The position numbers and the translations under genes are program-made. From assembly GCF_029961185.1 (NCBI RefSeq), contig NZ_JASBQQ010000001.1, forward strand, positions 372,001-436,000: a stretch of 64,000 bases of DNA. Reading direction: 5' to 3'. Of this stretch, positions 1-64,000 are shown piece by piece. Under the pieces are notes generated by a model. The model was given only the letters and a program-made list of their open reading frames with translations, made no database searches and was not told the origin of the DNA. Numbering within the stretch: position 1 is the first letter of the stretch; the number at the start of each line of letters is the position of its first letter. Source of the stretch: Albidovulum aestuarii. Lineage in GTDB: Bacteria; Pseudomonadota; Alphaproteobacteria; Rhodobacterales; Rhodobacteraceae.

Positions 1-57
1 CAACCGTCCGAATGGGCTAGGCAGAACGCGGAGCTGGAAGGGAGCCGCCACGCATGA
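1..57 (+). CDS. C-terminal end of an upstream gene (partial)
   Basis: The first frame is open from the window edge to a TGA at 55-57 and encodes a short tail ending in GSRHA. Its stop overlaps the ATG of the following lipoprotein gene by four bases (ATGA), an arrangement typical of translationally coupled genes. Too little protein is visible to name it, and the reading could be chance because it is only 18 codons long. Confidence 0.4.
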   Translation, partial: QPSEWARQNAELEGSRHA

Positions 58-524
58 GATTGCCTGTCACCGGTCTGCTGGTCCTTGCGATGACGCTCGG
101 CGCCTGCGGCAAGGTCCGCGAAAGCCGCCTTAACCCATTCAACTGGTTCGGCCGGTCCGAGACTGTCGTGGTCGCGACCGAGGGCGTTGTGCCCGGCCGT
201 CCCGACGACCCGCGCGTGCTTGTGGCTGACGTGACGGATATGGAGGTTGCGCGCCAACCCGGCGGGGCGATCATCCGCGCCTCCGGCCTGCCGCCGACTC
301 AAGGCTGGTGGGATACCGCACTCGTTGCCGAGAATGACGGTGTGCCGGTTGATGGCGTCCTGACCTACCGCTTTGTTCTCGCCGAGCCTCTGGGCACCAA
401 ACCCGTCTCAACCCGGCAATCTCGGGAACTGACCGCCGCGACCTATATCTCGGATATCAAGCTCGCCGGGGTCACCCAGATCGTGGTGGTCGGCGCACAG
501 AACAGCCGCGCAAGCCGACGCTGA
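54..524 (+). CDS. Putative lipoprotein of unknown function
   Basis: The 156-residue product starts with a short basic segment, a hydrophobic stretch and a lipobox ending LGAC with Cys18, so it is probably processed by signal peptidase II and anchored to a membrane. The rest is soluble and has no motif I recognise. A purine-rich Shine-Dalgarno stretch (38-45) precedes the ATG, which also overlaps the stop of the preceding partial frame. It converges on ribonuclease D. I recognise the general look of a conserved rhodobacterial lipoprotein but cannot assign a function. Confidence 0.75.
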   Translation: MRLPVTGLLVLAMTLGACGKVRESRLNPFNWFGRSETVVVATEGVVPGRPDDPRVLVADVTDMEVARQPGGAIIRASGLPPTQGWWDTALVAENDGVPVDGVLTYRFVLAEPLGTKPVSTRQSRELTAATYISDIKLAGVTQIVVVGAQNSRASRR

Positions 525-547
525 GGCGTCACCCGCGGGTTACGCCT
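524..547. terminator. Possible shared hairpin between convergent genes
   Basis: An inverted repeat, AGGCGT then ACCC against GGGT then ACGCCT with one internal mismatch, spans the gap between the convergent lipoprotein and rnd genes and touches both stop codons. No T-run follows on either strand, so termination is only inferred from the position. Confidence 0.3.
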
Positions 548-1701
548 TAGACCGGAACCACCCGTACCGCGCCACCCTTGGCCGACAGCGCAATTTCGCC
601 CTTGCAGAGCCGTATCGCGTCGTTGCCAAAGACCTCGCCGCGCCAGCCCTTGAGGGCTGCAACCGAATTCTCCCCCGCCGCCAATGCGTCCAGATCGCCT
701 GACGATGCTATCAGCTTCGGTGCGACCCCGGCAGATTCGGATTTGGCCTTCAGAAGCACGCGCAGCAGGTCGGCAAGCGCCGTGTTGACCTGCAACTGAT
801 CGCGGCTGGTATCGGGCTTGGGATAATTCTCGGGCTTGACCGCGAGACCCGCTTTCACGGCCGCAATGATCCCCTCGGCGATATCGGGCCGCCGACCCTC
901 GCGCAACAGCAGCCGTGACCGGCCGAGCTCTTCGACCGTGGTGGGTTTGGTCGAGGCAAGTTCCAGAAGCGCATCATCCTTGAAAACCCGGCTGCGCGGC
1001 ACGTTCCGCGTCTGCGCATAGCTTTCGCGGAACTGCGCGAGTTCGCGGACGATGGCGAGGAACTTGCCCGAATTGGTCCGCGTCTTGACCCGCATCCAGG
1101 CCTCTTCTGGCCGGTTTGTATAGGTTTCGGGATCGAGAAGCACGGCTTCTTCCTCTTCAACCCAGAGCTGGCGACCAGTGCGCTTAAGCTCTTTGTCGAG
1201 GAACTCATAGATCACCCTGAGATGGGTGACATCGGCGATTGCATAGGTCTTCTGCGCCTCGGACAAAGGACGGCGCGACCAATCGGTAAAACGCGAGGTC
1301 TTGTCGAGCGATTGTTTGGCGATCTTTCGGACCAGCGTCTCGTAACCCACCTGATCGCCAAAACCGCAGACCATGGCGGCAATCTGGGTGTCAAAAAGCG
1401 GTTCGGGAAAGACATTTCCCTCGACGAAGAAGATTTCCAGATCCTGCCGGGCGGCGTGAAAGACCTTAACCGTGCCCTTGTGACGGAAGAGGTCATAGAG
1501 CGGCTCCAGCGACAGCCCGTTCGCCAGCGGATCGACAAGTACCGCCTCGCCGTTCTCGCCGGGAAGCGCAAGCTGCACGAGGCACAGCTTTGAGTAGTAT
1601 GTCCGTTCGCGGAGGAACTCGGTATCGACGGTGACATATGCCTCCGCCTTGGCTTTTTCACAGAACCGGGCGAGGTCTTCCGTCGTTGTTATCGTATACA
1701 T
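547..1701 (-). CDS. rnd: Ribonuclease D
   Basis: RNase D is a 3'-5' exoribonuclease that trims tRNA precursors and other structured RNA ends in the cytoplasm. The N-terminal DEDD exonuclease domain shows VDTEF near residues 29-33, the HAARQDLE segment and YAIADVTHL, which carry the metal-binding acidic residues. An HRDC-like helical part follows (RVFKDDALLELA). The total length, about 384 residues, fits the family. I chose the ATG at 1701 over one nine codons upstream because GGACAG lies just ahead of it and the protein then begins MYTITTTEDL, as in relatives. The gene converges with the lipoprotein gene. Confidence 0.93.
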   Translation of the reverse strand: MYTITTTEDLARFCEKAKAEAYVTVDTEFLRERTYYSKLCLVQLALPGENGEAVLVDPLANGLSLEPLYDLFRHKGTVKVFHAARQDLEIFFVEGNVFPEPLFDTQIAAMVCGFGDQVGYETLVRKIAKQSLDKTSRFTDWSRRPLSEAQKTYAIADVTHLRVIYEFLDKELKRTGRQLWVEEEEAVLLDPETYTNRPEEAWMRVKTRTNSGKFLAIVRELAQFRESYAQTRNVPRSRVFKDDALLELASTKPTTVEELGRSRLLLREGRRPDIAEGIIAAVKAGLAVKPENYPKPDTSRDQLQVNTALADLLRVLLKAKSESAGVAPKLIASSGDLDALAAGENSVAALKGWRGEVFGNDAIRLCKGEIALSAKGGAVRVVPV

Positions 1702-1916
1702 CAACTGTCCGTTCAGGCGCGGGGTCATCCCGCAGGTTCAGCCGTCTTATGTCAAGCGGACGCGATTGGAAAGCCCGGGGAAATTTCGTGCCGGAGTGGT
1801 GCATTTCGGCCATGAACAGGGCCTTAAGATTCCGCCTCCAATGCTACACAACTTCTGGTAGATCGAATCCGGAAATCCGGTCTATCCCGGTGGCACCACA
1901 ACAAAGGAGGTCACCT

Positions 1917-2411
1917 GTGGAACAATCGAAAATCCTGTCCGCCAATTCGACCATCGCCGCCTATGGCTTCGCTTCGACGGCCTTTGCGAATGCCTATATC
2001 CGCATGGATGGGCAGGGTGTGACCAAGAACACGTCGCCCGGAGGCGGTGTCGTCAATGCCCAGATCGGCATGGGCCCGTGGGAGCAGTATTCGCTGGTGC
2101 CGCAGGCGAACGGCACATTCGGTCTCGTCTCGCGCCAATGGACAAATGTGGCGGTGCGGATGGGCGACGAGATGATCGCCCAAGGCCAGCGTCAGGTGAA
2201 CTGCCAGTTCGGCGTCGGGCCCTATGAGACCTACAGGCTGCTGGTGACAGGACCGAACCTTTTCACCTTCGAATCGACTGCCCATGCAGGCTGGTACCTT
2301 GCACTGGATACTCTCGGGCAGACCAAGCCGAACGGCGCGGGGGTCGGCAAGGTCTTTGGCACGCAGACGCTCGACGCCAAGGCGCAGTTCCAGTTCACTC
2401 CGGGAACCTAA
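1917..2411 (+). CDS. Beta-trefoil (fascin-like) protein of unknown function
   Basis: A strong AAGGAGG (1904-1910) places the start at GTG 1917 and gives 164 residues; the open frame continues upstream but has no comparable ribosome site. The protein has three internal repeats built on AYIRMDG, VAVRMGD and WYLALDT, with MGPWEQYSLV and VGPYETYRLL in equivalent places. This is the pattern of a beta-trefoil of fascin or actin-crosslinking type. I see no signal peptide or membrane segment. Beta-trefoils often bind carbohydrate or protein, but nothing here says which. The stop overlaps the purN stop by four bases in convergent orientation. Confidence 0.7.
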   Translation: MEQSKILSANSTIAAYGFASTAFANAYIRMDGQGVTKNTSPGGGVVNAQIGMGPWEQYSLVPQANGTFGLVSRQWTNVAVRMGDEMIAQGQRQVNCQFGVGPYETYRLLVTGPNLFTFESTAHAGWYLALDTLGQTKPNGAGVGKVFGTQTLDAKAQFQFTPGT

Positions 2412-2998
2412 TCGAGGCGGATCGGCGTCCGGTCTCCGGCCGCAAAACGACGCAGGACTGCCGGGTAAAGCCGATGCTCTTGCTTCAAGACCCGGGCAGC
2501 CAGCGTTTCGACCGTGTCGTCCGGCATGACCGGCACCCGGGCCTGCCCGAGGATGGGCCCGTCATCCAGAACCGGCGTCACCTCATGCACGGTGCAACCC
2601 GCCTCGGCATCGCCCGTATCGAGCGCGCGCTGATGGGTATGAAGGCCGGGATATTTCGGCAAGAGAGAGGGGTGGATGTTCAGCATCCGCCCCTCGAATT
2701 TCTGGACGAAAGCCGGCGTCAGAACCCGCATGAATCCGGCAAGGCAGAGGATGTCGGGTTTGGCGGCAAGGATCGGTTTCAGAAGTTCCGCCTCGAAAGC
2801 CGCCCGGTCCGATCCGAAAGGCCGGTGATCGACTGCGGCGGTCGGGATGCCCATCGCAGCGGCCTTCTGCAGACCACCCGCATCGGGGTCATTCGAAGCA
2901 ACCAGCACCGGCCGCGCCGGATGATCACCCACCATGCTTTCGACCAGCGCCACCATGTTGGAGCCGCCGCCCGAAATCAGGATCCCGACACGTTTCAA
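2408..2998 (-). CDS. purN: Phosphoribosylglycinamide formyltransferase
   Basis: PurN transfers the formyl group of 10-formyl-tetrahydrofolate to GAR, the third step of purine synthesis. The 196-residue protein starts [14 protein letters not shown] and carries [18 protein letters not shown], with the catalytic Asn-His-Asp set visible as NIHPS and the Asp in VLDDGPI. Its start overlaps the purM stop by four bases, so the two consecutive pathway enzymes are translationally coupled in one leftward operon. Length and motifs are normal. Confidence 0.97.
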
Positions 2999-4038
2999 AG
3001 CAGGCGGCCCTTATAGGCGACCCCCTGCCCCTTCGTCACATGGCCAAGCAGATGCACCGTCTCGCCCTCTGCCTCCAACAGCAGCCGGAGGTCATCCGCA
3101 CGGTCAGCGGCGACGACAACAATCATGCCAATGCCGGAATTGAAGGTCTTCAAAAGCTCCGCCTCGGCCATACCAGCGGTTTCGGCCAGCCAGCGGAAGA
3201 CCGGCGGCAGATCCCAGGACCCAAGGTCGATCTCGGCACCCAGCCCCTCGGGCAGGACACGCGGCAGGTTTTCGGTCAGACCGCCACCGGTGATATGGGC
3301 GAGCGCGTGGACGCCCCCTGCCCTGACCGCCGCCAGCGCCTGTTTCACATAAAGCCGGGTGGGGGCCAGCAGCTCCTCGCCCAGAGTGGCGGACCCGAAG
3401 GGCGCTTTCGCATCCCAGCCGAGGCCCGACATCTCGACCACCTTACGGACAAAGGAATATCCGTTGGAATGCACCCCATTCGATGCGAGGCCAAGCAGGA
3501 CGTCGCCCTCTTCGACACCGGTCGGCAGGTCCTGCCCGCGCTCCATCGCACCGACGGCAAAGCCTGCAAGGTCGAAATCACCGGAATGGTACATGCCGGG
3601 CATCTCGGCCGTCTCGCCACCGATGAGCGCGCAGCCGGACTGGGCGCAGCCTTCGGCGATGCCTTCGATGATCCGTGCCGCCTGATCGACGTCGAGTTTG
3701 CCGGTCGCGAAATAGTCGAGGAAGAAGAGCGGTTCCGCCCCCTGGCAGACCAGATCGTTGACGCACATGGCCACAAGGTCGATTCCGATCGTATCGACAT
3801 TGCCGGTGTCGATGGCGATACGCAGCTTTGTGCCCACCCCGTCGGTCGCGGCCACCAGAACCGGATCGCTGTACCCTGCCCCCTTCAGATCAAAGAGGGC
3901 ACCAAACCCGCCAAGACCAGACATCGTGCCGGGGCGCTGGGTGCGTTTCGCCGCAGGTTTGATCCGCTCGACCAGCGCGTTTCCGGCGTCAATATCGACG
4001 CCTGCATCGGCATAGGTGAGCCCGTTCTTGATGGTCAT
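2995..4038 (-). CDS. purM: Phosphoribosylformylglycinamidine cyclo-ligase (AIR synthetase)
   Basis: PurM closes the imidazole ring of FGAM with ATP to give AIR in purine synthesis. The 347 residues show the AIRS-family features: [17 protein letters not shown] at the N terminus, [17 protein letters not shown], a GGETAEMPG segment and [13 protein letters not shown]. It is the first gene of the purM-purN pair. The upstream 63 bases up to the next leftward gene are GC-rich and show no obvious regulator site. Confidence 0.97.
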
Positions 4039-4101
4039 GGCGATCCCCCGGAATCCGTCGCCGCCGCGATACCCGAAACCGGCAGCGGGGGCAACGCGCG
4101 A

Positions 4102-4524
4102 TCAGTGGGTAGCGCGTGTCCGGACAGCTTGTCGGGCCCCGTGACTGAAGAAATAGCGTGATATCAGAAGCGCGAAACCGGTATAAACAAAAAGGACGAC
4201 ACCCAGAATGACGATCCCATCGGATTCTTCGGCCAGAAGGTCCTGCATCGCAAGCCACAAAAGCAGAGCCATCAACCCACCTTGGATCGTCGCAAACCAA
4301 GCTGCGAAGCGCCATGATACTGACGGAGCAGCGGCTCGACCGGTAAAACGCCCGAAACTTATCCCCGCCACGAGGGCAGGAACCAGAAGTGAGGCAAAGA
4401 GGCATGCCGAATAGATCGCCCCCGCGCTGGATCGGAACGTGATATCGCTCGCGATCAGCAACAAGGCGTCGATCAGGATCAATGCCAACCCGTAGATCGC
4501 CGTCACCCGCCAAAACCCCGGCAT
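4102..4524 (-). CDS. Small four-helix membrane protein, ABZJ_00895-like
   Basis: The 140-residue product has four hydrophobic segments (around residues 7-25, 39-58, 72-93 and 103-123) and little else, so it is an integral inner-membrane protein. The layout, with GISFGRFTGRAPS-like loop after the second helix, resembles what I remember of the ABZJ_00895 family, whose function is unknown. It lies upstream of purM on the same strand with a 63-base gap, so co-transcription is possible but a functional link is not evident. Confidence 0.7.
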   Translation of the reverse strand: MPGFWRVTAIYGLALILIDALLLIASDITFRSSAGAIYSACLFASLLVPALVAGISFGRFTGRAAAPSVSWRFAAWFATIQGGLMALLLWLAMQDLLAEESDGIVILGVVLFVYTGFALLISRYFFSHGARQAVRTRATH

Positions 4525-4620
4525 CGAATACCCTCCCGCGTATCACGACTTAGTCACGCCATGCCTTCATCGTAAAGGCGTTGACGCTGCCCGCGACCCG
4601 GCTTAGTGAAACGTCAGGCC

Positions 4621-4697
4621 GGGCCTGTAGCTCAATTGGTTAGAGCAGGGCGCTCATAACGCCTTGGTTGGGGGTTCGAGTCCCTCCGGGCCTACCA
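4621..4697 (+). tRNA. tRNA with CAU anticodon (Met or lysidine-type Ile2)
   Basis: The 77 bases fold as a cloverleaf: acceptor stem 4621-4627 with its partner ending before A73 and an encoded CCA, D-arm GCTC/GAGC, anticodon stem GGGCG/CGCCT with loop CTCATAA, and T-arm GGGGG TTCGAGT CCCTC. The anticodon is CAT. It lacks the three GC pairs and loop context of an initiator, so it is an elongator Met tRNA or an Ile tRNA whose C34 is modified by TilS. The 1-72 pair would be G-U. Confidence 0.93.
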
Positions 4698-4906
4698 AAT
4701 TCCTTCTATGCCTGGATCTCATTGGGGTTTCTAGCGCCATGGGACGCAAAAGACCCTCAAATCGCATCAGCACGTCGCACGGCCGAACGTCCCGCGTTTC
4801 GCACAGGATTGAGACGAGTCGGCTGAGCAACCGGGGGTACAAGAAATTGACGCACTTTGGCTAAGAAATTTCGAATTTTCCTGGCAAAGGATCCGGCCCA
4901 CCCGCT

Positions 4907-5188
4907 TCAGTGCAAGCTAAACTCCCCAACGACGTTCCGCCATTCCCCGGGGGCAATCAGCTTGCGGTGGCAGAAGCGGACCGAATGCAGTGGCCCCTCG
5001 ATCTTGTCCTGCCAGAACTCGATGAACCCGAAAAGCTCCGGGTAATCCGGTGCAAGGTCGTATTCCTGCCAGATGAAGCTGTTGAGAACGTGCCGGTAGT
5101 CCGGCATCCGGTAGTAAAGTTCGGCCGTCGTGAGCCCGTAGCCCTTCAGCATAAGCTCCGTCTCGGCCCCGGGGTGATCTGCCCGCAT
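4907..5188 (-). CDS. usg: Usg family protein
   Basis: The protein matches the conserved alphaproteobacterial Usg family: LTTAELYYRMPDYRHVLNSF, IWQEYDLAPDYPELF and a C-terminal half GPLHSVRFCHRKLI. The family's function is not established, although the name comes from a gene near tryptophan genes. The frame is open to 5254 (TTG), but ACGGAGG five bases ahead of the ATG at 5188 and the family's usual length near 93 residues favour 5188. The gene stands alone between the tRNA and gyrA. Confidence 0.85.
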   Translation of the reverse strand: MRADHPGAETELMLKGYGLTTAELYYRMPDYRHVLNSFIWQEYDLAPDYPELFGFIEFWQDKIEGPLHSVRFCHRKLIAPGEWRNVVGEFSLH

Positions 5189-5389
5189 GATGGCCTCCGT
5201 CAGTGCCTGATGCATCCATGCTACATGAGTCGCGGTTAACGACAATGAAAACAATGTGTTATGTTTGTGTTACCACGGGCTTGCGAAACCCGCCGCGCTG
5301 CCATTGCACCCAACGGATGGCATGGGGTATAGTCACGCGCAACAATATCTAGCCCCCGCGCGGGCGCAAATAACAAAGGGCGAGCATCC

Positions 5390-8113
5390 GTGACCGATAC
5401 CCCGGAAACCCCTGAAAACGCTGAGGAAAAACCGAAGCGTCCCGTCTATGCCGGCCCTTCGGTCGACATCGCGGAGGAAATGAAGACCGCCTATCTCGAT
5501 TACGCCATGAGCGTGATCGTCAGCCGGGCGATTCCGGACCTGCGTGACGGGTTGAAACCGGTGCACCGGCGCATCCTTTATGCGATGCACGAAACCGGCA
5601 ATACGCATGACAAGTCCTACCGTAAATCGGCCCGCCCGGTCGGCGATGTGATGGGTAAGTACCATCCCCATGGCGACGCCGCGATCTATGACGCGCTGGT
5701 CAGGATGGCGCAGGATTTTTCCATGTCACTGCCGCTTCTCGACGGTCAGGGCAATTTCGGCTCGATGGACGGCGATAACGCCGCTGCCATGCGCTATACC
5801 GAAGTGCGCATGGACAAGGCCGCCGCCGCCCTTCTCGCCGATATCGAGAAGGAAACCGTTGATTTTCAGGACAACTACGACGGCAAGGACAAGGAACCGA
5901 CCGTCCTTCCTGCCCGTTTTCCCAATATGCTGGTCAACGGTGCGGGCGGCATTGCCGTCGGTATGGCGACCAACATTCCGCCGCACAATCTGGGCGAGGT
6001 CATCGACGGCACGCTGGCGCTGATCGAGGATCCCGACCTGTCGATGGAAGCGCTGATGGAGATCATCCCGGCGCCGGATTTCCCGACGGGCGGCATCATC
6101 CTCGGCCGGTCCGGCGCGCGGAAGGCCTATCTGGAGGGCCGTGGCAGCGTCATCATGCGCGCCAAGACCCGTGTGGAAGAGATCAGGAAAGACCGCTACG
6201 CCATTGTTCTCGATGAGATTCCCTATCAAGTGAACAAGGCCTCGATGATCGAGAAAATCGCCGAGATGGTGCGCGACAAGAAGATCGAGGGCATCGCCCA
6301 TGTGCAGGACGAAAGCGACCGCGTCGGCGTGCGCGTCGTCATTGAGCTGAAGCGCGATTCCACGCCCGAGGTTGTGCTGAACCAGCTCTTCCGCTTCACG
6401 CCGATGCAGACCTCCTTCGGCTGCAACATGCTGGCGCTGAATGGTGGGCGACCCGAGACACTGACACTTCGCGATTTTCTCACGCATTTCATCAGCTTCC
6501 GCGAAGAAGTTGTAGCGCGGCGCACGGCTTTTGAACTCAGGAAAGCGCGCGAGCGCAGCCATATCCTCTGCGGTCTGGCGGTCGCGGTGTCGAACGTCGA
6601 TGAGGTTGTCGCCACCATCCGCGCCTCGGCCACGCCCGCCGATGCCCGCGAAAAGCTGATGACACGGCGCTGGCCCGCCCATGAGATCGTCGAATACATA
6701 CGGCTGATCGACGATCCGACCCATCCGGTCAACGAGGACGGCACCTACAACCTGTCGGAACGGCAGGCCCGCGCGATCCTGGACCTTCAGTTGCAGCGCC
6801 TGACCCAGCTTGGCGTCAAGACGATCACCGACGAACTGGAAGATCTGGCCGCCAAAATCAAGGAGTACCTGGATATTCTTGGGTCGCGCGAGCGGATCAT
6901 GGCGATCATCTCGGATGAACTCAAAGAGGTGAAAGACGCCTTCGCCGTTCCCCGCCGGACCGAGATCGTCGATTGGGCCGGCGACATGGATGACGAGGAC
7001 CTGATCGAGCGTGAGGATATGGTCGTCACCATCACGAGTGGAGGCTATATCAAGCGCACACCGCTCGCCGATTTCCGGGCGCAGCGCCGGGGTGGCAAGG
7101 GGCTGTCTTCCATGGCGACGAAAGAGGATGACGTCGTCACGACGCTTTTCGTCGCCAATACCCATACCCAGCTTCTGTTCTTCACCACCGACGGCATGGT
7201 CTACAAGCTGAAGACCTGGCGCTTGCCGCTTGGCGGGCGGACGGCGAAGGGCAAGGCCATCGTCAATATCCTGCCGATCCCGACCGGTACCTCCATCGCT
7301 GCAATCATGCCGGTCGATGTACCCGAGGAGGAATGGGAAGATCTGCAAATCTTCTTCGCGACCTCCGAAGGCGATGTGCGCCGCAACGCGCTGTCCGATT
7401 TCACCAATGTGAAGTCGAACGGCAAGATCGCGATGAAGCTGCCCGACGGCGTTTCCCTCGTGAATGCCCGGATCTGCGATGAAAATGACGACGTGATGCT
7501 GGTGACTGCCCTTGGCCGCGCGATCCGCTTCCCGACGACCGAGGTTCGCATCTTCAAGGGCCGCGATTCGACCGGGGTGCGGGGTATTCGTCTGGCGGCG
7601 AAGGATACGGTGGTTTCCATGTCCGTGATCCGCCATTTCGAGGCCGATCCGGCCGAACGCGCCGCCTATCTCAAGCAGCGCCGCCTGATGGCGGGGGTGA
7701 CCGAGGAGGAAGCGGCGGACGAGGATGACGAGGCCGTGGCCGAAGGCCAGCTTTCGCAGGAACGCTACGCCGAGATGTCGGCGGCGGAAGATCTGATCCT
7801 GACCATCACCGCCAAGGGCGCGGGCAAGATTTCGTCCAGCCACGATTACCCGGTGCGCGGACGCGGCGGTCAGGGTGTGATGGCGATGGACAAGGCGATG
7901 CGCGGCGGGTCACTCGTCGCCTCCTTCCCGGTCGAAGGCGATGACCAGATCATGCTTGCGACCTCGACGGGTCAGTCGATCCGCTGCCCGGTCGATGGGA
8001 TCAGCTTCCGTTCCCGTTCAGCCGGTGGCGTAAGGGTCTTCGATACCGCGAAGGGCGAAGAAGTGGTTTCGGTCGCCCGCATCGCCGATCAGGGCGAAGA
8101 AGAAGCAGAATAA
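5390..8113 (+). CDS. gyrA: DNA gyrase subunit A
   Basis: GyrA forms the DNA breakage-reunion half of the A2B2 gyrase that introduces negative supercoils. The 907-residue protein has the winged-helix and tower part with catalytic Tyr136 in AMRYTEVRM, then the C-terminal beta-pinwheel with the GyrA box QRRGGKG. An acidic insert ([14 protein letters not shown]) interrupts the pinwheel, as in other alphaproteobacteria. The start is GTG preceded by AAAGGGCGAG. In the quinolone-resistance region the residue equivalent to E. coli Ser83 is Ala97, while Asp101 (Asp87) is kept. A good terminator follows. Confidence 0.98.
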
Positions 8114-8136
8114 CGTTGCCGCAAATCAACGGTCGG

Positions 8137-8166
8137 GGGCGGAAATCTGCTGGTTTCCGCCCTTTT
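8137..8166 (+). terminator. Intrinsic terminator of gyrA
   Basis: A perfect nine-base stem, GGGCGGAAA against TTTCCGCCC with an eight-base loop, is followed at once by TTTT. It lies 24 bases after the gyrA stop. Confidence 0.85.
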
Positions 8167-8284
8167 CGCATTAATGAATTGTTAGTGAAATTGGATCAGG
8201 CTCAAACTACGACCGGGGACCATCTGGGGAAAAGTGGTGTGCTGACCGTCACGGCCGTTCTGCGGCCGAGTGGAGGACACGGAT

Positions 8285-8473
8285 ATGAGCTTGTCGGATT
8301 TTGCCGCACCACCACGGCATTCATCCCTTGATGAACCGGGACTTGTTGCAACTCTTCTGCACTGGTTGACCCGCGCCGATGCGGGGGCGGACGCATCCGC
8401 ACCCAATGTCGATGAACGCAGAGAAATCTACGCCACCCGCGAAAAGGGTTACCTGCACGACATCGGCATCTGA
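8285..8473 (+). CDS. Small protein of unknown function (62 aa)
   Basis: GTGGAGGA at 8270-8277 sits eight bases before the ATG at 8285, which supports translation. The 62 residues are mostly polar with one amphipathic segment (LVATLLHWLTRA) and end in EKGYLHDIGI. The ending faintly recalls the LRDIGL tail of DUF1127 micro-proteins, but the arginine-rich body of that family is missing, so I do not assign it. The gene is between gyrA and trmFO and probably has its own promoter, because the gyrA terminator precedes it. Confidence 0.55.
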   Translation: MSLSDFAAPPRHSSLDEPGLVATLLHWLTRADAGADASAPNVDERREIYATREKGYLHDIGI

Positions 8474-8543
8474 CATCGGAACCGAAGCCACCCTGCGACG
8501 GCGGGGCTTTTCAAACACCGCGCCATGACCTAAGTCGCCAGTC

Positions 8544-9884
8544 ATGCGCGAGACACTTCACATCGTCGGCGGCGGCATGGCCGGGTCCGAAGCCGCCTGG
8601 CAGGTCGCCCGGGCCGGGATACCGGTCGTCATCCATGAGATGCGGCCCAAGGTGGGCACGTTCGCCCACCGCACCGGCAATCTGGCCGAGATGGTGTGCT
8701 CAAACTCCTTCCGCTCGGATGATGACGAACGCAATGCCGTGGGCCTTCTGCATTGGGAAATGCGCGCCGCAGGCGGCCTGATCATGGAAATGGCCGACCA
8801 ACACCGCCTGCCCGCGGGTGGCGCATTGGCCGTTGACCGCGACCCGTTTTCCGAATCCGTCACGGAACGGCTGCGCGCGCACCCTCTGATTACAGTCTCT
8901 GACGAAGAGATCACTGAACTGCCTGCCGAGGGCCGCTGGATCATTGCCACAGGCCCCCTCACCTCCGGCGCACTTGCCGAGGCGATCCGGGCCGAGACCG
9001 GTGCCGAGGCGCTGGCTTTCTTCGACGCCATTGCCCCCATCGTTTATGCCGAAAGCATCGACATGTCAGTCGCATGGGCCCAATCGCGCTATGACAAGGG
9101 CGAGACGGAGGCGGAGCAAAAGGCCTATCTCAACTGCCCGATGACCAAAGCCGATTACGAAGGCTTCATCGACGCGCTGCTCGCGGCCGACAAGACCGAG
9201 TTTCATGAGGGCGAGACGGCGGAGTATTTCGACGGCTGTCTGCCGATCGAGGTCATGGCCGAACGCGGACGTGAGACTTTGCGCTTCGGGCCGATGAAAC
9301 CCGTCGGCCTCACGAATGCGCACCGGCCGGACGTGAAACCCTATGCCGTCGTCCAGCTTCGCCGCGACAACGCGCTGGGAACACTTTACAATATCGTCGG
9401 CTTTCAGACAAAGATGAAGTACGGCGCACAGACGGATGTTTTCAAACGCATTCCCGGCCTTCAGGACGCCAGCTTCGCCCGCCTCGGCGGTATTCACCGC
9501 AACACCTTCATCAATTCACCAACGCTTCTCGATGCGCAGATGCGGCTGAAGTCCCGCCCCCATATCCGCTTCGCCGGTCAGATCACCGGGGTTGAGGGCT
9601 ATGTCGAAAGCGCCGCCATGGGGCTTCTGGCGGGACGCATTGCAGCGGCGGAAATCCTTGGCCGCGACCTGCCGCCACCGGGGCCGGATACCGCGATGGG
9701 GGCGCTGATCACCCATATAACCGGCGGGGCCGAGGCGAAGACCTTCCAACCGATGAATGTTAATTTCGGGCTTTTTCCGCCGATTGACGCCAAGGGTGGA
9801 CGGCGCGGGCGCAAGGACCGCTACAAGGCTTATACTGATCGCGCAAAAACCTCGTTCAGAGAATGGCTTGACGGCCAGAGCTGA
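8544..9884 (+). CDS. trmFO: Methylenetetrahydrofolate--tRNA-(uracil-54-C5) methyltransferase
   Basis: TrmFO makes the ribothymidine at position 54 of tRNA, taking the carbon from methylene-tetrahydrofolate with FADH2 as reductant. The 446-residue sequence opens with the FAD-binding [14 protein letters not shown], and shows the family segments [21 protein letters not shown] and [11 protein letters not shown], ending with NVNFGLFPP. Its TGA overlaps the ATG of gluQ by one base, so two tRNA-modification genes are coupled. Confidence 0.97.
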
Positions 9885-10741
9885 TGCGCACCCGCTTCGC
9901 GCCCTCTCCCACCGGCCCCCTGCATCTTGGGCACGCCTATTCTGCCATCCTTGCCCATGACATGGCGCTCCGCGCAGGTGGAGAGTTCCTTCTCAGGATA
10001 GAGGATATCGACCAGAGCCGGGCGCGTCCGGAATGGGAAGACCTGATCTATGAAGATCTCAGCTGGCTCGGCCTTTCATGGGAAACACCGGTCATGCGTC
10101 AGTCCGAACGCCAGCCGGTCTACCGCGACATCCTGACGAAACTCTGGAACAGCGACATCCTATTTGCCTGCACCTGCAACCGCCGCGACATCCTCGCTGC
10201 CGCCAGCGCGCCGAACGAGGGCGAACCGGTCACCGGCCCCGACGGTATTGTCTATCCCGGCACATGCCGGACGCACCGGTCGGATCGCGGTCGTCGCCCC
10301 ATTCCCCAGGAAGCATCGCTCCGGCTCGACATGGAGCGCGCGGCCAGTGAAGTGGTGGCCTTCGAGGAAACCGGCCACGGCCCGCAGGGCGAAACCGGTT
10401 CGATCACGTCCACGCCGTGCGAGCTTGTTTCGGAGATAGGCGATGTCGTCCTCGCCCGGCGCGACATGGGTACATCCTATCACCTCTCGGTCGTCATCGA
10501 CGATGCCGAGCAGTGTATCACCCATGTCACGCGGGGGCAGGATCTCTTTGAGGCAACCAAGATCCATGTCGTCCTGCAACACCTGCTCGGCCTGCCGACG
10601 CCCGTCTACCACCACCACCGCCTGATCCGCGACGATCAGGGTAAACGGCTCGCAAAACGCGACGATGCCCGCGCGATCCGCACCTACCGCGACGACGGGG
10701 CCAGCCCCGAAGACATCCGCCGCCTCATCGGGCTCGCCTGA
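9884..10741 (+). CDS. gluQ: Glutamyl-Q tRNA(Asp) synthetase
   Basis: GluQ attaches glutamate to the queuosine at the wobble base of tRNA-Asp. It is a shortened glutamyl-tRNA synthetase, here 285 residues, lacking the anticodon-binding half. It has the class I signature RFAPSPTGPLHLGHAYSA, a KMSKS-equivalent GKRLAKRDD, and a zinc site formed by ACTCNRR and YPGTC. It follows trmFO with a one-base stop/start overlap. Confidence 0.95.
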   Translation: MRTRFAPSPTGPLHLGHAYSAILAHDMALRAGGEFLLRIEDIDQSRARPEWEDLIYEDLSWLGLSWETPVMRQSERQPVYRDILTKLWNSDILFACTCNRRDILAAASAPNEGEPVTGPDGIVYPGTCRTHRSDRGRRPIPQEASLRLDMERAASEVVAFEETGHGPQGETGSITSTPCELVSEIGDVVLARRDMGTSYHLSVVIDDAEQCITHVTRGQDLFEATKIHVVLQHLLGLPTPVYHHHRLIRDDQGKRLAKRDDARAIRTYRDDGASPEDIRRLIGLA

Positions 10742-10794
10742 TACTCTTCCTGGAGAAATACTCCCGCCGGAGGCGCCCGCGTTTTCGGCCGGGC

Positions 10795-11154
10795 TCAGAC
10801 CTCGGGGGCCATCAACTCCAACTCGGCACCATCCTTGATTCCGGTATAGAAACAGCTACGCCGATTGGTGTGGCAGGCGGGTCCCGTCTGCTCGACCAGA
10901 ACGAGAAGGCAATCCCGGTCACAATCCACCCGCATCTCGACCAGTTCCTGCACATGGCCCGAGGTTTCGCCCTTGACCCAGAAGGCCTGCCGCGAGCGCG
11001 ACCAGTAGGTCACCCGCCCCGTCTCAAGCGTCCGTGCCACAGCATCCCCATTCATCCAGGCCAGCATCAGCACCTCGCCCGACACATGGTCCTGCGCAAT
11101 CGCCGGAATCAGGCCGCGGTCGTCATAGACCAAAGTCGCGGGATCAAAACGCAT
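10795..11154 (-). CDS. hisI: Phosphoribosyl-AMP cyclohydrolase
   Basis: HisI opens the purine ring of phosphoribosyl-AMP in the third step of histidine synthesis. The 119-residue single-domain form (no fused HisE) carries the zinc and magnesium ligands in MRVDCDRDCLLVLVEQ and ACHTNRRSCFY, together with LMLAWMN near the N terminus. It is monocistronic here and is divergent from the IscU-like gene, with 65 bases between the two starts. Confidence 0.96.
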   Translation of the reverse strand: MRFDPATLVYDDRGLIPAIAQDHVSGEVLMLAWMNGDAVARTLETGRVTYWSRSRQAFWVKGETSGHVQELVEMRVDCDRDCLLVLVEQTGPACHTNRRSCFYTGIKDGAELELMAPEV

Positions 11155-11219
11155 CGCACTGCCTTTGCAAAAGCTACCGGTTCCGCCTATCTAGGGTGGA
11201 TCACGGCCCGAGGAAAGTC

Positions 11220-11663
11220 ATGAGCGATACCGATCTCATCAAGCTCTACTCACAGCGCATCCTCGCGCTGGCGGCCGACATTCCGCATATGAAGCGCCTT
11301 GAGAGCCCGACAGCAACGGTCCGCAAACGCTCGCCACTCTGCGGGTCGACCGTTACGGTGGATATCGTCGTCCGCGACGGCAAGATCTCGGAATACGGGC
11401 AGGACGTGAAGGCCTGCGCACTCGGTCAGGCGTCTGCCGCCCTCTCGGGCGCGGTCATGATCGGACGCACGAAGGCCGAGGTCGAACGCGCCCGCGACGA
11501 ATTGCGCGCGATGCTGAAGGAGAACGGCCCCGTCCCGTCTGCGCCCTTCGAGGGTTATGAGGCCCTGACGCCCGCGCGCGACTTCAAGAACCGCCATGCC
11601 TCAATTCTCTTGGCGCTGGAAGCGACCGCCGAAGCGATGGCCGAGGCAGAAGCCGCTGCCTGA
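11220..11663 (+). CDS. IscU/NifU-like iron-sulfur scaffold family protein
   Basis: The 147-residue protein has the IscU fold signature with SPLCGSTV and KACALGQASAA supplying two cysteines. At the position of the third canonical cysteine it reads FKNRHAS, so that cysteine is an alanine. Classical IscU uses three cysteines to hold a cluster, so cluster assembly by this form would differ; this variant looks typical of rhodobacterial relatives. The start is ATG 11220 behind GAGGAAAG. It is divergent from hisI. The physiological role is inferred from the family only. Confidence 0.8.
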   Translation: MSDTDLIKLYSQRILALAADIPHMKRLESPTATVRKRSPLCGSTVTVDIVVRDGKISEYGQDVKACALGQASAALSGAVMIGRTKAEVERARDELRAMLKENGPVPSAPFEGYEALTPARDFKNRHASILLALEATAEAMAEAEAAA

Positions 11664-11671
11664 CCGCTCCC

Positions 11672-11697
11672 GTCTGGTGGAGTTAAACCCAACTTAC
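11672..11697. repeat. Degenerate copy of an interspersed palindrome
   Basis: These 26 bases match the palindrome at 18826-18851 at 21 positions by my count, including the TTAAACCCA core, and both copies are preceded by CTCCC. This copy is a poorer palindrome, and it lies directly after the IscU-like gene. Confidence 0.5.
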
Positions 11698-11733
11698 TTC
11701 CTGAGGCTATTGGCACCTAAATCTACACTGAAC

Positions 11734-11767
11734 AAAAAAACCGCCGCACTCCAAACGGAGGCGGCGG
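11734..11767 (-). terminator. Intrinsic terminator, leftward
   Basis: On the minus strand a GC-rich stem (CCGCCGC with GCGGCGG, extended by GGAG/CTCC across one bulged base) is followed by seven T residues. It lies 127 bases after the stop of the 40-residue peptide and would end that leftward transcript. Confidence 0.8.
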
Positions 11768-11893
11768 CAGGAAGCGATTTCCGGTGTCCGGACGCGGGGC
11801 TCGGGGGGAGCCGGGGACTGGGGACAGGCGTATTCCGGGCGGAGAACCGCGAGGCAGGTAACGAGTAGAGCGTTTCGGGGAAACGCTGCAGGG

Positions 11894-12016
11894 TCAGATC
11901 AGGCTCGGCAAGTGCAGCCCGACGATCAGCATCATCACGAGGGAAAGGAGACCGGCGGCATCCTGGGCAATCGTCCCGCGTGCGCGGATCAGAACGGATT
12001 TCAGATCGGTTTTCAT
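11894..12016 (-). CDS. 40-residue single-span membrane peptide behind SOS-type boxes
   Basis: The frame starts at ATG 12016 with AAGGTGG five bases upstream and ends at TGA 11894. The peptide has a basic N terminus (MKTDLKSVLIRARG), the element IAQDAAG, and a hydrophobic helix LLSLVMMLIVGLHLPSLI to the end. I recall similar short peptides in Rhodobacteraceae without known function. Two GAAC-N7-GAAC direct repeats lie in the 100 bases upstream, and a strong terminator lies downstream, so it looks like a free-standing DNA-damage-inducible transcription unit. It could act on the membrane or on division, by analogy with Caulobacter SidA or E. coli TisB; that is inference. Confidence 0.75.
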   Translation of the reverse strand: MKTDLKSVLIRARGTIAQDAAGLLSLVMMLIVGLHLPSLI

Positions 12017-12078
12017 CTTGCCACCTTTCTCTTCACCTCTGTTGCTGATTTGTTCTCATATCTTGAATGCGATGTAAA

Positions 12079-12114
12079 GAACTTTTTAAGAACATTTGAG
12101 AACGGGGCAGGAAC
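12079..12114. promoter_or_regulatory. Candidate SOS (LexA) boxes
   Basis: Two direct repeats of the alphaproteobacterial LexA type occur, GAAC-TTTTTAA-GAAC at 12079-12093 and GAAC-GGGGCAG-GAAC at 12100-12114. Read on the minus strand they are GTTC-N7-GTTC, the form described for Rhodobacter. They lie 63-98 bases upstream of the 40-residue peptide start, in the gap after recG. Confidence 0.7.
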
Positions 12115-12119
12115 GGAAC

Positions 12120-16429
<4,310 letters not shown>

Positions 16430-16458
16430 TCATCTTGCCTGCGAACCCGTGAGTGATG

Positions 16459-17175
16459 TCAGGCGCCGACCGCCAGTTTGCGGCTGGCCTCCTTCGGATT
16501 GGGTTCGCGCAACACATAGCCCCGCCCCCAGACCGTTTCGATATAGTTCTCGCCCCCGGTAGCCTCGGCGAGCTTCTTCCTGAGCTTACAGATGAAGACG
16601 TCGATGATCTTCAGTTCCGGTTCATCCATGCCGCCATAGAGGTGGTTGAGGAACATCTCCTTCGTCAGCGTCGTACCCTTGCGGAGCGAAAGAAGCTCCA
16701 GCATCTGGTATTCCTTCCCCGTCAGATGTACGGGCGCCCCCTCGGCCTCCACCGTCTTGTCATCAAGGTTCACGTTGATCTTGCCTGTCTTGATGATCGA
16801 CTGGGCATGCCCCTTGGATCGGCGGATGATCGCATGGATGCGCGCCACCAGTTCTTCGCGATGGAAGGGTTTGGTCAGATAATCGTCTGCACCAAAGCCG
16901 AAACTGCGGATCTTGTTTTCCGTATCATCCGCGCCGGTCAGAATCAGAATCGGCGTGTCAATCTTCGACATGCGCAGCTGGCGCAGCACTTCGTGCCCGT
17001 TCATATCGGGAAGGTTGAGGTCAAGAAGGATCAGGTCATAGTCATAGAGCTTCGCCAGATCGATGCCTTCTTCGCCAAGATCGGTGCAATAGACGTTCAG
17101 ATTGGCGTGGGTCAGCATCAACTCTATACTGCGGGACGTCGTGGGGTCGTCCTCGACCAACAGAATTCTCATCAA
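16459..17175 (-). CDS. ctrA: Cell-cycle/motility response regulator CtrA
   Basis: CtrA is an OmpR-class response regulator that binds TTAA-N7-TTAA sites and in Rhodobacteraceae controls flagella, gene transfer agents and other functions. The 238-residue protein has the receiver domain ([16 protein letters not shown], phospho-acceptor Asp in [10 protein letters not shown]) and a winged helix with the diagnostic [27 protein letters not shown]-type segment and GRGYVLREP. It lies 91 bases downstream of the sciP-type gene on the same strand. The intervening DNA has TTAA motifs that may allow autoregulation. Confidence 0.96.
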
Positions 17176-17187
17176 GCGTACTCCGCG

Positions 17188-17230
17188 TTAATCCCTAGAT
17201 TAACCCGACCTTGGCGCAGAATGGTTAACC
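17188..17230. promoter_or_regulatory. TTAA motifs in the ctrA upstream region
   Basis: TTAATCCCTAGATTAA at 17188-17203 is a near-palindrome with two TTAA halves separated by eight bases, one more than the CtrA consensus. A TTAACC half site follows at 17225-17230. They lie 13-55 bases upstream of the ctrA start. Autoregulation by CtrA is inference. Confidence 0.45.
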
Positions 17231-17266
17231 GCAAGTTACCGGTGCGTTCAAAGTCCAGAAATCAAC

Positions 17267-17545
17267 CTATGGTTGACGGTATTTCTGGATTGCCGTGACT
17301 TTCAAGCCTTTTTCGCCATGGCGTTCCACCGCTGACCGCCAGATCTCGAACTCTTCCTCGGATAACGCGTACCGGTCGAGCGCCTCTTTCAACGGCAACA
17401 GCCCGAAGGCCACGGCCTTCACCACTTTTGCCTTGCGGCTCGCGACCCAGCGCCGCGTCTCGGCTGGCGGCAGGTCGGCCCGAGTCATGATCGTCCCATC
17501 CGGCAATGTGATGGCGCGTGGCCCGTCGATCTTTTTCAGGAACAT
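17267..17545 (-). CDS. sciP: SciP-like CtrA inhibitor (DUF1153)
   Basis: The 92-residue protein is a DUF1153 helix-turn-helix protein. It has PRAITLPDGTIMTRADLPP, the segment RRWVASRKAKVVKAV, LSEEEFEIWRSAVERHG and the ending VTAIQKYRQP. In Caulobacter, SciP binds CtrA and blocks transcription from CtrA-dependent promoters. Here the gene is directly upstream of ctrA on the same strand. The name rests on family resemblance and neighbourhood. Confidence 0.85.
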   Translation of the reverse strand: MFLKKIDGPRAITLPDGTIMTRADLPPAETRRWVASRKAKVVKAVAFGLLPLKEALDRYALSEEEFEIWRSAVERHGEKGLKVTAIQKYRQP

Positions 17546-17666
17546 GATCTACCCCTTCATCTTCACCCGGTGAGAACCCTGCGGCGACAGGCTTAAGGAG
17601 GGGTGAAACCGTGGCTTGTGAGTGATTAGGATTTTCCTATATTCCTCTGCATCTCCCGGAGGTCCC

Positions 17667-18815
17667 ATGGCGCTCGATGACACACTGCCCCTGAACTCGC
17701 TTGGCTTCGCCAAATCCCCCGCCGACACGCGGGTCGTGGTGGCGATGTCGGGCGGCGTGGATTCGTCGGTCGTGGCCGCGATGCTGGCCGAGGAAGGCTA
17801 CGATGTCGTAGGCGTCACCTTGCAGCTTTATGACCACGGCGCGGCTTTGGCCAAGAAAGGCGCGTGCTGCGCGGGTCAGGACATCCATGACGCCCGCCGC
17901 GTGGCCGAGGCGATGGGCTTCCCGCACTACGTTCTCGACTACGAGAACATGTTCCGCGAGGCGGTGATCGACGAGTTTGCCGACGCCTATCTGGCAGGAG
18001 CGACCCCGGTACCCTGCATCCGCTGCAACGAGCGTGTGAAGTTCAAGGACCTTTTGGCCACGGCCAAGGACCTTGATGCCGATTGCATGGCGACGGGCCA
18101 TTACATCCAAAGAAAGATGGGGGCGAACGGGCCGGAACTGCATTCTGCTGCCGATCCGAACCGAGATCAGAGCTATTTCCTGTTCTCGACGACGCCGGAA
18201 CAGCTCGAATACCTGCGCTTTCCGCTCGGCCATCTCGCATCTAAGGCAGAGACACGAGCGCTCGCTGCGAAATACGGGCTGTCGGTGGCCGACAAGCCCG
18301 ACAGTCAGGACATCTGTTTTGTCCCGAACGGCAACTATGCCTCGGTCATCGAGAAGCTGCGGCCGGGTGCGGCCGATCCGGGTCAGATCGTGGACATGGA
18401 CGGCAACGTTCTGGGCGAACACAGGGGCGTCATCCATTACACGATCGGCCAGCGGCGCGGGCTCGGCATCGGCGGTCTCGCCGACCCTTTGTATGTCGTG
18501 AAGCTCGACCCCGAGAGGCGCCATGTTGTTGTCGGCCCGAAAGAGGCGCTGGCGACGCGGAAGGTGCCGGTGCGCGAAATCAACTGGCTTGGCGACGGCG
18601 CGTTCGAAAGCCAGGCCGAACGGCAGGTTCTTGTGCGCATCCGCTCCACCCGGCCGCCGCGCCCGGCGGTGATCCGCCCGCTGTCCGCGACCGAAGCAGA
18701 AGTGGAGCTGATGGACCCGGAGGAAGGCGTGAGCCCCGGTCAGGCCTGTGTCTTCTATGAAGATGGCACCAGCCGCATTCTCGGCGGCGGCTGGATCTGG
18801 CGTGGTGCGGCGTGA
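17667..18815 (+). CDS. mnmA: tRNA-specific 2-thiouridylase
   Basis: MnmA adds sulfur to U34 of tRNAs for Lys, Glu and Gln, using ATP and a persulfide relay. The 382-residue protein has the PP-loop [15 protein letters not shown], the first catalytic cysteine in [10 protein letters not shown], the segment DRDQSYFLF and the second cysteine in [10 protein letters not shown] chose ATG 17667, preceded by GGAGG, rather than the start of the open frame at 17622. It is divergent from sciP. Confidence 0.96.
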
Positions 18816-18825
18816 AGCCTCTCCC

Positions 18826-18851
18826 GTAGGGTGGGATTAAACCCACCTTAC
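18826..18851. repeat. Interspersed palindrome
   Basis: GTAGGGTGGG and CCCACCTTAC flank ATTAAA to form a stem with one non-Watson-Crick pair. It sits 11 bases after the mnmA stop and has a degenerate second copy at 11672-11697. It could act as a 3' end hairpin, but no T-run follows. Confidence 0.6.
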
Positions 18852-18953
18852 CCGGTCCCGCCGAAGGCTCACATTCCCGAGAACCACGCCTTCGTGCAGA
18901 GAACGTGATCGCGCTTTTCCTTAGGCTGAACTCATCTGCCAAGGAGGATCAAT

Positions 18954-19481
18954 ATGACCCGCGACATGAATCGCCGCACGCTTCTTAAAGGCTCCGCACT
19001 GACGCTGGTCGCGGCACCCTTTTCCGGGGCCGCCCATGCGGCCGTCGTACCCGGACAGGACGACTTTGAATATGAGGTCACGCGCAGTGATGACGACTGG
19101 CGCGCGCGGCTTGATGAGAACGAGTACGAGGTCCTGCGCCTGGGCGGCACTGAAGAACCGAAATCGAACCCGCTCTGGAACGAAATGCGCGCGGGCAGAT
19201 ATGCCTGCAAGGGCTGCGACCTGCCGGTTTACGAATCCATGTGGAAGGTCGAAGTCGACAAGGGCTGGGCCTTCTTCCGACAATCGGTGCCGAACGCACT
19301 TTTGATGAATATCGACTGGCCTGCCGATACGGGCGTCGACCCGGCTTTTGCCCGGTTTACGACGATCGAGGCGCATTGCCGCCGCTGCGGCAGCCATATG
19401 GGGCATATCTTGCTGGTCGAGGATCAGTGCCTGCACTGCATCAACGGCACGAGCCTGACCTTCACCCCCGAAGCGGTCTGA
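18954..19481 (+). CDS. msrB: Tat-exported peptide-methionine (R)-S-oxide reductase
   Basis: MsrB reduces the R isomer of methionine sulfoxide in oxidised proteins. The 175-residue product starts with a twin-arginine signal (MNRRTLLKG, hydrophobic core, AHA cleavage site), so it should work in the periplasm. The catalytic domain keeps the zinc ligands CKGC and CRRCGSHMGH and the resolving motif LHCINGTSLTF with the active-site cysteine. AAGGAGG precedes the ATG at 18954. No msrA or quinone-linked partner is adjacent, so its electron donor is unknown. Confidence 0.9.
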   Translation: MTRDMNRRTLLKGSALTLVAAPFSGAAHAAVVPGQDDFEYEVTRSDDDWRARLDENEYEVLRLGGTEEPKSNPLWNEMRAGRYACKGCDLPVYESMWKVEVDKGWAFFRQSVPNALLMNIDWPADTGVDPAFARFTTIEAHCRRCGSHMGHILLVEDQCLHCINGTSLTFTPEAV

Positions 19482-19487
19482 GCCCTC

Positions 19488-20639
19488 TCAGCCGTCACCG
19501 AGAGCGCGCAGCACGGACCGCGCGGCGCGCAGGCCCGGTGCTTCCGCCCCGCGGCCAAGCCGGTCCATGGTCAGTTCCATCGCGGCCAGTTGTGCCTCGC
19601 GGTCGTTTTCGCCGGCCAAAAGCCGGGCAAGGGCGGCGCTGATCGGGCCGGGCCGGCAGGCGGGGCCAAGAAATTCGGGCACGGTCCGCGTCTCGGAGAC
19701 GATATTGACCAGTGTCACCGTGTCGATCAGCGCGGCGCGTTTCATCATCCACCAGGTCAGCCGGTTGAAATCATGGGCGATGACCATCGGCACCCGGTTC
19801 GCGGCAAGTTCCAGACTGACCGTGCCCGAGGCAGCAAGCGCCAGATCGGCAGCTGCGAAGGCCGCACGTTTTTCCGCCGCATCCTCGGTCACCAGAGGCG
19901 AGACCTTCCAGCGCGCCGTCATCCCGCGCACAAGGGGCGCCACGCCGCGCACGGTCGGGATGACCACGCGCAGGCCGGGCTCACGGTCGCGGAGCCGCGC
20001 GATCGCTTCTTCGAAACGAGGGGCAAGACGCGTAACCTCCCCCTTACGGGATCCCGGCAGGCAGAGGAGAAGCGGTTGGTCGGGCCCGATCGCCTGTGCC
20101 TCGCGGAAAGCGGCCGCATCGGCCTCGGTCGCCCGCGCCTCGGCCACGACCGGGTGACCCACGAAGTCGCAGCTCATCCCCGCCGCTTCCATATAGGGCG
20201 GCTCGAACGGGAATAGCGCGAGCACATGGTCGATCACCTCGGCCATCTTCGCGGCCCGTCCGGGCCGCCAGGCCCAGACCGTGGGGGCGACATAATGTAT
20301 GGTCTTCTGATCGGGGTTGGCGGCGCGGACCAGTCGCACGACGCGCAGGCAGAAATCGGGGCTGTCGATTGTGATCAGCGCGTCCGGCGCAAGCTCTGTC
20401 ACTCGGGCCGCCGTCTCCGCGATCCGACGCTTCAGGTGACGGTATTTCGGCAGGACCTCCATGATGCCCATGACCGATAGCTCTTCCATCGGAAAAAGGC
20501 TCGTCAGCCCCTCGGCCTCCATCTTCGACCCGCCGACCCCGTGGAATTGCACCCCGGGCGCCAAGGCCTTAAGCCCCGACATCAGTGCAGCGCCAAGGCT
20601 GTCGCCCGAAGCCTCACCCGCAATAAGAAAGAGCTTCAT
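19488..20639 (-). CDS. lpxB: Lipid-A-disaccharide synthase
   Basis: LpxB joins UDP-diacylglucosamine to lipid X to form the lipid A disaccharide at the inner membrane. The 383-residue GT19 protein begins KLFLIAGEASGDSLGA and has FHGVGGSKMEAEG, APTVWAWRPGRA and ASGTVSLELA, all typical. It is the last gene of the leftward envelope cluster and its start overlaps the lpxI stop by four bases. Confidence 0.97.
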   Translation of the reverse strand: MKLFLIAGEASGDSLGAALMSGLKALAPGVQFHGVGGSKMEAEGLTSLFPMEELSVMGIMEVLPKYRHLKRRIAETAARVTELAPDALITIDSPDFCLRVVRLVRAANPDQKTIHYVAPTVWAWRPGRAAKMAEVIDHVLALFPFEPPYMEAAGMSCDFVGHPVVAEARATEADAAAFREAQAIGPDQPLLLCLPGSRKGEVTRLAPRFEEAIARLRDREPGLRVVIPTVRGVAPLVRGMTARWKVSPLVTEDAAEKRAAFAAADLALAASGTVSLELAANRVPMVIAHDFNRLTWWMMKRAALIDTVTLVNIVSETRTVPEFLGPACRPGPISAALARLLAGENDREAQLAAMELTMDRLGRGAEAPGLRAARSVLRALGDG

Positions 20640-21460
20640 GGCTCACGTGCCCACAGGAAGAGCCCAGCCGTCTCTGCCGCCGCGATCATCGCCTCACGGT
20701 CGATGAGGATTACGCCGCCTGCCTCCCAGACAATTCCGGCAAGACCTGCCTTGGCCGCAGCCGCAACTGTGGCGGGGCCAAGCGTGGGCAGATCGACGCG
20801 ACGATCCTGACCCGACTTCGGCGCTTTGTAAAAGACGCCGCGGGCACCGTTCGGATTTGGTCGCAACCGCCCTGCATGCTCGGCAACGAAGGCCAGCATC
20901 GCATCGGTTCCCGGCAATGCCTCCACCGCAAGGCAGAGCCCCTGCGCAACCACGGCCCCCTGTCCGATATCCAGAGGCCCGATGCCCGCTACGATCTCTG
21001 CCGCGCGCGCCGCATCACGGCGATCGTCATCGCAGGGCGCACCAGTGATCACTCCGGCACCCGGAACGAGGTCCGGGCTGATGTCGCTCGCCCCGACGAC
21101 AGCGAAATCCCAATCCTCGAAGATCGCGATGACTTCGCGCAGCAGAGAGTCATCACCTTTCTGGAATGCGCCCAAAAGCCGGGGCACAAGAGTGGCGGTT
21201 CGGGCATCGATCAGTTCCGGATCGATCTGCGGGCGGCGCAACGCACCTGCAAAGACGACACGGGTGACGCCCTCGCGCGCGAGATGATCGAGAAAGGGGG
21301 CAAGCCGTTCGATCCGGTAACGGACGGGATCGGCGCCGGGGATGTCCGCGGGGAACCCCTCCATCTCAGCGATGAGATGTGCCTCGCCCGATGCCTTCAG
21401 CGCAGCGGCGAGACGGACCGGCAGACCGCCCTGCCCGGCAATGAGTGCGGTTTTTGTCAT
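20636..21460 (-). CDS. lpxI: UDP-2,3-diacylglucosamine pyrophosphatase LpxI
   Basis: LpxI (former DUF1009) hydrolyses UDP-diacylglucosamine to lipid X, replacing the unrelated LpxH of enterobacteria. The 274 residues show the family start ALIAGQGGLPVRLA, VFAGALRRPQ and the C-terminal LPTLGPATVAAAAKAGL. Four-base overlaps tie it to lpxA upstream and lpxB downstream, so the three enzymes of the pathway are translated in order. Confidence 0.95.
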   Translation of the reverse strand: MTKTALIAGQGGLPVRLAAALKASGEAHLIAEMEGFPADIPGADPVRYRIERLAPFLDHLAREGVTRVVFAGALRRPQIDPELIDARTATLVPRLLGAFQKGDDSLLREVIAIFEDWDFAVVGASDISPDLVPGAGVITGAPCDDDRRDAARAAEIVAGIGPLDIGQGAVVAQGLCLAVEALPGTDAMLAFVAEHAGRLRPNPNGARGVFYKAPKSGQDRRVDLPTLGPATVAAAAKAGLAGIVWEAGGVILIDREAMIAAAETAGLFLWAREP

Positions 21461-22251
21461 CGTGGAGTGAGGAAGGACCGGTCGGAGGGCCCCAGGATAA
21501 AATCCAGCACCTCGCGGACCAGTTCGCTATCGGTGCCCGCCTCGGCACGCGCGCGCGCGGTTTCTCGGAAAGTACCCTGCCCGAGCTCGCCTATCAGATC
21601 TCGAAGTGCTGCAATATCGGCACGCCCCGCCCCGCGCCGCTTCAGCCCGACAACATTCAGCCCATCCAGCGTGCCGCGCGGCCCCTGGACCAGCCCGTGC
21701 GGTATTACGTCGGCCGTGACCATGGTCACGGCACCTATCATAGCCCCGCGGCCGATGCGGACGAACTGATGGACGCCGGAAAGGCCTCCGACGATGACCT
21801 CGTCTTCCAACACACAATGGCCGGCAAGGGCCACGTTGTTGACAAGGATCACCTTGTTGCCGATCTGGCAGTCATGGGCGACATGGCATCCGGTCATGAA
21901 AAGCCCGTCATCGCCGATCCGTGTAACGCCGCCACCGCCTTGGGTGCCGGCATTCATCGTCACACCCTCGCGGATGCGGTTGCGTTTGCCGATGACCAGT
22001 CTTGTCTTTTCGCCCTTGAACTTCAGATCCTGCGGCACCTCTCCGAGCGTCGAGAAGGGAAATACCACCGTCTCCTCACCGATCTCGGTCTCGCCGGTGA
22101 CTATCGCATGACTTTTGAGTTCGACTGCGCGCGCCAGCGTCACCTCGCCGCCGACAACGCAGAACGGACCGATCCGGCAGTCCGGACCGATCACGGCCCC
22201 CGGTTCGATAACGGCCGATGGGTGGATCGCGGCGCTGTCGGCGATGGTCAT
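21457..22251 (-). CDS. lpxA: UDP-N-acetylglucosamine acyltransferase
   Basis: LpxA adds the first hydroxyacyl chain to UDP-GlcNAc, starting lipid A synthesis. The 264-residue protein is a left-handed beta helix of hexapeptide repeats in its first two thirds and has the catalytic base His126 in GCHVAHDCQIG. A helical C-terminal domain follows. It starts four bases after fabZ ends and overlaps lpxI. Confidence 0.97.
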   Translation of the reverse strand: MTIADSAAIHPSAVIEPGAVIGPDCRIGPFCVVGGEVTLARAVELKSHAIVTGETEIGEETVVFPFSTLGEVPQDLKFKGEKTRLVIGKRNRIREGVTMNAGTQGGGGVTRIGDDGLFMTGCHVAHDCQIGNKVILVNNVALAGHCVLEDEVIVGGLSGVHQFVRIGRGAMIGAVTMVTADVIPHGLVQGPRGTLDGLNVVGLKRRGAGRADIAALRDLIGELGQGTFRETARARAEAGTDSELVREVLDFILGPSDRSFLTPR

Positions 22252-22255
22252 CTGG

Positions 22256-22714
22256 TCAGTCCCGAAGATCCATCATCGCCGCGATGTCGGCCTCGCAGGC
22301 CAGCTCGCTGCCAACCTTCGCCGCGCCATGGAACTTCCAAATCTTGCCGCCACCACGCTTGACCGTCATGTGCAGTTCCAGAACGTCTCCCGGCACCACC
22401 ATGCGGCGGAATTTGCAGCCGTCGATCGAGAGAAAATAGGTCAAGAGATCGCGCCCGACCACATCCATCGAGATGCCGACGAGAACCGCCGCCGCCTGTG
22501 CCATCGCTTCGACGATGGTCACACCGGGCATGATCGGCTTGGCCGGGAAATGGCCCTGGAAATGCGGTTCGTTGAACGTGACGTTCTTGATGCCCGTGCA
22601 GCGTTCGTTGGGAACGATGTCCACGACCTTGTCGATCAGCAGGAATGGGTACCGATGCGGGATGATCCGCTGAATCAGATGGATATCTGCCTCGGTGATC
22701 GGCGTTGCGGTCAT
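22256..22714 (-). CDS. fabZ: 3-hydroxyacyl-ACP dehydratase FabZ
   Basis: FabZ dehydrates hydroxyacyl-ACP in fatty acid elongation and competes with lpxA for hydroxyacyl chains. The 152 residues form a hot-dog fold with [11 protein letters not shown], the catalytic His55 in [13 protein letters not shown] and Glu69 in VEAMAQ. ATG 22714, behind GGAGAAG, gives the usual length; the open frame runs 15 codons further upstream without support. It lies between skp and lpxA. Confidence 0.96.
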
Positions 22715-22788
22715 GCGTTCTTCTCCCGGAGGGACATGTCGGTCTGGCCTTGCTAACAACTCGGCCTCACACTGGCAAGCGGGAGCAC

Positions 22789-23382
22789 TTAGTCGCCGTT
22801 CGCTGCACCGGCTTCTGGCTGAACGATATCAGCTGCGTCGGAATCTTTACCGGCGCCAAGTTCCGTATCGATACGTTCAATCAGGATATCGGTAATATCG
22901 ATCGCATCTGCGGCAAGAAAGATCGCCCGTGAATCGAGCACGGCAACCGCCCCTCGGCTGCGGACGACTTCGCCGATTACGGGAAAGGCCGCAGCGAAAA
23001 ATCGCTGGCGCTCGGTCTCCTGCAGGCGGCCGATGGCGCGAAGTTTCGCATCCTGAGTCTGGCGGATCTCGGTCACTTTGGCATCAAAAGCGTCGGCAGC
23101 CGCCCGGAACTCGTCCGGTGTCATCGTCGCCCGGAGGTCGGTCAACGTCCGCTCCTCGACCGTCAGTTCCCCTTCGATCTGCCGGTTCTCGGCGGCCAAC
23201 TCGGCAGAAGTCGCCGCGATACGGTCTGCCGCCCGCTTGCCCCATTGGGTTTCGGTAAAGAGCCGTTCCTGATCCAGCGTCAGGATCGGACTTTGCAGCG
23301 GCGCAGGCGTTTCCTGCGCACCCGCGCCGCCAAACCCGGCGGCGAGGGCCAGAACCACCAGCGCCGCCAACAGCCCGCGCAT
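22789..23382 (-). CDS. skp: Skp/OmpH-family periplasmic chaperone
   Basis: Skp holds unfolded outer-membrane proteins in the periplasm on their way to the BAM complex. The 197-residue product has a signal peptide ([18 protein letters not shown]) followed by a long charged, helix-rich body, including [20 protein letters not shown]-type coiled segments, and a segment on [18 protein letters not shown]. It overlaps the bamA stop by one base, which fits its role. Confidence 0.88.
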
Positions 23383-25709
23383 CAGAACCGTGTCGAAACG
23401 GTCAGGTCGAAATTCTGCTCCTTGTCGTAGCTTTCCTTCTGCAACGCCTTGGAGAAGTTGAAGCGCAACGGTCCGAGTGGGGTATCCCAGAAGATCGAAA
23501 CGCCAATCACGCTCCGAAGCTTCAGGTCATCATCGATTGCGCCCCCGAGATTGTCATCCAATCCCCAGACCGAACCCACATCGGCGAAAAGACCGCCGGT
23601 GATGCCATATTCCTCAGGCAGACCCAGGGGGAATTCCGCCTCGAAACGCGCTACTGCGAAGAAGTTACCGCCGAGCGCGTCCTCGTTTACCACGGTAAGA
23701 TCGCGCGGGCCGATACCATTCGGTTCAAACCCCCGGATTTTGCCGTTGCCGGTAAAGCGGTCGAGCAATCGGCTGTCGCCATTGGCCGTCACAACGGCGC
23801 CTCCCTCGACCTCAGCGCGCAAAGTAACCTCTTCGCGGAAGGCTTTCTGTTGATACGACGCCACCGCGTTTGTCGTTACAGACTGGATATCGCCACCGAC
23901 ACCTGCGAAATCCTGACCGAATCTCAAGCGGAGCGAGCGGTTCGGGTCGAGACCGCCAATGCGGGTGTCATATGTATAGGCATAGCCAAGCGAACTGGTG
24001 ATCTGAGCGCCTAGCGCTTCTTCATTCATGAGCAATGTCGAGGAATTCGCATCTACATCGAACAAATCGTCCTGCGAGATGCTGTAACGCAGCTCCAGCC
24101 TGCCGAACTCGCTAATGGGAAACTCGATGGACGGTGAGAACCCGATGCGCTGCGTTGAATAGTCCGCATTGGCGTTTTCCGTGGTGTTGTAATAACCGGC
24201 AAAACGGAACCGCAGATCACGATCGAGGAAGGCAGGTTCAACGAAGGTAATCGAGCTGTTCTGGTTGTCAGTTCCTGCCGAAAGATTAACACCAACGAAC
24301 TGGCCGCGGCCAAGAAAGTTCGACTCAGTCAGGCCAATATTGAAGCCGACACCGTTCGACACGGAATAGCTCGCGCCAAAGGTCAACGACCCGGTGGGTT
24401 TTTCCTCCACATTGACATCGACGATGACCTGATCCGACGCCGTCCCCTGACGTGCGTCAACCTCTGCCGTCTCGAAGAAATCGAGCGCGCGAATTCGCTC
24501 AGCGCCCTCGCGAATTTCGCGCGCATTGAACGGGTCGCCTTCTACTGTCTTGAACTGACGGCGGATGACCTTGTCGAGTGTCGTGGCATTGCCCTCGATA
24601 TCGATGCGCTCGACAAAGACGCGCGGGCCCTTGGTCAGCGCAAAAACAACGTCCAGAGTCTGGTCGCGCTCATTCCGCGTGATCCGGGGAACGACCGCCA
24701 TGAAGTTGACGCCTTGCTTGAGCGCGACCGCTTCGAGCCGGTTGATATTGTTGTCGATATGGTTCGGGGAGTAGGTCTGACCGGAGCGCAGTTTAACAGC
24801 CTTTGCGTACTCGGCGACATCCACACCTTCGTATTCGCTTACGGTGGAAATATTTCCGAACTTGTAGCTCAGCCCCTCGCGCACCGCGAAGGTCAGGAAA
24901 AACGCGTCGCGTTCCTGTGAAAACTCGCGCGAAACCGACAGTACCTGAAAGTCGATATAGCCGCGCGAGCGGTAGAAATCGGTCAGGAGCTGTTTGTCGA
25001 ACTCGACCCGGTCGGCAATGAAGGTGTCACGCTGAATGATGTTGCGCAGCAAACCGGCTTGCTTGGTTTCCAGCACCTGGCGCAGACGACGGTCCGAATA
25101 GGCGCGGTTGCCGGTAAAGGACAGCCGCTCGATCTCGGTCACCCGGCCTTCGCGGATTTCAAACACCAGATCCACGCGGTTGCCGTCGCGTTCGATGATC
25201 CGGGGTTCGACCCGCGCTGCGAGCCGACCCGCGAGGGCGTAGGCCTCGGTTATGGCTGCCGCATCGGCCTCCGCCTGCAAGGTCGAGTAGACGCGCCGCG
25301 ATTGCGATTTGATCACACCGGCGAGTTGCTCATCCTTGATCCGTTTGTTGCCCTCATAGGCGATAATGTTGATCGTCGGGTTCTCCACCACCCGGATGAC
25401 CAGAGTGCCGCCCGAGGGCACAACGTCCACGCTTCTGAACAGACCCGAGGCATTCAGCCGCTGAACCGCATCGTTGAGCGCGCCCGCTGTGACGCTTTCG
25501 CCCTGGGCGATTCCGGCGAATTTCACGATCGTGGCGGGTTCGATATGTTCATTGCCCTCGACCACAATACGCGAGAACGCGTAGTTCTGCGCGATCGCTG
25601 AGGTAAAGAAAAGACCGCAAAATATTGTAATAAAAACAAAAAGTGACGCCTTTATACGACCCGCGAGAGCATGCCCTGCGCCCAGTACGCCCTGCCCGTC
25701 CGACACCAT
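23382..25709 (-). CDS. bamA: Outer-membrane protein assembly factor BamA
   Basis: BamA folds and inserts beta-barrel proteins into the outer membrane. The 775-residue precursor has a hydrophobic signal ending AIA, five POTRA domains (the first begins FSRIVVEGNEHIE) and a 16-strand Omp85 barrel ending in an aromatic F, as the family requires (LTVSTRF). AGGGGG lies six bases before the ATG. Upstream of it come a 41-residue peptide and rseP; downstream it is coupled to skp. Confidence 0.97.
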   Translation of the reverse strand: MVSDGQGVLGAGHALAGRIKASLFVFITIFCGLFFTSAIAQNYAFSRIVVEGNEHIEPATIVKFAGIAQGESVTAGALNDAVQRLNASGLFRSVDVVPSGGTLVIRVVENPTINIIAYEGNKRIKDEQLAGVIKSQSRRVYSTLQAEADAAAITEAYALAGRLAARVEPRIIERDGNRVDLVFEIREGRVTEIERLSFTGNRAYSDRRLRQVLETKQAGLLRNIIQRDTFIADRVEFDKQLLTDFYRSRGYIDFQVLSVSREFSQERDAFFLTFAVREGLSYKFGNISTVSEYEGVDVAEYAKAVKLRSGQTYSPNHIDNNINRLEAVALKQGVNFMAVVPRITRNERDQTLDVVFALTKGPRVFVERIDIEGNATTLDKVIRRQFKTVEGDPFNAREIREGAERIRALDFFETAEVDARQGTASDQVIVDVNVEEKPTGSLTFGASYSVSNGVGFNIGLTESNFLGRGQFVGVNLSAGTDNQNSSITFVEPAFLDRDLRFRFAGYYNTTENANADYSTQRIGFSPSIEFPISEFGRLELRYSISQDDLFDVDANSSTLLMNEEALGAQITSSLGYAYTYDTRIGGLDPNRSLRLRFGQDFAGVGGDIQSVTTNAVASYQQKAFREEVTLRAEVEGGAVVTANGDSRLLDRFTGNGKIRGFEPNGIGPRDLTVVNEDALGGNFFAVARFEAEFPLGLPEEYGITGGLFADVGSVWGLDDNLGGAIDDDLKLRSVIGVSIFWDTPLGPLRFNFSKALQKESYDKEQNFDLTVSTRF

Positions 25710-25840
25710 GATCTGCCCCCTGGATAAATGCCACTATCTTTGGAAACGTGACTACCGATAAAGCCGATGCTTGTCAAAAGCGACGGCGCGCCACCGAGAG
25801 GGGCGCGCCGAAAAAAGTCAGTGCCGGAGGGGCGGTGTCC

Positions 25841-25966
25841 TCAGCGAATGAAATGCTGCTCTGGCTTCTGTACCTGGGTGAGTTCTGCACCGATCATCGC
25901 GCCGCCCGCAAGTCCGACCACGATCGCAAGAGGAATGATGATCCGGTCGAGGCCAAGATCCATCAT
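25841..25966 (-). CDS. 41-residue membrane peptide between rseP and bamA
   Basis: The frame starts at a doubled ATG (25966, 25963) and ends at TGA 25841. The peptide has a short acidic start (MMDLGLDR), one glycine-rich membrane span (IIIPLAIVVGLAGGAMIGAEL) and a polar tail QVQKPEQHFIR. A weak CGGAG lies about ten bases upstream. The GxxxGG pattern suggests a helix that packs against another. It lies in the 396-base gap between rseP and bamA, where no other gene is visible, and could help envelope assembly; that is inference. Confidence 0.55.
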   Translation of the reverse strand: MMDLGLDRIIIPLAIVVGLAGGAMIGAELTQVQKPEQHFIR

Positions 25967-26105
25967 AAGGGAAAAGCTCCGATATCCGTTCTGGATCAAT
26001 TGCATTGTCCCGCGCCTCTTGCAGAGTTCAGTTACCCAAAACGCTAGATAGCGAATGTGGCGGTTTTGCGGCTTATTCGCGGTGACAAAGCGCTTCTTGC
26101 GTCCT

Positions 26106-27449
26106 TCAGACGCAGAACAAGTCGTTGCTCAGCCCAAAGACCATGAGCGCCAGGACGATCGTCAGACCGATCGCCATCGCCGCATTCATCACCTTGTCGG
26201 ACGGCGGCCTTCCAAACGCCCATTCATAAGCGTGGAAGACCAGATGTCCTCCGTCGAGAACCGGAATCGGGAACAGGTTTAAAAGCCCGATCGCAGTCGA
26301 GAGCGCCGCTACAAGCCAGATGAACGATGACACCCCGGCACTTGCCGCCGTGCCGGTTGCCTGAGCGATGGCGATCGGTCCGTTAATATTACAACTGGAG
26401 ATTTTGCCGCCAACAACGCTGCCGATACCGATGAACGTACCTTCGATCACGCGGTAAGTCTGCATCACTCCGATCCGCGCCGCCTCGGTCAGACCGGGAA
26501 GACGGGTCATCGGCTCAAAGACATAGCTCGAGCTGAAGCCAATCAGATACCCCGTTTCCAGACCGCCATCGTCGGCCTCAACCGGGCGCGGGCGAGGCTT
26601 GAGCCGGGCTTCAAGGCTTTCGCCCGCACGCCAGACAGTCAGCGTCACCTCTTGCCCACCGCCCGAGCGGATCAGGTTTTGGACATCGGAAAACCGCGGC
26701 GTGGGCTTGCCGTCAACGGCGGTGATGACATCACCGATCATCAGCCCTGCATCCTGCGCGGCGCTCTTGGGCTGGATGCCGCCGATCATCGGCGGCATCA
26801 GCGTCGGCCCGGTTACGTTTACCTCTGCCCCGTCGCGCAGCACCCGGTATTCCACCGTATCGCTCGCGGGGAGCGTATCGACAGCCTCGTTCAACGCCTC
26901 ATAATCCGGCGTTTCATGTCCGTTCACCTCGAGAATGCGGTCCCCCGGGGCAAGTCCATTTTCCACAGGCACCGGCATCAGCGCGGCGATTTCCGGCCGG
27001 TCAGTGGCAATGCCGGTCGCAAACGGCATTGCCGCGAAAATCAGAAAGGACATGACGAAATTGAAAAGAGGACCGGCAAACACCGTCGCAGCACGCGCCC
27101 AAAGCGGAGCCCCGTGCATCGTGTGGCGGCGCTCTTGGTCGGACAGACGTGACATCGTGTCTTCGTCCGCACCCGCCGAGGCCGCATTGGCATCACCGAG
27201 GAACTTCACGTATCCGCCGAAGGGGATCGCGGCCACCTGCCAGCGGGTGCCGCGCTTGTCGACGCGCGACCAGAGTTTAGGCCCGAAACCGAGGGAAAAG
27301 ACTTCAGCATGGATACCGGACCAGCGCCCGACGATGTAATGGCCATATTCGTGAACTGCCACGATGATCGACAGCGCGACGATGAAGGCGCCAACGGTCT
27401 GCAAGGTATCAAGAGCGGAAGCCAGAAGGCCGGGAAAATCCAAGGTCAC
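26106..27449 (-). CDS. rseP: Site-2 protease RseP
   Basis: RseP cleaves transmembrane substrates such as anti-sigma factors and signal-peptide remnants within the inner membrane. The 447-residue M50 protease has the zinc motif HEYGHY in its first helix, FGGYVKFLGD, a central PDZ region (GGIQPKSAAQDAGL) and the C-terminal NLFPIPVLDGGH with the third ligand. Its start overlaps the dxr stop by four bases. Its position before bamA matches the conserved gene order of proteobacteria. Confidence 0.96.
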   Translation of the reverse strand: MTLDFPGLLASALDTLQTVGAFIVALSIIVAVHEYGHYIVGRWSGIHAEVFSLGFGPKLWSRVDKRGTRWQVAAIPFGGYVKFLGDANAASAGADEDTMSRLSDQERRHTMHGAPLWARAATVFAGPLFNFVMSFLIFAAMPFATGIATDRPEIAALMPVPVENGLAPGDRILEVNGHETPDYEALNEAVDTLPASDTVEYRVLRDGAEVNVTGPTLMPPMIGGIQPKSAAQDAGLMIGDVITAVDGKPTPRFSDVQNLIRSGGGQEVTLTVWRAGESLEARLKPRPRPVEADDGGLETGYLIGFSSSYVFEPMTRLPGLTEAARIGVMQTYRVIEGTFIGIGSVVGGKISSCNINGPIAIAQATGTAASAGVSSFIWLVAALSTAIGLLNLFPIPVLDGGHLVFHAYEWAFGRPPSDKVMNAAMAIGLTIVLALMVFGLSNDLFCV

Positions 27450-28627
27450 GTCCTCTGCATATCTTTAATCACTTCAACAGTCATGCGGCGCGCGGCGCGA
27501 TCCGCATCCAGAACCATATCGAGGCTTGTGGCCGATTTGCCAAGCCCCGTATCCCGCGAAAGCCGTTCCAGCACGTCCTCGACCACGTCGGCCATCTTGG
27601 TGAAACCGATGCGACCGTCAATGAAGGCATCAAGCGCAGCCTCCTTCGATGCGTTGAACGCCGCGCCAGTCAGCCCGCCCGCCGCCATCACCTCGCGCGC
27701 GAGGCGCAACGCGGGATAGCGCGCCGGGTCGGGGGCCGAGAAGGTCAGTTGCCCGATCTTCGCGAGGTTCAGCCGCGACACCGGTAGATGATTGCGTTCG
27801 GGCCAGTTCAGCGCATAGCCAATCGCGTGGCGCATATCCGGCGCCCCAAGATGGCCGATAACGCCGCCGTCCCGGAAACCGACAAGCGCATGGACGAGGG
27901 ATTCCGGATGAACGAGAACTTCGATCCGTTCAGGTTCGATACCGAAGAATTCGTGGGTTTCGATGATCTCCAGCGCCTTGTTGAACATCGACGCGGAATC
28001 GATAGTGATCCGCTGTCCCATCGCCCAGTTGGGGTGGGTGGAAGCCTCTGCCACCGTTGCCGTCGCCAGCCGTTCGAGCGGCCAATCACGAAAGGCGCCG
28101 CCCGAGGCGGTGATGGTGATCGCTTCCACCGCCTCCATTTCTTCGCCGACCAAAGCCTGAAAAACCGCCGAATGTTCGCTGTCCACGGGCAGGATACGGG
28201 CACCATGGGCCCGCGCCTCGGCCATCAGCAAAGGCCCGGCGGTCACGAGGCTTTCCTTGTTGGCCAAGGCCAGAGTGCCTCCATGCGACAGGGCACGGAA
28301 TCCGGGCGCAAGACCGGCGGCACCGACGATACCGGACATGATCCAGTCGGCGGGGCGGTCAGCGGCTTCCATAAGCGCATTCTGCCCGGCTGCCGCGACA
28401 GTACCAGAACCGTGAAGCGCGGCTTTCAGGTCGGGCAGCAGCGTCTCGTCGGCGATAACGGCGATCTCGGCCTTCAGTGCCTTGGCCTGTTCGGCCAGTC
28501 GCGCAACATTGCGACCGCCGGTCAGGGCAACCGTCCGGTAGGCCTGCGCCCCACCCTGCCGCATCAGCAGGTCAAAGGTGCTTTCGCCAATGGAACCTGT
28601 GGCGCCGAAAACCGATACGCTGCGCAT
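27446..28627 (-). CDS. dxr: 1-deoxy-D-xylulose-5-phosphate reductoisomerase
   Basis: Dxr makes methylerythritol phosphate from DXP with NADPH, the first committed step of the MEP isoprenoid pathway. The 393-residue protein begins SVFGATGSIGESTFDLL and has ANKESLVTAG, PVDSEHSAVFQAL and the HPSLVHALVGF-type motif as HPESLVHAL. I set the start at ATG 28627, four bases after cdsA ends, rather than 15 codons upstream. With uppS two genes away, isoprenoid synthesis and use are together. Confidence 0.96.
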   Translation of the reverse strand: MRSVSVFGATGSIGESTFDLLMRQGGAQAYRTVALTGGRNVARLAEQAKALKAEIAVIADETLLPDLKAALHGSGTVAAAGQNALMEAADRPADWIMSGIVGAAGLAPGFRALSHGGTLALANKESLVTAGPLLMAEARAHGARILPVDSEHSAVFQALVGEEMEAVEAITITASGGAFRDWPLERLATATVAEASTHPNWAMGQRITIDSASMFNKALEIIETHEFFGIEPERIEVLVHPESLVHALVGFRDGGVIGHLGAPDMRHAIGYALNWPERNHLPVSRLNLAKIGQLTFSAPDPARYPALRLAREVMAAGGLTGAAFNASKEAALDAFIDGRIGFTKMADVVEDVLERLSRDTGLGKSATSLDMVLDADRAARRMTVEVIKDMQRT

Positions 28628-28631
28628 CGCC

Positions 28632-29429
28632 TCAGAACCGGACGACGGGGACGGGTGTGAGCTGGGCCACAAGCAACATGAAGAGTGCCGCCCCCAGAAG
28701 CCCGTCGAACCGGTCCATCAAGCCGCCATGGCCAGGGATGAGGCGCGAGCTGTCCTTGACGCCCGAGCGCCGCTTGATCGCGCTTTCGGCAATATCGCCA
28801 AGCTGCGACGCAAAGGCCAGAAGCGCCGAAATCCAGATCAGGTCCCGTCCGGCGGTGGAAACCTGAAGGAAGATGAGTCCGACAATTGCCGCCGCGATCC
28901 ATCCCGCGGCAGTGCCTGACCAGGTCTTCTTGGGGCTGAAGCGGGGCCAGAATTTCGGTCCCCCGAAGATGCGGCCCGCGAAATATCCGGCAATGTCCGT
29001 CACGACGACAACTAGGATCAGCCACAGAAGCCAAAGCATTCCGTAGCCTTCGCGGAAGGCGACGAGCCCGTAGCAAGCGATCATGATCGCAAACGAATAG
29101 ACACCGTAGTCCACCCGCATCGGCCGCCCGGGCCGCACCAGCCCGACGATCGTCGGCAGCACCAGAAGCGGCAGGAGGAACGGATCGCGGGTGAAAAGCA
29201 CGATGGCCAGGGCAAAGGCAGCGAGAACCGCAAGGACCACGGCCTCGGACGGGCGTCCCTGATCGGTCATCGCCGCCAGTTCCCAGACCATCAGCGCACC
29301 TGCGACGATGGCCAGTGTCGCGAACCACGGGCCTCCAAGCCAGACCAGAAGCAATCCGCCAAGCGCCATCGCCGCGCCCGAGATCAGGCGCGGCGCGAGG
29401 TCGCCCCATTTACCGGATGCATCGCTCAT
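28632..29429 (-). CDS. cdsA: Phosphatidate cytidylyltransferase
   Basis: CdsA makes CDP-diacylglycerol, the branch point of phospholipid synthesis, in the inner membrane. The 265-residue protein has seven or more hydrophobic segments and the family signature AESAIKRRSGVKDSSRLIPGHGGLMDRFDG near the C terminus (given here in parts: SAIKRRSGVKDS, then PGHGGLMDRFD). It overlaps uppS by four bases upstream. Confidence 0.95.
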   Translation of the reverse strand: MSDASGKWGDLAPRLISGAAMALGGLLLVWLGGPWFATLAIVAGALMVWELAAMTDQGRPSEAVVLAVLAAFALAIVLFTRDPFLLPLLVLPTIVGLVRPGRPMRVDYGVYSFAIMIACYGLVAFREGYGMLWLLWLILVVVVTDIAGYFAGRIFGGPKFWPRFSPKKTWSGTAAGWIAAAIVGLIFLQVSTAGRDLIWISALLAFASQLGDIAESAIKRRSGVKDSSRLIPGHGGLMDRFDGLLGAALFMLLVAQLTPVPVVRF

Positions 29430-30154
29430 GCGGTCATTGCGCCGCCGTAACGGCGTTCGCGGTCGGTGAAGCGGGCCATGATCGCTTCCAGCTCAGCCGG
29501 GGTGAAATCAGGCCAGAGCGTGTCGGTGAACTCGTATTCCGAATAGGCCGACTGCCAAAGAAGGTAGTTCGAGATCCGCGTCTCGCCCGATGTGCGGATC
29601 ACAAGATCTGGGTCCGGCAGGTCGTGGGTATCAAGGCGTGCCTCGATCGCTGCCTCATCGACCTCATCAGGCGTCAGGCGACCGGCGGCGACATCCTCGG
29701 CGACCTTCCGCGCCGCGCGCATCAGTTCGTCCCGGCCCCCATAGTTGATGGCGACGGTCAGATGCAGCCGGTCATTTTCCTTCGTGCGCTCCTCGATCCC
29801 CGCCATCAGCTTTTGCAACTTCTTGTCGAGCCGTGACCGCTCGCCAATAAAGCGCAGCCGAACACCCTCTGCCGAAAGCCGTTCTGCCTCGGACTGGATG
29901 TAGCGGGCGAAGATCGTCATCAGGCCGATGACCTCTTCGGTCGAGCGCTTCCAGTTCTCGGTCGAGAAAGCGTAAAGCGTAAGGTAGCGGATACCGAGCC
30001 CCGGTGCCGCCTCGACGATGGTGCGAACACGTTCCGCCCCCCGACGGTGGCCGACAAGACGAGGCCAGCCGCGGCTGGTCGCCCAGCGGCCGTTGCCATC
30101 CATGATGATGGCGACATGCGCCGGAACGCTGCCTGTGATGTCCTTCGCGGCCAT
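29426..30154 (-). CDS. uppS: Undecaprenyl diphosphate synthase
   Basis: UppS condenses isopentenyl diphosphate units to the C55 carrier used for peptidoglycan and polysaccharide building. The 242 residues contain the substrate-binding VAIIMDGNGRWA with Asp19, GHRRGAERV, LTLYAFSTENWKR and the C-terminal DLVIRTSGETRISNYL. ATG 30154, with AAAGGG seven bases upstream, gives a normal N terminus. It lies 36 bases after frr. Confidence 0.96.
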   Translation of the reverse strand: MAAKDITGSVPAHVAIIMDGNGRWATSRGWPRLVGHRRGAERVRTIVEAAPGLGIRYLTLYAFSTENWKRSTEEVIGLMTIFARYIQSEAERLSAEGVRLRFIGERSRLDKKLQKLMAGIEERTKENDRLHLTVAINYGGRDELMRAARKVAEDVAAGRLTPDEVDEAAIEARLDTHDLPDPDLVIRTSGETRISNYLLWQSAYSEYEFTDTLWPDFTPAELEAIMARFTDRERRYGGAMTA

Positions 30155-30190
30155 CGGCCTGCCCTTTCCGCCCCCGGGACCCACAGGTCC

Positions 30191-30754
30191 TCAGACCTGC
30201 ATGATCTCCGCCTGCTTTTCTTCCAGCGCCTTGTCGACAAGCGCGATGTGCCGGTCCGTCATGGCCTGAACTTCGTCATGCCAGAACTTCTGGTCGTCCT
30301 CGCTCATGCCGTCGCCCTTGGCCTTCTTGATCTGGTCCATGCCGTCGCGGCGCACATTGCGAATCGCTACACGAGCATTTTCGGCATATTGTGCCGCAAC
30401 TTTGGTCAATTCGCGGCGACGCTCCTCGTTTAGCTCCGGAATCGGCAACATAATGATCGTGCCGTTGAGTTGCGGATTGATGCCGAGCCCGCTTTCGCGG
30501 ATCGCCTTTTCGACCTTGCCGACCAGTCCCTTGTCCCAGACATTGATCGTGACCATGCGCGGCTCGGGCACGTTGATCGTGCCCACCTGATTGATCGGCG
30601 TCATCGCGCCGTAAGCGTCGACCATCACCGGTTCGACCATCGTCGCCGAAGCCCGTCCCGTGCGCAAAGTGCCGAATTCGTGCCTGAGAGCGCCAAGCGC
30701 GCCGTCCATACGGCGCTCAAGGTCATCGGTGTCGATCTCGATATCGTCGGACAT
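30191..30754 (-). CDS. frr: Ribosome recycling factor
   Basis: RRF, with EF-G, splits the post-termination ribosome. The 187-residue protein has the two-domain pattern: the helical arms with [20 protein letters not shown] and the small domain with [25 protein letters not shown]-type sequence (in parts: [19 protein letters not shown]). It lies 77 bases downstream of pyrH, the usual neighbour. Confidence 0.97.
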
Positions 30755-30831
30755 GGGGTATTCCGTCTTGTGCTCGTTAATCTTTTCGTTTTGCGCCCTT
30801 TAGCACGAAAACGCGCTGAAAGGATAGGATT

Positions 30832-31563
30832 TCAACCGCCGACCAGCGTGTAGGTTCCGTCACCCGACAGGATGCCGCGGAAACCGCCCGGCTCATCAAG
30901 GGAAAAGACGATGATGGGCAGGCGATTGTCGCGGGCAAGCGCAATGGCCGAGGCATCCATGACGCCCAGATGCTTTTGCAGCACCTCGTCATAGCTGACC
31001 TTGTCGTAGCGTTTGGCGTCGGCGTGCTTTACCGGGTCCTTGTCATAAACCCCGTCCACCTTGGTGCCCTTGAAGATCGCCTCGCAACTCATCTCATTGG
31101 CGCGCAAAGTCGCGGCGGTGTCGGTGGTGAAATAGGGGTTGCCAGTGCCGGCGGCGAAGATACAGACCCGCTTTTTCTCAAGGTGCCGCACGGCGCGGCG
31201 ACGGATATAGGGTTCGCAGACCTGATCCATCGGAATGGCGCTGATCACGCGGGTATGGATGCCAAGCTGTTCAAGGGCTGCCTGCATTGCCAACGCGTTC
31301 ATCACGGTGGCGAGCATCCCCATATAGTCGGCGGTCGTCCGCTCCATCCCCTGTGCAGAGCCTTGCAGGCCCCGGAAGATGTTGCCGCCGCCAATGACCA
31401 TGCAGATCTCGACACCAAGATCGTGGACCGATTTCACTTCGGCCGCGATGCGGTTGACGGTCGGGGGATGCAGGCCATAGCCCTGATCGCCCATCAGGGC
31501 CTCGCCGGAGATTTTCAGAAGAACGCGTTTATAGGTGACTTTCGGTTCCTGTGACGCGTCCAT
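30832..31563 (-). CDS. pyrH: UMP kinase
   Basis: PyrH phosphorylates UMP to UDP in the cytoplasm and is normally feedback-controlled by UTP and activated by GTP. The 243 residues of the amino-acid-kinase fold include [23 protein letters not shown] and [12 protein letters not shown]. It is the first gene of the leftward run that continues through frr, uppS, cdsA, dxr and rseP. It is divergent from miaA with a 177-base spacer. Confidence 0.97.
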
Positions 31564-31740
31564 GCTCTACTTCCCTTGCCGCCCCGGTGGATCGCGCGCA
31601 AAATGGAGGAAATCGGCGGCGGGTTCAACCGGACTCGGGCGGAAAGTCCGGCCGGAATTTACCTGCGGCACAAGGGCACATGAGCATCGGCAGGCAAGAC
31701 ACTGGATTTTATAAAGAACATAGATTCAGAGAGACCTGTC

Positions 31741-32577
31741 GTGATCGCCGGGGCGACCGCTTCAGGCAAATCTGCACTGGCGCTTGAAATCGTCCGGGTG
31801 CATGGCGGTGTTATCGTCAATGCTGACGCATTGCAGGTCTGGTCCTGCTGGCGGGTACTTTCCGCCCGCCCCAGTGCCGAAGACGAAGCACAGGCGCCGC
31901 ACCTGCTCTATGGCCATCTGGCAAGCGATGCGGAGTATTCCGTCGGCCATTGGCTGAGGGAGGTTTCACAGATCCTGCAAGGCCCGGAACGCCCGATCAT
32001 CGTCGGCGGAACCGGCCTTTACCTTACTGCACTGACCGAAGGACTTGCCGACATTCCTGCCGTACCAGCCGCCATTCGGGCCGCGGCAGATGATCGCCTC
32101 GTCCACGCCGGGCACGAGGCGATGCTGGCCGAGCTTGACCCCGCCACCGCCGCCCGCATCGACCGACGGAATCCCGCCCGCATCCAGCGGGCATGGGAAG
32201 TGTTGTATGCGACCGGGAGGGGATTGGCAGAGTGGCAGGCCGAGACCGGAAACCCGCTTTTGCCGCTCAGCGACTGTACCGCGCTTGTCCTCGATGCCGA
32301 CCGCGACTGGCTGGCCCGACGGATCGACCGAAGGTTCGAAATGATGGTGAATACGGGCGCTCTGGATGAAGTCAGGGCGGTCCTGCCGGACTGGTCTCCC
32401 TCCGCCCTCTGGGCCAAAGCCATCGGCGCGCCGGAACTGGTCAGTCATCTCAGGGGTGAGATCACTCTGCAGGAGGCGATCGCGGCAGCACAGGCTTCCA
32501 GCCGCCAATATGCCAAACGCCAGCGCAGCTGGTTCCGGGGTCGGATGCGGGACTGGCGGCGGATTGCCCGCCCGTGA
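31741..32577 (+). CDS. miaA: tRNA dimethylallyltransferase
   Basis: MiaA adds a dimethylallyl group to A37 of tRNAs that read U-starting codons. The 278 residues show the P-loop [12 protein letters not shown] (GPTASGKS in most relatives), [18 protein letters not shown] and [11 protein letters not shown]. The first usable start codon in frame is GTG 31741, which leaves almost nothing before the P-loop strand; relatives have about ten more residues, so an unusual upstream start such as CTG 31702 is possible. Confidence 0.92.
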
Positions 32578-32729
32578 CCGGTCGGCCACGCACCGCCGAC
32601 CGCGCTGCAATCAGGAGTTTTCCCCTTGGGTTTCTGATTCGGCACGCATAGACTCGCCGCGCCCGCGCCCCGAGCCGCTTGCAACCCACTGGTCGATCAC
32701 GTTGCGACCTGACTTTGAGGATTTGTCCC

Positions 32730-33632
32730 GTGAAACTCTTCACTGGCACACCACTGTCGAAATTCTCCGATCCGTCGGCAAAGCCGGACGCCCGCGGTAG
32801 TGGTGCCAGCCCGGCTGAAATGGCGGCCGCCGCCAAGACCCCGCCCGCGAATACGTCGAAGCTGCGTATCGTCCCGATCCCGCGTCTTGCGGCAGGTGGG
32901 CGCTGGCGGGTCGAAGCGATGCGGTCCTATTCCGAACCGCTTTTGTTGTGGTTCACCCGAGGACAGGGGCGCATCACGGTAAATGGGGTCACCCGCGGCT
33001 ACGGCGCGCATAATGCGATCTTTATCCCGGCCGGTGTCATGCATGGCTACGACGTTGGCAGCCAGTGCTACGGGACAGCCGTATTCTTCGGGCGCTCCAC
33101 CGATCTTTCCCTGCCCGACGTGCCTCATCATCTGCGCATCCGTGATGTTGGACCGCAGGCGGAACTTTCGGGACTGATCGACAATGTCCAGCGCGAGCTG
33201 GACAGCGGCAAGCCCGGCGCTGAACGTGCCGCCCATCACCATCTCGGCCTCCTTGGCGTCTGGCTTGAGAGACAGGTGGAGATCGCCAAGGCGGATGCGA
33301 AAAAGCCCGGCGCTGCAGCTAGGCTGGCCGTGCGCTATGCCGAACTGCTCGAACGCGACTTCCGGAGCGGGAAGGGCGTGGCCGAATACGCCCGTGAACT
33401 GGGTGTCACTCCGACCCATCTGACGCGGGTTTGCAATCAGAGCTGCGGCCGTTCCGCCTCGGACTTGCTGCATGACAGGGTGATATTCGAAGCGCGACTG
33501 CTTCTAACTGAAACGCGAATGCCAATCTCGCGCGTCTCGCAGGAGCTTGGCTTCACGTCTGCCGCCTATTTCACACGGGCGTTTCAACACCGCACAGGCA
33601 AGACACCGTCGGCATTCCGCAAAGCCGGCTGA
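32730..33632 (+). CDS. AraC-family transcriptional regulator
   Basis: The 300-residue protein has an N-terminal cupin sensor ([32 protein letters not shown]) and a C-terminal double helix-turn-helix of AraC type ([19 protein letters not shown], then [32 protein letters not shown]). GTG 32730, preceded by GAGGA, is the likely start. It lies just upstream of an oligopeptide-type ABC importer on the same strand, so control of that importer is the simplest guess. Its ligand is unknown. Confidence 0.9.
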
Positions 33633-33835
33633 AGACTGGTTCAGCCAAACTGAACTTCGGCGCCGAACTGGTCGGCAATGTCGTAAAATTTCCGAAAGTG
33701 ACGGAATCCGGCGTTGACGCAGAGGCAAAAACCGGGCGCAATGCTTCGGTGAGTAATTTCGTTGCGCATGGGGGGCCGGTATCCGACCGGTCGTTGCCGC
33801 AGCGGAATAAAAAAAGTCACGCAGGGAGAAAAAGC

Positions 33836-35479
33836 ATGACAAAGCACTTCACGCCGGATGTCCATCCGGCGGCCAAACGTTACGCCGATGAAGTTCGCGA
33901 CGGTACGCTGAGCCGCCGCGAATTCCTGACCCGGGCCTCTGCGCTTGGTGTCAGTTCGGCTGCCGCCTACGGCCTTCTCGGCCTCGCAGCGCCGCAACAA
34001 GCGCGCGCCCAGACGATGGGTGGCACGATCCGTTGCCAGTTGGAAACCAAAGCACAGAAAGACCCGCGCACCTGGGACTGGTCTGAATACGCCAACTTCG
34101 GTCGTGGCTGGCTCGACTATCTGGTCGAGTACAACAGCGACGGCAGCCTGCGCGGCATGCTGCTGGAAAGCTGGGAAGTGAACGAGGACGCCACCGAATA
34201 CACGCTGAAGGTCCGTCAGGGCGTCAAGTGGAACAATGGCGACGACTTCACCGCCGCCGATGTGGCCAACAACATCACCCGCTGGTGCGACGGCAATGTC
34301 GAAGGCAACTCCATGGCCGCGCGCATGGGCGCGCTCGTGGATGGTGAGTCCAAGATGGTGCGCGACGGCGGGATTACGGTGGTCGACGATCACACCGTCA
34401 AGCTGACGCTTCCGTCGCCTGATATCACGATCATGGTCGGCATGGCGGACTATCCGGCTGCCGTGGTGCACTCGTCCTTTGACGGCGGCGACCCCTCGGC
34501 CAATCCGATCGGCACCGGCCCCTATATTCCGGAATCGAATGAGGTCGGCGTCAAGCAGGTTCTGGTCCGCAACCCGGACCACACCTGGTGGGGCACCGAG
34601 GTCTATGGCGGGCCGTATCTCGACCGGATCGAATATATCGATCTCGGCACCGATCCGTCCTCGTTCCTCGCTGCGGCAGAGGCCGAAGAGATCGACATGC
34701 TGCACCGCACCGACGGTGATTTCGTCGACATCTTCGACAGCATCGGCTGGACCAAGTCCGAAGCGGTAACATCGGCGACGCTCGCCGTGCGCTTCAACCA
34801 GGACGCGGAGCTTTACAAGGATGTGAATGTCCGCAGGGCGCTGCAGATGGCGGTGGACAACGCGGTGGTTCTGGAGCTTGGTTATGCCAATCTCGGCAGC
34901 CCGGCCGAAAACCACCATGTCTGCCCGATCCATCCGGAATATGCCGAACTGCCGCCGCTGGTGGTCGATCCGGCAAAAGCGAAAGAGATGATCGACGCGG
35001 CCGGCCATGCCGATACCGAGTTCGAGCTGATCTCGATCGACGACGCCTGGCAGGCCAACTCCTGCGACGCGGTTGCGGCACAGATGCGGGACGCCGGTAT
35101 CAACATCAAACGGACGATCCTGCCCGGCTCGACCTTCTGGAACGACTGGGCCAAGTATCCGTTCTCGGCCACCGAGTGGAACATGCGCCCGCTTGGCGTG
35201 CAGGTCCTGGCGCTCGCCTACAGGTCGGGCGTGGCCTGGAACGAAACCGCCTATGCCAGCGCCGAGTTCGATGCGCTTCTCGACGAAGCCATGGCGATTG
35301 CCGATGCCGATGCGCGGCGCGAGGTGATGGCGAAGATCGAGAAGCTGATGCAGGACGACGGCGTGCTGATCCAGCCCTACTGGCGGAACGTCTATCGCCA
35401 CTTCCGTGAGAACGTGAAGGGCGCGGAGATGCACCCCACCTTCGAGCATCACCACTACAAGTGGTCGATCGAGGCCTGA
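33836..35479 (+). CDS. ABC importer substrate-binding protein, oligopeptide class
   Basis: This is a family 5 (DppA/OppA-like) periplasmic binding protein of 547 residues. It has a twin-arginine signal ([14 protein letters not shown], cleavage after ARA) instead of a Sec signal, implying folding before export. The two lobes are marked by [19 protein letters not shown] and [17 protein letters not shown] ribosome site supports ATG 33836. It is the first gene of the importer and is separated from the permeases by a terminator hairpin. The ligand may be a peptide, an opine or another small solute; I cannot tell. Confidence 0.92.
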
Positions 35480-35490
35480 TCGGTCTTAGT

Positions 35491-35524
35491 GCGGCGTGCG
35501 GAGTTCATCCGCGCGCCGCTTTTT
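35491..35524 (+). terminator. Intra-operon terminator after the binding-protein gene
   Basis: A 12-base stem, GCGGCGTGCGGA against TCCGCGCGCCGC with one G-T pair and a five-base loop, is followed by TTTTT. It lies 11 bases after the binding-protein stop and 66 bases before the first permease. Partial read-through would give more binding protein than permease. Confidence 0.85.
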
Positions 35525-35589
35525 GTTGACGTGACAGCCCACGCACTCCAACCTGCCCCTACGTTCTTTGGGGGGAAGGACATGAAAAA

Positions 35590-36633
35590 ATGCTGATATT
35601 CCTGCTCCGGCGGCTGTTGACGATGGTCCTGACAGCCCTCTGCCTGACGTTCGTCGTCTTCTTTCTGACGAACCTGCCACCAAACCTTGAAAAGCTCGCC
35701 AAGACTGAGGCAGGCAGCCGCATCACCGACGAAGAGGTGCAAAGCTGGCTCGACAAGAACGGGCACGGCAGCCCGCTGCTGGTTCGCTACGGTGAATGGC
35801 TCGGCGTCATTCCCGGCTGGACGCGCGAGGAAAATGGGGTCACGACGGGCCGCTGTATACAACGCGGACAGGACCCGGAGACCGCGTCAAGTTTCTGTGG
35901 CGTTCTGCAGGGGAAATGGGGTTTCTCCTCGGTCTTCAAGGACGAGGTGTCGACCATTGTCGGCACAAGGCTGTCGCTGACAGGCATTCTCATGTTCTGG
36001 GTCATGGTCGTGATGGTGCCCGTCTCGCTGATCATCGGCGTCCTGGCGGGCATGCGCGAGGGGTCGAAGCTTGACCGGTCGCTCTCCACCTTCTCCATCG
36101 CCACGACGGCAACGCCGGAATATGTCTCGGGCGTTATCCTGATCGCGGTCTTCGCCTCATCCATGTTCGGGCTGAAATGGTTCAAGGGCACGGCATCGAG
36201 CGCGATGGACGGCATCACGTTTGAAAACTTCTTCCTGCCGGTCATCACCATCGCGCTTTACGGCATCGGCTATATCGCCCGGATGACCCGCGCGTCGATG
36301 ACCGAGGTCATGACCGCGCAGTACATCCGCACTGCAAGGCTGAAAGGCGTGTCATTCCGCAACGTTGTGATGAAACACGCTCTCAGAAACGCACTGATCG
36401 CCCCCTTCACGGTCATCATGTTGCAATTCCCGTGGCTTCTGAACGGCGTCGTCATTGTCGAGACCTTGTTCAACTACAAGGGCTTCGGCTGGACGCTCGT
36501 CTCGGCGGCCGGCAACAACGACATCGACCTCCTGCTGGGCTGTTCGGTCGTCGCCGTCTTCGTGGTTCTGGTCACCCAGCTTATATCCGACATCGGCTAT
36601 GTCTTCCTGAACCCACGCATCCGGATATCCTGA
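35590..36633 (+). CDS. ABC importer permease, DppB type
   Basis: The 347-residue protein has the N-terminal helix LIFLLRRLLTMVLTALCLTFVVFFL characteristic of DppB permeases (in two parts: LIFLLRRLL, FVVFFLTNLPP), five further membrane segments, and the ATPase-contacting EAA loop around IRTARLKGVSFRNVVMKHALRNALI. A roughly 70-residue periplasmic loop after the first helix carries two cysteines (GRCIQRG and SFCGVL). It lies 13 bases ahead of the second permease. Confidence 0.93.
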   Translation: MLIFLLRRLLTMVLTALCLTFVVFFLTNLPPNLEKLAKTEAGSRITDEEVQSWLDKNGHGSPLLVRYGEWLGVIPGWTREENGVTTGRCIQRGQDPETASSFCGVLQGKWGFSSVFKDEVSTIVGTRLSLTGILMFWVMVVMVPVSLIIGVLAGMREGSKLDRSLSTFSIATTATPEYVSGVILIAVFASSMFGLKWFKGTASSAMDGITFENFFLPVITIALYGIGYIARMTRASMTEVMTAQYIRTARLKGVSFRNVVMKHALRNALIAPFTVIMLQFPWLLNGVVIVETLFNYKGFGWTLVSAAGNNDIDLLLGCSVVAVFVVLVTQLISDIGYVFLNPRIRIS

Positions 36634-36646
36634 GGAGGAACTGACA

Positions 36647-38074
36647 ATGGACCCGTTAACCTGGACCGGCGCCCTTTCCGTCCTCAACCCGGTCACCATC
36701 GCCATCGCAGCCGCCTTCGCGCTTGCCATCATCGCCCAAATCGCCCTGTCGTTCGTCGCGCCAGAACCGACCATCGTGGCCAATCCCGATGGTACGGTCG
36801 CCGCGCGTGGCGGGGCCTACGGGACAAGCGAAAAGGCCGTGCGCTGGCTTTTCCTCGCCCTTGTGGTGCTCGCGGTGGTTTACCTTCTGGCGGGCGTCGT
36901 CATGCCCTATGGCAAAGTTGGCATCATCGGCGGGCTGGCCAAGCGTTTCTTGCCGGTCTGGCTGTCGCTGATCGTGCTGTATGCCGTCTCCATCCGCTAC
37001 AAACGGCGGCTGGGCCTATATGGCAAGCTCTTCGATTCGACCATCGGCATGATCGGTTTCGCCATCGTCATGTTCTGGGTCTTCTCGGCGATCTTCGCCA
37101 CCACGATCGCGACCCATGACGTCCTCAGCCAGATCAGCCAGATGAAGAACAAGGTGCCCGGCACCCCTACCCCGGACGATATGGGCTGGTATCTGCTCGG
37201 TGGTGATCATCTGGGCCGCGATGTCTTCAGCCGGGTTGTCCTCGGCAGCCGCATCGTGGTGCAGATCGCGCCGCTGGCGACGCTCTTTGCCTTCATGGTG
37301 GGGATCACGCTGGGCCTTCCGGCAGGATACTATGGCGGCAAGCTCGACACGTTCCTCTCGTTTCTCGCCAACCTCATCCTTGCTTTCCCGGTAATCCTTC
37401 TCTTCTACCTGCTGGTGACCCCGGAAATCGTCGCAACCGGCATGCCGCAATATATGGCGATGGTGCTCTTCCTCTTTCCCATCGTCTTCCTGCTGGTGCT
37501 GGTCAATTCGCGCTACTATGTGGTGCCCGCTCTGCGGAACAAGATGATGACGATCATCGCGGTGATCGGCGGCTATCTTTACCTGTCGCTCGTAGGTGAG
37601 GTTGGCACCAAGGTGGCGGTCCTGCCCAACATGCTGGACCTGATCCATGTGCCGGGCAATATCCTGATCGTCTTCGTCTCGGTCGTCTTCGTGAACTCGC
37701 CCACCGTCTTCCGTATTGTGCGCGGCATCGTTCTGGACGTGAAGACACGGGACTATGTCTCGGCCGCGCAGACCCGTGGCGAGCGGCCCTGGTACATCAT
37801 GCTGTGGGAGATCCTGCCTAACGCGCGCGGGCCGCTGATCGTCGATTTCTGCCTGAGGATCGGCTATACGACGATCCTTCTGGGTACCCTCGGCTTCTTC
37901 GGCCTCGGCCTTAGCCCCGAAAGCCCTGACTGGGGCTCGACGATCAACGCAGGCCGTAAGCTGATGACGGTCGCGCAGCACCCCGCCATCGTACCCGCGC
38001 TCGCGCTGATGAGCCTCGTTCTGGGCCTCAACCTTCTGGCCGATGGCCTGCGCGAAGAAAGCCTCAGGGATTAA
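36647..38074 (+). CDS. ABC importer permease, DppC type, enlarged
   Basis: This is the DppC-like partner, with GGDHLGRDVFSRVVLGSRI, GLPAGYYGG, the EAA loop YVSAAQTRGERPWYIMLWEILPNA and the ending GLNLLADGLRE. At 475 residues it is much longer than the usual 280-320. The extra length lies mainly in an N-terminal block of about 125 residues with three or four additional hydrophobic segments, and in an insertion after LLFYLLVTPEI. GGAGGAA precedes ATG 36647. The extension suggests a subfamily with more membrane helices. Confidence 0.92.
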   Translation: MDPLTWTGALSVLNPVTIAIAAAFALAIIAQIALSFVAPEPTIVANPDGTVAARGGAYGTSEKAVRWLFLALVVLAVVYLLAGVVMPYGKVGIIGGLAKRFLPVWLSLIVLYAVSIRYKRRLGLYGKLFDSTIGMIGFAIVMFWVFSAIFATTIATHDVLSQISQMKNKVPGTPTPDDMGWYLLGGDHLGRDVFSRVVLGSRIVVQIAPLATLFAFMVGITLGLPAGYYGGKLDTFLSFLANLILAFPVILLFYLLVTPEIVATGMPQYMAMVLFLFPIVFLLVLVNSRYYVVPALRNKMMTIIAVIGGYLYLSLVGEVGTKVAVLPNMLDLIHVPGNILIVFVSVVFVNSPTVFRIVRGIVLDVKTRDYVSAAQTRGERPWYIMLWEILPNARGPLIVDFCLRIGYTTILLGTLGFFGLGLSPESPDWGSTINAGRKLMTVAQHPAIVPALALMSLVLGLNLLADGLREESLRD

Positions 38075-38086
38075 GGGAGACGGAAT

Positions 38087-40171
38087 ATGACCAAATGGGA
38101 CTATGACGGCCCGATCCTTGAGATCGAGAACCTCTCGATCAGCTTCTTCACCCGGCTGAGGGAAATCCCGGCGGTGATGGATTTCTCCTGTACCGTTCAA
38201 CCCGGCGAAGCCATGGGCCTCGTCGGGGAATCCGGGTGCGGCAAATCCACCGTCGCGCTCGCCGTGATGCGCGATCTGGGCAAGAACGGCCGTATCGTGG
38301 GCGGCACGATCAAGTTCAAGGGCCGCGACCTGACGACGATGAGCGAGGAGGATCTGCGCGACATCCGCGGATCGGAGATCGCGATGATCTATCAGGAACC
38401 GATGGCCTCGCTGAATCCGGCGATGAAGATCGGCAAACAACTGATGGAAGTGCCGATGATCCATGAGGGGACATCGGCGGAAGAGGCCTATCAGCGCGCC
38501 TTGGAGGTCGTAACCGACGTGCGCCTGCCGGATCCCGAGCGGATCCTGAAAAGCTATCCGCACCAGCTTTCGGGCGGGCAGCAGCAACGGATCGTCATCG
38601 CCATGGCGCTGATGTCGAAGCCCGCCCTGCTGATCCTCGACGAACCCACGACCGCGCTTGACGTTACGGTCGAGGCGGCCGTCGTCGACCTCGTGAAGGA
38701 CCTCGGCAAGAAATACGGCACCTCGATGCTCTTCATCTCGCACAATCTCGGTCTGGTGCTCGACACCTGCAACCGGCTTTGCGTGATGTATTCGGGCGAG
38801 GCGGTGGAGACGGGCTCGATCAAGGATGTCTTCGACAAGATGCAGCATCCCTATACACAGGCTCTCTTCCGTTCGATCCCGCTACCGGGGGCGGACAAGA
38901 ACGCGCAGCCCCTGATCGCCATTCCGGGCAACTTCCCCTTGCCGCATGAACGCCCCAACGGCTGCAACTTCGGCCCCCGCTGCGACTACTTCGCCGCCGG
39001 GCGCTGCGATGCGGGCGATATCAAGATGCGGAACGTGCCGGGCGATGACCGTCACGATACGCGCTGCCTGAAAGTCGACGAGATCGACTGGAAAGCCCCG
39101 CCACAGGTTGCGGCCAAGGCCGAAAAGACCCCGATCGGCGATGTGGTCCTGAAGATGGACGATCTGCGCAAGTATTACGAGGTCAGCGCCAATGCACTCT
39201 TCGGCGGTGGCGACAGGAAGGTCGTCAAGGCCAACGAGACGCTGAGTTTCGAGGCGCATGAGGGCGAAACGCTCGCTATCGTCGGCGAGAGCGGTTGCGG
39301 CAAGTCCACCTTCGCCAAGGTGCTGATGGGTCTGGAAACGGCAACGGCCGGTAAGATCCTGCTGCACAATCACGAGATTCAGGACACGCCGATCGAAAAC
39401 CGGTCGACCGAGACAATTTCAAGCGTACAGATGGTGTTCCAGAACCCGTTCGACACGCTCAATCCGTCGATGACGGTCGGACGTCAGATCATCCGCGCAC
39501 TGGAGATTTTCGGCGAAGGCAACTCCGACAAGGAACGCGAAGAGCGGATGCTGGAACTGCTCGATCTGGTGAAACTGCCGCGCGCCTTCGCCGAACGGAT
39601 GCCGCGCCAGCTTTCCGGCGGGCAGAAGCAGCGCGTGGGAATCGCCCGGGCCTTCGCGGGCGGGGCCAAGATCGTCGTGGCGGACGAACCGGTCTCGGCG
39701 CTCGACGTGTCGGTTCAGGCCGCTGTCACGGACCTCCTGATGGAGATCCAGCGCGAGAACAAGACGACGCTTCTCTTCATCAGCCACGACCTCTCCATCG
39801 TGCGCTATCTCAGCGACCGGGTGATGGTGATGTATCTCGGCCATGTGGTGGAACTTGGCACGACCGATCAGGTCTTCTCGCCGCCCTACCACCCCTATAC
39901 CGAGGCGCTCCTCTCGGCGGTGCCCATCGCCGACACCCGCGTGGAGAAAAAGCGCATCGTGCTGGAAGGCGACATTCCCTCGGCGATGAACCCGCCGCCG
40001 GGCTGCCCGTTCCAGACCCGCTGCCGCTGGAAGTCCAAGGTTCCGGGCGGGCTTTGCGAAAAGGACGTGCCACCGGTCCAGACGCTGTCGAACGGACATC
40101 AGATCAAATGCCATCTATCGTCGGCCGAGTTCGACCATATGGAACCGGTAATCAAGATCGCGGCCGAGTAA
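38087..40171 (+). CDS. Fused ABC importer ATPase (DppD-DppF type)
   Basis: The 694-residue protein fuses both ATPase domains of an oligopeptide importer. The first has Walker A GESGCGKST (47-55), signature LSGGQQQR and Walker B LLILDEP. The second has Walker A at residues 400-408, LSGGQKQR and IVVADEP. Each half ends in an oligopeptide-type C-terminal domain with a cysteine cluster (CNFGPRCDYFAAGRC, CPFQTRCRWKS), which in relatives may bind an iron-sulfur cluster. The last 20 bases overlap the convergent acetyltransferase-like gene. Confidence 0.95.
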   Translation: MTKWDYDGPILEIENLSISFFTRLREIPAVMDFSCTVQPGEAMGLVGESGCGKSTVALAVMRDLGKNGRIVGGTIKFKGRDLTTMSEEDLRDIRGSEIAMIYQEPMASLNPAMKIGKQLMEVPMIHEGTSAEEAYQRALEVVTDVRLPDPERILKSYPHQLSGGQQQRIVIAMALMSKPALLILDEPTTALDVTVEAAVVDLVKDLGKKYGTSMLFISHNLGLVLDTCNRLCVMYSGEAVETGSIKDVFDKMQHPYTQALFRSIPLPGADKNAQPLIAIPGNFPLPHERPNGCNFGPRCDYFAAGRCDAGDIKMRNVPGDDRHDTRCLKVDEIDWKAPPQVAAKAEKTPIGDVVLKMDDLRKYYEVSANALFGGGDRKVVKANETLSFEAHEGETLAIVGESGCGKSTFAKVLMGLETATAGKILLHNHEIQDTPIENRSTETISSVQMVFQNPFDTLNPSMTVGRQIIRALEIFGEGNSDKEREERMLELLDLVKLPRAFAERMPRQLSGGQKQRVGIARAFAGGAKIVVADEPVSALDVSVQAAVTDLLMEIQRENKTTLLFISHDLSIVRYLSDRVMVMYLGHVVELGTTDQVFSPPYHPYTEALLSAVPIADTRVEKKRIVLEGDIPSAMNPPPGCPFQTRCRWKSKVPGGLCEKDVPPVQTLSNGHQIKCHLSSAEFDHMEPVIKIAAE

Positions 40172-41063
40172 GGGCAGGCAGGACAAGCATCGTGGCGCCT
40201 AAGGGCGTCACGGTTGCACCGCTGCCGATCTTGAACCGGGCGAGGCCAGGTGCGGCCTTCTCATTCACATCGCCAAGATCGAGCATCCGATAACCCTGCA
40301 AGCGCAGGTCGCGGATCACATGCCAGAGAAGAAACTGATGGGCGTTCAACCGCCGCCCCTCGCCCCCTGACCAGCCGATGTGATAATTCGCCCCGGGTCG
40401 GTGCAACAGGACGAGCATCGTCGCAATCGTTCGGTCGCGCTTGCGTGCCTCGTAAAGGATCGCGCCCTCAGGATCTGCCGACAGCCAACCAGATGTGAAT
40501 GACGGTGGCAGGGCCCGATAACAGAGTCGTTGTTGCTGTTCGGCTTCTTTGGTCAGGAGCCCGGCAAGATGCGCTGCGTCCGGAACCGATTGCCGGACGG
40601 ATATCCCCTCCCCCTCGGCCCGCACCAGCCGGTTACGCCACTTCCCGCCAAATCCGGCGCGGATCGCCGCTGGATCAGGGCGAAGGTCGATCATCGCCTC
40701 ATGCCGCGGTGCGACAAGCGGAATGCACCCCAGACCCCGCAGGGCGGTGTCCGGCGTCACGATCATGATCCCCGCACCACGCGCAAGCGCCCGCAGCGCA
40801 CGGACCGCGACTTCGGGCGCAACCGGCTCCAGCCAGACCGGTCCCCGGCTGAGCAACGTCAACCGCAAGGGTCCAATCCGCCTGGAAACGACTTGTGCAA
40901 GACCGACCCGTCGCCCCGCGACGATGATTTCGGCACGGCGAACCGTTCTCCCGTGCGCACTCAACACCGATCCATAGGTCCAGTGCTGTTGCATAGGCAG
41001 CGGCAGCGCTACCGTGGCCTCGCTCCACCCCTGCCGGGCAATCCTGTCCCAAACGATCTGCAT
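40152..41063 (-). CDS. FemAB/GNAT-like acyltransferase of unknown substrate
   Basis: The 303-residue protein resembles the double-GNAT proteins of the FemAB / BioF2-like acetyltransferase group. It has QQHWTYGSVLSAHGR, GKWRNRLVRAEGEGI, ILYEARKRDRTIATMLVL and a C-terminal DLGDVNEKAAPGLARFKIG. Such proteins transfer aminoacyl or acyl groups to cell-envelope or polysaccharide acceptors; the substrate here is unknown. Its stop overlaps the ABC ATPase gene by 20 bases in convergent orientation. Confidence 0.7.
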   Translation of the reverse strand: MQIVWDRIARQGWSEATVALPLPMQQHWTYGSVLSAHGRTVRRAEIIVAGRRVGLAQVVSRRIGPLRLTLLSRGPVWLEPVAPEVAVRALRALARGAGIMIVTPDTALRGLGCIPLVAPRHEAMIDLRPDPAAIRAGFGGKWRNRLVRAEGEGISVRQSVPDAAHLAGLLTKEAEQQQRLCYRALPPSFTSGWLSADPEGAILYEARKRDRTIATMLVLLHRPGANYHIGWSGGEGRRLNAHQFLLWHVIRDLRLQGYRMLDLGDVNEKAAPGLARFKIGSGATVTPLGATMLVLPALTRPRS

Positions 41064-41247
41064 CCCGACATTTGATCGTCCGGAACCTAACGTCGTGCTA
41101 ATGATGCCGAATGTTCGCGTGATACCATTTTACAGCAACACATGGCGCTCATGCCCGGGCGCCGCCGCCGAAGTCGCGCCGCACTTGATACTCCTCCCGG
41201 ATTGGGCATAACAGACGGGGAATCCAGCCAGGAGATTGCACAGTCTG

Positions 41248-42207
41248 ATGCCGGCATCCCTTTCCCTTGTGGTCGACATCGGCGGCACCAATACCCGCGT
41301 CGCGCTGGCGCAGGGTGCCAGAGTTGACCGTACAACGATCCGGCGTTTTGCGAACGCCGAGTATCCGGGATTGAGCGAGATTTTGTCGACCTATCTCGCC
41401 GCAGCCAATAGGCCGGTCTGTGCTGGCGTCTGCGTCGCGGTTGCCGGTCCCATCGACAACGGCGTTGCACGAATGACCAATCTCGACTGGAGCATAGACA
41501 GTGACACCGTTCGGGCAGCGACGCAGGCCAAACATGTCGCGATCCTGAATGACCTTCAGGCCCAAGGCCATGCACTTGGCCATATCGAGCAAAACAGCCT
41601 CGTACCGCTGATTGAAGCAACAGAGCGCCCCGGAGCATCGCAGCTGGTGATCGGTGTCGGCACCGGCTTCAACGCCGCCCCGGTTGTCGACCAGGCCGGG
41701 TACAGGACCGTTGCGCCGGCCGAATGCGGACAGATCAGCTTGCCCGTGCAAAACGAGGACGATCTGAGGTTGATGCGCTTTGTCTCCTCAAACCAGGGCT
41801 TTGCCTGTGTCGAGGATGCGTTGTCGGGGCGTGGCCTGGAACGGCTTTTCGCCTTTCACGCGCACGAGGCGGATCAGAGCCGGACCCTGGATGCAGCGTC
41901 GATCATGAAGGCATTGGCAACCAGAGAGGATTCCGTGGCCGAGGCCACCGGGCGAAGCTTTGTCAGGCTGCTCGGCGCGGTCTCTGGCGATCTGGCACTG
42001 GGATATCTTCCTTTTGGCGGCATATTTTTGATCGGCGGCGTCGCCCGGGCATTCGCGCCGCACTACCAGCGCTTCGGTCTAGCCGAAGCGTTCCGCAACA
42101 AGGGCCGTTTTGCCGCATTCATGCAGAATTTTTCGGTAGCACTGGTCGAAGACGACTATGCCGCACTCGAAGGTTGTGCACGGCACCTCGCTGCGACAGC
42201 CTCCTGA
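41248..42207 (+). CDS. glk: Glucokinase-family protein with altered active site
   Basis: The protein belongs to the bacterial glucokinase family. It has the phosphate-binding VVDIGGTNTRVALA, VAVAGPID, NDLQAQ with the catalytic Asp102, GVGTGF and the adenosine motif FLIGGVARAF. In E. coli Glk the sugar-binding EGGH motif has Glu and His; here it is AECGQ (159-162), so Glu is kept and His is Gln162. Glucose phosphorylation is therefore likely but not certain. Of two possible starts I prefer ATG 41248, because TTG 41236 would leave no space after AGGAGA. With zwf-pgl-pgi it could feed the Entner-Doudoroff route. Confidence 0.75.
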   Translation: MPASLSLVVDIGGTNTRVALAQGARVDRTTIRRFANAEYPGLSEILSTYLAAANRPVCAGVCVAVAGPIDNGVARMTNLDWSIDSDTVRAATQAKHVAILNDLQAQGHALGHIEQNSLVPLIEATERPGASQLVIGVGTGFNAAPVVDQAGYRTVAPAECGQISLPVQNEDDLRLMRFVSSNQGFACVEDALSGRGLERLFAFHAHEADQSRTLDAASIMKALATREDSVAEATGRSFVRLLGAVSGDLALGYLPFGGIFLIGGVARAFAPHYQRFGLAEAFRNKGRFAAFMQNFSVALVEDDYAALEGCARHLAATAS

Positions 42208-42284
42208 TCCCACCGGCCGCATCAAGCCTATCTTAATACTTCGCGGCCTAGCCTACCCCGGCAGTTCCGACAAAGGGGAAGCCC

Positions 42285-42599
42285 GTGAACACTGATAGGA
42301 TAGACGGGCTGGACGGTAGGTTGACTCTGATCCTCGACCCCCGTCTCGATCTGCCGGCGGCCGGGCGCCTGCACGCGGCTTTGCTGGCACGTACGGGAAC
42401 ACCGTTGGAAATCGATGCGACCGCAGTGTCGCATCTCGGCGCACTCTGTTTGCAGGTTTTGCTCGCGGCAGCGCGAACCTGGAAGAAGGGCGGCGTTTCG
42501 CTGGTGATCAGACCAAGATCAGCACGGTTCGAGACCGCCCTGGATACATATGGTGTATCGCTGGACGACCTGCAGTCGGACCCGGCGGAGGCCGAGTGA
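42285..42599 (+). CDS. STAS-domain protein of the chemotaxis operon (CheS-like)
   Basis: The 104-residue protein is a single STAS domain: LTLILDPRLDLPAAGRLHAAL, then LEIDATAVSHLGALCLQVLLAAA and a C-terminal helix. Stand-alone STAS proteins act in partner switching. In Sinorhizobium meliloti a small protein encoded just before cheY1-cheA, CheS, assists dephosphorylation of CheY1, and the position here is the same. The start is GTG and its stop overlaps cheY by one base. Confidence 0.75.
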   Translation: MNTDRIDGLDGRLTLILDPRLDLPAAGRLHAALLARTGTPLEIDATAVSHLGALCLQVLLAAARTWKKGGVSLVIRPRSARFETALDTYGVSLDDLQSDPAEAE

Positions 42600-42964
42600 T
42601 GGGCATCAAGGTTCTTGCGGTCGACGACAGTCGCACAATCCGCGACATGCTGGCTCTCGTTCTTGGCGAGGCGGGCTATACGGTGCAAACGGCCGAAGAT
42701 GGCCAGGATGCACTCGACAGGATCGATGACTTTGAGCCAGATGCAATCATCTCCGACATCAATATGCCGCGGCTGGACGGGTTCGGATTCGTCCAGGCCG
42801 TCCGGCGGGTCGAACGGTACCGCGCCACCCCGATCCTGGTGCTGACGACCGAAAGTGCTCCGGAACTCAAGGCCAGAGCTCGTGCAGCCGGCGCTACGGG
42901 TTGGATTGTGAAGCCATTCGATGCCGAAAAGCTCGTCCGGGCGCTTCAGGCGATCGCAGGATAA
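42599..42964 (+). CDS. cheY: Chemotaxis response regulator CheY
   Basis: The 121 residues form a single receiver domain with the acidic pair in VLAVDDSRTI, phospho-acceptor Asp53 in IISDINMPRLDG, Thr in LTTES and Lys in WIVKPFDAEKL. It is translationally coupled to the STAS gene (TGATG) and lies 10 bases before cheA. The protein is either the motor-binding CheY or a phosphate sink; the sequence alone does not decide. Confidence 0.93.
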   Translation: MGIKVLAVDDSRTIRDMLALVLGEAGYTVQTAEDGQDALDRIDDFEPDAIISDINMPRLDGFGFVQAVRRVERYRATPILVLTTESAPELKARARAAGATGWIVKPFDAEKLVRALQAIAG

Positions 42965-42974
42965 AGGACAGGTC

Positions 42975-44927
42975 ATGGTCGAACTCCACGATCCAATGTC
43001 TGAGATCCGCGCCGGTTTTTTCGCTGAATGCGCCGAACGCATCGAGCAACTGCACGACGCGCTTGCTGCATTAGAAGAAAGCTGCAGCAACGGTCGAACG
43101 GCAGATCCTGAAATCATCAATACTGCATTTAGAGCAATTCATTCGATCAAGGGCGGCGGTGGCGCGTTCGGTTTCGATAATTTGGTAAGATTCGCACATG
43201 GTGTTGAGTCAGTGTTTGACCTTATGCGTTGTGGGCAGGTCGCCCCCTCATCTGCGCTAATCGCCAACCTGACCCGCGCTGGCGACCACCTCGCCGATCT
43301 TGTCGATGCCGCACAGGCGGGGAAGGAAGTACCTGCAAATGGCAGCGAAATCCTGGAAGCACTGTCCACTCCGACATCTATAGGTGTGTCGGATCCGATG
43401 GAGTTCGGGCTCACACAGCCATGGATTTTGCAATTTCGCCCGCATACATCGCTCTATGCCTCGGGCAATGATGCGCTATTTCAGCTTGTGGCCCTGCGGG
43501 AACTCGGCGCGGCCGACATCTGCTGCGATACGTCAATGGTGCCGGATCTTGCCGCCCTTGACCCCGAAAAAGCCTGCCTTACATGGACGTTGTCGCTTCC
43601 TGCCGATCGCGATGAGGCGGAGATTGTCGAGATATTCGACTTTGTCGTCGACCTCTGCGACCTTTTGGTTCAGAGGAAAGAACTTTCGTCGGCGACCGTG
43701 CAGAACACTGTTCCTTCGGTCTCAGCGGAAACTGCGCCGTCCATGCGGGTCGACCTTGACCGCATCGACCGGCTCATGAATCTCGTCGGTGAATTGGCGA
43801 TCAGTCAATCGATACTGGTCCAGTGCATCGCCGAGACACGTCCCGACCCGCAATCGCACTTGATCGAACGTCTCGAAACACTGACCGGCCTGACACGTAA
43901 CCTCCAGGATAGTGTGATGACGATCCGGGCGCAGCCGGTCAAATCGCTCTTTCAGCGCATGGCGCGGGTCGTGCGAGAAACTTCCGCCGCGCTCGGAAAG
44001 CCTGCCCGGCTCCGTTTGGAGGGTGAGGAAACCGAGCTTGATCGAACCGTAATCGAAAGACTGGCCGATCCACTCATGCATATGGTGCGCAATGCGGTCG
44101 ATCATGGCCTGGAGTCGCCCGCAGAACGCAAGACGCAGCAGAAGCCCGCTGAAGGAACCATCACCCTGTCTGCCGCCCATCGCGCCGGCAGGTTGGTCAT
44201 CGAACTCAGCGATGACGGTCGCGGCCTCGACCGCAACCGCATCCGCGCGAAGGCAGAGGAACGCGGCCTTGTCACTGCCGACGCCGTGTTGGGCGATGCG
44301 TTGACTAACGATCTGATTTTCCATCCAGGGTTATCAACTGCCATGGGGTTGTCCGACATTTCCGGCCGCGGCGTCGGGATGGATGTCGTAAAGACCGCGA
44401 TAACCCGGCTTGGAGGACGTATCTCGATCGTATCTGAGCCGGGTCGTGGCACGCGGTTCACGCTGTCGCTTCCGCTCACGCTGGCGGTTATGGACGGGAT
44501 GGTGGTACGAACCGCTCGGCAGATGCTGGTAATCCCGGTTGCGGCCATTCTCGAAACCGCCGCCCTCCAAAGACTCGACCGCCGCAAAGCCGGTGATGAG
44601 GGCGAACTGGTCCGGATGCGCGACGCGTTCGTGTCGCTGATTGATACCGGCGTTGCTTTGGGAATACGCAATCCGGGATGCCCGCCCGGCAGCGCAATCG
44701 CAGTTCTGATTGCAGCAGAGGATGGTCGTCGCGCCGCTCTTATAGTCGACGCGGTTATTGATCAGCGGCAGGTCGTGGTCAAACCCCTGCGCGGCGGATT
44801 TGCCCGGAATCCGGGAATTTCCGCGGCGACCATCCTCGGCGATGGACAAATTGCGTTCATATGTGACCCCGGCGAGCTCGCTCGCAGCGTACCAACTGGT
44901 CGCGCCGATCTGACAGCAGTGGCATAG
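42975..44927 (+). CDS. cheA: Chemotaxis sensor kinase CheA
   Basis: The 650-residue kinase has an N-terminal HPt domain with phospho-His56 in AIHSIKGGGGAFGF, a middle response-regulator-binding domain (WILQFRPHTSLYASGND, residues about 149-230), the dimerisation helix pair from about 255 (LDRIDRLMNLVGELAISQS), an ATP-binding domain with N box around MVRNAVDHGLES and DDGRGLDRN, and a CheW-like tail. AAAGGA supports ATG 42975. All parts of a working CheA are present. It should receive signals through the adjacent CheW and receptors such as the convergent one. Confidence 0.96.
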   Translation: MVELHDPMSEIRAGFFAECAERIEQLHDALAALEESCSNGRTADPEIINTAFRAIHSIKGGGGAFGFDNLVRFAHGVESVFDLMRCGQVAPSSALIANLTRAGDHLADLVDAAQAGKEVPANGSEILEALSTPTSIGVSDPMEFGLTQPWILQFRPHTSLYASGNDALFQLVALRELGAADICCDTSMVPDLAALDPEKACLTWTLSLPADRDEAEIVEIFDFVVDLCDLLVQRKELSSATVQNTVPSVSAETAPSMRVDLDRIDRLMNLVGELAISQSILVQCIAETRPDPQSHLIERLETLTGLTRNLQDSVMTIRAQPVKSLFQRMARVVRETSAALGKPARLRLEGEETELDRTVIERLADPLMHMVRNAVDHGLESPAERKTQQKPAEGTITLSAAHRAGRLVIELSDDGRGLDRNRIRAKAEERGLVTADAVLGDALTNDLIFHPGLSTAMGLSDISGRGVGMDVVKTAITRLGGRISIVSEPGRGTRFTLSLPLTLAVMDGMVVRTARQMLVIPVAAILETAALQRLDRRKAGDEGELVRMRDAFVSLIDTGVALGIRNPGCPPGSAIAVLIAAEDGRRAALIVDAVIDQRQVVVKPLRGGFARNPGISAATILGDGQIAFICDPGELARSVPTGRADLTAVA

Positions 44928-44936
44928 GGGAGAAAG

Positions 44937-45389
44937 ATGCCAGAGGCGGGATCAATGATAGAACTGCTCGCCTTTCGGCTGGGCGAGGATCGCTTCTGTG
45001 TTGATGTGGCTGTCGTACGCGAGTTGCGCAGCTGGTCCCGGCCAACCCCCCTTCCCCACGCGCCCGCCTTTCTTGCCGGGGTTATCAATCTTAGAGGAAC
45101 GATCTTGCCAGTACTGGATCTTGCGGTGAGGCTCGGACTTTCGCCTGTGGCGGCAGACAATAGAAACGTCATTGTCGTGGCCGAAATTACCGGACAAAGC
45201 GTGGGTCTGATCGTCGATGCGGTCAGCGATATTCACTGTGTTCCGCGCAGCATTCTCGAACCACCGCCCAGGGTGCAGGGGCCCGCGCAGTTGACGTGCA
45301 TAGCCGCCCTATCGCTCATTGACGGCCAGATGATCCGGGTGATCGACGTGGCGGCGCTGATGCCCACTGGTGTGACCGGGGCTGCATGA
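44937..45389 (+). CDS. cheW: Chemotaxis coupling protein CheW
   Basis: CheW links receptors to CheA. The 150-residue protein begins LLAFRLGEDRFCVDVAVVREL and has AFLAGVINLRGTILPVLDLAVRLGL, VGLIVDAVSDI and the final IRVIDVAAL, which is the complete double beta-barrel pattern. It follows cheA by nine bases and overlaps the next gene by four. Confidence 0.96.
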   Translation: MPEAGSMIELLAFRLGEDRFCVDVAVVRELRSWSRPTPLPHAPAFLAGVINLRGTILPVLDLAVRLGLSPVAADNRNVIVVAEITGQSVGLIVDAVSDIHCVPRSILEPPPRVQGPAQLTCIAALSLIDGQMIRVIDVAALMPTGVTGAA

Positions 45390-45766
45390 AGAGTTCATCC
45401 AAATCTCATGACCATGACAGTATTCGGCTTGATGAACTCGCCGCGCATCTTGCCGACGAGCTTTCGAACCTGCTGCAGCTTAGCCAAACCGTTCAGCAAG
45501 CCCTTTCGGATTGCATTTTCGCAGAACCACCGGATGCCGAGACACTGTTCCGGCTCCAATCCCTCGACCGCATTGGTCAAGGTCTGGCCGATTTGTCTCG
45601 ATTGATGCAATACTTGCGCGCGGATCTGCCCGAAGAGGCAACCGTGCCGATCGGACAGGTTCTGGAACATCTGCATCTGCGCGAACTCGCCGATCGGTTT
45701 TCCCGGCAGGACCGCGGCGCAGGACCTGATCGGCGTGTGATCTGCGGTGACGTGGTCTGGCTCTAA
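45386..45766 (+). CDS. Unknown protein coupled to cheW
   Basis: The 126-residue product begins in a four-base overlap with cheW, so it is expressed with the chemotaxis genes. It is mostly helical, with LDELAAHLADELSNLLQLSQTVQQAL and a second long helix LFRLQSLDRIGQGLADLSRLMQYL (each quoted only in outline: acidic-leucine heptads), and it ends GDVVWL. The heptad pattern and size recall adaptor or phosphatase-type chemotaxis proteins such as CheZ, but I see no CheZ catalytic motif. The 226 bases after it contain no further gene. Confidence 0.65.
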   Translation: MKSSSKSHDHDSIRLDELAAHLADELSNLLQLSQTVQQALSDCIFAEPPDAETLFRLQSLDRIGQGLADLSRLMQYLRADLPEEATVPIGQVLEHLHLRELADRFSRQDRGAGPDRRVICGDVVWL

Positions 45767-45992
45767 CCGCCAAAGGCTCGACCGTTGTCGCCAGCAATGG
45801 CCCAAAACCAACCGGGAGCAAGGTGACCTGCGTTTGCCGACACATGGCCGGATACAATCGAGATCAGGATTTACGATCCGATCTTACCTGCCGGAACAAC
45901 GGGTCGGCCGTGTCGGCGGCACCCGAGGCAAGTTCCTCCCGAGCACTCAGCACAGGTCATTGGAACCGTCGGATACCGTCCCGGTCCAGTCA

Positions 45993-48900
45993 TCAGAATT
46001 TGTCCAAACCTGTGGGCTCGGCGGAAGATACCGATCTGCCCCCACCTACCGAAGCAATGCGGATGGGATGTGTCACGCCAGAACCCGCCTCGGCAACGGC
46101 GTGGGACAGGGCACCGGACGCATTGCGGGATGTATCTCTGGGTGCCGGCTGCCCAATCCGGAACCGGGCAATCGTCGCGGTCAGCGCCTCGGCGCCCCTG
46201 GTCAGCGATTGGCTGGCAACCGAGGCTTGACTGAACAGTGCGGCATTCTGTTGCGTCACCTGATCGATTTGATTCACCGAGATATTGATTTCTGCAAGGC
46301 CTTCCGATTGGTCCTGCGCCGAAGCTGCGATTTCCGAGACCCTTTGTGCGATATTTGAAACGGATGCGACGATGCTCTTAAGTGCGCGTCCGGCCTCATC
46401 CACAAGACCAACACCGCGTTTGACCTGAGCCGAGGATGCCGAGATGAGACTATCGATCTCGCGCGCAGCTTCCGACGAACGTTGTGCCAGTGCCCGGACC
46501 TCGGCCGCGACAACGGCAAACCCCCGTCCGGCTTCCCCGGCTCGGGCCGCCTCGACGCCGGCATTCAGGGCAAGCAGGTTTGTCTGGAAGGCAATGTCAT
46601 CGATTACACCGATAATCCGCGCGATCCGTTCCGAGGAAGTCTCAATCTCGCCCATCGCCCGGACGGCCTCCTCGACCACAGCGCCCGATGCCTCGGCTGA
46701 TGCCCGTGCATCGCCGACCACCGCGCTGGCTTCGGAGGCTCCGACCGCCGCTGATCGGACCGAAACCGTCAACTGGTCGAGTGAAGCAGCGGTTTGTTCC
46801 AGTGTCGCGGCCTGTTTTTCCGTCCGACCGGTCAGATCTTCGGCCGAGCGTGCAATATCTGCGGCCTCACTTTCTATTCCGGATGCGTTTTCCATAACCA
46901 CGGCCATCGCTGCGGCCAGTTGCTCAATGGCGTTGTTGAAGTCATCGCGCAGGGTCTCATACTGAGCGACGAAATCACCCTCAATTCTGGCCGTAAGATC
47001 TCCTTGTGATAGCCCGCTCAATCCCACGCGAAGCGCTTCAACGACGTCGTTTTGCGCCTCCTCCAGCAACCTGCGTCGTTCCTCGGCGCTTCGCAGGCAA
47101 CGTTCTGCTTCGGTCATATCGGCCCCCATCAGCACGACTTTCAGCAGTACACCGTCGTGATCATGGATGGGTGAAAGGCTTCCATCGACGACACCTTCCG
47201 GACCATTTTCGATCTTCGCCCTGAAGCGCCCAAAAACCGATGACCCCGCCATTAGGCGGTCCCACAGAGATCCGGTCTCAGCCGTCGCGTCGTCATCGAG
47301 ATGCAGCAGGTCCGTGAGTTGACACGACTTAAGGTCGCGATCTGAAATACCGAGCAGTGATCGCATCTTGTCGTTGGCCCCAATCAGGCCGCCATCTGCC
47401 TCAAATTCCGCCGTTGCAAGATTGCGGTCGATCGCGGACAGAACTGCTCGGTTCATACGCTCAACGGTAACGTCGCGCCACTCAACAACAAATCCGATAC
47501 GGCCCTGCCCCTCCATCTCGACCTCATTGATATCGAGTGCAAATCGGGACTCTCCGACAGGAATTTCTGCCTGGTGCGGAAGAAATTCTGCATCTGCCAG
47601 CCTTCGGCGCACTATTTCCTGTGCCGTGTGGAACGCATCCTGAGCGTGCCCAATCACGGCCTCAGGATCGAAGTCGGATGCGACCTTGCGGAACGCGTCG
47701 ATATGTTGCCTGAAGAGGGTTTCGACTGATGGGTTCGCATAAGATATCACATAGTCGCGGTTCATGATCATCAAGGCGGCAGACGATGCCTCGAATGCAG
47801 CACTCTTGAACGCGGCGTCCCGGGCGATCTCGGCGCTTTTTGCCAAGCCATCACGAAACGTCTCAAGCGCGCGCGCTATGGTGCCAATCTCATCGCGCCG
47901 CGAGATATCCCGCACGGAAACGTCGTAGTTGCCCTCCGCGATTTCCCGCATGACCGTTGAATTCGCTATGAGAGGGCGTGACAGGCTGCGCGCGATCAGG
48001 AAGACAGCCCCGCCAAGGACAAACATGGAAACAAGGCCCGCTGTCACAAGGCTGGCGGTCAGGTCACGAACCGGCGCCAATGTCGTTGCCAGCGGCACCT
48101 CATGTACCAGTACCATGTCAAGTCCCGGCAGGGCGACACGACTTGCCATCACGGTCGATCTGACCCCGAACAGGCCGGGTTCCTGTGTCACGGCTTCGTC
48201 GGCGGCAAAGGCAGACCTGACCGTCTGAGCCGTGCTACGCAGGGACAGAACGGCGTTCCCGTCAAAGCCGTGGACATCCGACCGGAGTTTGAGGTCTTTG
48301 CCCACGAGATAGGTCAAACTGCCTTCAAGGTGATGTTCTGCAGCGCCCCGTGTCAGAAGTGTTACCTGTTGGGCAGAGATCTGGAAGATCAGGGCACCAA
48401 CGGTCTTGTCGTCGTTGTCCCGCAACGGAACGGCCGCAAAACTCGCCGGTCCGGCACCCGATGGACTGTAGTAGGAAAAGTCGGTGAAGATAACATCCGT
48501 CTGGGGCAAGTGCATGACCCGGCGTGCGAGACGCGACAGACTGCTGGAACGCAGTTCGCCAGTGAAAAGATTCTGCCCCAGATCCTCTTCCTTGGCGACG
48601 GAATACAAGACGTTTCCCGCCACGTCGATCATGAGGACATCGTGGTAACCTTTCTGTTCGACAAAGGCAGAATAGGCACCGTGATAGCGTCCGTGTGCAA
48701 TGGAATAGTCCGAAATTTCCGAGACACTCTTCAGCTTGTAGCGCTGCCCTTCCGGAAGGGGATTGAGTTCGATGAAATGGCGACGGAGCAGTGCGCCCGG
48801 CGCATCGCCCATCCGTTCCCATGCCCGGGAATAATCTCTCAGCGCGCGAGCTGTCTGCGGGCTTTCGGCCAGCGAACGCAAATCGGCAGAGACGACTGCG

Positions 48901-49088
48901 AACCAGGCCTCGATCTCCAGCTCCTTGGCATCGACGATTATTTCGACCTGTTCCTCCCCCGCTTTCAAGAGCGCAGCGCGGGCATAGTAGTAGCCGGTGT
49001 ATCCCATCGTCAGAAGCGCCACGAGTGCGACCGAGCCGAGTACGACCGGCAGCTTCAGGGCCAGACTGACATTGTCCAGTAAACGCAT
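45993..49088 (-). CDS. Methyl-accepting chemotaxis protein with Cache, HAMP and two PAS domains
   Basis: The 1031-residue receptor has a first membrane helix (about 15-36), a long periplasmic sensor of Cache type, a second helix near [18 protein letters not shown], a HAMP domain with [21 protein letters not shown], two cytoplasmic PAS domains ([17 protein letters not shown] and [15 protein letters not shown]), a short HAMP-like linker ([13 protein letters not shown]) and the signalling tip with [28 protein letters not shown] in outline. GGGAG sits six bases before the second ATG, 49088, which I prefer. It converges on the che operon. The ligand is unknown, and the PAS domains add an internal input. 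Confidence 0.93.
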
Positions 49089-49174
49089 GGGCATCTCCCG
49101 CCGGAAAACGCCTTGCGGCGTGTATCCCGGTCAAGATGCGTGCGTGGGCTGAAGATTCGCTTAACTACAACCGC

Positions 49175-50776
49175 TCAGGCGCCGCGCAGCCAGCCGACGA
49201 GCGCGCGGGTGGATCCATCCTTACCGGCCCCGTCCTCCTGTCCGGAAAGGACCGGCTCCAGCGCCAGCGCCAGTTCCTTGCCCAGTTCGACCCCCCATTG
49301 ATCGAAGGAGTTGATCCCGAGGATCACGCCTTCGACAAAGACCCGGTGTTCGTAAAGCGCGATGATCTGACCGAGAACGAAGGGCGTGAGTTTCGGGTAG
49401 AGCAATGTCGTCGATGGCCGGTTGCCGGGAAAGACCCGGTGACGCGCCTGCCGGTCCAGTTCCGCACCGGTCAGCCCCTTTCCGGCCATGATCGCGCGGG
49501 CCTCTTCAAGGGATCGCCCGCGCAACAGCGCCTCGGACTGGGCGAGGCAGTTGGCGGCAAGAAGCCGGTGCTGGTGGACCAGATCGGGCTCATGACCTTC
49601 GCGGCCCATAAGAAACTCGCACGGGATCACCCGGGTGCCCTGATGGATCAGTTGATAGAAGGCGTGCTGGCCATTGGTGCCGGGTTCGCCCCAGACAACC
49701 GGGCCGGAATGGATGGCCAGATCGGTCCCGTCAATCGCCACGCGTTTGCCGTTACTCTCCATCTCCAGCTGCTGAAGATAGGCGGGCAGTCGGGCAAGGC
49801 GCTGTTCGTAAGGCAGGACCGCGCGGGTCGCATACCCGCAGATCTGGTTATGCCAGATGCCGGTCAGCGCCAGCATTACCGGCATGTTGCCGGCGAAGGG
49901 CGCGTCGCGAAAATGCGCGTCCATCGCCGCGCCGCCCTTCAGAAACTCCTCAAAATCCGCCGGCCCGACGGCGATCATCAGTGACAGGCCCACCGGCCCC
50001 CACATCGAATAGCGCCCGCCGACCCAATCGGCGAAACCGAAGACCCGGTCCGGCGCGATACCGAAGGCCGCCGTCTTGTCGGCGGCGGTGGAGACTGCGG
50101 CGAACTGCGCGGCCGGGTCGGCGACCTTGTCCGCCATCCAGCGCCGCGCGGTTTCGGCATTTGTCATCGTCTCGATGGTGGTGAAGGTCTTCGAGGCGAC
50201 GACGATTAGCGTCGTTGTGGGGTTCAGCCCGGCCAACACGTCATGCACATGCGCGCCATCGACGTTGGAGACGAAATGCGCACGCGGCCCGTCAGCATAG
50301 GGCGACAGCGCGACGGCGGCCATGGCGGGGCCGAGATCCGATCCGCCAATGCCGATATTGACCACATCGGTGATGCGCCCGCCCTGCCCCGTGATGCGCC
50401 CCTCGCGGATGTCGCGGGCAAAGGCTTCCATCCGCGCATGGGTCGCGCGCACCTCGGGCATCACGTCGCAGCCATCGACCGTGACCGAGCCGTCGAGGTT
50501 GCGCAGCGCGGTATGCAGGACCGCCCGGCCCTCGGTCTCATTGATCTTTTCGCCAGAAAACATCGCATCCCGTCGGCTCGCCAGATGCGCGGCCTCAGCG
50601 AGTCGGACCAGAAGGTCGCGGGCATGGGGGTCGATGGAGGTCTTGGAATAGTCGAAATAGAGCCCATCGGCAGACACCGAGAAATTCTCTGCGCGCCCCT
50701 CGACCTTGAACAGATCAAGGATCGGGCGGTCCGAATGGGCTTCATGGTGAAAGCGCAGGTCTTCCCAAAGGGTCAT
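49175..50776 (-). CDS. pgi: Glucose-6-phosphate isomerase
   Basis: Pgi interconverts glucose 6-phosphate and fructose 6-phosphate. The 533-residue protein shows the family blocks [39 protein letters not shown] with the substrate loop, and the C-terminal [15 protein letters not shown]. It is the last gene of zwf-pgl-pgi, 15 bases after pgl, which lets hexose phosphates from gluconeogenesis enter the oxidative branch. Confidence 0.97.
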
Positions 50777-50791
50777 GGTCTCTCCGCAGGA

Positions 50792-51463
50792 TCAGGGGGC
50801 CCAGTGAACGGTCGCGTTGGCAAGGACGGCAGCGACCGGCGCTTCTTCGGGCTGCAGGCTTTCGGCCCGTTCGATGGCCGCGCGTTTCTCCGCGCCGGTG
50901 ATGACGATGTGGCAGGCCATCGCATCGGCCAGCACGCGGGCGGAAAGCGTCATTCGCGGCTCATCCGCACCGGGCGCGCGCATCGGGATCACGATCGGCG
51001 CATCCGGGGCCAGCGCCTCGGCGAGCCGGTCTGCGCCGGGAAAGAGTGAGGCGGTATGCATATCCGCCCCCATGCCCAGAAGCAGCACGTCAATCGGCAG
51101 GCAGGGTTCGATGGCGGCGGCCAGCGCCCCGACCGCGTCCTCGGGTTCAGGCGTATCGGCGTATAGCGGCAGGAAGGTCGCGGCGGCGGCACGGCCCGTC
51201 AGCAGGCGGCGTTTCAACAGCCGCGCGTTCGAGCGTTCATGGCTTTCCGGCACCCAGCGTTCGTCGTTCAGAAAGACCGTCACCCGGTCCCAGTCGAGCT
51301 TCACACCAGAAAGGACGTCAAAGATCGGGCCGGGCGTCGTGCCTCCGGGAACGCAGAAGCTGGCCCGGTCATTCTGGCGCAGGGCGGCGGCCAGTTCGCT
51401 GGCCAGAAGGTCGGCCAGATCGAACATCATCAGTTCACTGTCTGGGTATTCGACAAACTTCAT
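50792..51463 (-). CDS. pgl: 6-phosphogluconolactonase
   Basis: Pgl opens 6-phosphogluconolactone made by Zwf. The 223-residue protein of the DevB/SOL type has FCVPGGTTPGPIFDVL, FLNDERWVPESHERSNARL and LLGMGADMHTASLFPG, in which the usual GxDGHTASLFP has Met in place of Asp's neighbour and Met-His at DGH. ATG 51463, eight bases after GGGAG, overlaps the zwf stop by four bases and fits the family length; the frame is open much further upstream inside zwf. Confidence 0.93.
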   Translation of the reverse strand: MKFVEYPDSELMMFDLADLLASELAAALRQNDRASFCVPGGTTPGPIFDVLSGVKLDWDRVTVFLNDERWVPESHERSNARLLKRRLLTGRAAAATFLPLYADTPEPEDAVGALAAAIEPCLPIDVLLLGMGADMHTASLFPGADRLAEALAPDAPIVIPMRAPGADEPRMTLSARVLADAMACHIVITGAEKRAAIERAESLQPEEAPVAAVLANATVHWAP

Positions 51464-52923
51464 TCGCGGATCTCCCGCCACCTCCGGCCATCCCTGTGCA
51501 GAAGCATAAGCGCATCTTCCGGTCCGGACGACCCCGGATCGTAGCCTTTCGGTCGGTCGCCGCGCGCCTCCCAGGCCGCGATGATCGGATCGGTCCAGGC
51601 CCACGCGGCCTCCACCTCATCCCCGCGCATGAAAAGCGTCTGATTGCCGCGGATCACATCCATGATCAGGCGTTCATAGGCGTCCGGAATATCGGCGCCA
51701 TCCTCGCCCAGAGCCTCGGCAAAGGACATGTCGAGCGGCACCTCGGTCAGACGCATGCCGCCCGGCCCCGGTTCCTTGATCATGACGCTAAGGTTCATGC
51801 CCTCATTCGGCTGCAACCGGATCGCCAGCACATTCTCGCGCCAACCCTCTTCATCGCCGAAGATCGAATGAGGGACTTCCTTGAAGACGATGGCAATTTC
51901 CGAGGCCCGCCCGCGCAGCTTCTTGCCGGTGCGGAGGTAAAAGGGCGTGCCTTTCCAGCGCCAGTTGGCAATATGCGCCTTCAGCGCGATATAGCTTTCC
52001 GTCTTCGTCGCGGGCTCGCCCACATCCTCGGCATAGGAGGGCGCTGCGCCCTTCTTGCCGCCGCCGCGATACTGGCCGCGCACGATATCCTCTGGCTCCA
52101 CCGGCAGAAGTGCATGGATGACCTTCAGCTTTTCATCCCGCACCGCGTCGGGGTCAAAGCGATAGGGCGGTTCCATCGCGATGAGACACAGAAGCTGCAT
52201 CAGATGGTTCTGCACCATGTCCCGCATGGCGCCCGACTTGTCGTAATAAGCGCCGCGACCGCCGACGCCTACCGTCTCGGCCACGGTGATCTGGACGTGA
52301 TCGACATGGCGGGCGTTCCAGAGCGGCTCGAACAGGATGTTGGCGAACCGCACCGCCATCAGGTTCTGGACCGTCTCCTTGCCCAGATAGTGGTCGATCC
52401 GGTAGATCTGGCTTTCGTCGAAATGCTCGGCCAACGTCGCGTTCAGCGCCTTGGCACTGGCAAGGTCGCGGCCGAAGGGCTTTTCAACCACGATGCGCGA
52501 ATTCGGCGTCGCGATGCCGTGGCGGTGCAACCGCTCGGCCAGATCGCCGAAGAGCGACGGACCGACAGAGAAGTAATAGGCCTGCACAACATCGCGGCGG
52601 ATCAGAGCCGCCAGTTCCGGCCAGCCGCCATCGCCTTTCGCATCCACGGCGACGTAGTGCAGATGGTCGAGGAAACGCGCTACGCTGTCCGCATCACGCC
52701 TCTTCACGTCGAGGAATTCCTCGATCGCCTCGGCGACAAAGGCGCGAAAACCCGTCGCGTCCATCTCGGTTCGGGCCGAACCGATGATGCGCGACGTTTC
52801 AGGGATCTGCCCGGCGACGAACCGGCGGTAAAGACCCGGCAGGATCTTGCGCCGTGCCAAATCGCCTGTTGCACCGAACACGACCAAGTCGAACGGATCG
52901 ACCGGAATCACCCGTGAGACCAT
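51460..52923 (-). CDS. zwf: Glucose-6-phosphate 1-dehydrogenase
   Basis: Zwf oxidises glucose 6-phosphate with NADP as the entry to the Entner-Doudoroff and pentose phosphate routes. The 487 residues show the nucleotide loop FGATGDLARRKILPGL, EKPFGRDL and the active-site RIDHYLGKETVQNL. AAAGGA lies eight bases before the ATG. It is the first gene of the zwf-pgl-pgi operon and a perfect palindrome lies 22 bases upstream of its start. Confidence 0.97.
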   Translation of the reverse strand: MVSRVIPVDPFDLVVFGATGDLARRKILPGLYRRFVAGQIPETSRIIGSARTEMDATGFRAFVAEAIEEFLDVKRRDADSVARFLDHLHYVAVDAKGDGGWPELAALIRRDVVQAYYFSVGPSLFGDLAERLHRHGIATPNSRIVVEKPFGRDLASAKALNATLAEHFDESQIYRIDHYLGKETVQNLMAVRFANILFEPLWNARHVDHVQITVAETVGVGGRGAYYDKSGAMRDMVQNHLMQLLCLIAMEPPYRFDPDAVRDEKLKVIHALLPVEPEDIVRGQYRGGGKKGAAPSYAEDVGEPATKTESYIALKAHIANWRWKGTPFYLRTGKKLRGRASEIAIVFKEVPHSIFGDEEGWRENVLAIRLQPNEGMNLSVMIKEPGPGGMRLTEVPLDMSFAEALGEDGADIPDAYERLIMDVIRGNQTLFMRGDEVEAAWAWTDPIIAAWEARGDRPKGYDPGSSGPEDALMLLHRDGRRWREIRE

Positions 52924-52944
52924 GTTTCCGTTCCTTTGCGGCTT

Positions 52945-52960
52945 CCGTTAGCGCTAACGG
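52945..52960. promoter_or_regulatory. Perfect 16-bp palindromic operator upstream of zwf
   Basis: CCGTTAGCGCTAACGG is a perfect palindrome with a central CG-type core, the form bound by LacI-family sugar regulators. It lies 22-37 bases before the zwf start codon, where binding would block transcription. No LacI-family gene lies in the window. Confidence 0.65.
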
Positions 52961-53160
52961 TGCTGCTAATAGCGCCTTGTCGACAGGAAGTCTAGCATTG
53001 GGTATCAGGGCTGACCATCGGCATGGAGAATTCGCGAACACGACGTTTCAGGTCCCCACGGTCACACCCACCTGGACACAATCCGTCGCCATCAGCCTTG
53101 CGTTGCAAACCGCAGGGTGAAAGCCTGTCCACCAAGCGGGGAGATTGCGGGATCGGACAC

Positions 53161-53649
53161 ATGAGATTATTGCTTCTGTCAGCGGCACTGATGCTCGGGA
53201 CGGCTCCAGCGGGCACCGCGCAAGAGGCCGTCTTTATCATTCGACACGCCGAGAAGGCCACCGATGGTCAAGACCCCGACATTACCGAAGCCGGGCGCGA
53301 ACGCGCCAACGCATGGGCCCGACTTCTTTCCGATGCCGGGCTTGACCATGTCATCACGTCCGACGCGCGACGAACGCGTGAAACGGGCAAAATCATCGCC
53401 GATAGCCTTGGCCTGCCATTCGGCAGCCTGCCCGTTGCCGACGTCACCGGCCTTCTCGACATGCTGGAATTCGATCACATGGACGACCGTGTCCTGATCG
53501 TCGGCCATACCGAAACGATACCGGGCATACTTGAACGTCTGGGAGCCACGGACAAAATCGAGCTTGGCCAGAACGACTATGACAATCTTTTCGTGCTCGT
53601 GGCGTCAGATGCGGAACCGCGGCGCGTGATCCGTCTGCACATGCCTTGA
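53161..53649 (+). CDS. Exported histidine-phosphatase family protein
   Basis: The 162-residue protein has a signal peptide (LLLLSAALMLGTAPAGTAQ) and a histidine phosphatase (phosphoglycerate-mutase/SixA-like) domain: the catalytic IIRHAEKA, TSDARRTRETGKIIAD and the second histidine in IVGHTETIP. Exported relatives are phosphatases of unknown substrate. The start at ATG 53161 gives the signal peptide at the N terminus; the longer open frame does not. It converges on the hydroxylase-like gene downstream. Confidence 0.85.
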   Translation: MRLLLLSAALMLGTAPAGTAQEAVFIIRHAEKATDGQDPDITEAGRERANAWARLLSDAGLDHVITSDARRTRETGKIIADSLGLPFGSLPVADVTGLLDMLEFDHMDDRVLIVGHTETIPGILERLGATDKIELGQNDYDNLFVLVASDAEPRRVIRLHMP

Positions 53650-53675
53650 ATGCGCGAACGCAAATCGCGGTTTGC

Positions 53676-54668
53676 CTACTGCCCGTACATCCGCTTCTTG
53701 CGCGCCCTTGTGTCCTTCGTCCCGGCCTCTGTCCCGTCGTGGAAGGTGCCGAACCAGCGATCCCACGGCATTTCCTGATTGCCATAGTTGCACTCGTAGT
53801 ATCGGTGGTGAAGCTGGTGATAGAAGGTACCCAGCGCCAGCCTCCTTTTGTCCTTGATCAGCAGGTCCTCATAGCCGGTATGCGTCATCGCCGCGCCGGG
53901 GCCCTGATAGAGAACATGAAAGATCAGATGGACCGGATGAGTGGGCACAATCCAGTGGATGGCGAAGGACGAGAAATAGAGGAACGTTTCGACCGGATGC
54001 ATCGACATGCCGGACCAGGGGCCGATATTGACGTTGCGGTGATGCAGCGAATGAACGGTCCGATACAGGAACGGCACATGCAAAAACCGGTGCACCCAGT
54101 AGAAATGGAAGGCCGACCAGATCGGCAGCAGCATCAGGGCAAGAACGAACCAGACAGGGTGTTCGGCAAACCTGATCACCGGCACATGGCCGTTTGCCAT
54201 CAGCCACATCGTCACCACCTGCCAGAGGGTCAGGAAGGCCACACCCGGTCCAAGCGTCCAGAACATGTTGTCATGGACCTGATCGGCGAAATTCCACAGC
54301 CGGTTGCCCCGCGCCTGATCCTTATGGTCGAATTTCAGCCGCCTGCCCTGCCCTTTCCGCATGTAGAAATACCAGTGCAGCCCGCCCGCCACCGCAACCA
54401 CCAGGCCCATGTTGATCGCCCAGACCTGTGCGACCCAGCCGAGGGAAAAACTCTGTGCTGTTTCCAGCGCGGGATAGGCGGTGAGGTAGAGGAGGACGGC
54501 AAGGATCACCATCATCACCCGCTCGCTCAGCATCAGCCAATGCCGGGCAAGCCAGCGGATCAGGAACCCCGGATCAGGCGGCCAGCGAAAGATCGAGGGA
54601 TCGGCAAGCGGCAGGTCCGGGTGGTAGTTCCACTCGCGGCTCATCGGCGCGTCGTCGCCAAGGCTCAT
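53676..54668 (-). CDS. Sterol desaturase/fatty acid hydroxylase family protein
   Basis: The 330-residue protein has four or five membrane segments and the histidine-rich diiron motifs of the family: HRFLH and HSLHH in HRFLHVPFLYRTVHSLHHRN, HPVETFLY further on, and HQLHHRYYECNYG near the C terminus. Members hydroxylate or desaturate lipids or carotenoids in the membrane with dioxygen. The substrate cannot be told from sequence. It lies 132 bases downstream of acuI on the same strand. Confidence 0.85.
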   Translation of the reverse strand: MSLGDDAPMSREWNYHPDLPLADPSIFRWPPDPGFLIRWLARHWLMLSERVMMVILAVLLYLTAYPALETAQSFSLGWVAQVWAINMGLVVAVAGGLHWYFYMRKGQGRRLKFDHKDQARGNRLWNFADQVHDNMFWTLGPGVAFLTLWQVVTMWLMANGHVPVIRFAEHPVWFVLALMLLPIWSAFHFYWVHRFLHVPFLYRTVHSLHHRNVNIGPWSGMSMHPVETFLYFSSFAIHWIVPTHPVHLIFHVLYQGPGAAMTHTGYEDLLIKDKRRLALGTFYHQLHHRYYECNYGNQEMPWDRWFGTFHDGTEAGTKDTRARKKRMYGQ

Positions 54669-54800
54669 CCCGTTGCCCCCGAATACGGATGCGATCGGGA
54701 TCAGGCTATCGCCGGGTTCGGTTTCCCGGCAACGCCATTTGCGACCTTATGCGTCGCCCGGGTGCAATCGGCCCGCATCCGGACGACGCGCGAAACGCGC

Positions 54801-55796
54801 TCAAGCGTTCACGTCGACGACGACGCGGCCCTTGACCTGACCTTTCAGGATGTCGCGGCCAAGGCCGGGCAGGTCCGAAAGCGTCGCGGGTTGGATCATC
54901 GCCTCAAGCTTGTCCATCGGCAGGTCCTTGGCGATCCGCTCCCATGCGCGAACACGATTGGCATAGGGCTGCATGACCGAGTCGATGCCCAGAAGGTTCA
55001 CACCGCGCAGAATGAAGGGCGTGATCAGTGCGCCCTCTATGGCGGCCCCGCCTGCAAGACCCACGGCGGCGACCGAGGTGCCGTATTTCATCTGCTTCAG
55101 CACCCGGCCCAGCATCGCGCCCGCCACCGCATCAATGCAGCCCGCCCATTGCTCGCCCTCCAAGGGCTTGCGGGTCACTTCGGTCAGCTCGTCGCGTGCG
55201 ACGATCTGCGTAGCGCCGAGGCTTGTCAGATAATCCGCCGTCTCGGGCCGCCCGGTAACGGCAGCGACCTCATGACCGAGCTTGGCCAGGATCGCGGTCG
55301 CGACCGAGCCCACCCCACCGGCGGCGCCCGTCACCAGAACCGGTCCGTGGCCCGGCTCAAGCCCGTGATCCTCCAGCGCCATGACCGAGAGCATTGCGGT
55401 CAGGCCTGCCGTGCCGACCGCCATCGCCTGCCTTGTGGTCAGGCCCTTGGGCAACGGCACAAGCCAGTCGGCCCTCACGCTTGCCTTTTGGGAATAGCCA
55501 CCCCAATGCGCCTCGCCCACGCGCCAGCCGGTCAGCACGACCTTGTCGCCCGCCTTGTAACGCGGATCAGACGATTTCTCGACCGTACCCGCGAAGTCGA
55601 TGCCCGGCACATGGGGATAGTTGCGTACAAGCCCCCCGCCCGGCCCAATGCAGAGCCCGTCCTTGTAGTTCACAGTGGAATATTCGACCGCGACAAGAAC
55701 CTCGCTTTCGGGCAGCCGGCTTTCCTCGATCGCCTCGACCGCAGCGGCGGTCTTGCCGCTTTCCTCGTCCTTCGTGACCACCAGCGCGTTGATCAT
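54801..55796 (-). CDS. acuI: Acryloyl-CoA reductase (zinc-less MDR family)
   Basis: AcuI reduces acryloyl-CoA to propionyl-CoA with NADPH, which removes the toxic acryloyl group arising in DMSP and related metabolism. The 331 residues fit the YhdH/AcuI group: VEYSTVNYKDGLCIG, PHVPGIDFAGTV, the dinucleotide loop VTGAAGGVGSVA and TPFILRGVNLLGIDS. GAGGAGAG precedes ATG 55796; the longer open frame is inside dmdA. It follows dmdA by 11 bases, the arrangement known in Ruegeria and other roseobacters. Confidence 0.93.
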   Translation of the reverse strand: MINALVVTKDEESGKTAAAVEAIEESRLPESEVLVAVEYSTVNYKDGLCIGPGGGLVRNYPHVPGIDFAGTVEKSSDPRYKAGDKVVLTGWRVGEAHWGGYSQKASVRADWLVPLPKGLTTRQAMAVGTAGLTAMLSVMALEDHGLEPGHGPVLVTGAAGGVGSVATAILAKLGHEVAAVTGRPETADYLTSLGATQIVARDELTEVTRKPLEGEQWAGCIDAVAGAMLGRVLKQMKYGTSVAAVGLAGGAAIEGALITPFILRGVNLLGIDSVMQPYANRVRAWERIAKDLPMDKLEAMIQPATLSDLPGLGRDILKGQVKGRVVVDVNA

Positions 55797-55807
55797 CGCC
55801 TCTCTCC

Positions 55808-56896
55808 TCAAATCCAGAATTTCTCCTGCACGACTGCATCTCGCATGCCGTCCTGCGTTTCCACTTCGACCTTGCTGCCCGCGTCCCAATGGCTGTCGGC
55901 GATCATACCGATAGCGACATTGGTGCCGAAATCGGGGCTGCGCACGGCGCTTGTCACCTGTCCAACGGTCTCGCCCCGGGCATAGACATGCCAGAGCCGG
56001 TCGCAGGGCGGGATGTCTCCGTCTATCGCCACCGCCCTGATCATCTTGCGCGCCGGACGAAGCCCCAGCCCTGCCTTGCCGATATACTCGGCCGGCGCAT
56101 TGACGAACTTGCCAAGCCCTGCCTCCATCGGCGTGTTCTCCCGCGTCATGTCGTTACCGTAGCTGAGCAGACCGCCCTCGACCCGTTCGATCAGATTGGG
56201 GCACCCGGCGCGCACGTCCATGTCTTCGCCCGCCTTGAACAACGCCTCCCAGAGCGGCATGCCAAGATCGAAATCATCGACATAGATCTCGAACCCGCCC
56301 TGTTTGGAATAGCCCGATCGGGCTATGACGAAGTCATGCCCTTCGAAGGCCAGCCGCTTGTAGCGGAAGAAGCGGATGTCGCGCACCGCGTCGCCGAAGA
56401 CCCGGGCCATCAGATCATCCGATTTCGGCCCCTGAATGGCGAGGGGAGAGACATCGGGTTCCTCCACCACGACATCCAGTTCCAGCGCATCCGCGATACC
56501 CAGCACGTATTGCAGGAAATCGCTGTCGGCGATGGAGATCCAGTAGTGATCGGGGGCGAGTTTCACCGCCACAGGATCGTTCAGCATTCCTCCATTCCGG
56601 TCCACGACCGGAATATAGTAGCACTGATCGTCCGCCATCTTTGTGAGGTCTCGCGGACTGAGCAGTGTCATCAGGCGAAGCGCGTCGCGTCCCTTGACGC
56701 TTACCTGCCGCTCGCACGCCACGTCCCACACCTGAACATTGCGCTTCAGGTGATGGTAATCATTGACGAAATCCTGCCCAAACCGGGTGGGAAGCAGCAT
56801 GTGGTTATAGACCGTGTAGCCCTTGACCCCGGCGGCTTCGACACCGGGCGTGAAAGGGGTTCGGCGCACGCGCCGCGAGGGGGTGATGTCGGCCAT
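55808..56896 (-). CDS. dmdA: Dimethylsulfoniopropionate demethylase
   Basis: DmdA takes a methyl group from DMSP to tetrahydrofolate, giving methylmercaptopropionate, the first step of the demethylation pathway. The 362-residue GcvT-fold protein closely matches my memory of the Ruegeria enzyme: RRTPFTPGVEAAGVKGYTVY, VQVWDVACERQVS, RDIRFFRYKRLAF, SKQGGFEIYV and NDMTRENTP. GGGGAC precedes the ATG. It is the third gene of a leftward operon, 17 bases after the DUF1326 gene and 11 bases before acuI. Glycine cleavage T protein is the alternative, but the length and acuI context argue for DmdA. Confidence 0.93.
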   Translation of the reverse strand: MADITPSRRVRRTPFTPGVEAAGVKGYTVYNHMLLPTRFGQDFVNDYHHLKRNVQVWDVACERQVSVKGRDALRLMTLLSPRDLTKMADDQCYYIPVVDRNGGMLNDPVAVKLAPDHYWISIADSDFLQYVLGIADALELDVVVEEPDVSPLAIQGPKSDDLMARVFGDAVRDIRFFRYKRLAFEGHDFVIARSGYSKQGGFEIYVDDFDLGMPLWEALFKAGEDMDVRAGCPNLIERVEGGLLSYGNDMTRENTPMEAGLGKFVNAPAEYIGKAGLGLRPARKMIRAVAIDGDIPPCDRLWHVYARGETVGQVTSAVRSPDFGTNVAIGMIADSHWDAGSKVEVETQDGMRDAVVQEKFWI

Positions 56897-56913
56897 GTTT
56901 GTCCCCGATCAGG

Positions 56914-57534
56914 TCAGTTCGGACCATGCCAGTCGATCTGGCAGATCTCGGCCGAACGGCCATCGAAATCCCAGACCCGGCCGAAGGCGCGCACCTTGCC
57001 TTTCGAAGCTTTCGCTACGGTGATGTCCGGGCCCATCCAGTATTCGGTATTGCTGACGACGATATCCTCGCCGCCCTTGCCCGCAACCGGCGCAATCTCG
57101 CCCTTGATAGCCTTGCCCACCATCAGGCGGCGGGTCTTGCCCTCGGTCTCATAGCTGACCGGTGCGCGTTCGGCGCCCAGAAACTCGCTGACCAGCACCT
57201 TGAACAGCCCGGTCGTGCCGCGTGCCTGGCCAGTGAAGACCTTCAGCAGCCCCTCAAAGGCCTTGTCGCTGGCGCGGTCATCGATATAGGCTGCCGCCTT
57301 CCAGTTGCCACGTCCCATCTTGCCGGGGATTTCCAGGAGAAGGCCGATATTCAGGCCCGAAATATCCTCGCCGTCATAGTGGCCCTTGTCGATGCGGATA
57401 CCGGCCCAGCCCATGCAGTAGCCTTCGGTCGGGGGGTGGTCGCCGAGCGAGATCACGCAAGGACAGAAGACCGTGCAGTTGCAGTTGAGGATCAGTTCCC
57501 CCTTGATGGCCCATTCGGGCAATGTGTCGGCCAT
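56914..57534 (-). CDS. DUF1326 family protein with N-terminal cysteine cluster
   Basis: The 206-residue protein matches the DUF1326 family and opens with LNCNCTVFCPCV, giving Cys18, 20, 24 and 26, plus Cys40 in EGYCMGW. This spacing suggests metal or redox chemistry, but no function is established. There is no signal peptide, so it is probably cytoplasmic. It starts 12 bases after the DUF2182 gene, its usual partner, and ends 17 bases before dmdA, so the pair is in the same transcript as the DMSP genes. Confidence 0.85.
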   Translation of the reverse strand: MADTLPEWAIKGELILNCNCTVFCPCVISLGDHPPTEGYCMGWAGIRIDKGHYDGEDISGLNIGLLLEIPGKMGRGNWKAAAYIDDRASDKAFEGLLKVFTGQARGTTGLFKVLVSEFLGAERAPVSYETEGKTRRLMVGKAIKGEIAPVAGKGGEDIVVSNTEYWMGPDITVAKASKGKVRAFGRVWDFDGRSAEICQIDWHGPN

Positions 57535-57546
57535 ATCGGTCCTCCG

Positions 57547-58353
57547 TCAGACGAGTTGCAATGCGCGAAGAGTGACGATACCCCCCGCAAGGATCAGCGC
57601 CCAACCGGCGGGCCGGCTGAGCCAACGCCCGATCTCGGGCAGTTTTTCCAAAGTCATGAAGAGCGTCGCCGCCCCCATCCAGATCAGGTTCATCGCGCCG
57701 CCGACGAAACCAAGGGCCATCAGCGCCCAGCAACAACCGAGGCAAAGCGCACCGAGGCGCAGGCCCATCGTCAGGGCGGCGGCGGGGCCGGGCTGCCAGT
57801 GCTGCATGAAGAAAGTCAGCGGCATCCGGCATTTCGCAAGACAGGACGCCTTGAAGGCCGAGAACTGATAGGCCCCCGCACCGAACAGCAGCGCCGCCGT
57901 CAGCCAGGGCGACAGGCTCGCCCCTGCTGGCGTCAACATGCCCTGTCGTGCCAACGCCCATTGCGTGGACGCCCCGAGAACCGACGCGACCAGCCAGACG
58001 GCGACATACCCCGCGACTAGGGCCGCAGCGCCTATCCCCGTCGTTGCCCCGGTGGCCGACAGATCATTGAAGGTTCGAAGCGCGGGCACGAAGGTCGGCA
58101 GCATCATCGCCGTGGCCATCAGCGCCCACATCGCCCAGAGGGCAATGGGGTTCGCATCGGCCGCCGAAGCGCACAGCGCCGCCCAGAATTCGGCGGGAAC
58201 ATCGGCAAGTTCGGCCCCTGGCAGACCGCGCGCCATCAGCGCAACGGCAATCCATGACAGAAGGATCAGCCCATAGAAACCAAGCCAACCCACCGCGCGT
58301 GGGCTGAGCCAGACAGGCCCTCGCCTTTCACCACGCAGGATCGGTGCGGACAT
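57547..58353 (-). CDS. DUF2182 family integral membrane protein
   Basis: The 268-residue protein has about seven hydrophobic segments and belongs to DUF2182, annotated in databases as a predicted metal-binding membrane protein. It shows the family motif MWALMATAMMLPTFVPAL, a pair of cysteines in KASCLAKCRMPLTFF (171, 175) and a CLGCC motif (204, 207, 208). It is the first gene of the leftward operon ending in dmdA-acuI, divergent from the FCD regulator with 105 bases between them. A role in metal handling is inference. Confidence 0.85.
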   Translation of the reverse strand: MSAPILRGERRGPVWLSPRAVGWLGFYGLILLSWIAVALMARGLPGAELADVPAEFWAALCASAADANPIALWAMWALMATAMMLPTFVPALRTFNDLSATGATTGIGAAALVAGYVAVWLVASVLGASTQWALARQGMLTPAGASLSPWLTAALLFGAGAYQFSAFKASCLAKCRMPLTFFMQHWQPGPAAALTMGLRLGALCLGCCWALMALGFVGGAMNLIWMGAATLFMTLEKLPEIGRWLSRPAGWALILAGGIVTLRALQLV

Positions 58354-58423
58354 GGTTGCCCCCAGGCAGAAAAGGATGGACGGACAGCCCCGTCCTGCCT
58401 AGGGTCTACCTATCCGGGGCAAA

Positions 58424-58446
58424 TGTCAAACATTTAATGTCTGACA
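58424..58446. promoter_or_regulatory. 23-bp palindrome in the shared promoter region
   Basis: The arms TGTCAAACATT and AATGTCTGACA are inverted repeats about one central base, with one mismatched pair (bases 6 and 18). The site lies 12 bases before the start of the FCD regulator and 70 bases before the DUF2182 start. It is the natural candidate operator of that regulator. Confidence 0.7.
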
Positions 58447-58458
58447 ATTGAGGGCGGT

Positions 58459-59211
58459 GTGATGAAGGGCTTGAAACTCGGTACCGAAGGCGAATTGCCG
58501 ATCCGCATCGCGGCAGCAATCCGTGACGCGATTGTGGCGGGGCGGCTCATCGTCGATGAACGCCTGCCCTCGGAACAGGAACTGGCCGAGCAGTTCAGCG
58601 TGTCGCGCCCCACGGTGCGCGAGGCGCTGAAACGCCTCGCGGCGCAAAGCCTGATCCGCACTCAGAGGGGCGCGACCGGCGGCGCCTTCATCAACCGGAT
58701 ATCGTATGAGGAGGCGGCGGGGCAGCAGATCACGACCTCGACACTGCTTCTCAGCATGAACGCGGTGGATTTCGAGACTGCCTGCGAAGCGCGCTACGCA
58801 CTCGAACGCGCCTGCGTACCCTTTGCCGCCGAACGGCGTGAGGCCGACCATCTCGCGGCGATGCGGGCTGAAATCTTCCGCCAGACCCAGCCGGGTCTGT
58901 CGGACGAAAGCTTTTGCGCCTCGGACGTGGCCTTTCACCGCGCGCTCGTCGATGCGGCGGCCAACCCCGTTCTCTCTTACCAACTTGCCGGTGCGGTTGA
59001 GGCGATGCAGCCCCTGATGAACATGATCACATTCACCGCCCGGTCGCGCGAAAAGATCGTGTCCTTTCATACGACCATAGCCGATGCCATCGAAGCCAGG
59101 GACACAGCCACAGCAGAGGCAGCGCTGGCAGATCTTGCCGCCTATACAATCGGACTTGCCGCCGACATCCGCGCCAAACGCCTTACGACGAAAGGCGCGG
59201 CCGGGCGGTAA
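58459..59211 (+). CDS. FCD/GntR-family transcriptional regulator
   Basis: The 250-residue protein has a GntR winged helix (LPSEQELAEQFSVSRPTVREALKRLAAQSLI) and a C-terminal FCD effector domain with the metal-site residues in ASDVAFHRALVDAAANP and VSFHTTIADAIEARD. It reads away from the DUF2182-DUF1326-dmdA-acuI operon and has a palindromic site between the starts, so it probably represses that operon and itself. The ligand could be an acyl-CoA such as acryloyl-CoA, or another acid; that is inference. Confidence 0.9.
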   Translation: MMKGLKLGTEGELPIRIAAAIRDAIVAGRLIVDERLPSEQELAEQFSVSRPTVREALKRLAAQSLIRTQRGATGGAFINRISYEEAAGQQITTSTLLLSMNAVDFETACEARYALERACVPFAAERREADHLAAMRAEIFRQTQPGLSDESFCASDVAFHRALVDAAANPVLSYQLAGAVEAMQPLMNMITFTARSREKIVSFHTTIADAIEARDTATAEAALADLAAYTIGLAADIRAKRLTTKGAAGR

Positions 59212-59226
59212 AGGTCTACCGGGCGC

Positions 59227-60651
59227 TCAATCCCCGAACAGAAGGAACGGCAGGCGCGCGGCAAGCGGCAGCGCGTTGACCTGATCGGCGCTGACCGTCG
59301 TTGCGGGCGCGGTTTCAGCGGCCGCCATTTCACCTTCACCCGAGGCTTCTGGCACGACGAATGTCGGCAAAACCGCAGGCGCTTCTGGGGCCGAGGCCTG
59401 ATCCGCCTTGCCCGCAATCGTATAGGCCGCCTTACGCACCAGTTGCATCCGGTCGGGCTGACCCGGCGTGAATGGCACCGTTCCCGTCGTCGCGGCGGCC
59501 GAAATCGCCATGTCGTACCAGTCGAAAGCCAGATCCGCCCGCTGTGCGGCACCGAAGCCCTGGCTCAGATGATGGCCGAGCAACTCGCCATAGGCGCCCT
59601 CGCCCAAGGCCGCGAGTATGAGACCCGAAGCAACGGCTATATCCATATTGTCCTCGGCATAGCCAACCGACAGGCAGATCTTCGCCGTGGCGGCAAGCTG
59701 CACGGGTGCCATGCCTGAACTCAAGGCAAAGCCGCGCACATCGGCGACGACCGCCTCGGCCGGTTCCAGCGACAGTGCGGCAACCTGCGCCTTCATCGCC
59801 GGACCAAAGCCCGCACATTGCGCCGAGATATCGGCCTTCGTCACACCCGGCACCTTGGCGGCCAGTTCCTCGCCCTCGGCGATGGCGAAGCTACGGACAA
59901 GGCAGAACTGCTCGCCAAGCGCGGTCATCGGGTCGGTCATCGTCGCCGCCGTCATGTAGCCGCCATTGGTGGAGGTCATCAGCCCGATCCGGTTGCAATG
60001 CGAGGCAAGCGAGGCAGCCACCGCACCACCGCCAAGGAAGGTCGGCAGGCCCGGCGCTGCTGGTTCGGTTTCCGGCTCGGTCATGGCTTCGGTCGCTGCC
60101 GGGGCTTCGGGCGCCGGGGCGGGTGTGGTGGGCGTAACCGCGAACTGCGTCTGCGGCACAATGCCTGCCGCCTCATCCCGCCACTGCAGCAGGAGGCCAC
60201 GCATACCCATCGGGTTCGCCGCGGCTTGCTGCATCGTCACCGGTCCACCCGCGATGGCGCGGTGGTAGGAGGTGATCAGATGGTTGCGCTCATAATCGGT
60301 CAGATAGCCCGTCGCCGGATAGCCGAGCGTCGACTGGTACTGCGCGATCGCGGCCCGCGACTGGCGGCCGAGAACGCCGTCAGGCGCGCCGACGGGATAG
60401 CCAAAATAGTTGAGCGCGACCTGAGTGTCGCGATTTACGGCGCGTGTCGCCGAACTGATGCCCGAGCTTGTCGACTTGCGCACGACGGTGCGCTGCCTCT
60501 TCTTGTTGGATTCGTTGACGATGGCACCGCCAATCAGCCCCCCGATGATGCCGCCGGCGATGGCATCGCCCGCATCGGCCAGAACCGGTGTCGCCGGCGT
60601 GAAGGCCAGCGACATCGCCACGGCACCGGTTGCAAATCCCTTGCAGATCAT
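59227..60651 (-). CDS. Exported peptidoglycan-binding protein with glycine zipper
   Basis: The 474-residue product has a signal peptide ending VLA, a glycine-zipper segment AIAGGIIGGLIGGAIV, and a PG_binding_1 domain (NYFGYPVGAPDGVLGRQSRAAIAQYQ) near residues 75-120. A proline/alanine/glutamate-rich linker and a helical alanine-rich C-terminal half follow. GGGAGGGG supports ATG 60651; the 18 codons upstream are less likely. Such proteins are exported and act near the cell wall, but the role here is unknown. It converges on the FCD regulator. Confidence 0.8.
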   Translation of the reverse strand: MICKGFATGAVAMSLAFTPATPVLADAGDAIAGGIIGGLIGGAIVNESNKKRQRTVVRKSTSSGISSATRAVNRDTQVALNYFGYPVGAPDGVLGRQSRAAIAQYQSTLGYPATGYLTDYERNHLITSYHRAIAGGPVTMQQAAANPMGMRGLLLQWRDEAAGIVPQTQFAVTPTTPAPAPEAPAATEAMTEPETEPAAPGLPTFLGGGAVAASLASHCNRIGLMTSTNGGYMTAATMTDPMTALGEQFCLVRSFAIAEGEELAAKVPGVTKADISAQCAGFGPAMKAQVAALSLEPAEAVVADVRGFALSSGMAPVQLAATAKICLSVGYAEDNMDIAVASGLILAALGEGAYGELLGHHLSQGFGAAQRADLAFDWYDMAISAAATTGTVPFTPGQPDRMQLVRKAAYTIAGKADQASAPEAPAVLPTFVVPEASGEGEMAAAETAPATTVSADQVNALPLAARLPFLLFGD

Positions 60652-60779
60652 AGTCCCCTCCCAAATGGCAGACGGTCCGGACCCGCAAGCAGATGGGCCC
60701 GGCACCGCATCTCAAGAATATCAATACCCGCCAGTCTGCGCCCTTTTTGCCGATCTGGCAAATCCGGCTTCAGCCTCGA

Positions 60780-61031
60780 TCACTCGTCACGGGTTATCCG
60801 GATGTAACTCGCCCGGTTCATCTGGGCATGGGGTGCGACCAGCCGCGTGACCTGACGCGCGGTATGCCGCGGCACGTAACGGTCGGGTTCCACGACGGGC
60901 TTGTCGTAAAGCACCCGGTTCATCTGGGCTGTGGGTTGCGGCACCTCTGCCTGCGCGGCGATGAGGACGGATGCAAACAAAAGACCTGCAATAACGGCGA
61001 CCGATCCGGCCGCCACATGGAATACACTCAT
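60780..61031 (-). CDS. Small exported or membrane-anchored protein (83 aa)
   Basis: GGAGG five bases before ATG 61031 supports this 83-residue protein. It has a hydrophobic N-terminal segment (VAAGSVAVIAGLLFASVLIAA) and a polar, arginine-rich remainder with AQMNRVLYDKP and AQMNRASYIRI, a short repeated motif. The function is unknown. It lies between lipB, which reads away, and the peptidoglycan-binding gene. Confidence 0.65.
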   Translation of the reverse strand: MSVFHVAAGSVAVIAGLLFASVLIAAQAEVPQPTAQMNRVLYDKPVVEPDRYVPRHTARQVTRLVAPHAQMNRASYIRITRDE

Positions 61032-61229
61032 GGCTGCCTCCAATGGCATCTATTGAAATACGGGATGGGGGAATGCCCCCGACTTACTGGAATGGTCGCA
61101 TAATGCGCCCGGCCCGGTCCTGCCGCCAGTCCGGTATTCCTGCCCCGTCAGGTTCCCAAGCGAGAGATACTTTTCACCTCTTGCGCGAGGGGGTATGTCC
61201 ATGCGGAGAACGCCGCTTGAGGATCAACA

Positions 61230-61877
61230 TTGGTCGAATGGATCACCAGCCCGGGCCTCGTGCCCTACGACCACGCGCTTGCCGAGATGGAAGCGCGGGT
61301 CGCCGCCATGGCCGAGGGCCGCGCGGGTGAGGCGATCTGGCTTCTGGAACACCCGCCGCTCTACACCGCGGGCACCTCTGCCCGCGCCGAGGATCTGACC
61401 GATCCCGATCGGTTCCCGGTTTTCGTGGCGGGACGCGGCGGGCAATACACCTACCATGGCCCCGGCCAGCGCGTGGCCTATGTCATGCTCGACCTGAACA
61501 AACGCGGCCGGGACGTGCGCGCCTTTGTCGGTCGGCTGGAAGCCTGGGTCATCGCGGCGCTTGCCGAGTTCAACATCCGGGGCGAGGTCCGTGAGGGCCG
61601 CGTCGGCGTCTGGGTCACGCGGCCCGACAAGCCGCCGCTGCACGATGGCAGCCCGCGCGAGGACAAGATCGCGGCAATCGGCGTGAAGCTGAGGAAATGG
61701 ATCAGCTTTCATGGGATTTCCATCAACGTCGAACCCGACCTGTCGCATTTCGACGGGATCGTGCCCTGCGGTATCCGCGACCACGGGGTCACAAGCCTCG
61801 TCGATCTCGGCCTGCCTGTGACGATGGACGACCTCGACGGGGCACTGAAAGCGACCTTCGCGACGGCATTCGGATGA
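61230..61877 (+). CDS. lipB: Octanoyl-ACP:protein N-octanoyltransferase
   Basis: LipB transfers octanoate from ACP to lipoyl domains as the first step of lipoate synthesis. The 215-residue protein has the family [22 protein letters not shown], the catalytic Lys146 in [14 protein letters not shown] and Cys180 in [15 protein letters not shown]. The best start is TTG 61230, six bases after TGAGGA. Later methionines would cut into the conserved fold. Confidence 0.95.
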
Positions 61878-62091
61878 TATCCTTCGCAGGGCACCGGCAC
61901 CGGGTAACGCGCATTTCCTACTGACTATTGTCAGAGAAGTTTTTTGGCCGCTTCCCTCCTGATCGCAAAAACGTATGGAACTAGTATGTCAACCCGGCCA
62001 TTTGACTTATCGCAAGTCGCCGGGGAACCGGCCATGCTATGCGCGCGTGACGCAGTTCACCTGCGCGCGAGTTACGACAAAGAGGACCATG

Positions 62092-62508
62092 ATGATGAAA
62101 ACCAGATTTCTTGCCCTTGCCGCCGCGCTGACCCTAGCCGGTCCCGCCTTTGCCGAAGGCGATGCCGCCAAGGGCGAATCGGACTTCAAGAAATGCAAGG
62201 CCTGCCACATGATCGTGGCCGATGACGGCACCGAAATTCAAAAGGGCGGCAAGACGGGTCCGAACCTTTACGGTGTGATTGGCCGCGCCGTCGGCTCGAC
62301 CGATTTCAAATACGGTGACTCGATCAAGGCCCTCGGCGAAACCGGGCTGGTCTGGGACGAGGCGGAGCTTGCCGCCTACATCACCGATCCCAAGGCCTGG
62401 CTTCAGGACAAGTCCGGCGATGCTGCGGCGAAGTCGAAGATGACCTTCAAGCTGACCAAGGGCCAGGAAGACATGGCCGCCTACCTCGCCTCGGTCACCG
62501 CCCAGTAA
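62092..62508 (+). CDS. cycA: Cytochrome c2
   Basis: This soluble periplasmic c-type cytochrome would carry electrons from the bc1 complex to the oxidase. The 138-residue precursor has a Sec signal ending AFA, then the haem motif CKACH (Cys35, Cys38, His39), TGPNLYGVIGR, and the axial Met117 in KSKMTFKL. The sequence resembles Rhodobacter c2. Three consecutive ATGs occur, and AGAGGA spacing favours 62092 or 62095. It lies 207 bases upstream of ctaD, so the donor and oxidase are adjacent. Confidence 0.92.
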   Translation: MMKTRFLALAAALTLAGPAFAEGDAAKGESDFKKCKACHMIVADDGTEIQKGGKTGPNLYGVIGRAVGSTDFKYGDSIKALGETGLVWDEAELAAYITDPKAWLQDKSGDAAAKSKMTFKLTKGQEDMAAYLASVTAQ

Positions 62509-62528
62509 GCATTTCGCGCGAAAAAACA

Positions 62529-62562
62529 GCGCCCCACCTCTTTTTACAAGGGGGTGGGGCGC
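62529..62562. terminator. Strong hairpin between cycA and ctaD
   Basis: A perfect ten-base stem, GCGCCCCACC against GGTGGGGCGC with a 14-base loop, lies 20 bases after the cycA stop. The T-run that intrinsic terminators need is on the minus strand (AAAAAA at 62521-62526), not after the stem on the plus strand, so it would terminate leftward transcripts best. Confidence 0.6.
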
Positions 62563-62715
62563 CGTACGAGGGCACGGATTGCCCCAAGGTGCGGCAATTT
62601 TTCCTGTTCCCTGCGGCTTGGTGGATTGCCCAAGCTGAAAACGCCCACTATTACGGGGCCGGACGAGGTATCGGTGCAACGGCCGGTGCCCCCGTGCATG
62701 GAATGGGAGAACAGC

Positions 62716-64000
62716 ATGGCCGACGCAGCCGTTCATGGCCACGGTGATCATGGGCACCCCGGGTTCTTTACCCGCTGGTTCATGTCCACCAACCACAAGG
62801 ATATCGGTATCCTCTACCTCTTCACGGCTGCCGCCGTGGGTCTGATCTCGGTGATCTTCACCGTCTATATGCGTTTGGAGCTGATGCATCCGGGCGTGCA
62901 ATATATGTGCCTTGAGGGCGCGCGGTTCTTCGCATCTGACGAGGTCTGCACCCCGAACGGCCATATCTGGAACGTGATGGTGACTTATCACGGCGTCCTG
63001 ATGATGTTCTTCGTGGTCATTCCCGCGCTCTTCGGCGGTTTCGGCAACTATTTCATGCCGCTGCATATCGGTGCGCCCGACATGGCCTTCCCGCGTATGA
63101 ACAACCTGTCCTACTGGATGTTCGTAGCCGGTGTGGCGCTTGGCGTCGCCTCGCTTCTCTCGCCGGGCGGCAACGACCAGGCGGGCTCGGGCGTGGGCTG
63201 GGTTCTCTACCCGCCGCTGTCCACTAACGAGGCAGGCTGGTCGATGGACCTCGCGATCTTCGCGGTCCACGTGTCGGGCGCGTCCTCGATCCTTGGCGCG
63301 ATCAACATGATCACGACCTTCCTGAACATGCGCGCACCGGGCATGACCTTGCACAAGGTGCCGCTTTTCGCCTGGTCGATCTTCGTCACCGCCTGGCTGA
63401 TCCTGCTGTCGCTGCCGGTTCTGGCGGGCGCGATCACCATGCTTCTGACCGACCGCAACTTCGGCACCACCTTCTTCCAGCCCTCGGGCGGCGGTGACCC
63501 GATCCTCTACCAGCACATCCTGTGGTTCTTCGGTCACCCCGAGGTTTACATCATCATCGTGCCGGGATTCGGCATCATCTCTCACGTCATCGCGACCTTC
63601 TCGAAGAAGCCGATCTTCGGCTACCTCCCGATGGTCTATGCGATGGTCGCGATCGGTGTTCTGGGCTTCGTCGTCTGGGCCCACCACATGTACACCGTCG
63701 GCATGTCACTAACCCAGCAGTCCTACTTCATGCTGGCCACGATGGTGATCGCGGTGCCAACCGGCATCAAGGTCTTCAGTTGGATCGCGACGATGTGGGG
63801 CGGCTCGATCGAGTTCAAGACGCCGATGCTCTGGGCCTTCGGGTTCCTGTTCCTCTTCACCGTCGGCGGCGTGACCGGCGTGGTGCTGAGCCAGGCCCCT
63901 GTCGACCGGGTCTATCACGACACCTACTACGTCGTGGCGCACTTCCACTACGTGATGTCCCTGGGCGCCGTCTTCGCGATCTTCGCGGGCGTCTATTTCT
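62716..64000 (+). CDS. ctaD: Cytochrome c oxidase subunit I, aa3 type (partial, runs off end)
   Basis: The frame is open from ATG 62716, behind GGGAGAACAGC, to the window end, giving 428 residues of about 560. It is the catalytic subunit, with haem a and a3-CuB ligands His92 (TYHG), His274 with Tyr278 (FFGHPEVY), His323/His324 (WAHHMY), His409 and His411 (HFHYVMS). The D-channel Asp122 ([12 protein letters not shown]), the Glu276 and K-channel Lys352 (TGIKVFSW) are kept, which marks a proton-pumping A-type oxidase. The N terminus is histidine-rich. It is expected to continue past the window. Confidence 0.97.

Follow-up and report, generated by a model that had tools for sequence, protein, structure and literature searches.

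The observations described below are consistent with a family-wide unit of the Rhodobacteraceae, very likely controlled by LexA, that as judged from comparison of genomes comprises a gene for a 40-residue membrane peptide together with, in most of the loci examined, a new structured RNA in its 3′ untranslated region (3′ UTR). The initial annotation of this window (i.e., the whole 64,000-nucleotide stretch of DNA analyzed here, part of contig C12 of a 4.24-Mb genome) had proposed a smaller entity, a DNA damage-inducible peptide unit, which is well supported, as far as sequence can tell, by a lexA-like operator, a conserved frame, and a terminator kept in relatives. On balance, we think it somewhat probable that the locus yields a LexA-repressed, damage-inducible transcript with two conserved products, namely, a membrane peptide that holds the divisome and a 3′-UTR RNA that acts by base pairing. 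In this model, LexA would repress the transcript and DNA damage would induce it; the 40-residue peptide would reside in the inner membrane and bind a membrane protein through the conserved face of its single helix, the likeliest candidates being the late divisome proteins FtsW, FtsI, and FtsN, and would hold division during DNA repair. The 3′ UTR, in most of the loci examined a folded RNA with exposed UGCCU/UGUCCC repeats, would probably base-pair, with the ftsZ ribosome site as a candidate target. By analogy, our best guess is an SOS-induced division checkpoint composed of a SidA-like peptide plus a DinR-like RNA, and we speculate that the unit may be the family's missing brake on division after DNA damage.

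On the minus strand of the window, the order of elements is recG (12120 to 14207), the GTTC array, the 40-codon frame, a hairpin, a C-rich stretch, and a further hairpin with a T-run. recG is the upstream neighbor of the peptide gene in every locus examined, that is, in 54 of 54 rows of our comparison (53 distinct loci), and lies no more than 212 nt from the peptide start, with one locus at 623 nt. Two genes beyond recG, also on the minus strand (16459 to 17175), is what we take to be a CtrA-like response regulator. The peptide frame (11894 to 12016) corresponds to MKTDLKSVLIRARGTIAQDAAGLLSLVMMLIVGLHLPSLI and is preceded by a ribosome-binding site, AAAGGTGG, at 12021 to 12028. Directly 3′ of the stop codon is a perfect 8-bp hairpin, AGCGTTTC-CCC-GAAACGCT (11869 to 11887), recognized from sequence and fold; no T-run follows it. 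Farther along, a reduced copy of the 3′-UTR RNA (11768 to 11857) appears to retain the closing helix, one or two hairpins, and CTGCCT and CTGTCCCC motifs. The unit closes with an intrinsic terminator (11734 to 11767), read from sequence as a GC hairpin and seven T residues; a terminator scan also calls this site, with 1.0 such sites expected by chance. Based on this layout, we infer that the peptide and the RNA are carried on one shared transcript.

Is the 40-codon frame a real gene? Comparison with relatives indicates that it is. The initial annotation had reported a 40-residue frame with a ribosome site, and both are real, the frame being conserved in the family. That proposal depended on the frame being kept in related genomes, and kept it is: a 41-member profile finds the peptide in 259 of the 295 family genomes sampled (230 of 260 good assemblies), with one match per genome except for two matches in each of five genomes listed, and a query with the single peptide matches 193 of the same 295. 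Codon positions 1, 2, and 3 differ by 0.43, 0.27, and 0.60, respectively, across relatives, and the conserved residues are encoded by several different codons. Our locus comparison comprised 54 rows (53 distinct loci and one duplicate row), i.e., the 30 best single-peptide matches, 20 rows hand-picked from the lists of peptide and promoter-pattern matches, which include eight genomes without detected lexA, and 4 rows from a class-wide search, among them the duplicate. Peptide length is 39 to 42 residues in 52 of the 53 loci, the exception being an extended frame in genome G157, and residue conservation (n = 53) is 53 for D19, 52 for G22 and for L34, 51 for P37, 50 for L26, and 49 for T15. The class-wide sample of 385 genomes returned only five members of the family and one weak partial match (E 7.5e-4, over 25 positions within a 495-residue frame). 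Profiles of Pfam, NCBIfam, and PHROGs gave no match to the window peptide; across the 41 members, there was one marginal match to a single member in Pfam (E 0.005) and another in NCBIfam (E 0.004). A phage or mobile origin was rejected, given that the window peptide has no PHROGs match and that synteny behind recG is constant. Neither the peptide nor the RNA was found named in the open-licence literature searched.

Upstream of the peptide, the initial annotation had noted GAAC-N7-GAAC boxes at 12079 to 12093 and 12100 to 12114 and a further GAAC at 12116 to 12119, all of which are present. Boxes from one genome alone are weak evidence: the window holds 4 GTTC-N7-GTTC sites versus 1.97 expected (15 of 100 shuffles reach 4), and the genome holds 137 versus 72 for a reversed control pattern. 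It is the comparison across genomes that carries the case, and the idea that the boxes arose by chance was rejected on its strength, with the N7 pair found in 52 of 53 loci and the promoter pattern kept. This comparison shows a conserved operator-promoter in the family, GTTC-N6-GTTC-N7-GTTC-TTTAC, usually followed by N16 and then GAGAACAA; upstream of the peptide in the 53 loci, the triple is found in 48 and a fourth half-site in 17. A LexA-type operator thus lies directly upstream of the peptide. Aligned with its relatives, the conserved array in the window (12079 to 12103, minus strand) is GTTC at 12100 to 12103, N6, GTTC at 12090 to 12093, N7, and GTTC at 12079 to 12082. Two extra half-sites are located at 12111 to 12114 and 12116 to 12119 (span 12111 to 12119), in an N7 spacing that is particular to the window. 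The second of the two boxes originally described, 12100 to 12114, is therefore not conserved as a box, in that 17 of the 53 loci have a fourth half-site, yet the window alone shows the N7-N6-N7 layout. Immediately 3′ of the last GTTC is TTTACA (12073 to 12078), which resembles a −35 element and is kept in most relatives, and beyond it lies the conserved TGAGAACAA (12050 to 12058), an inverted GTTCTCA half-site that perhaps overlaps the −10 element. A sigma-70 consensus scan called no promoter at the TTTACA region of the window.

The operator-promoter can also be used as a query in its own right. A strict form of the pattern is found in 153 of the 295 family genomes, never twice per genome, and its reversed control does not occur among the matches listed for these 295 genomes. 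A promoter-only scan of named species genomes yielded at least 119 stretches, of which 80 loci were listed; these partly overlap the sampled family genomes. The taxa among the 80 are genera of the Rhodobacterales or are labelled only Alphaproteobacteria or Pseudomonadota, and Ruegeria, Sulfitobacter, Roseovarius, Rhodobacter, and Paracoccus are among the matches listed. In these 80 listed loci (of at least 119), the promoter is accompanied by the peptide in 79, by the recG end in 79 (the one locus without it has only 64 bases upstream in its sequence), and by a third half-site at N6 in 68. In Paracoccus amoyensis (L222), the promoter (2459 to 2503, minus strand) is followed instead by a hydrophobic frame of 32 codons, MMSREFISDLLSVSALAVTTTVVLWLPAILQA, which does not match the peptide profile and would be either a replacement or a case of extreme divergence.

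We consider LexA control of the micropeptide unit very likely because both the sequence and the triple layout of its array match those of the operator at lexA itself. Among 30 lexA loci (the best-scoring 30 of 282 genomes with lexA), GAAC-N7-GAAC is upstream in all 30, and 22 have a third half-site, spaced at N6 or N7; these lexA arrays usually stand behind TTGACA. With a weight matrix made from the 30 lexA sites, 51 of the 53 micropeptide upstream regions score above the 99th percentile of 1015 background windows, and 17 of the 53 exceed the background maximum; the window scores 18.3 bits, and the lowest score, −7.1, is that of G157. The region upstream of lexA in the genome under study (G000:C17:219309-219345) has four GTTC half-sites with an 11-base period, forming three overlapping boxes. 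Phased triple half-sites in this genome are confined to lexA, the present locus, and one GC-rich site. A UvrA-like gene and several further genes also lie behind boxes in this genome, named by eye from 20 stretches hand-chosen from the 100 places listed out of 137. AT-rich LexA-type boxes were also seen before aldo-keto reductase-like, PEP-mutase/isocitrate lyase-like, and radical-SAM-like genes (L033, L039, and L043; by eye).

Between the stop codon and the terminator, relatives have a C-rich element in common, and in most of the loci examined the comparison argues that this 3′ UTR is a covarying structured RNA, uncatalogued and new. The initial annotation contained no such RNA. A covariance model made from eight loci matched 37 of 52 sources, once each and always on the peptide strand; 36 of the 37 matches begin no more than 70 nt behind the peptide stop, and the 37th, in G157, lies inside the extended frame. 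When 16 sources were searched again, a refined model added L130, L119, L121, L123, and L008 (E 5e-4 to 0.04). Under strict filters, the refined model matched 75 of 198 family genomes, never twice, with 123 of the 198 giving no match, and on the 80 listed promoter-picked loci it matched 52 at E ≤ 0.05, with no match in 28. By eye, the coordinates place all 52 matches on the promoter's strand and downstream of the promoter, at most a few hundred bases away.

Comparison also shows that the structure of this RNA is conserved. The fold consists of three hairpins enclosed by a long closing helix, 90.2% of the alignment cells pair, and 30 of 33 pairs have double changes versus 19.9 in shuffles, with a covariation of 0.472 versus 0.05 to 0.10 for slid partners. 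Because model-made alignments lean towards the model, a recount was made on the 29 nonseed rows, in which 89.4% of cells are paired versus 30 to 43% for slid partners and 187 cells have double changes versus 26 to 41. For the RNAs of the named promoter-picked set, covariation is 0.533 versus 0.05 to 0.12. The folding z score has a median of −2.7 over 41 RNAs. In these 41 RNAs, UGCCU/UGUCCC motifs beyond the leader number 2.46 per RNA, compared with 0.26 for mononucleotide shuffles, and they are 79% unpaired versus 36% elsewhere; the CTGCC leader was used to cut the RNAs, and including it the motif count is 3.37 versus 0.29. No Rfam family maps to the 3′ UTR, whether in the window or in 13 relatives, and a known sRNA was rejected, given that Rfam matches fall only outside the 3′ UTR (Ysr141 near locus ends and one snoRNA model in L013).

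In the window and in its congener L002, the RNA is shortened and its folding is ordinary. The window RNA has a folding z score of −1.7 and a covariance model score of 12.2 bits, which is not significant (E 2.2); the congener RNA has a z score of −0.6 and an E value of 0.068, and the strict model search gave no match in either genome of this genus. What argues for an RNA in the window is its position together with the leader, the closing helix, and the motifs. In relatives, a conserved small open reading frame is combined with a conserved RNA structure, the two marks of a dual-function RNA; in the window the RNA is reduced. Can the RNA act on its own message? Pairing of own 5′ and 3′ UTRs showed no excess over mismatched ones across 41 loci (z 0.06), and self-control of translation by such pairing was rejected on this count; the test is a weak one because the conserved motifs pair everywhere.

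Could the RNA instead be the main product, with the peptide secondary? We hold this to be possible but rather unlikely. The transcript would then yield a LexA-controlled 3′-UTR sRNA of the DinI/DinR or VcdRP type, either processed from the mRNA or sharing its 3′ end, whose C-rich loops would repress mRNAs, perhaps that of ftsZ. The strong covariation and the repeated, unpaired motifs point this way, as does pairing at ftsZ: in target tests in 13 genomes (the genome of the window and 12 in which the RNA is strong), pairing of the RNA motifs was somewhat better at ftsZ starts than in shuffles, with a z score of −0.92 (se 0.25, n = 13) versus −0.04 at lexA starts (n = 30, paired with RNAs taken from other genomes) and −0.18 in coding windows (n = 26). 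Likewise, CAGGCGG stands at the ftsZ ribosome site in 13 of 13 and 8 of 8 genomes with the cassette versus 7 of 14 without it (16 fetched, 14 resolved), a contrast (21 of 21 versus 7 of 14) that is limited because phylogeny confounds the groups that have and lack the cassette; one ftsZ start (G023) looks misassigned. Against the RNA as main product, ftsZ ranks only 48th of 654 gene starts by pairing energy (800 kb of one relative), and its pairing with CUGCCUG retains a G-U wobble. The peptide, too, is strongly conserved; it was found in 259 of 295 genomes, a wider distribution than the 75 of 198 obtained for the RNA under strict filters, and in the genus of the window the RNA shrinks while the peptide persists. 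In the same 800 kb, CAGGCGG is carried by 4 of the 654 gene starts.

Thus far, ftsZ as a target of the RNA is only a lead. Across the family, the ftsZ ribosome site ACAGGCGGA (L282-L319) is unusually conserved and departs from AGGAGG. By analogy with EcpR1 as described in PMC4414408, dnaA was considered as a target in the same 13 genomes and rejected, with a mean z score of −0.66 (se 0.39), which lies between ftsZ and the controls, and no consistent site. If ftsZ were a target, the two products of the proposed checkpoint could form two arms under one operator, with the peptide jamming the assembled divisome and CUGCCUG/CCUGUCCC loops shutting ftsZ translation at ACAGGCGGA. We regard this extension as quite unlikely; were it true, division would be stopped at the protein level and the mRNA level together.

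What, then, would the peptide do? The single span proposed initially is supported at the level of prediction by a 19-residue hydropathy above 1.6 in 53 of 53 sequences and by an AlphaFold single-sequence prediction of one helix (residues 5 to 39, pLDDT 89.8). Mean net charge is +1.4 over the first 14 residues and about zero over the last eight, and given this distribution we predict that the peptide probably lies in the inner membrane with its N terminus inside. The moment of conservation is greatest at 100 degrees per residue, with permutation p values of 0.0006 to 0.0026 for the three ranges tried, and this helical period suggests that one face of the helix is held by a partner. Positions 20 to 34 contain K, R, D, or E in 0 of 53 sequences, and the mean helix moment of residues 20 to 36 is 0.06. 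A specific membrane partner seems likelier than a TisB-like pore because of the conserved face, which includes D19 in 53 of 53, and the uncharged membrane core.

The conserved face implies a partner without naming which, so the peptide might bind a membrane protein other than the divisome (e.g., a protease, a sensor kinase, or a transporter) and tune repair, dormancy, or the release of gene transfer agents. Such a role finds some encouragement in the overlap of LexA- and CtrA-regulated traits described for Dinoroseobacter in PMC6473078. However, the known SOS membrane peptides SidA (PMC4211646), YneA, and SosA (PMC13396833 and PMC6851548), as these sources describe them, target division, and we consider a partner elsewhere unlikely. 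The late divisome as the partner in our proposed mechanism is drawn from precedent only, and the link to SidA made in the initial annotation is still one of analogy.

The initial annotation had also pointed to TisB. Is it possible for the peptide to be a toxin of the TisB/DinQ type, which would depolarize the inner membrane under SOS conditions and have a structured or antisense RNA as its brake? Its size, single span, probable SOS control, and accompanying untranslated RNA would fit, and TisB is described as LexA controlled (PMC8145889) and DinQ as SOS regulated (PMC3567139). TisB, however, relies on charged and polar residues of its helix according to PMC11449926, whereas the membrane core here is uncharged and the predicted helix is not an amphipathic one with charges along the span, which makes a TisB-type pore less likely; moreover, the 5′ and 3′ UTRs of one locus pair no better than mismatched ones. 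The charge argument is not decisive because the same source describes charge rules that vary among type I toxins. Weighing these points, we find a toxin improbable and return to the divisome-holding peptide as the preferred reading.

Among 13 genomes without detected lexA, the peptide is found in eight, and the box is kept in seven of those eight, whose assemblies are fragmented, incomplete, or both. Genome G069, one of those keeping the box, has a completeness rating of 100% but is split into about 300 contigs. The assembly of G157 (L148/L120), which has no detected lexA and is 80% complete, holds the only locus of the 53 without a GTTC-N7-GTTC pair, and its peptide frame runs beyond the usual stop. 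Conservation spans more bases than LexA binding would require, and a second regulator is therefore possible. A different regulator might even bind the GTTC array in place of LexA, and the gene would then stand outside the SOS response. This alternative would agree with the wider conservation and with the seven boxes kept where lexA was not detected, but we think it very improbable in view of the array's resemblance to the operator of lexA, in letters as well as in triple layout, and of the state of the eight assemblies, among which is G157 with its deleted array.

Rhodobacteraceae are major marine bacteria and laboratory models. In the open-licence literature searched, no SOS division inhibitor was found reported for them. 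The peptide, found in 259 of 295 sampled genomes and with an operator that is one of only two AT-rich triple-GTTC runs in the genome, offers a ready candidate. The RNA would be a further addition, a 3′-UTR RNA outside the enterobacteria that is conserved in structure and probably under LexA control.

How does the unit compare with known systems? TisB/IstR-1 and DinQ of Escherichia coli are, like the proposed unit, SOS-regulated, tiny, single-span membrane peptides; antisense RNAs are a feature of both, and the TisB helix is amphipathic with charges along its length as described in PMC11449926, unlike the helix of the micropeptide. VcdRP, as PMC8672173 presents it, likewise places a tiny open reading frame (a 29-amino-acid protein) and a C-rich base-pairing RNA on one transcript, but it is CRP controlled, has a metabolic role and citrate synthase as its partner, and belongs to an unrelated host group. 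For the RNA, the closest precedent is DinI/DinR of Klebsiella, in which, according to PMC10907235, the sRNA DinR derives from the 3′ portion of the LexA-controlled DinI mRNA and blocks the ftsZ ribosome site; shared with our unit are a small-protein gene, an SOS-type operator, a regulatory-looking 3′ UTR that ends in a terminator, and ftsZ as a possible target. In contrast, DinI modulates RecA filaments, and the pairing stretch of DinR is described as Klebsiella specific, whereas the fold of the micropeptide RNA is kept across the family. For the peptide itself, the nearest parallel by description is SidA of Caulobacter, a 29-amino-acid, SOS-induced division inhibitor of the inner membrane that acts on FtsW (PMC4211646), in an organism whose LexA box consensus is GTTC-N7-GTTC (PMC4211646 and PMC12700426). 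Both peptides are alphaproteobacterial and tiny, and both are placed, ours by prediction, in the inner membrane; unlike SidA, the micropeptide unit has a triple operator and what appears to be a structured 3′-UTR RNA.
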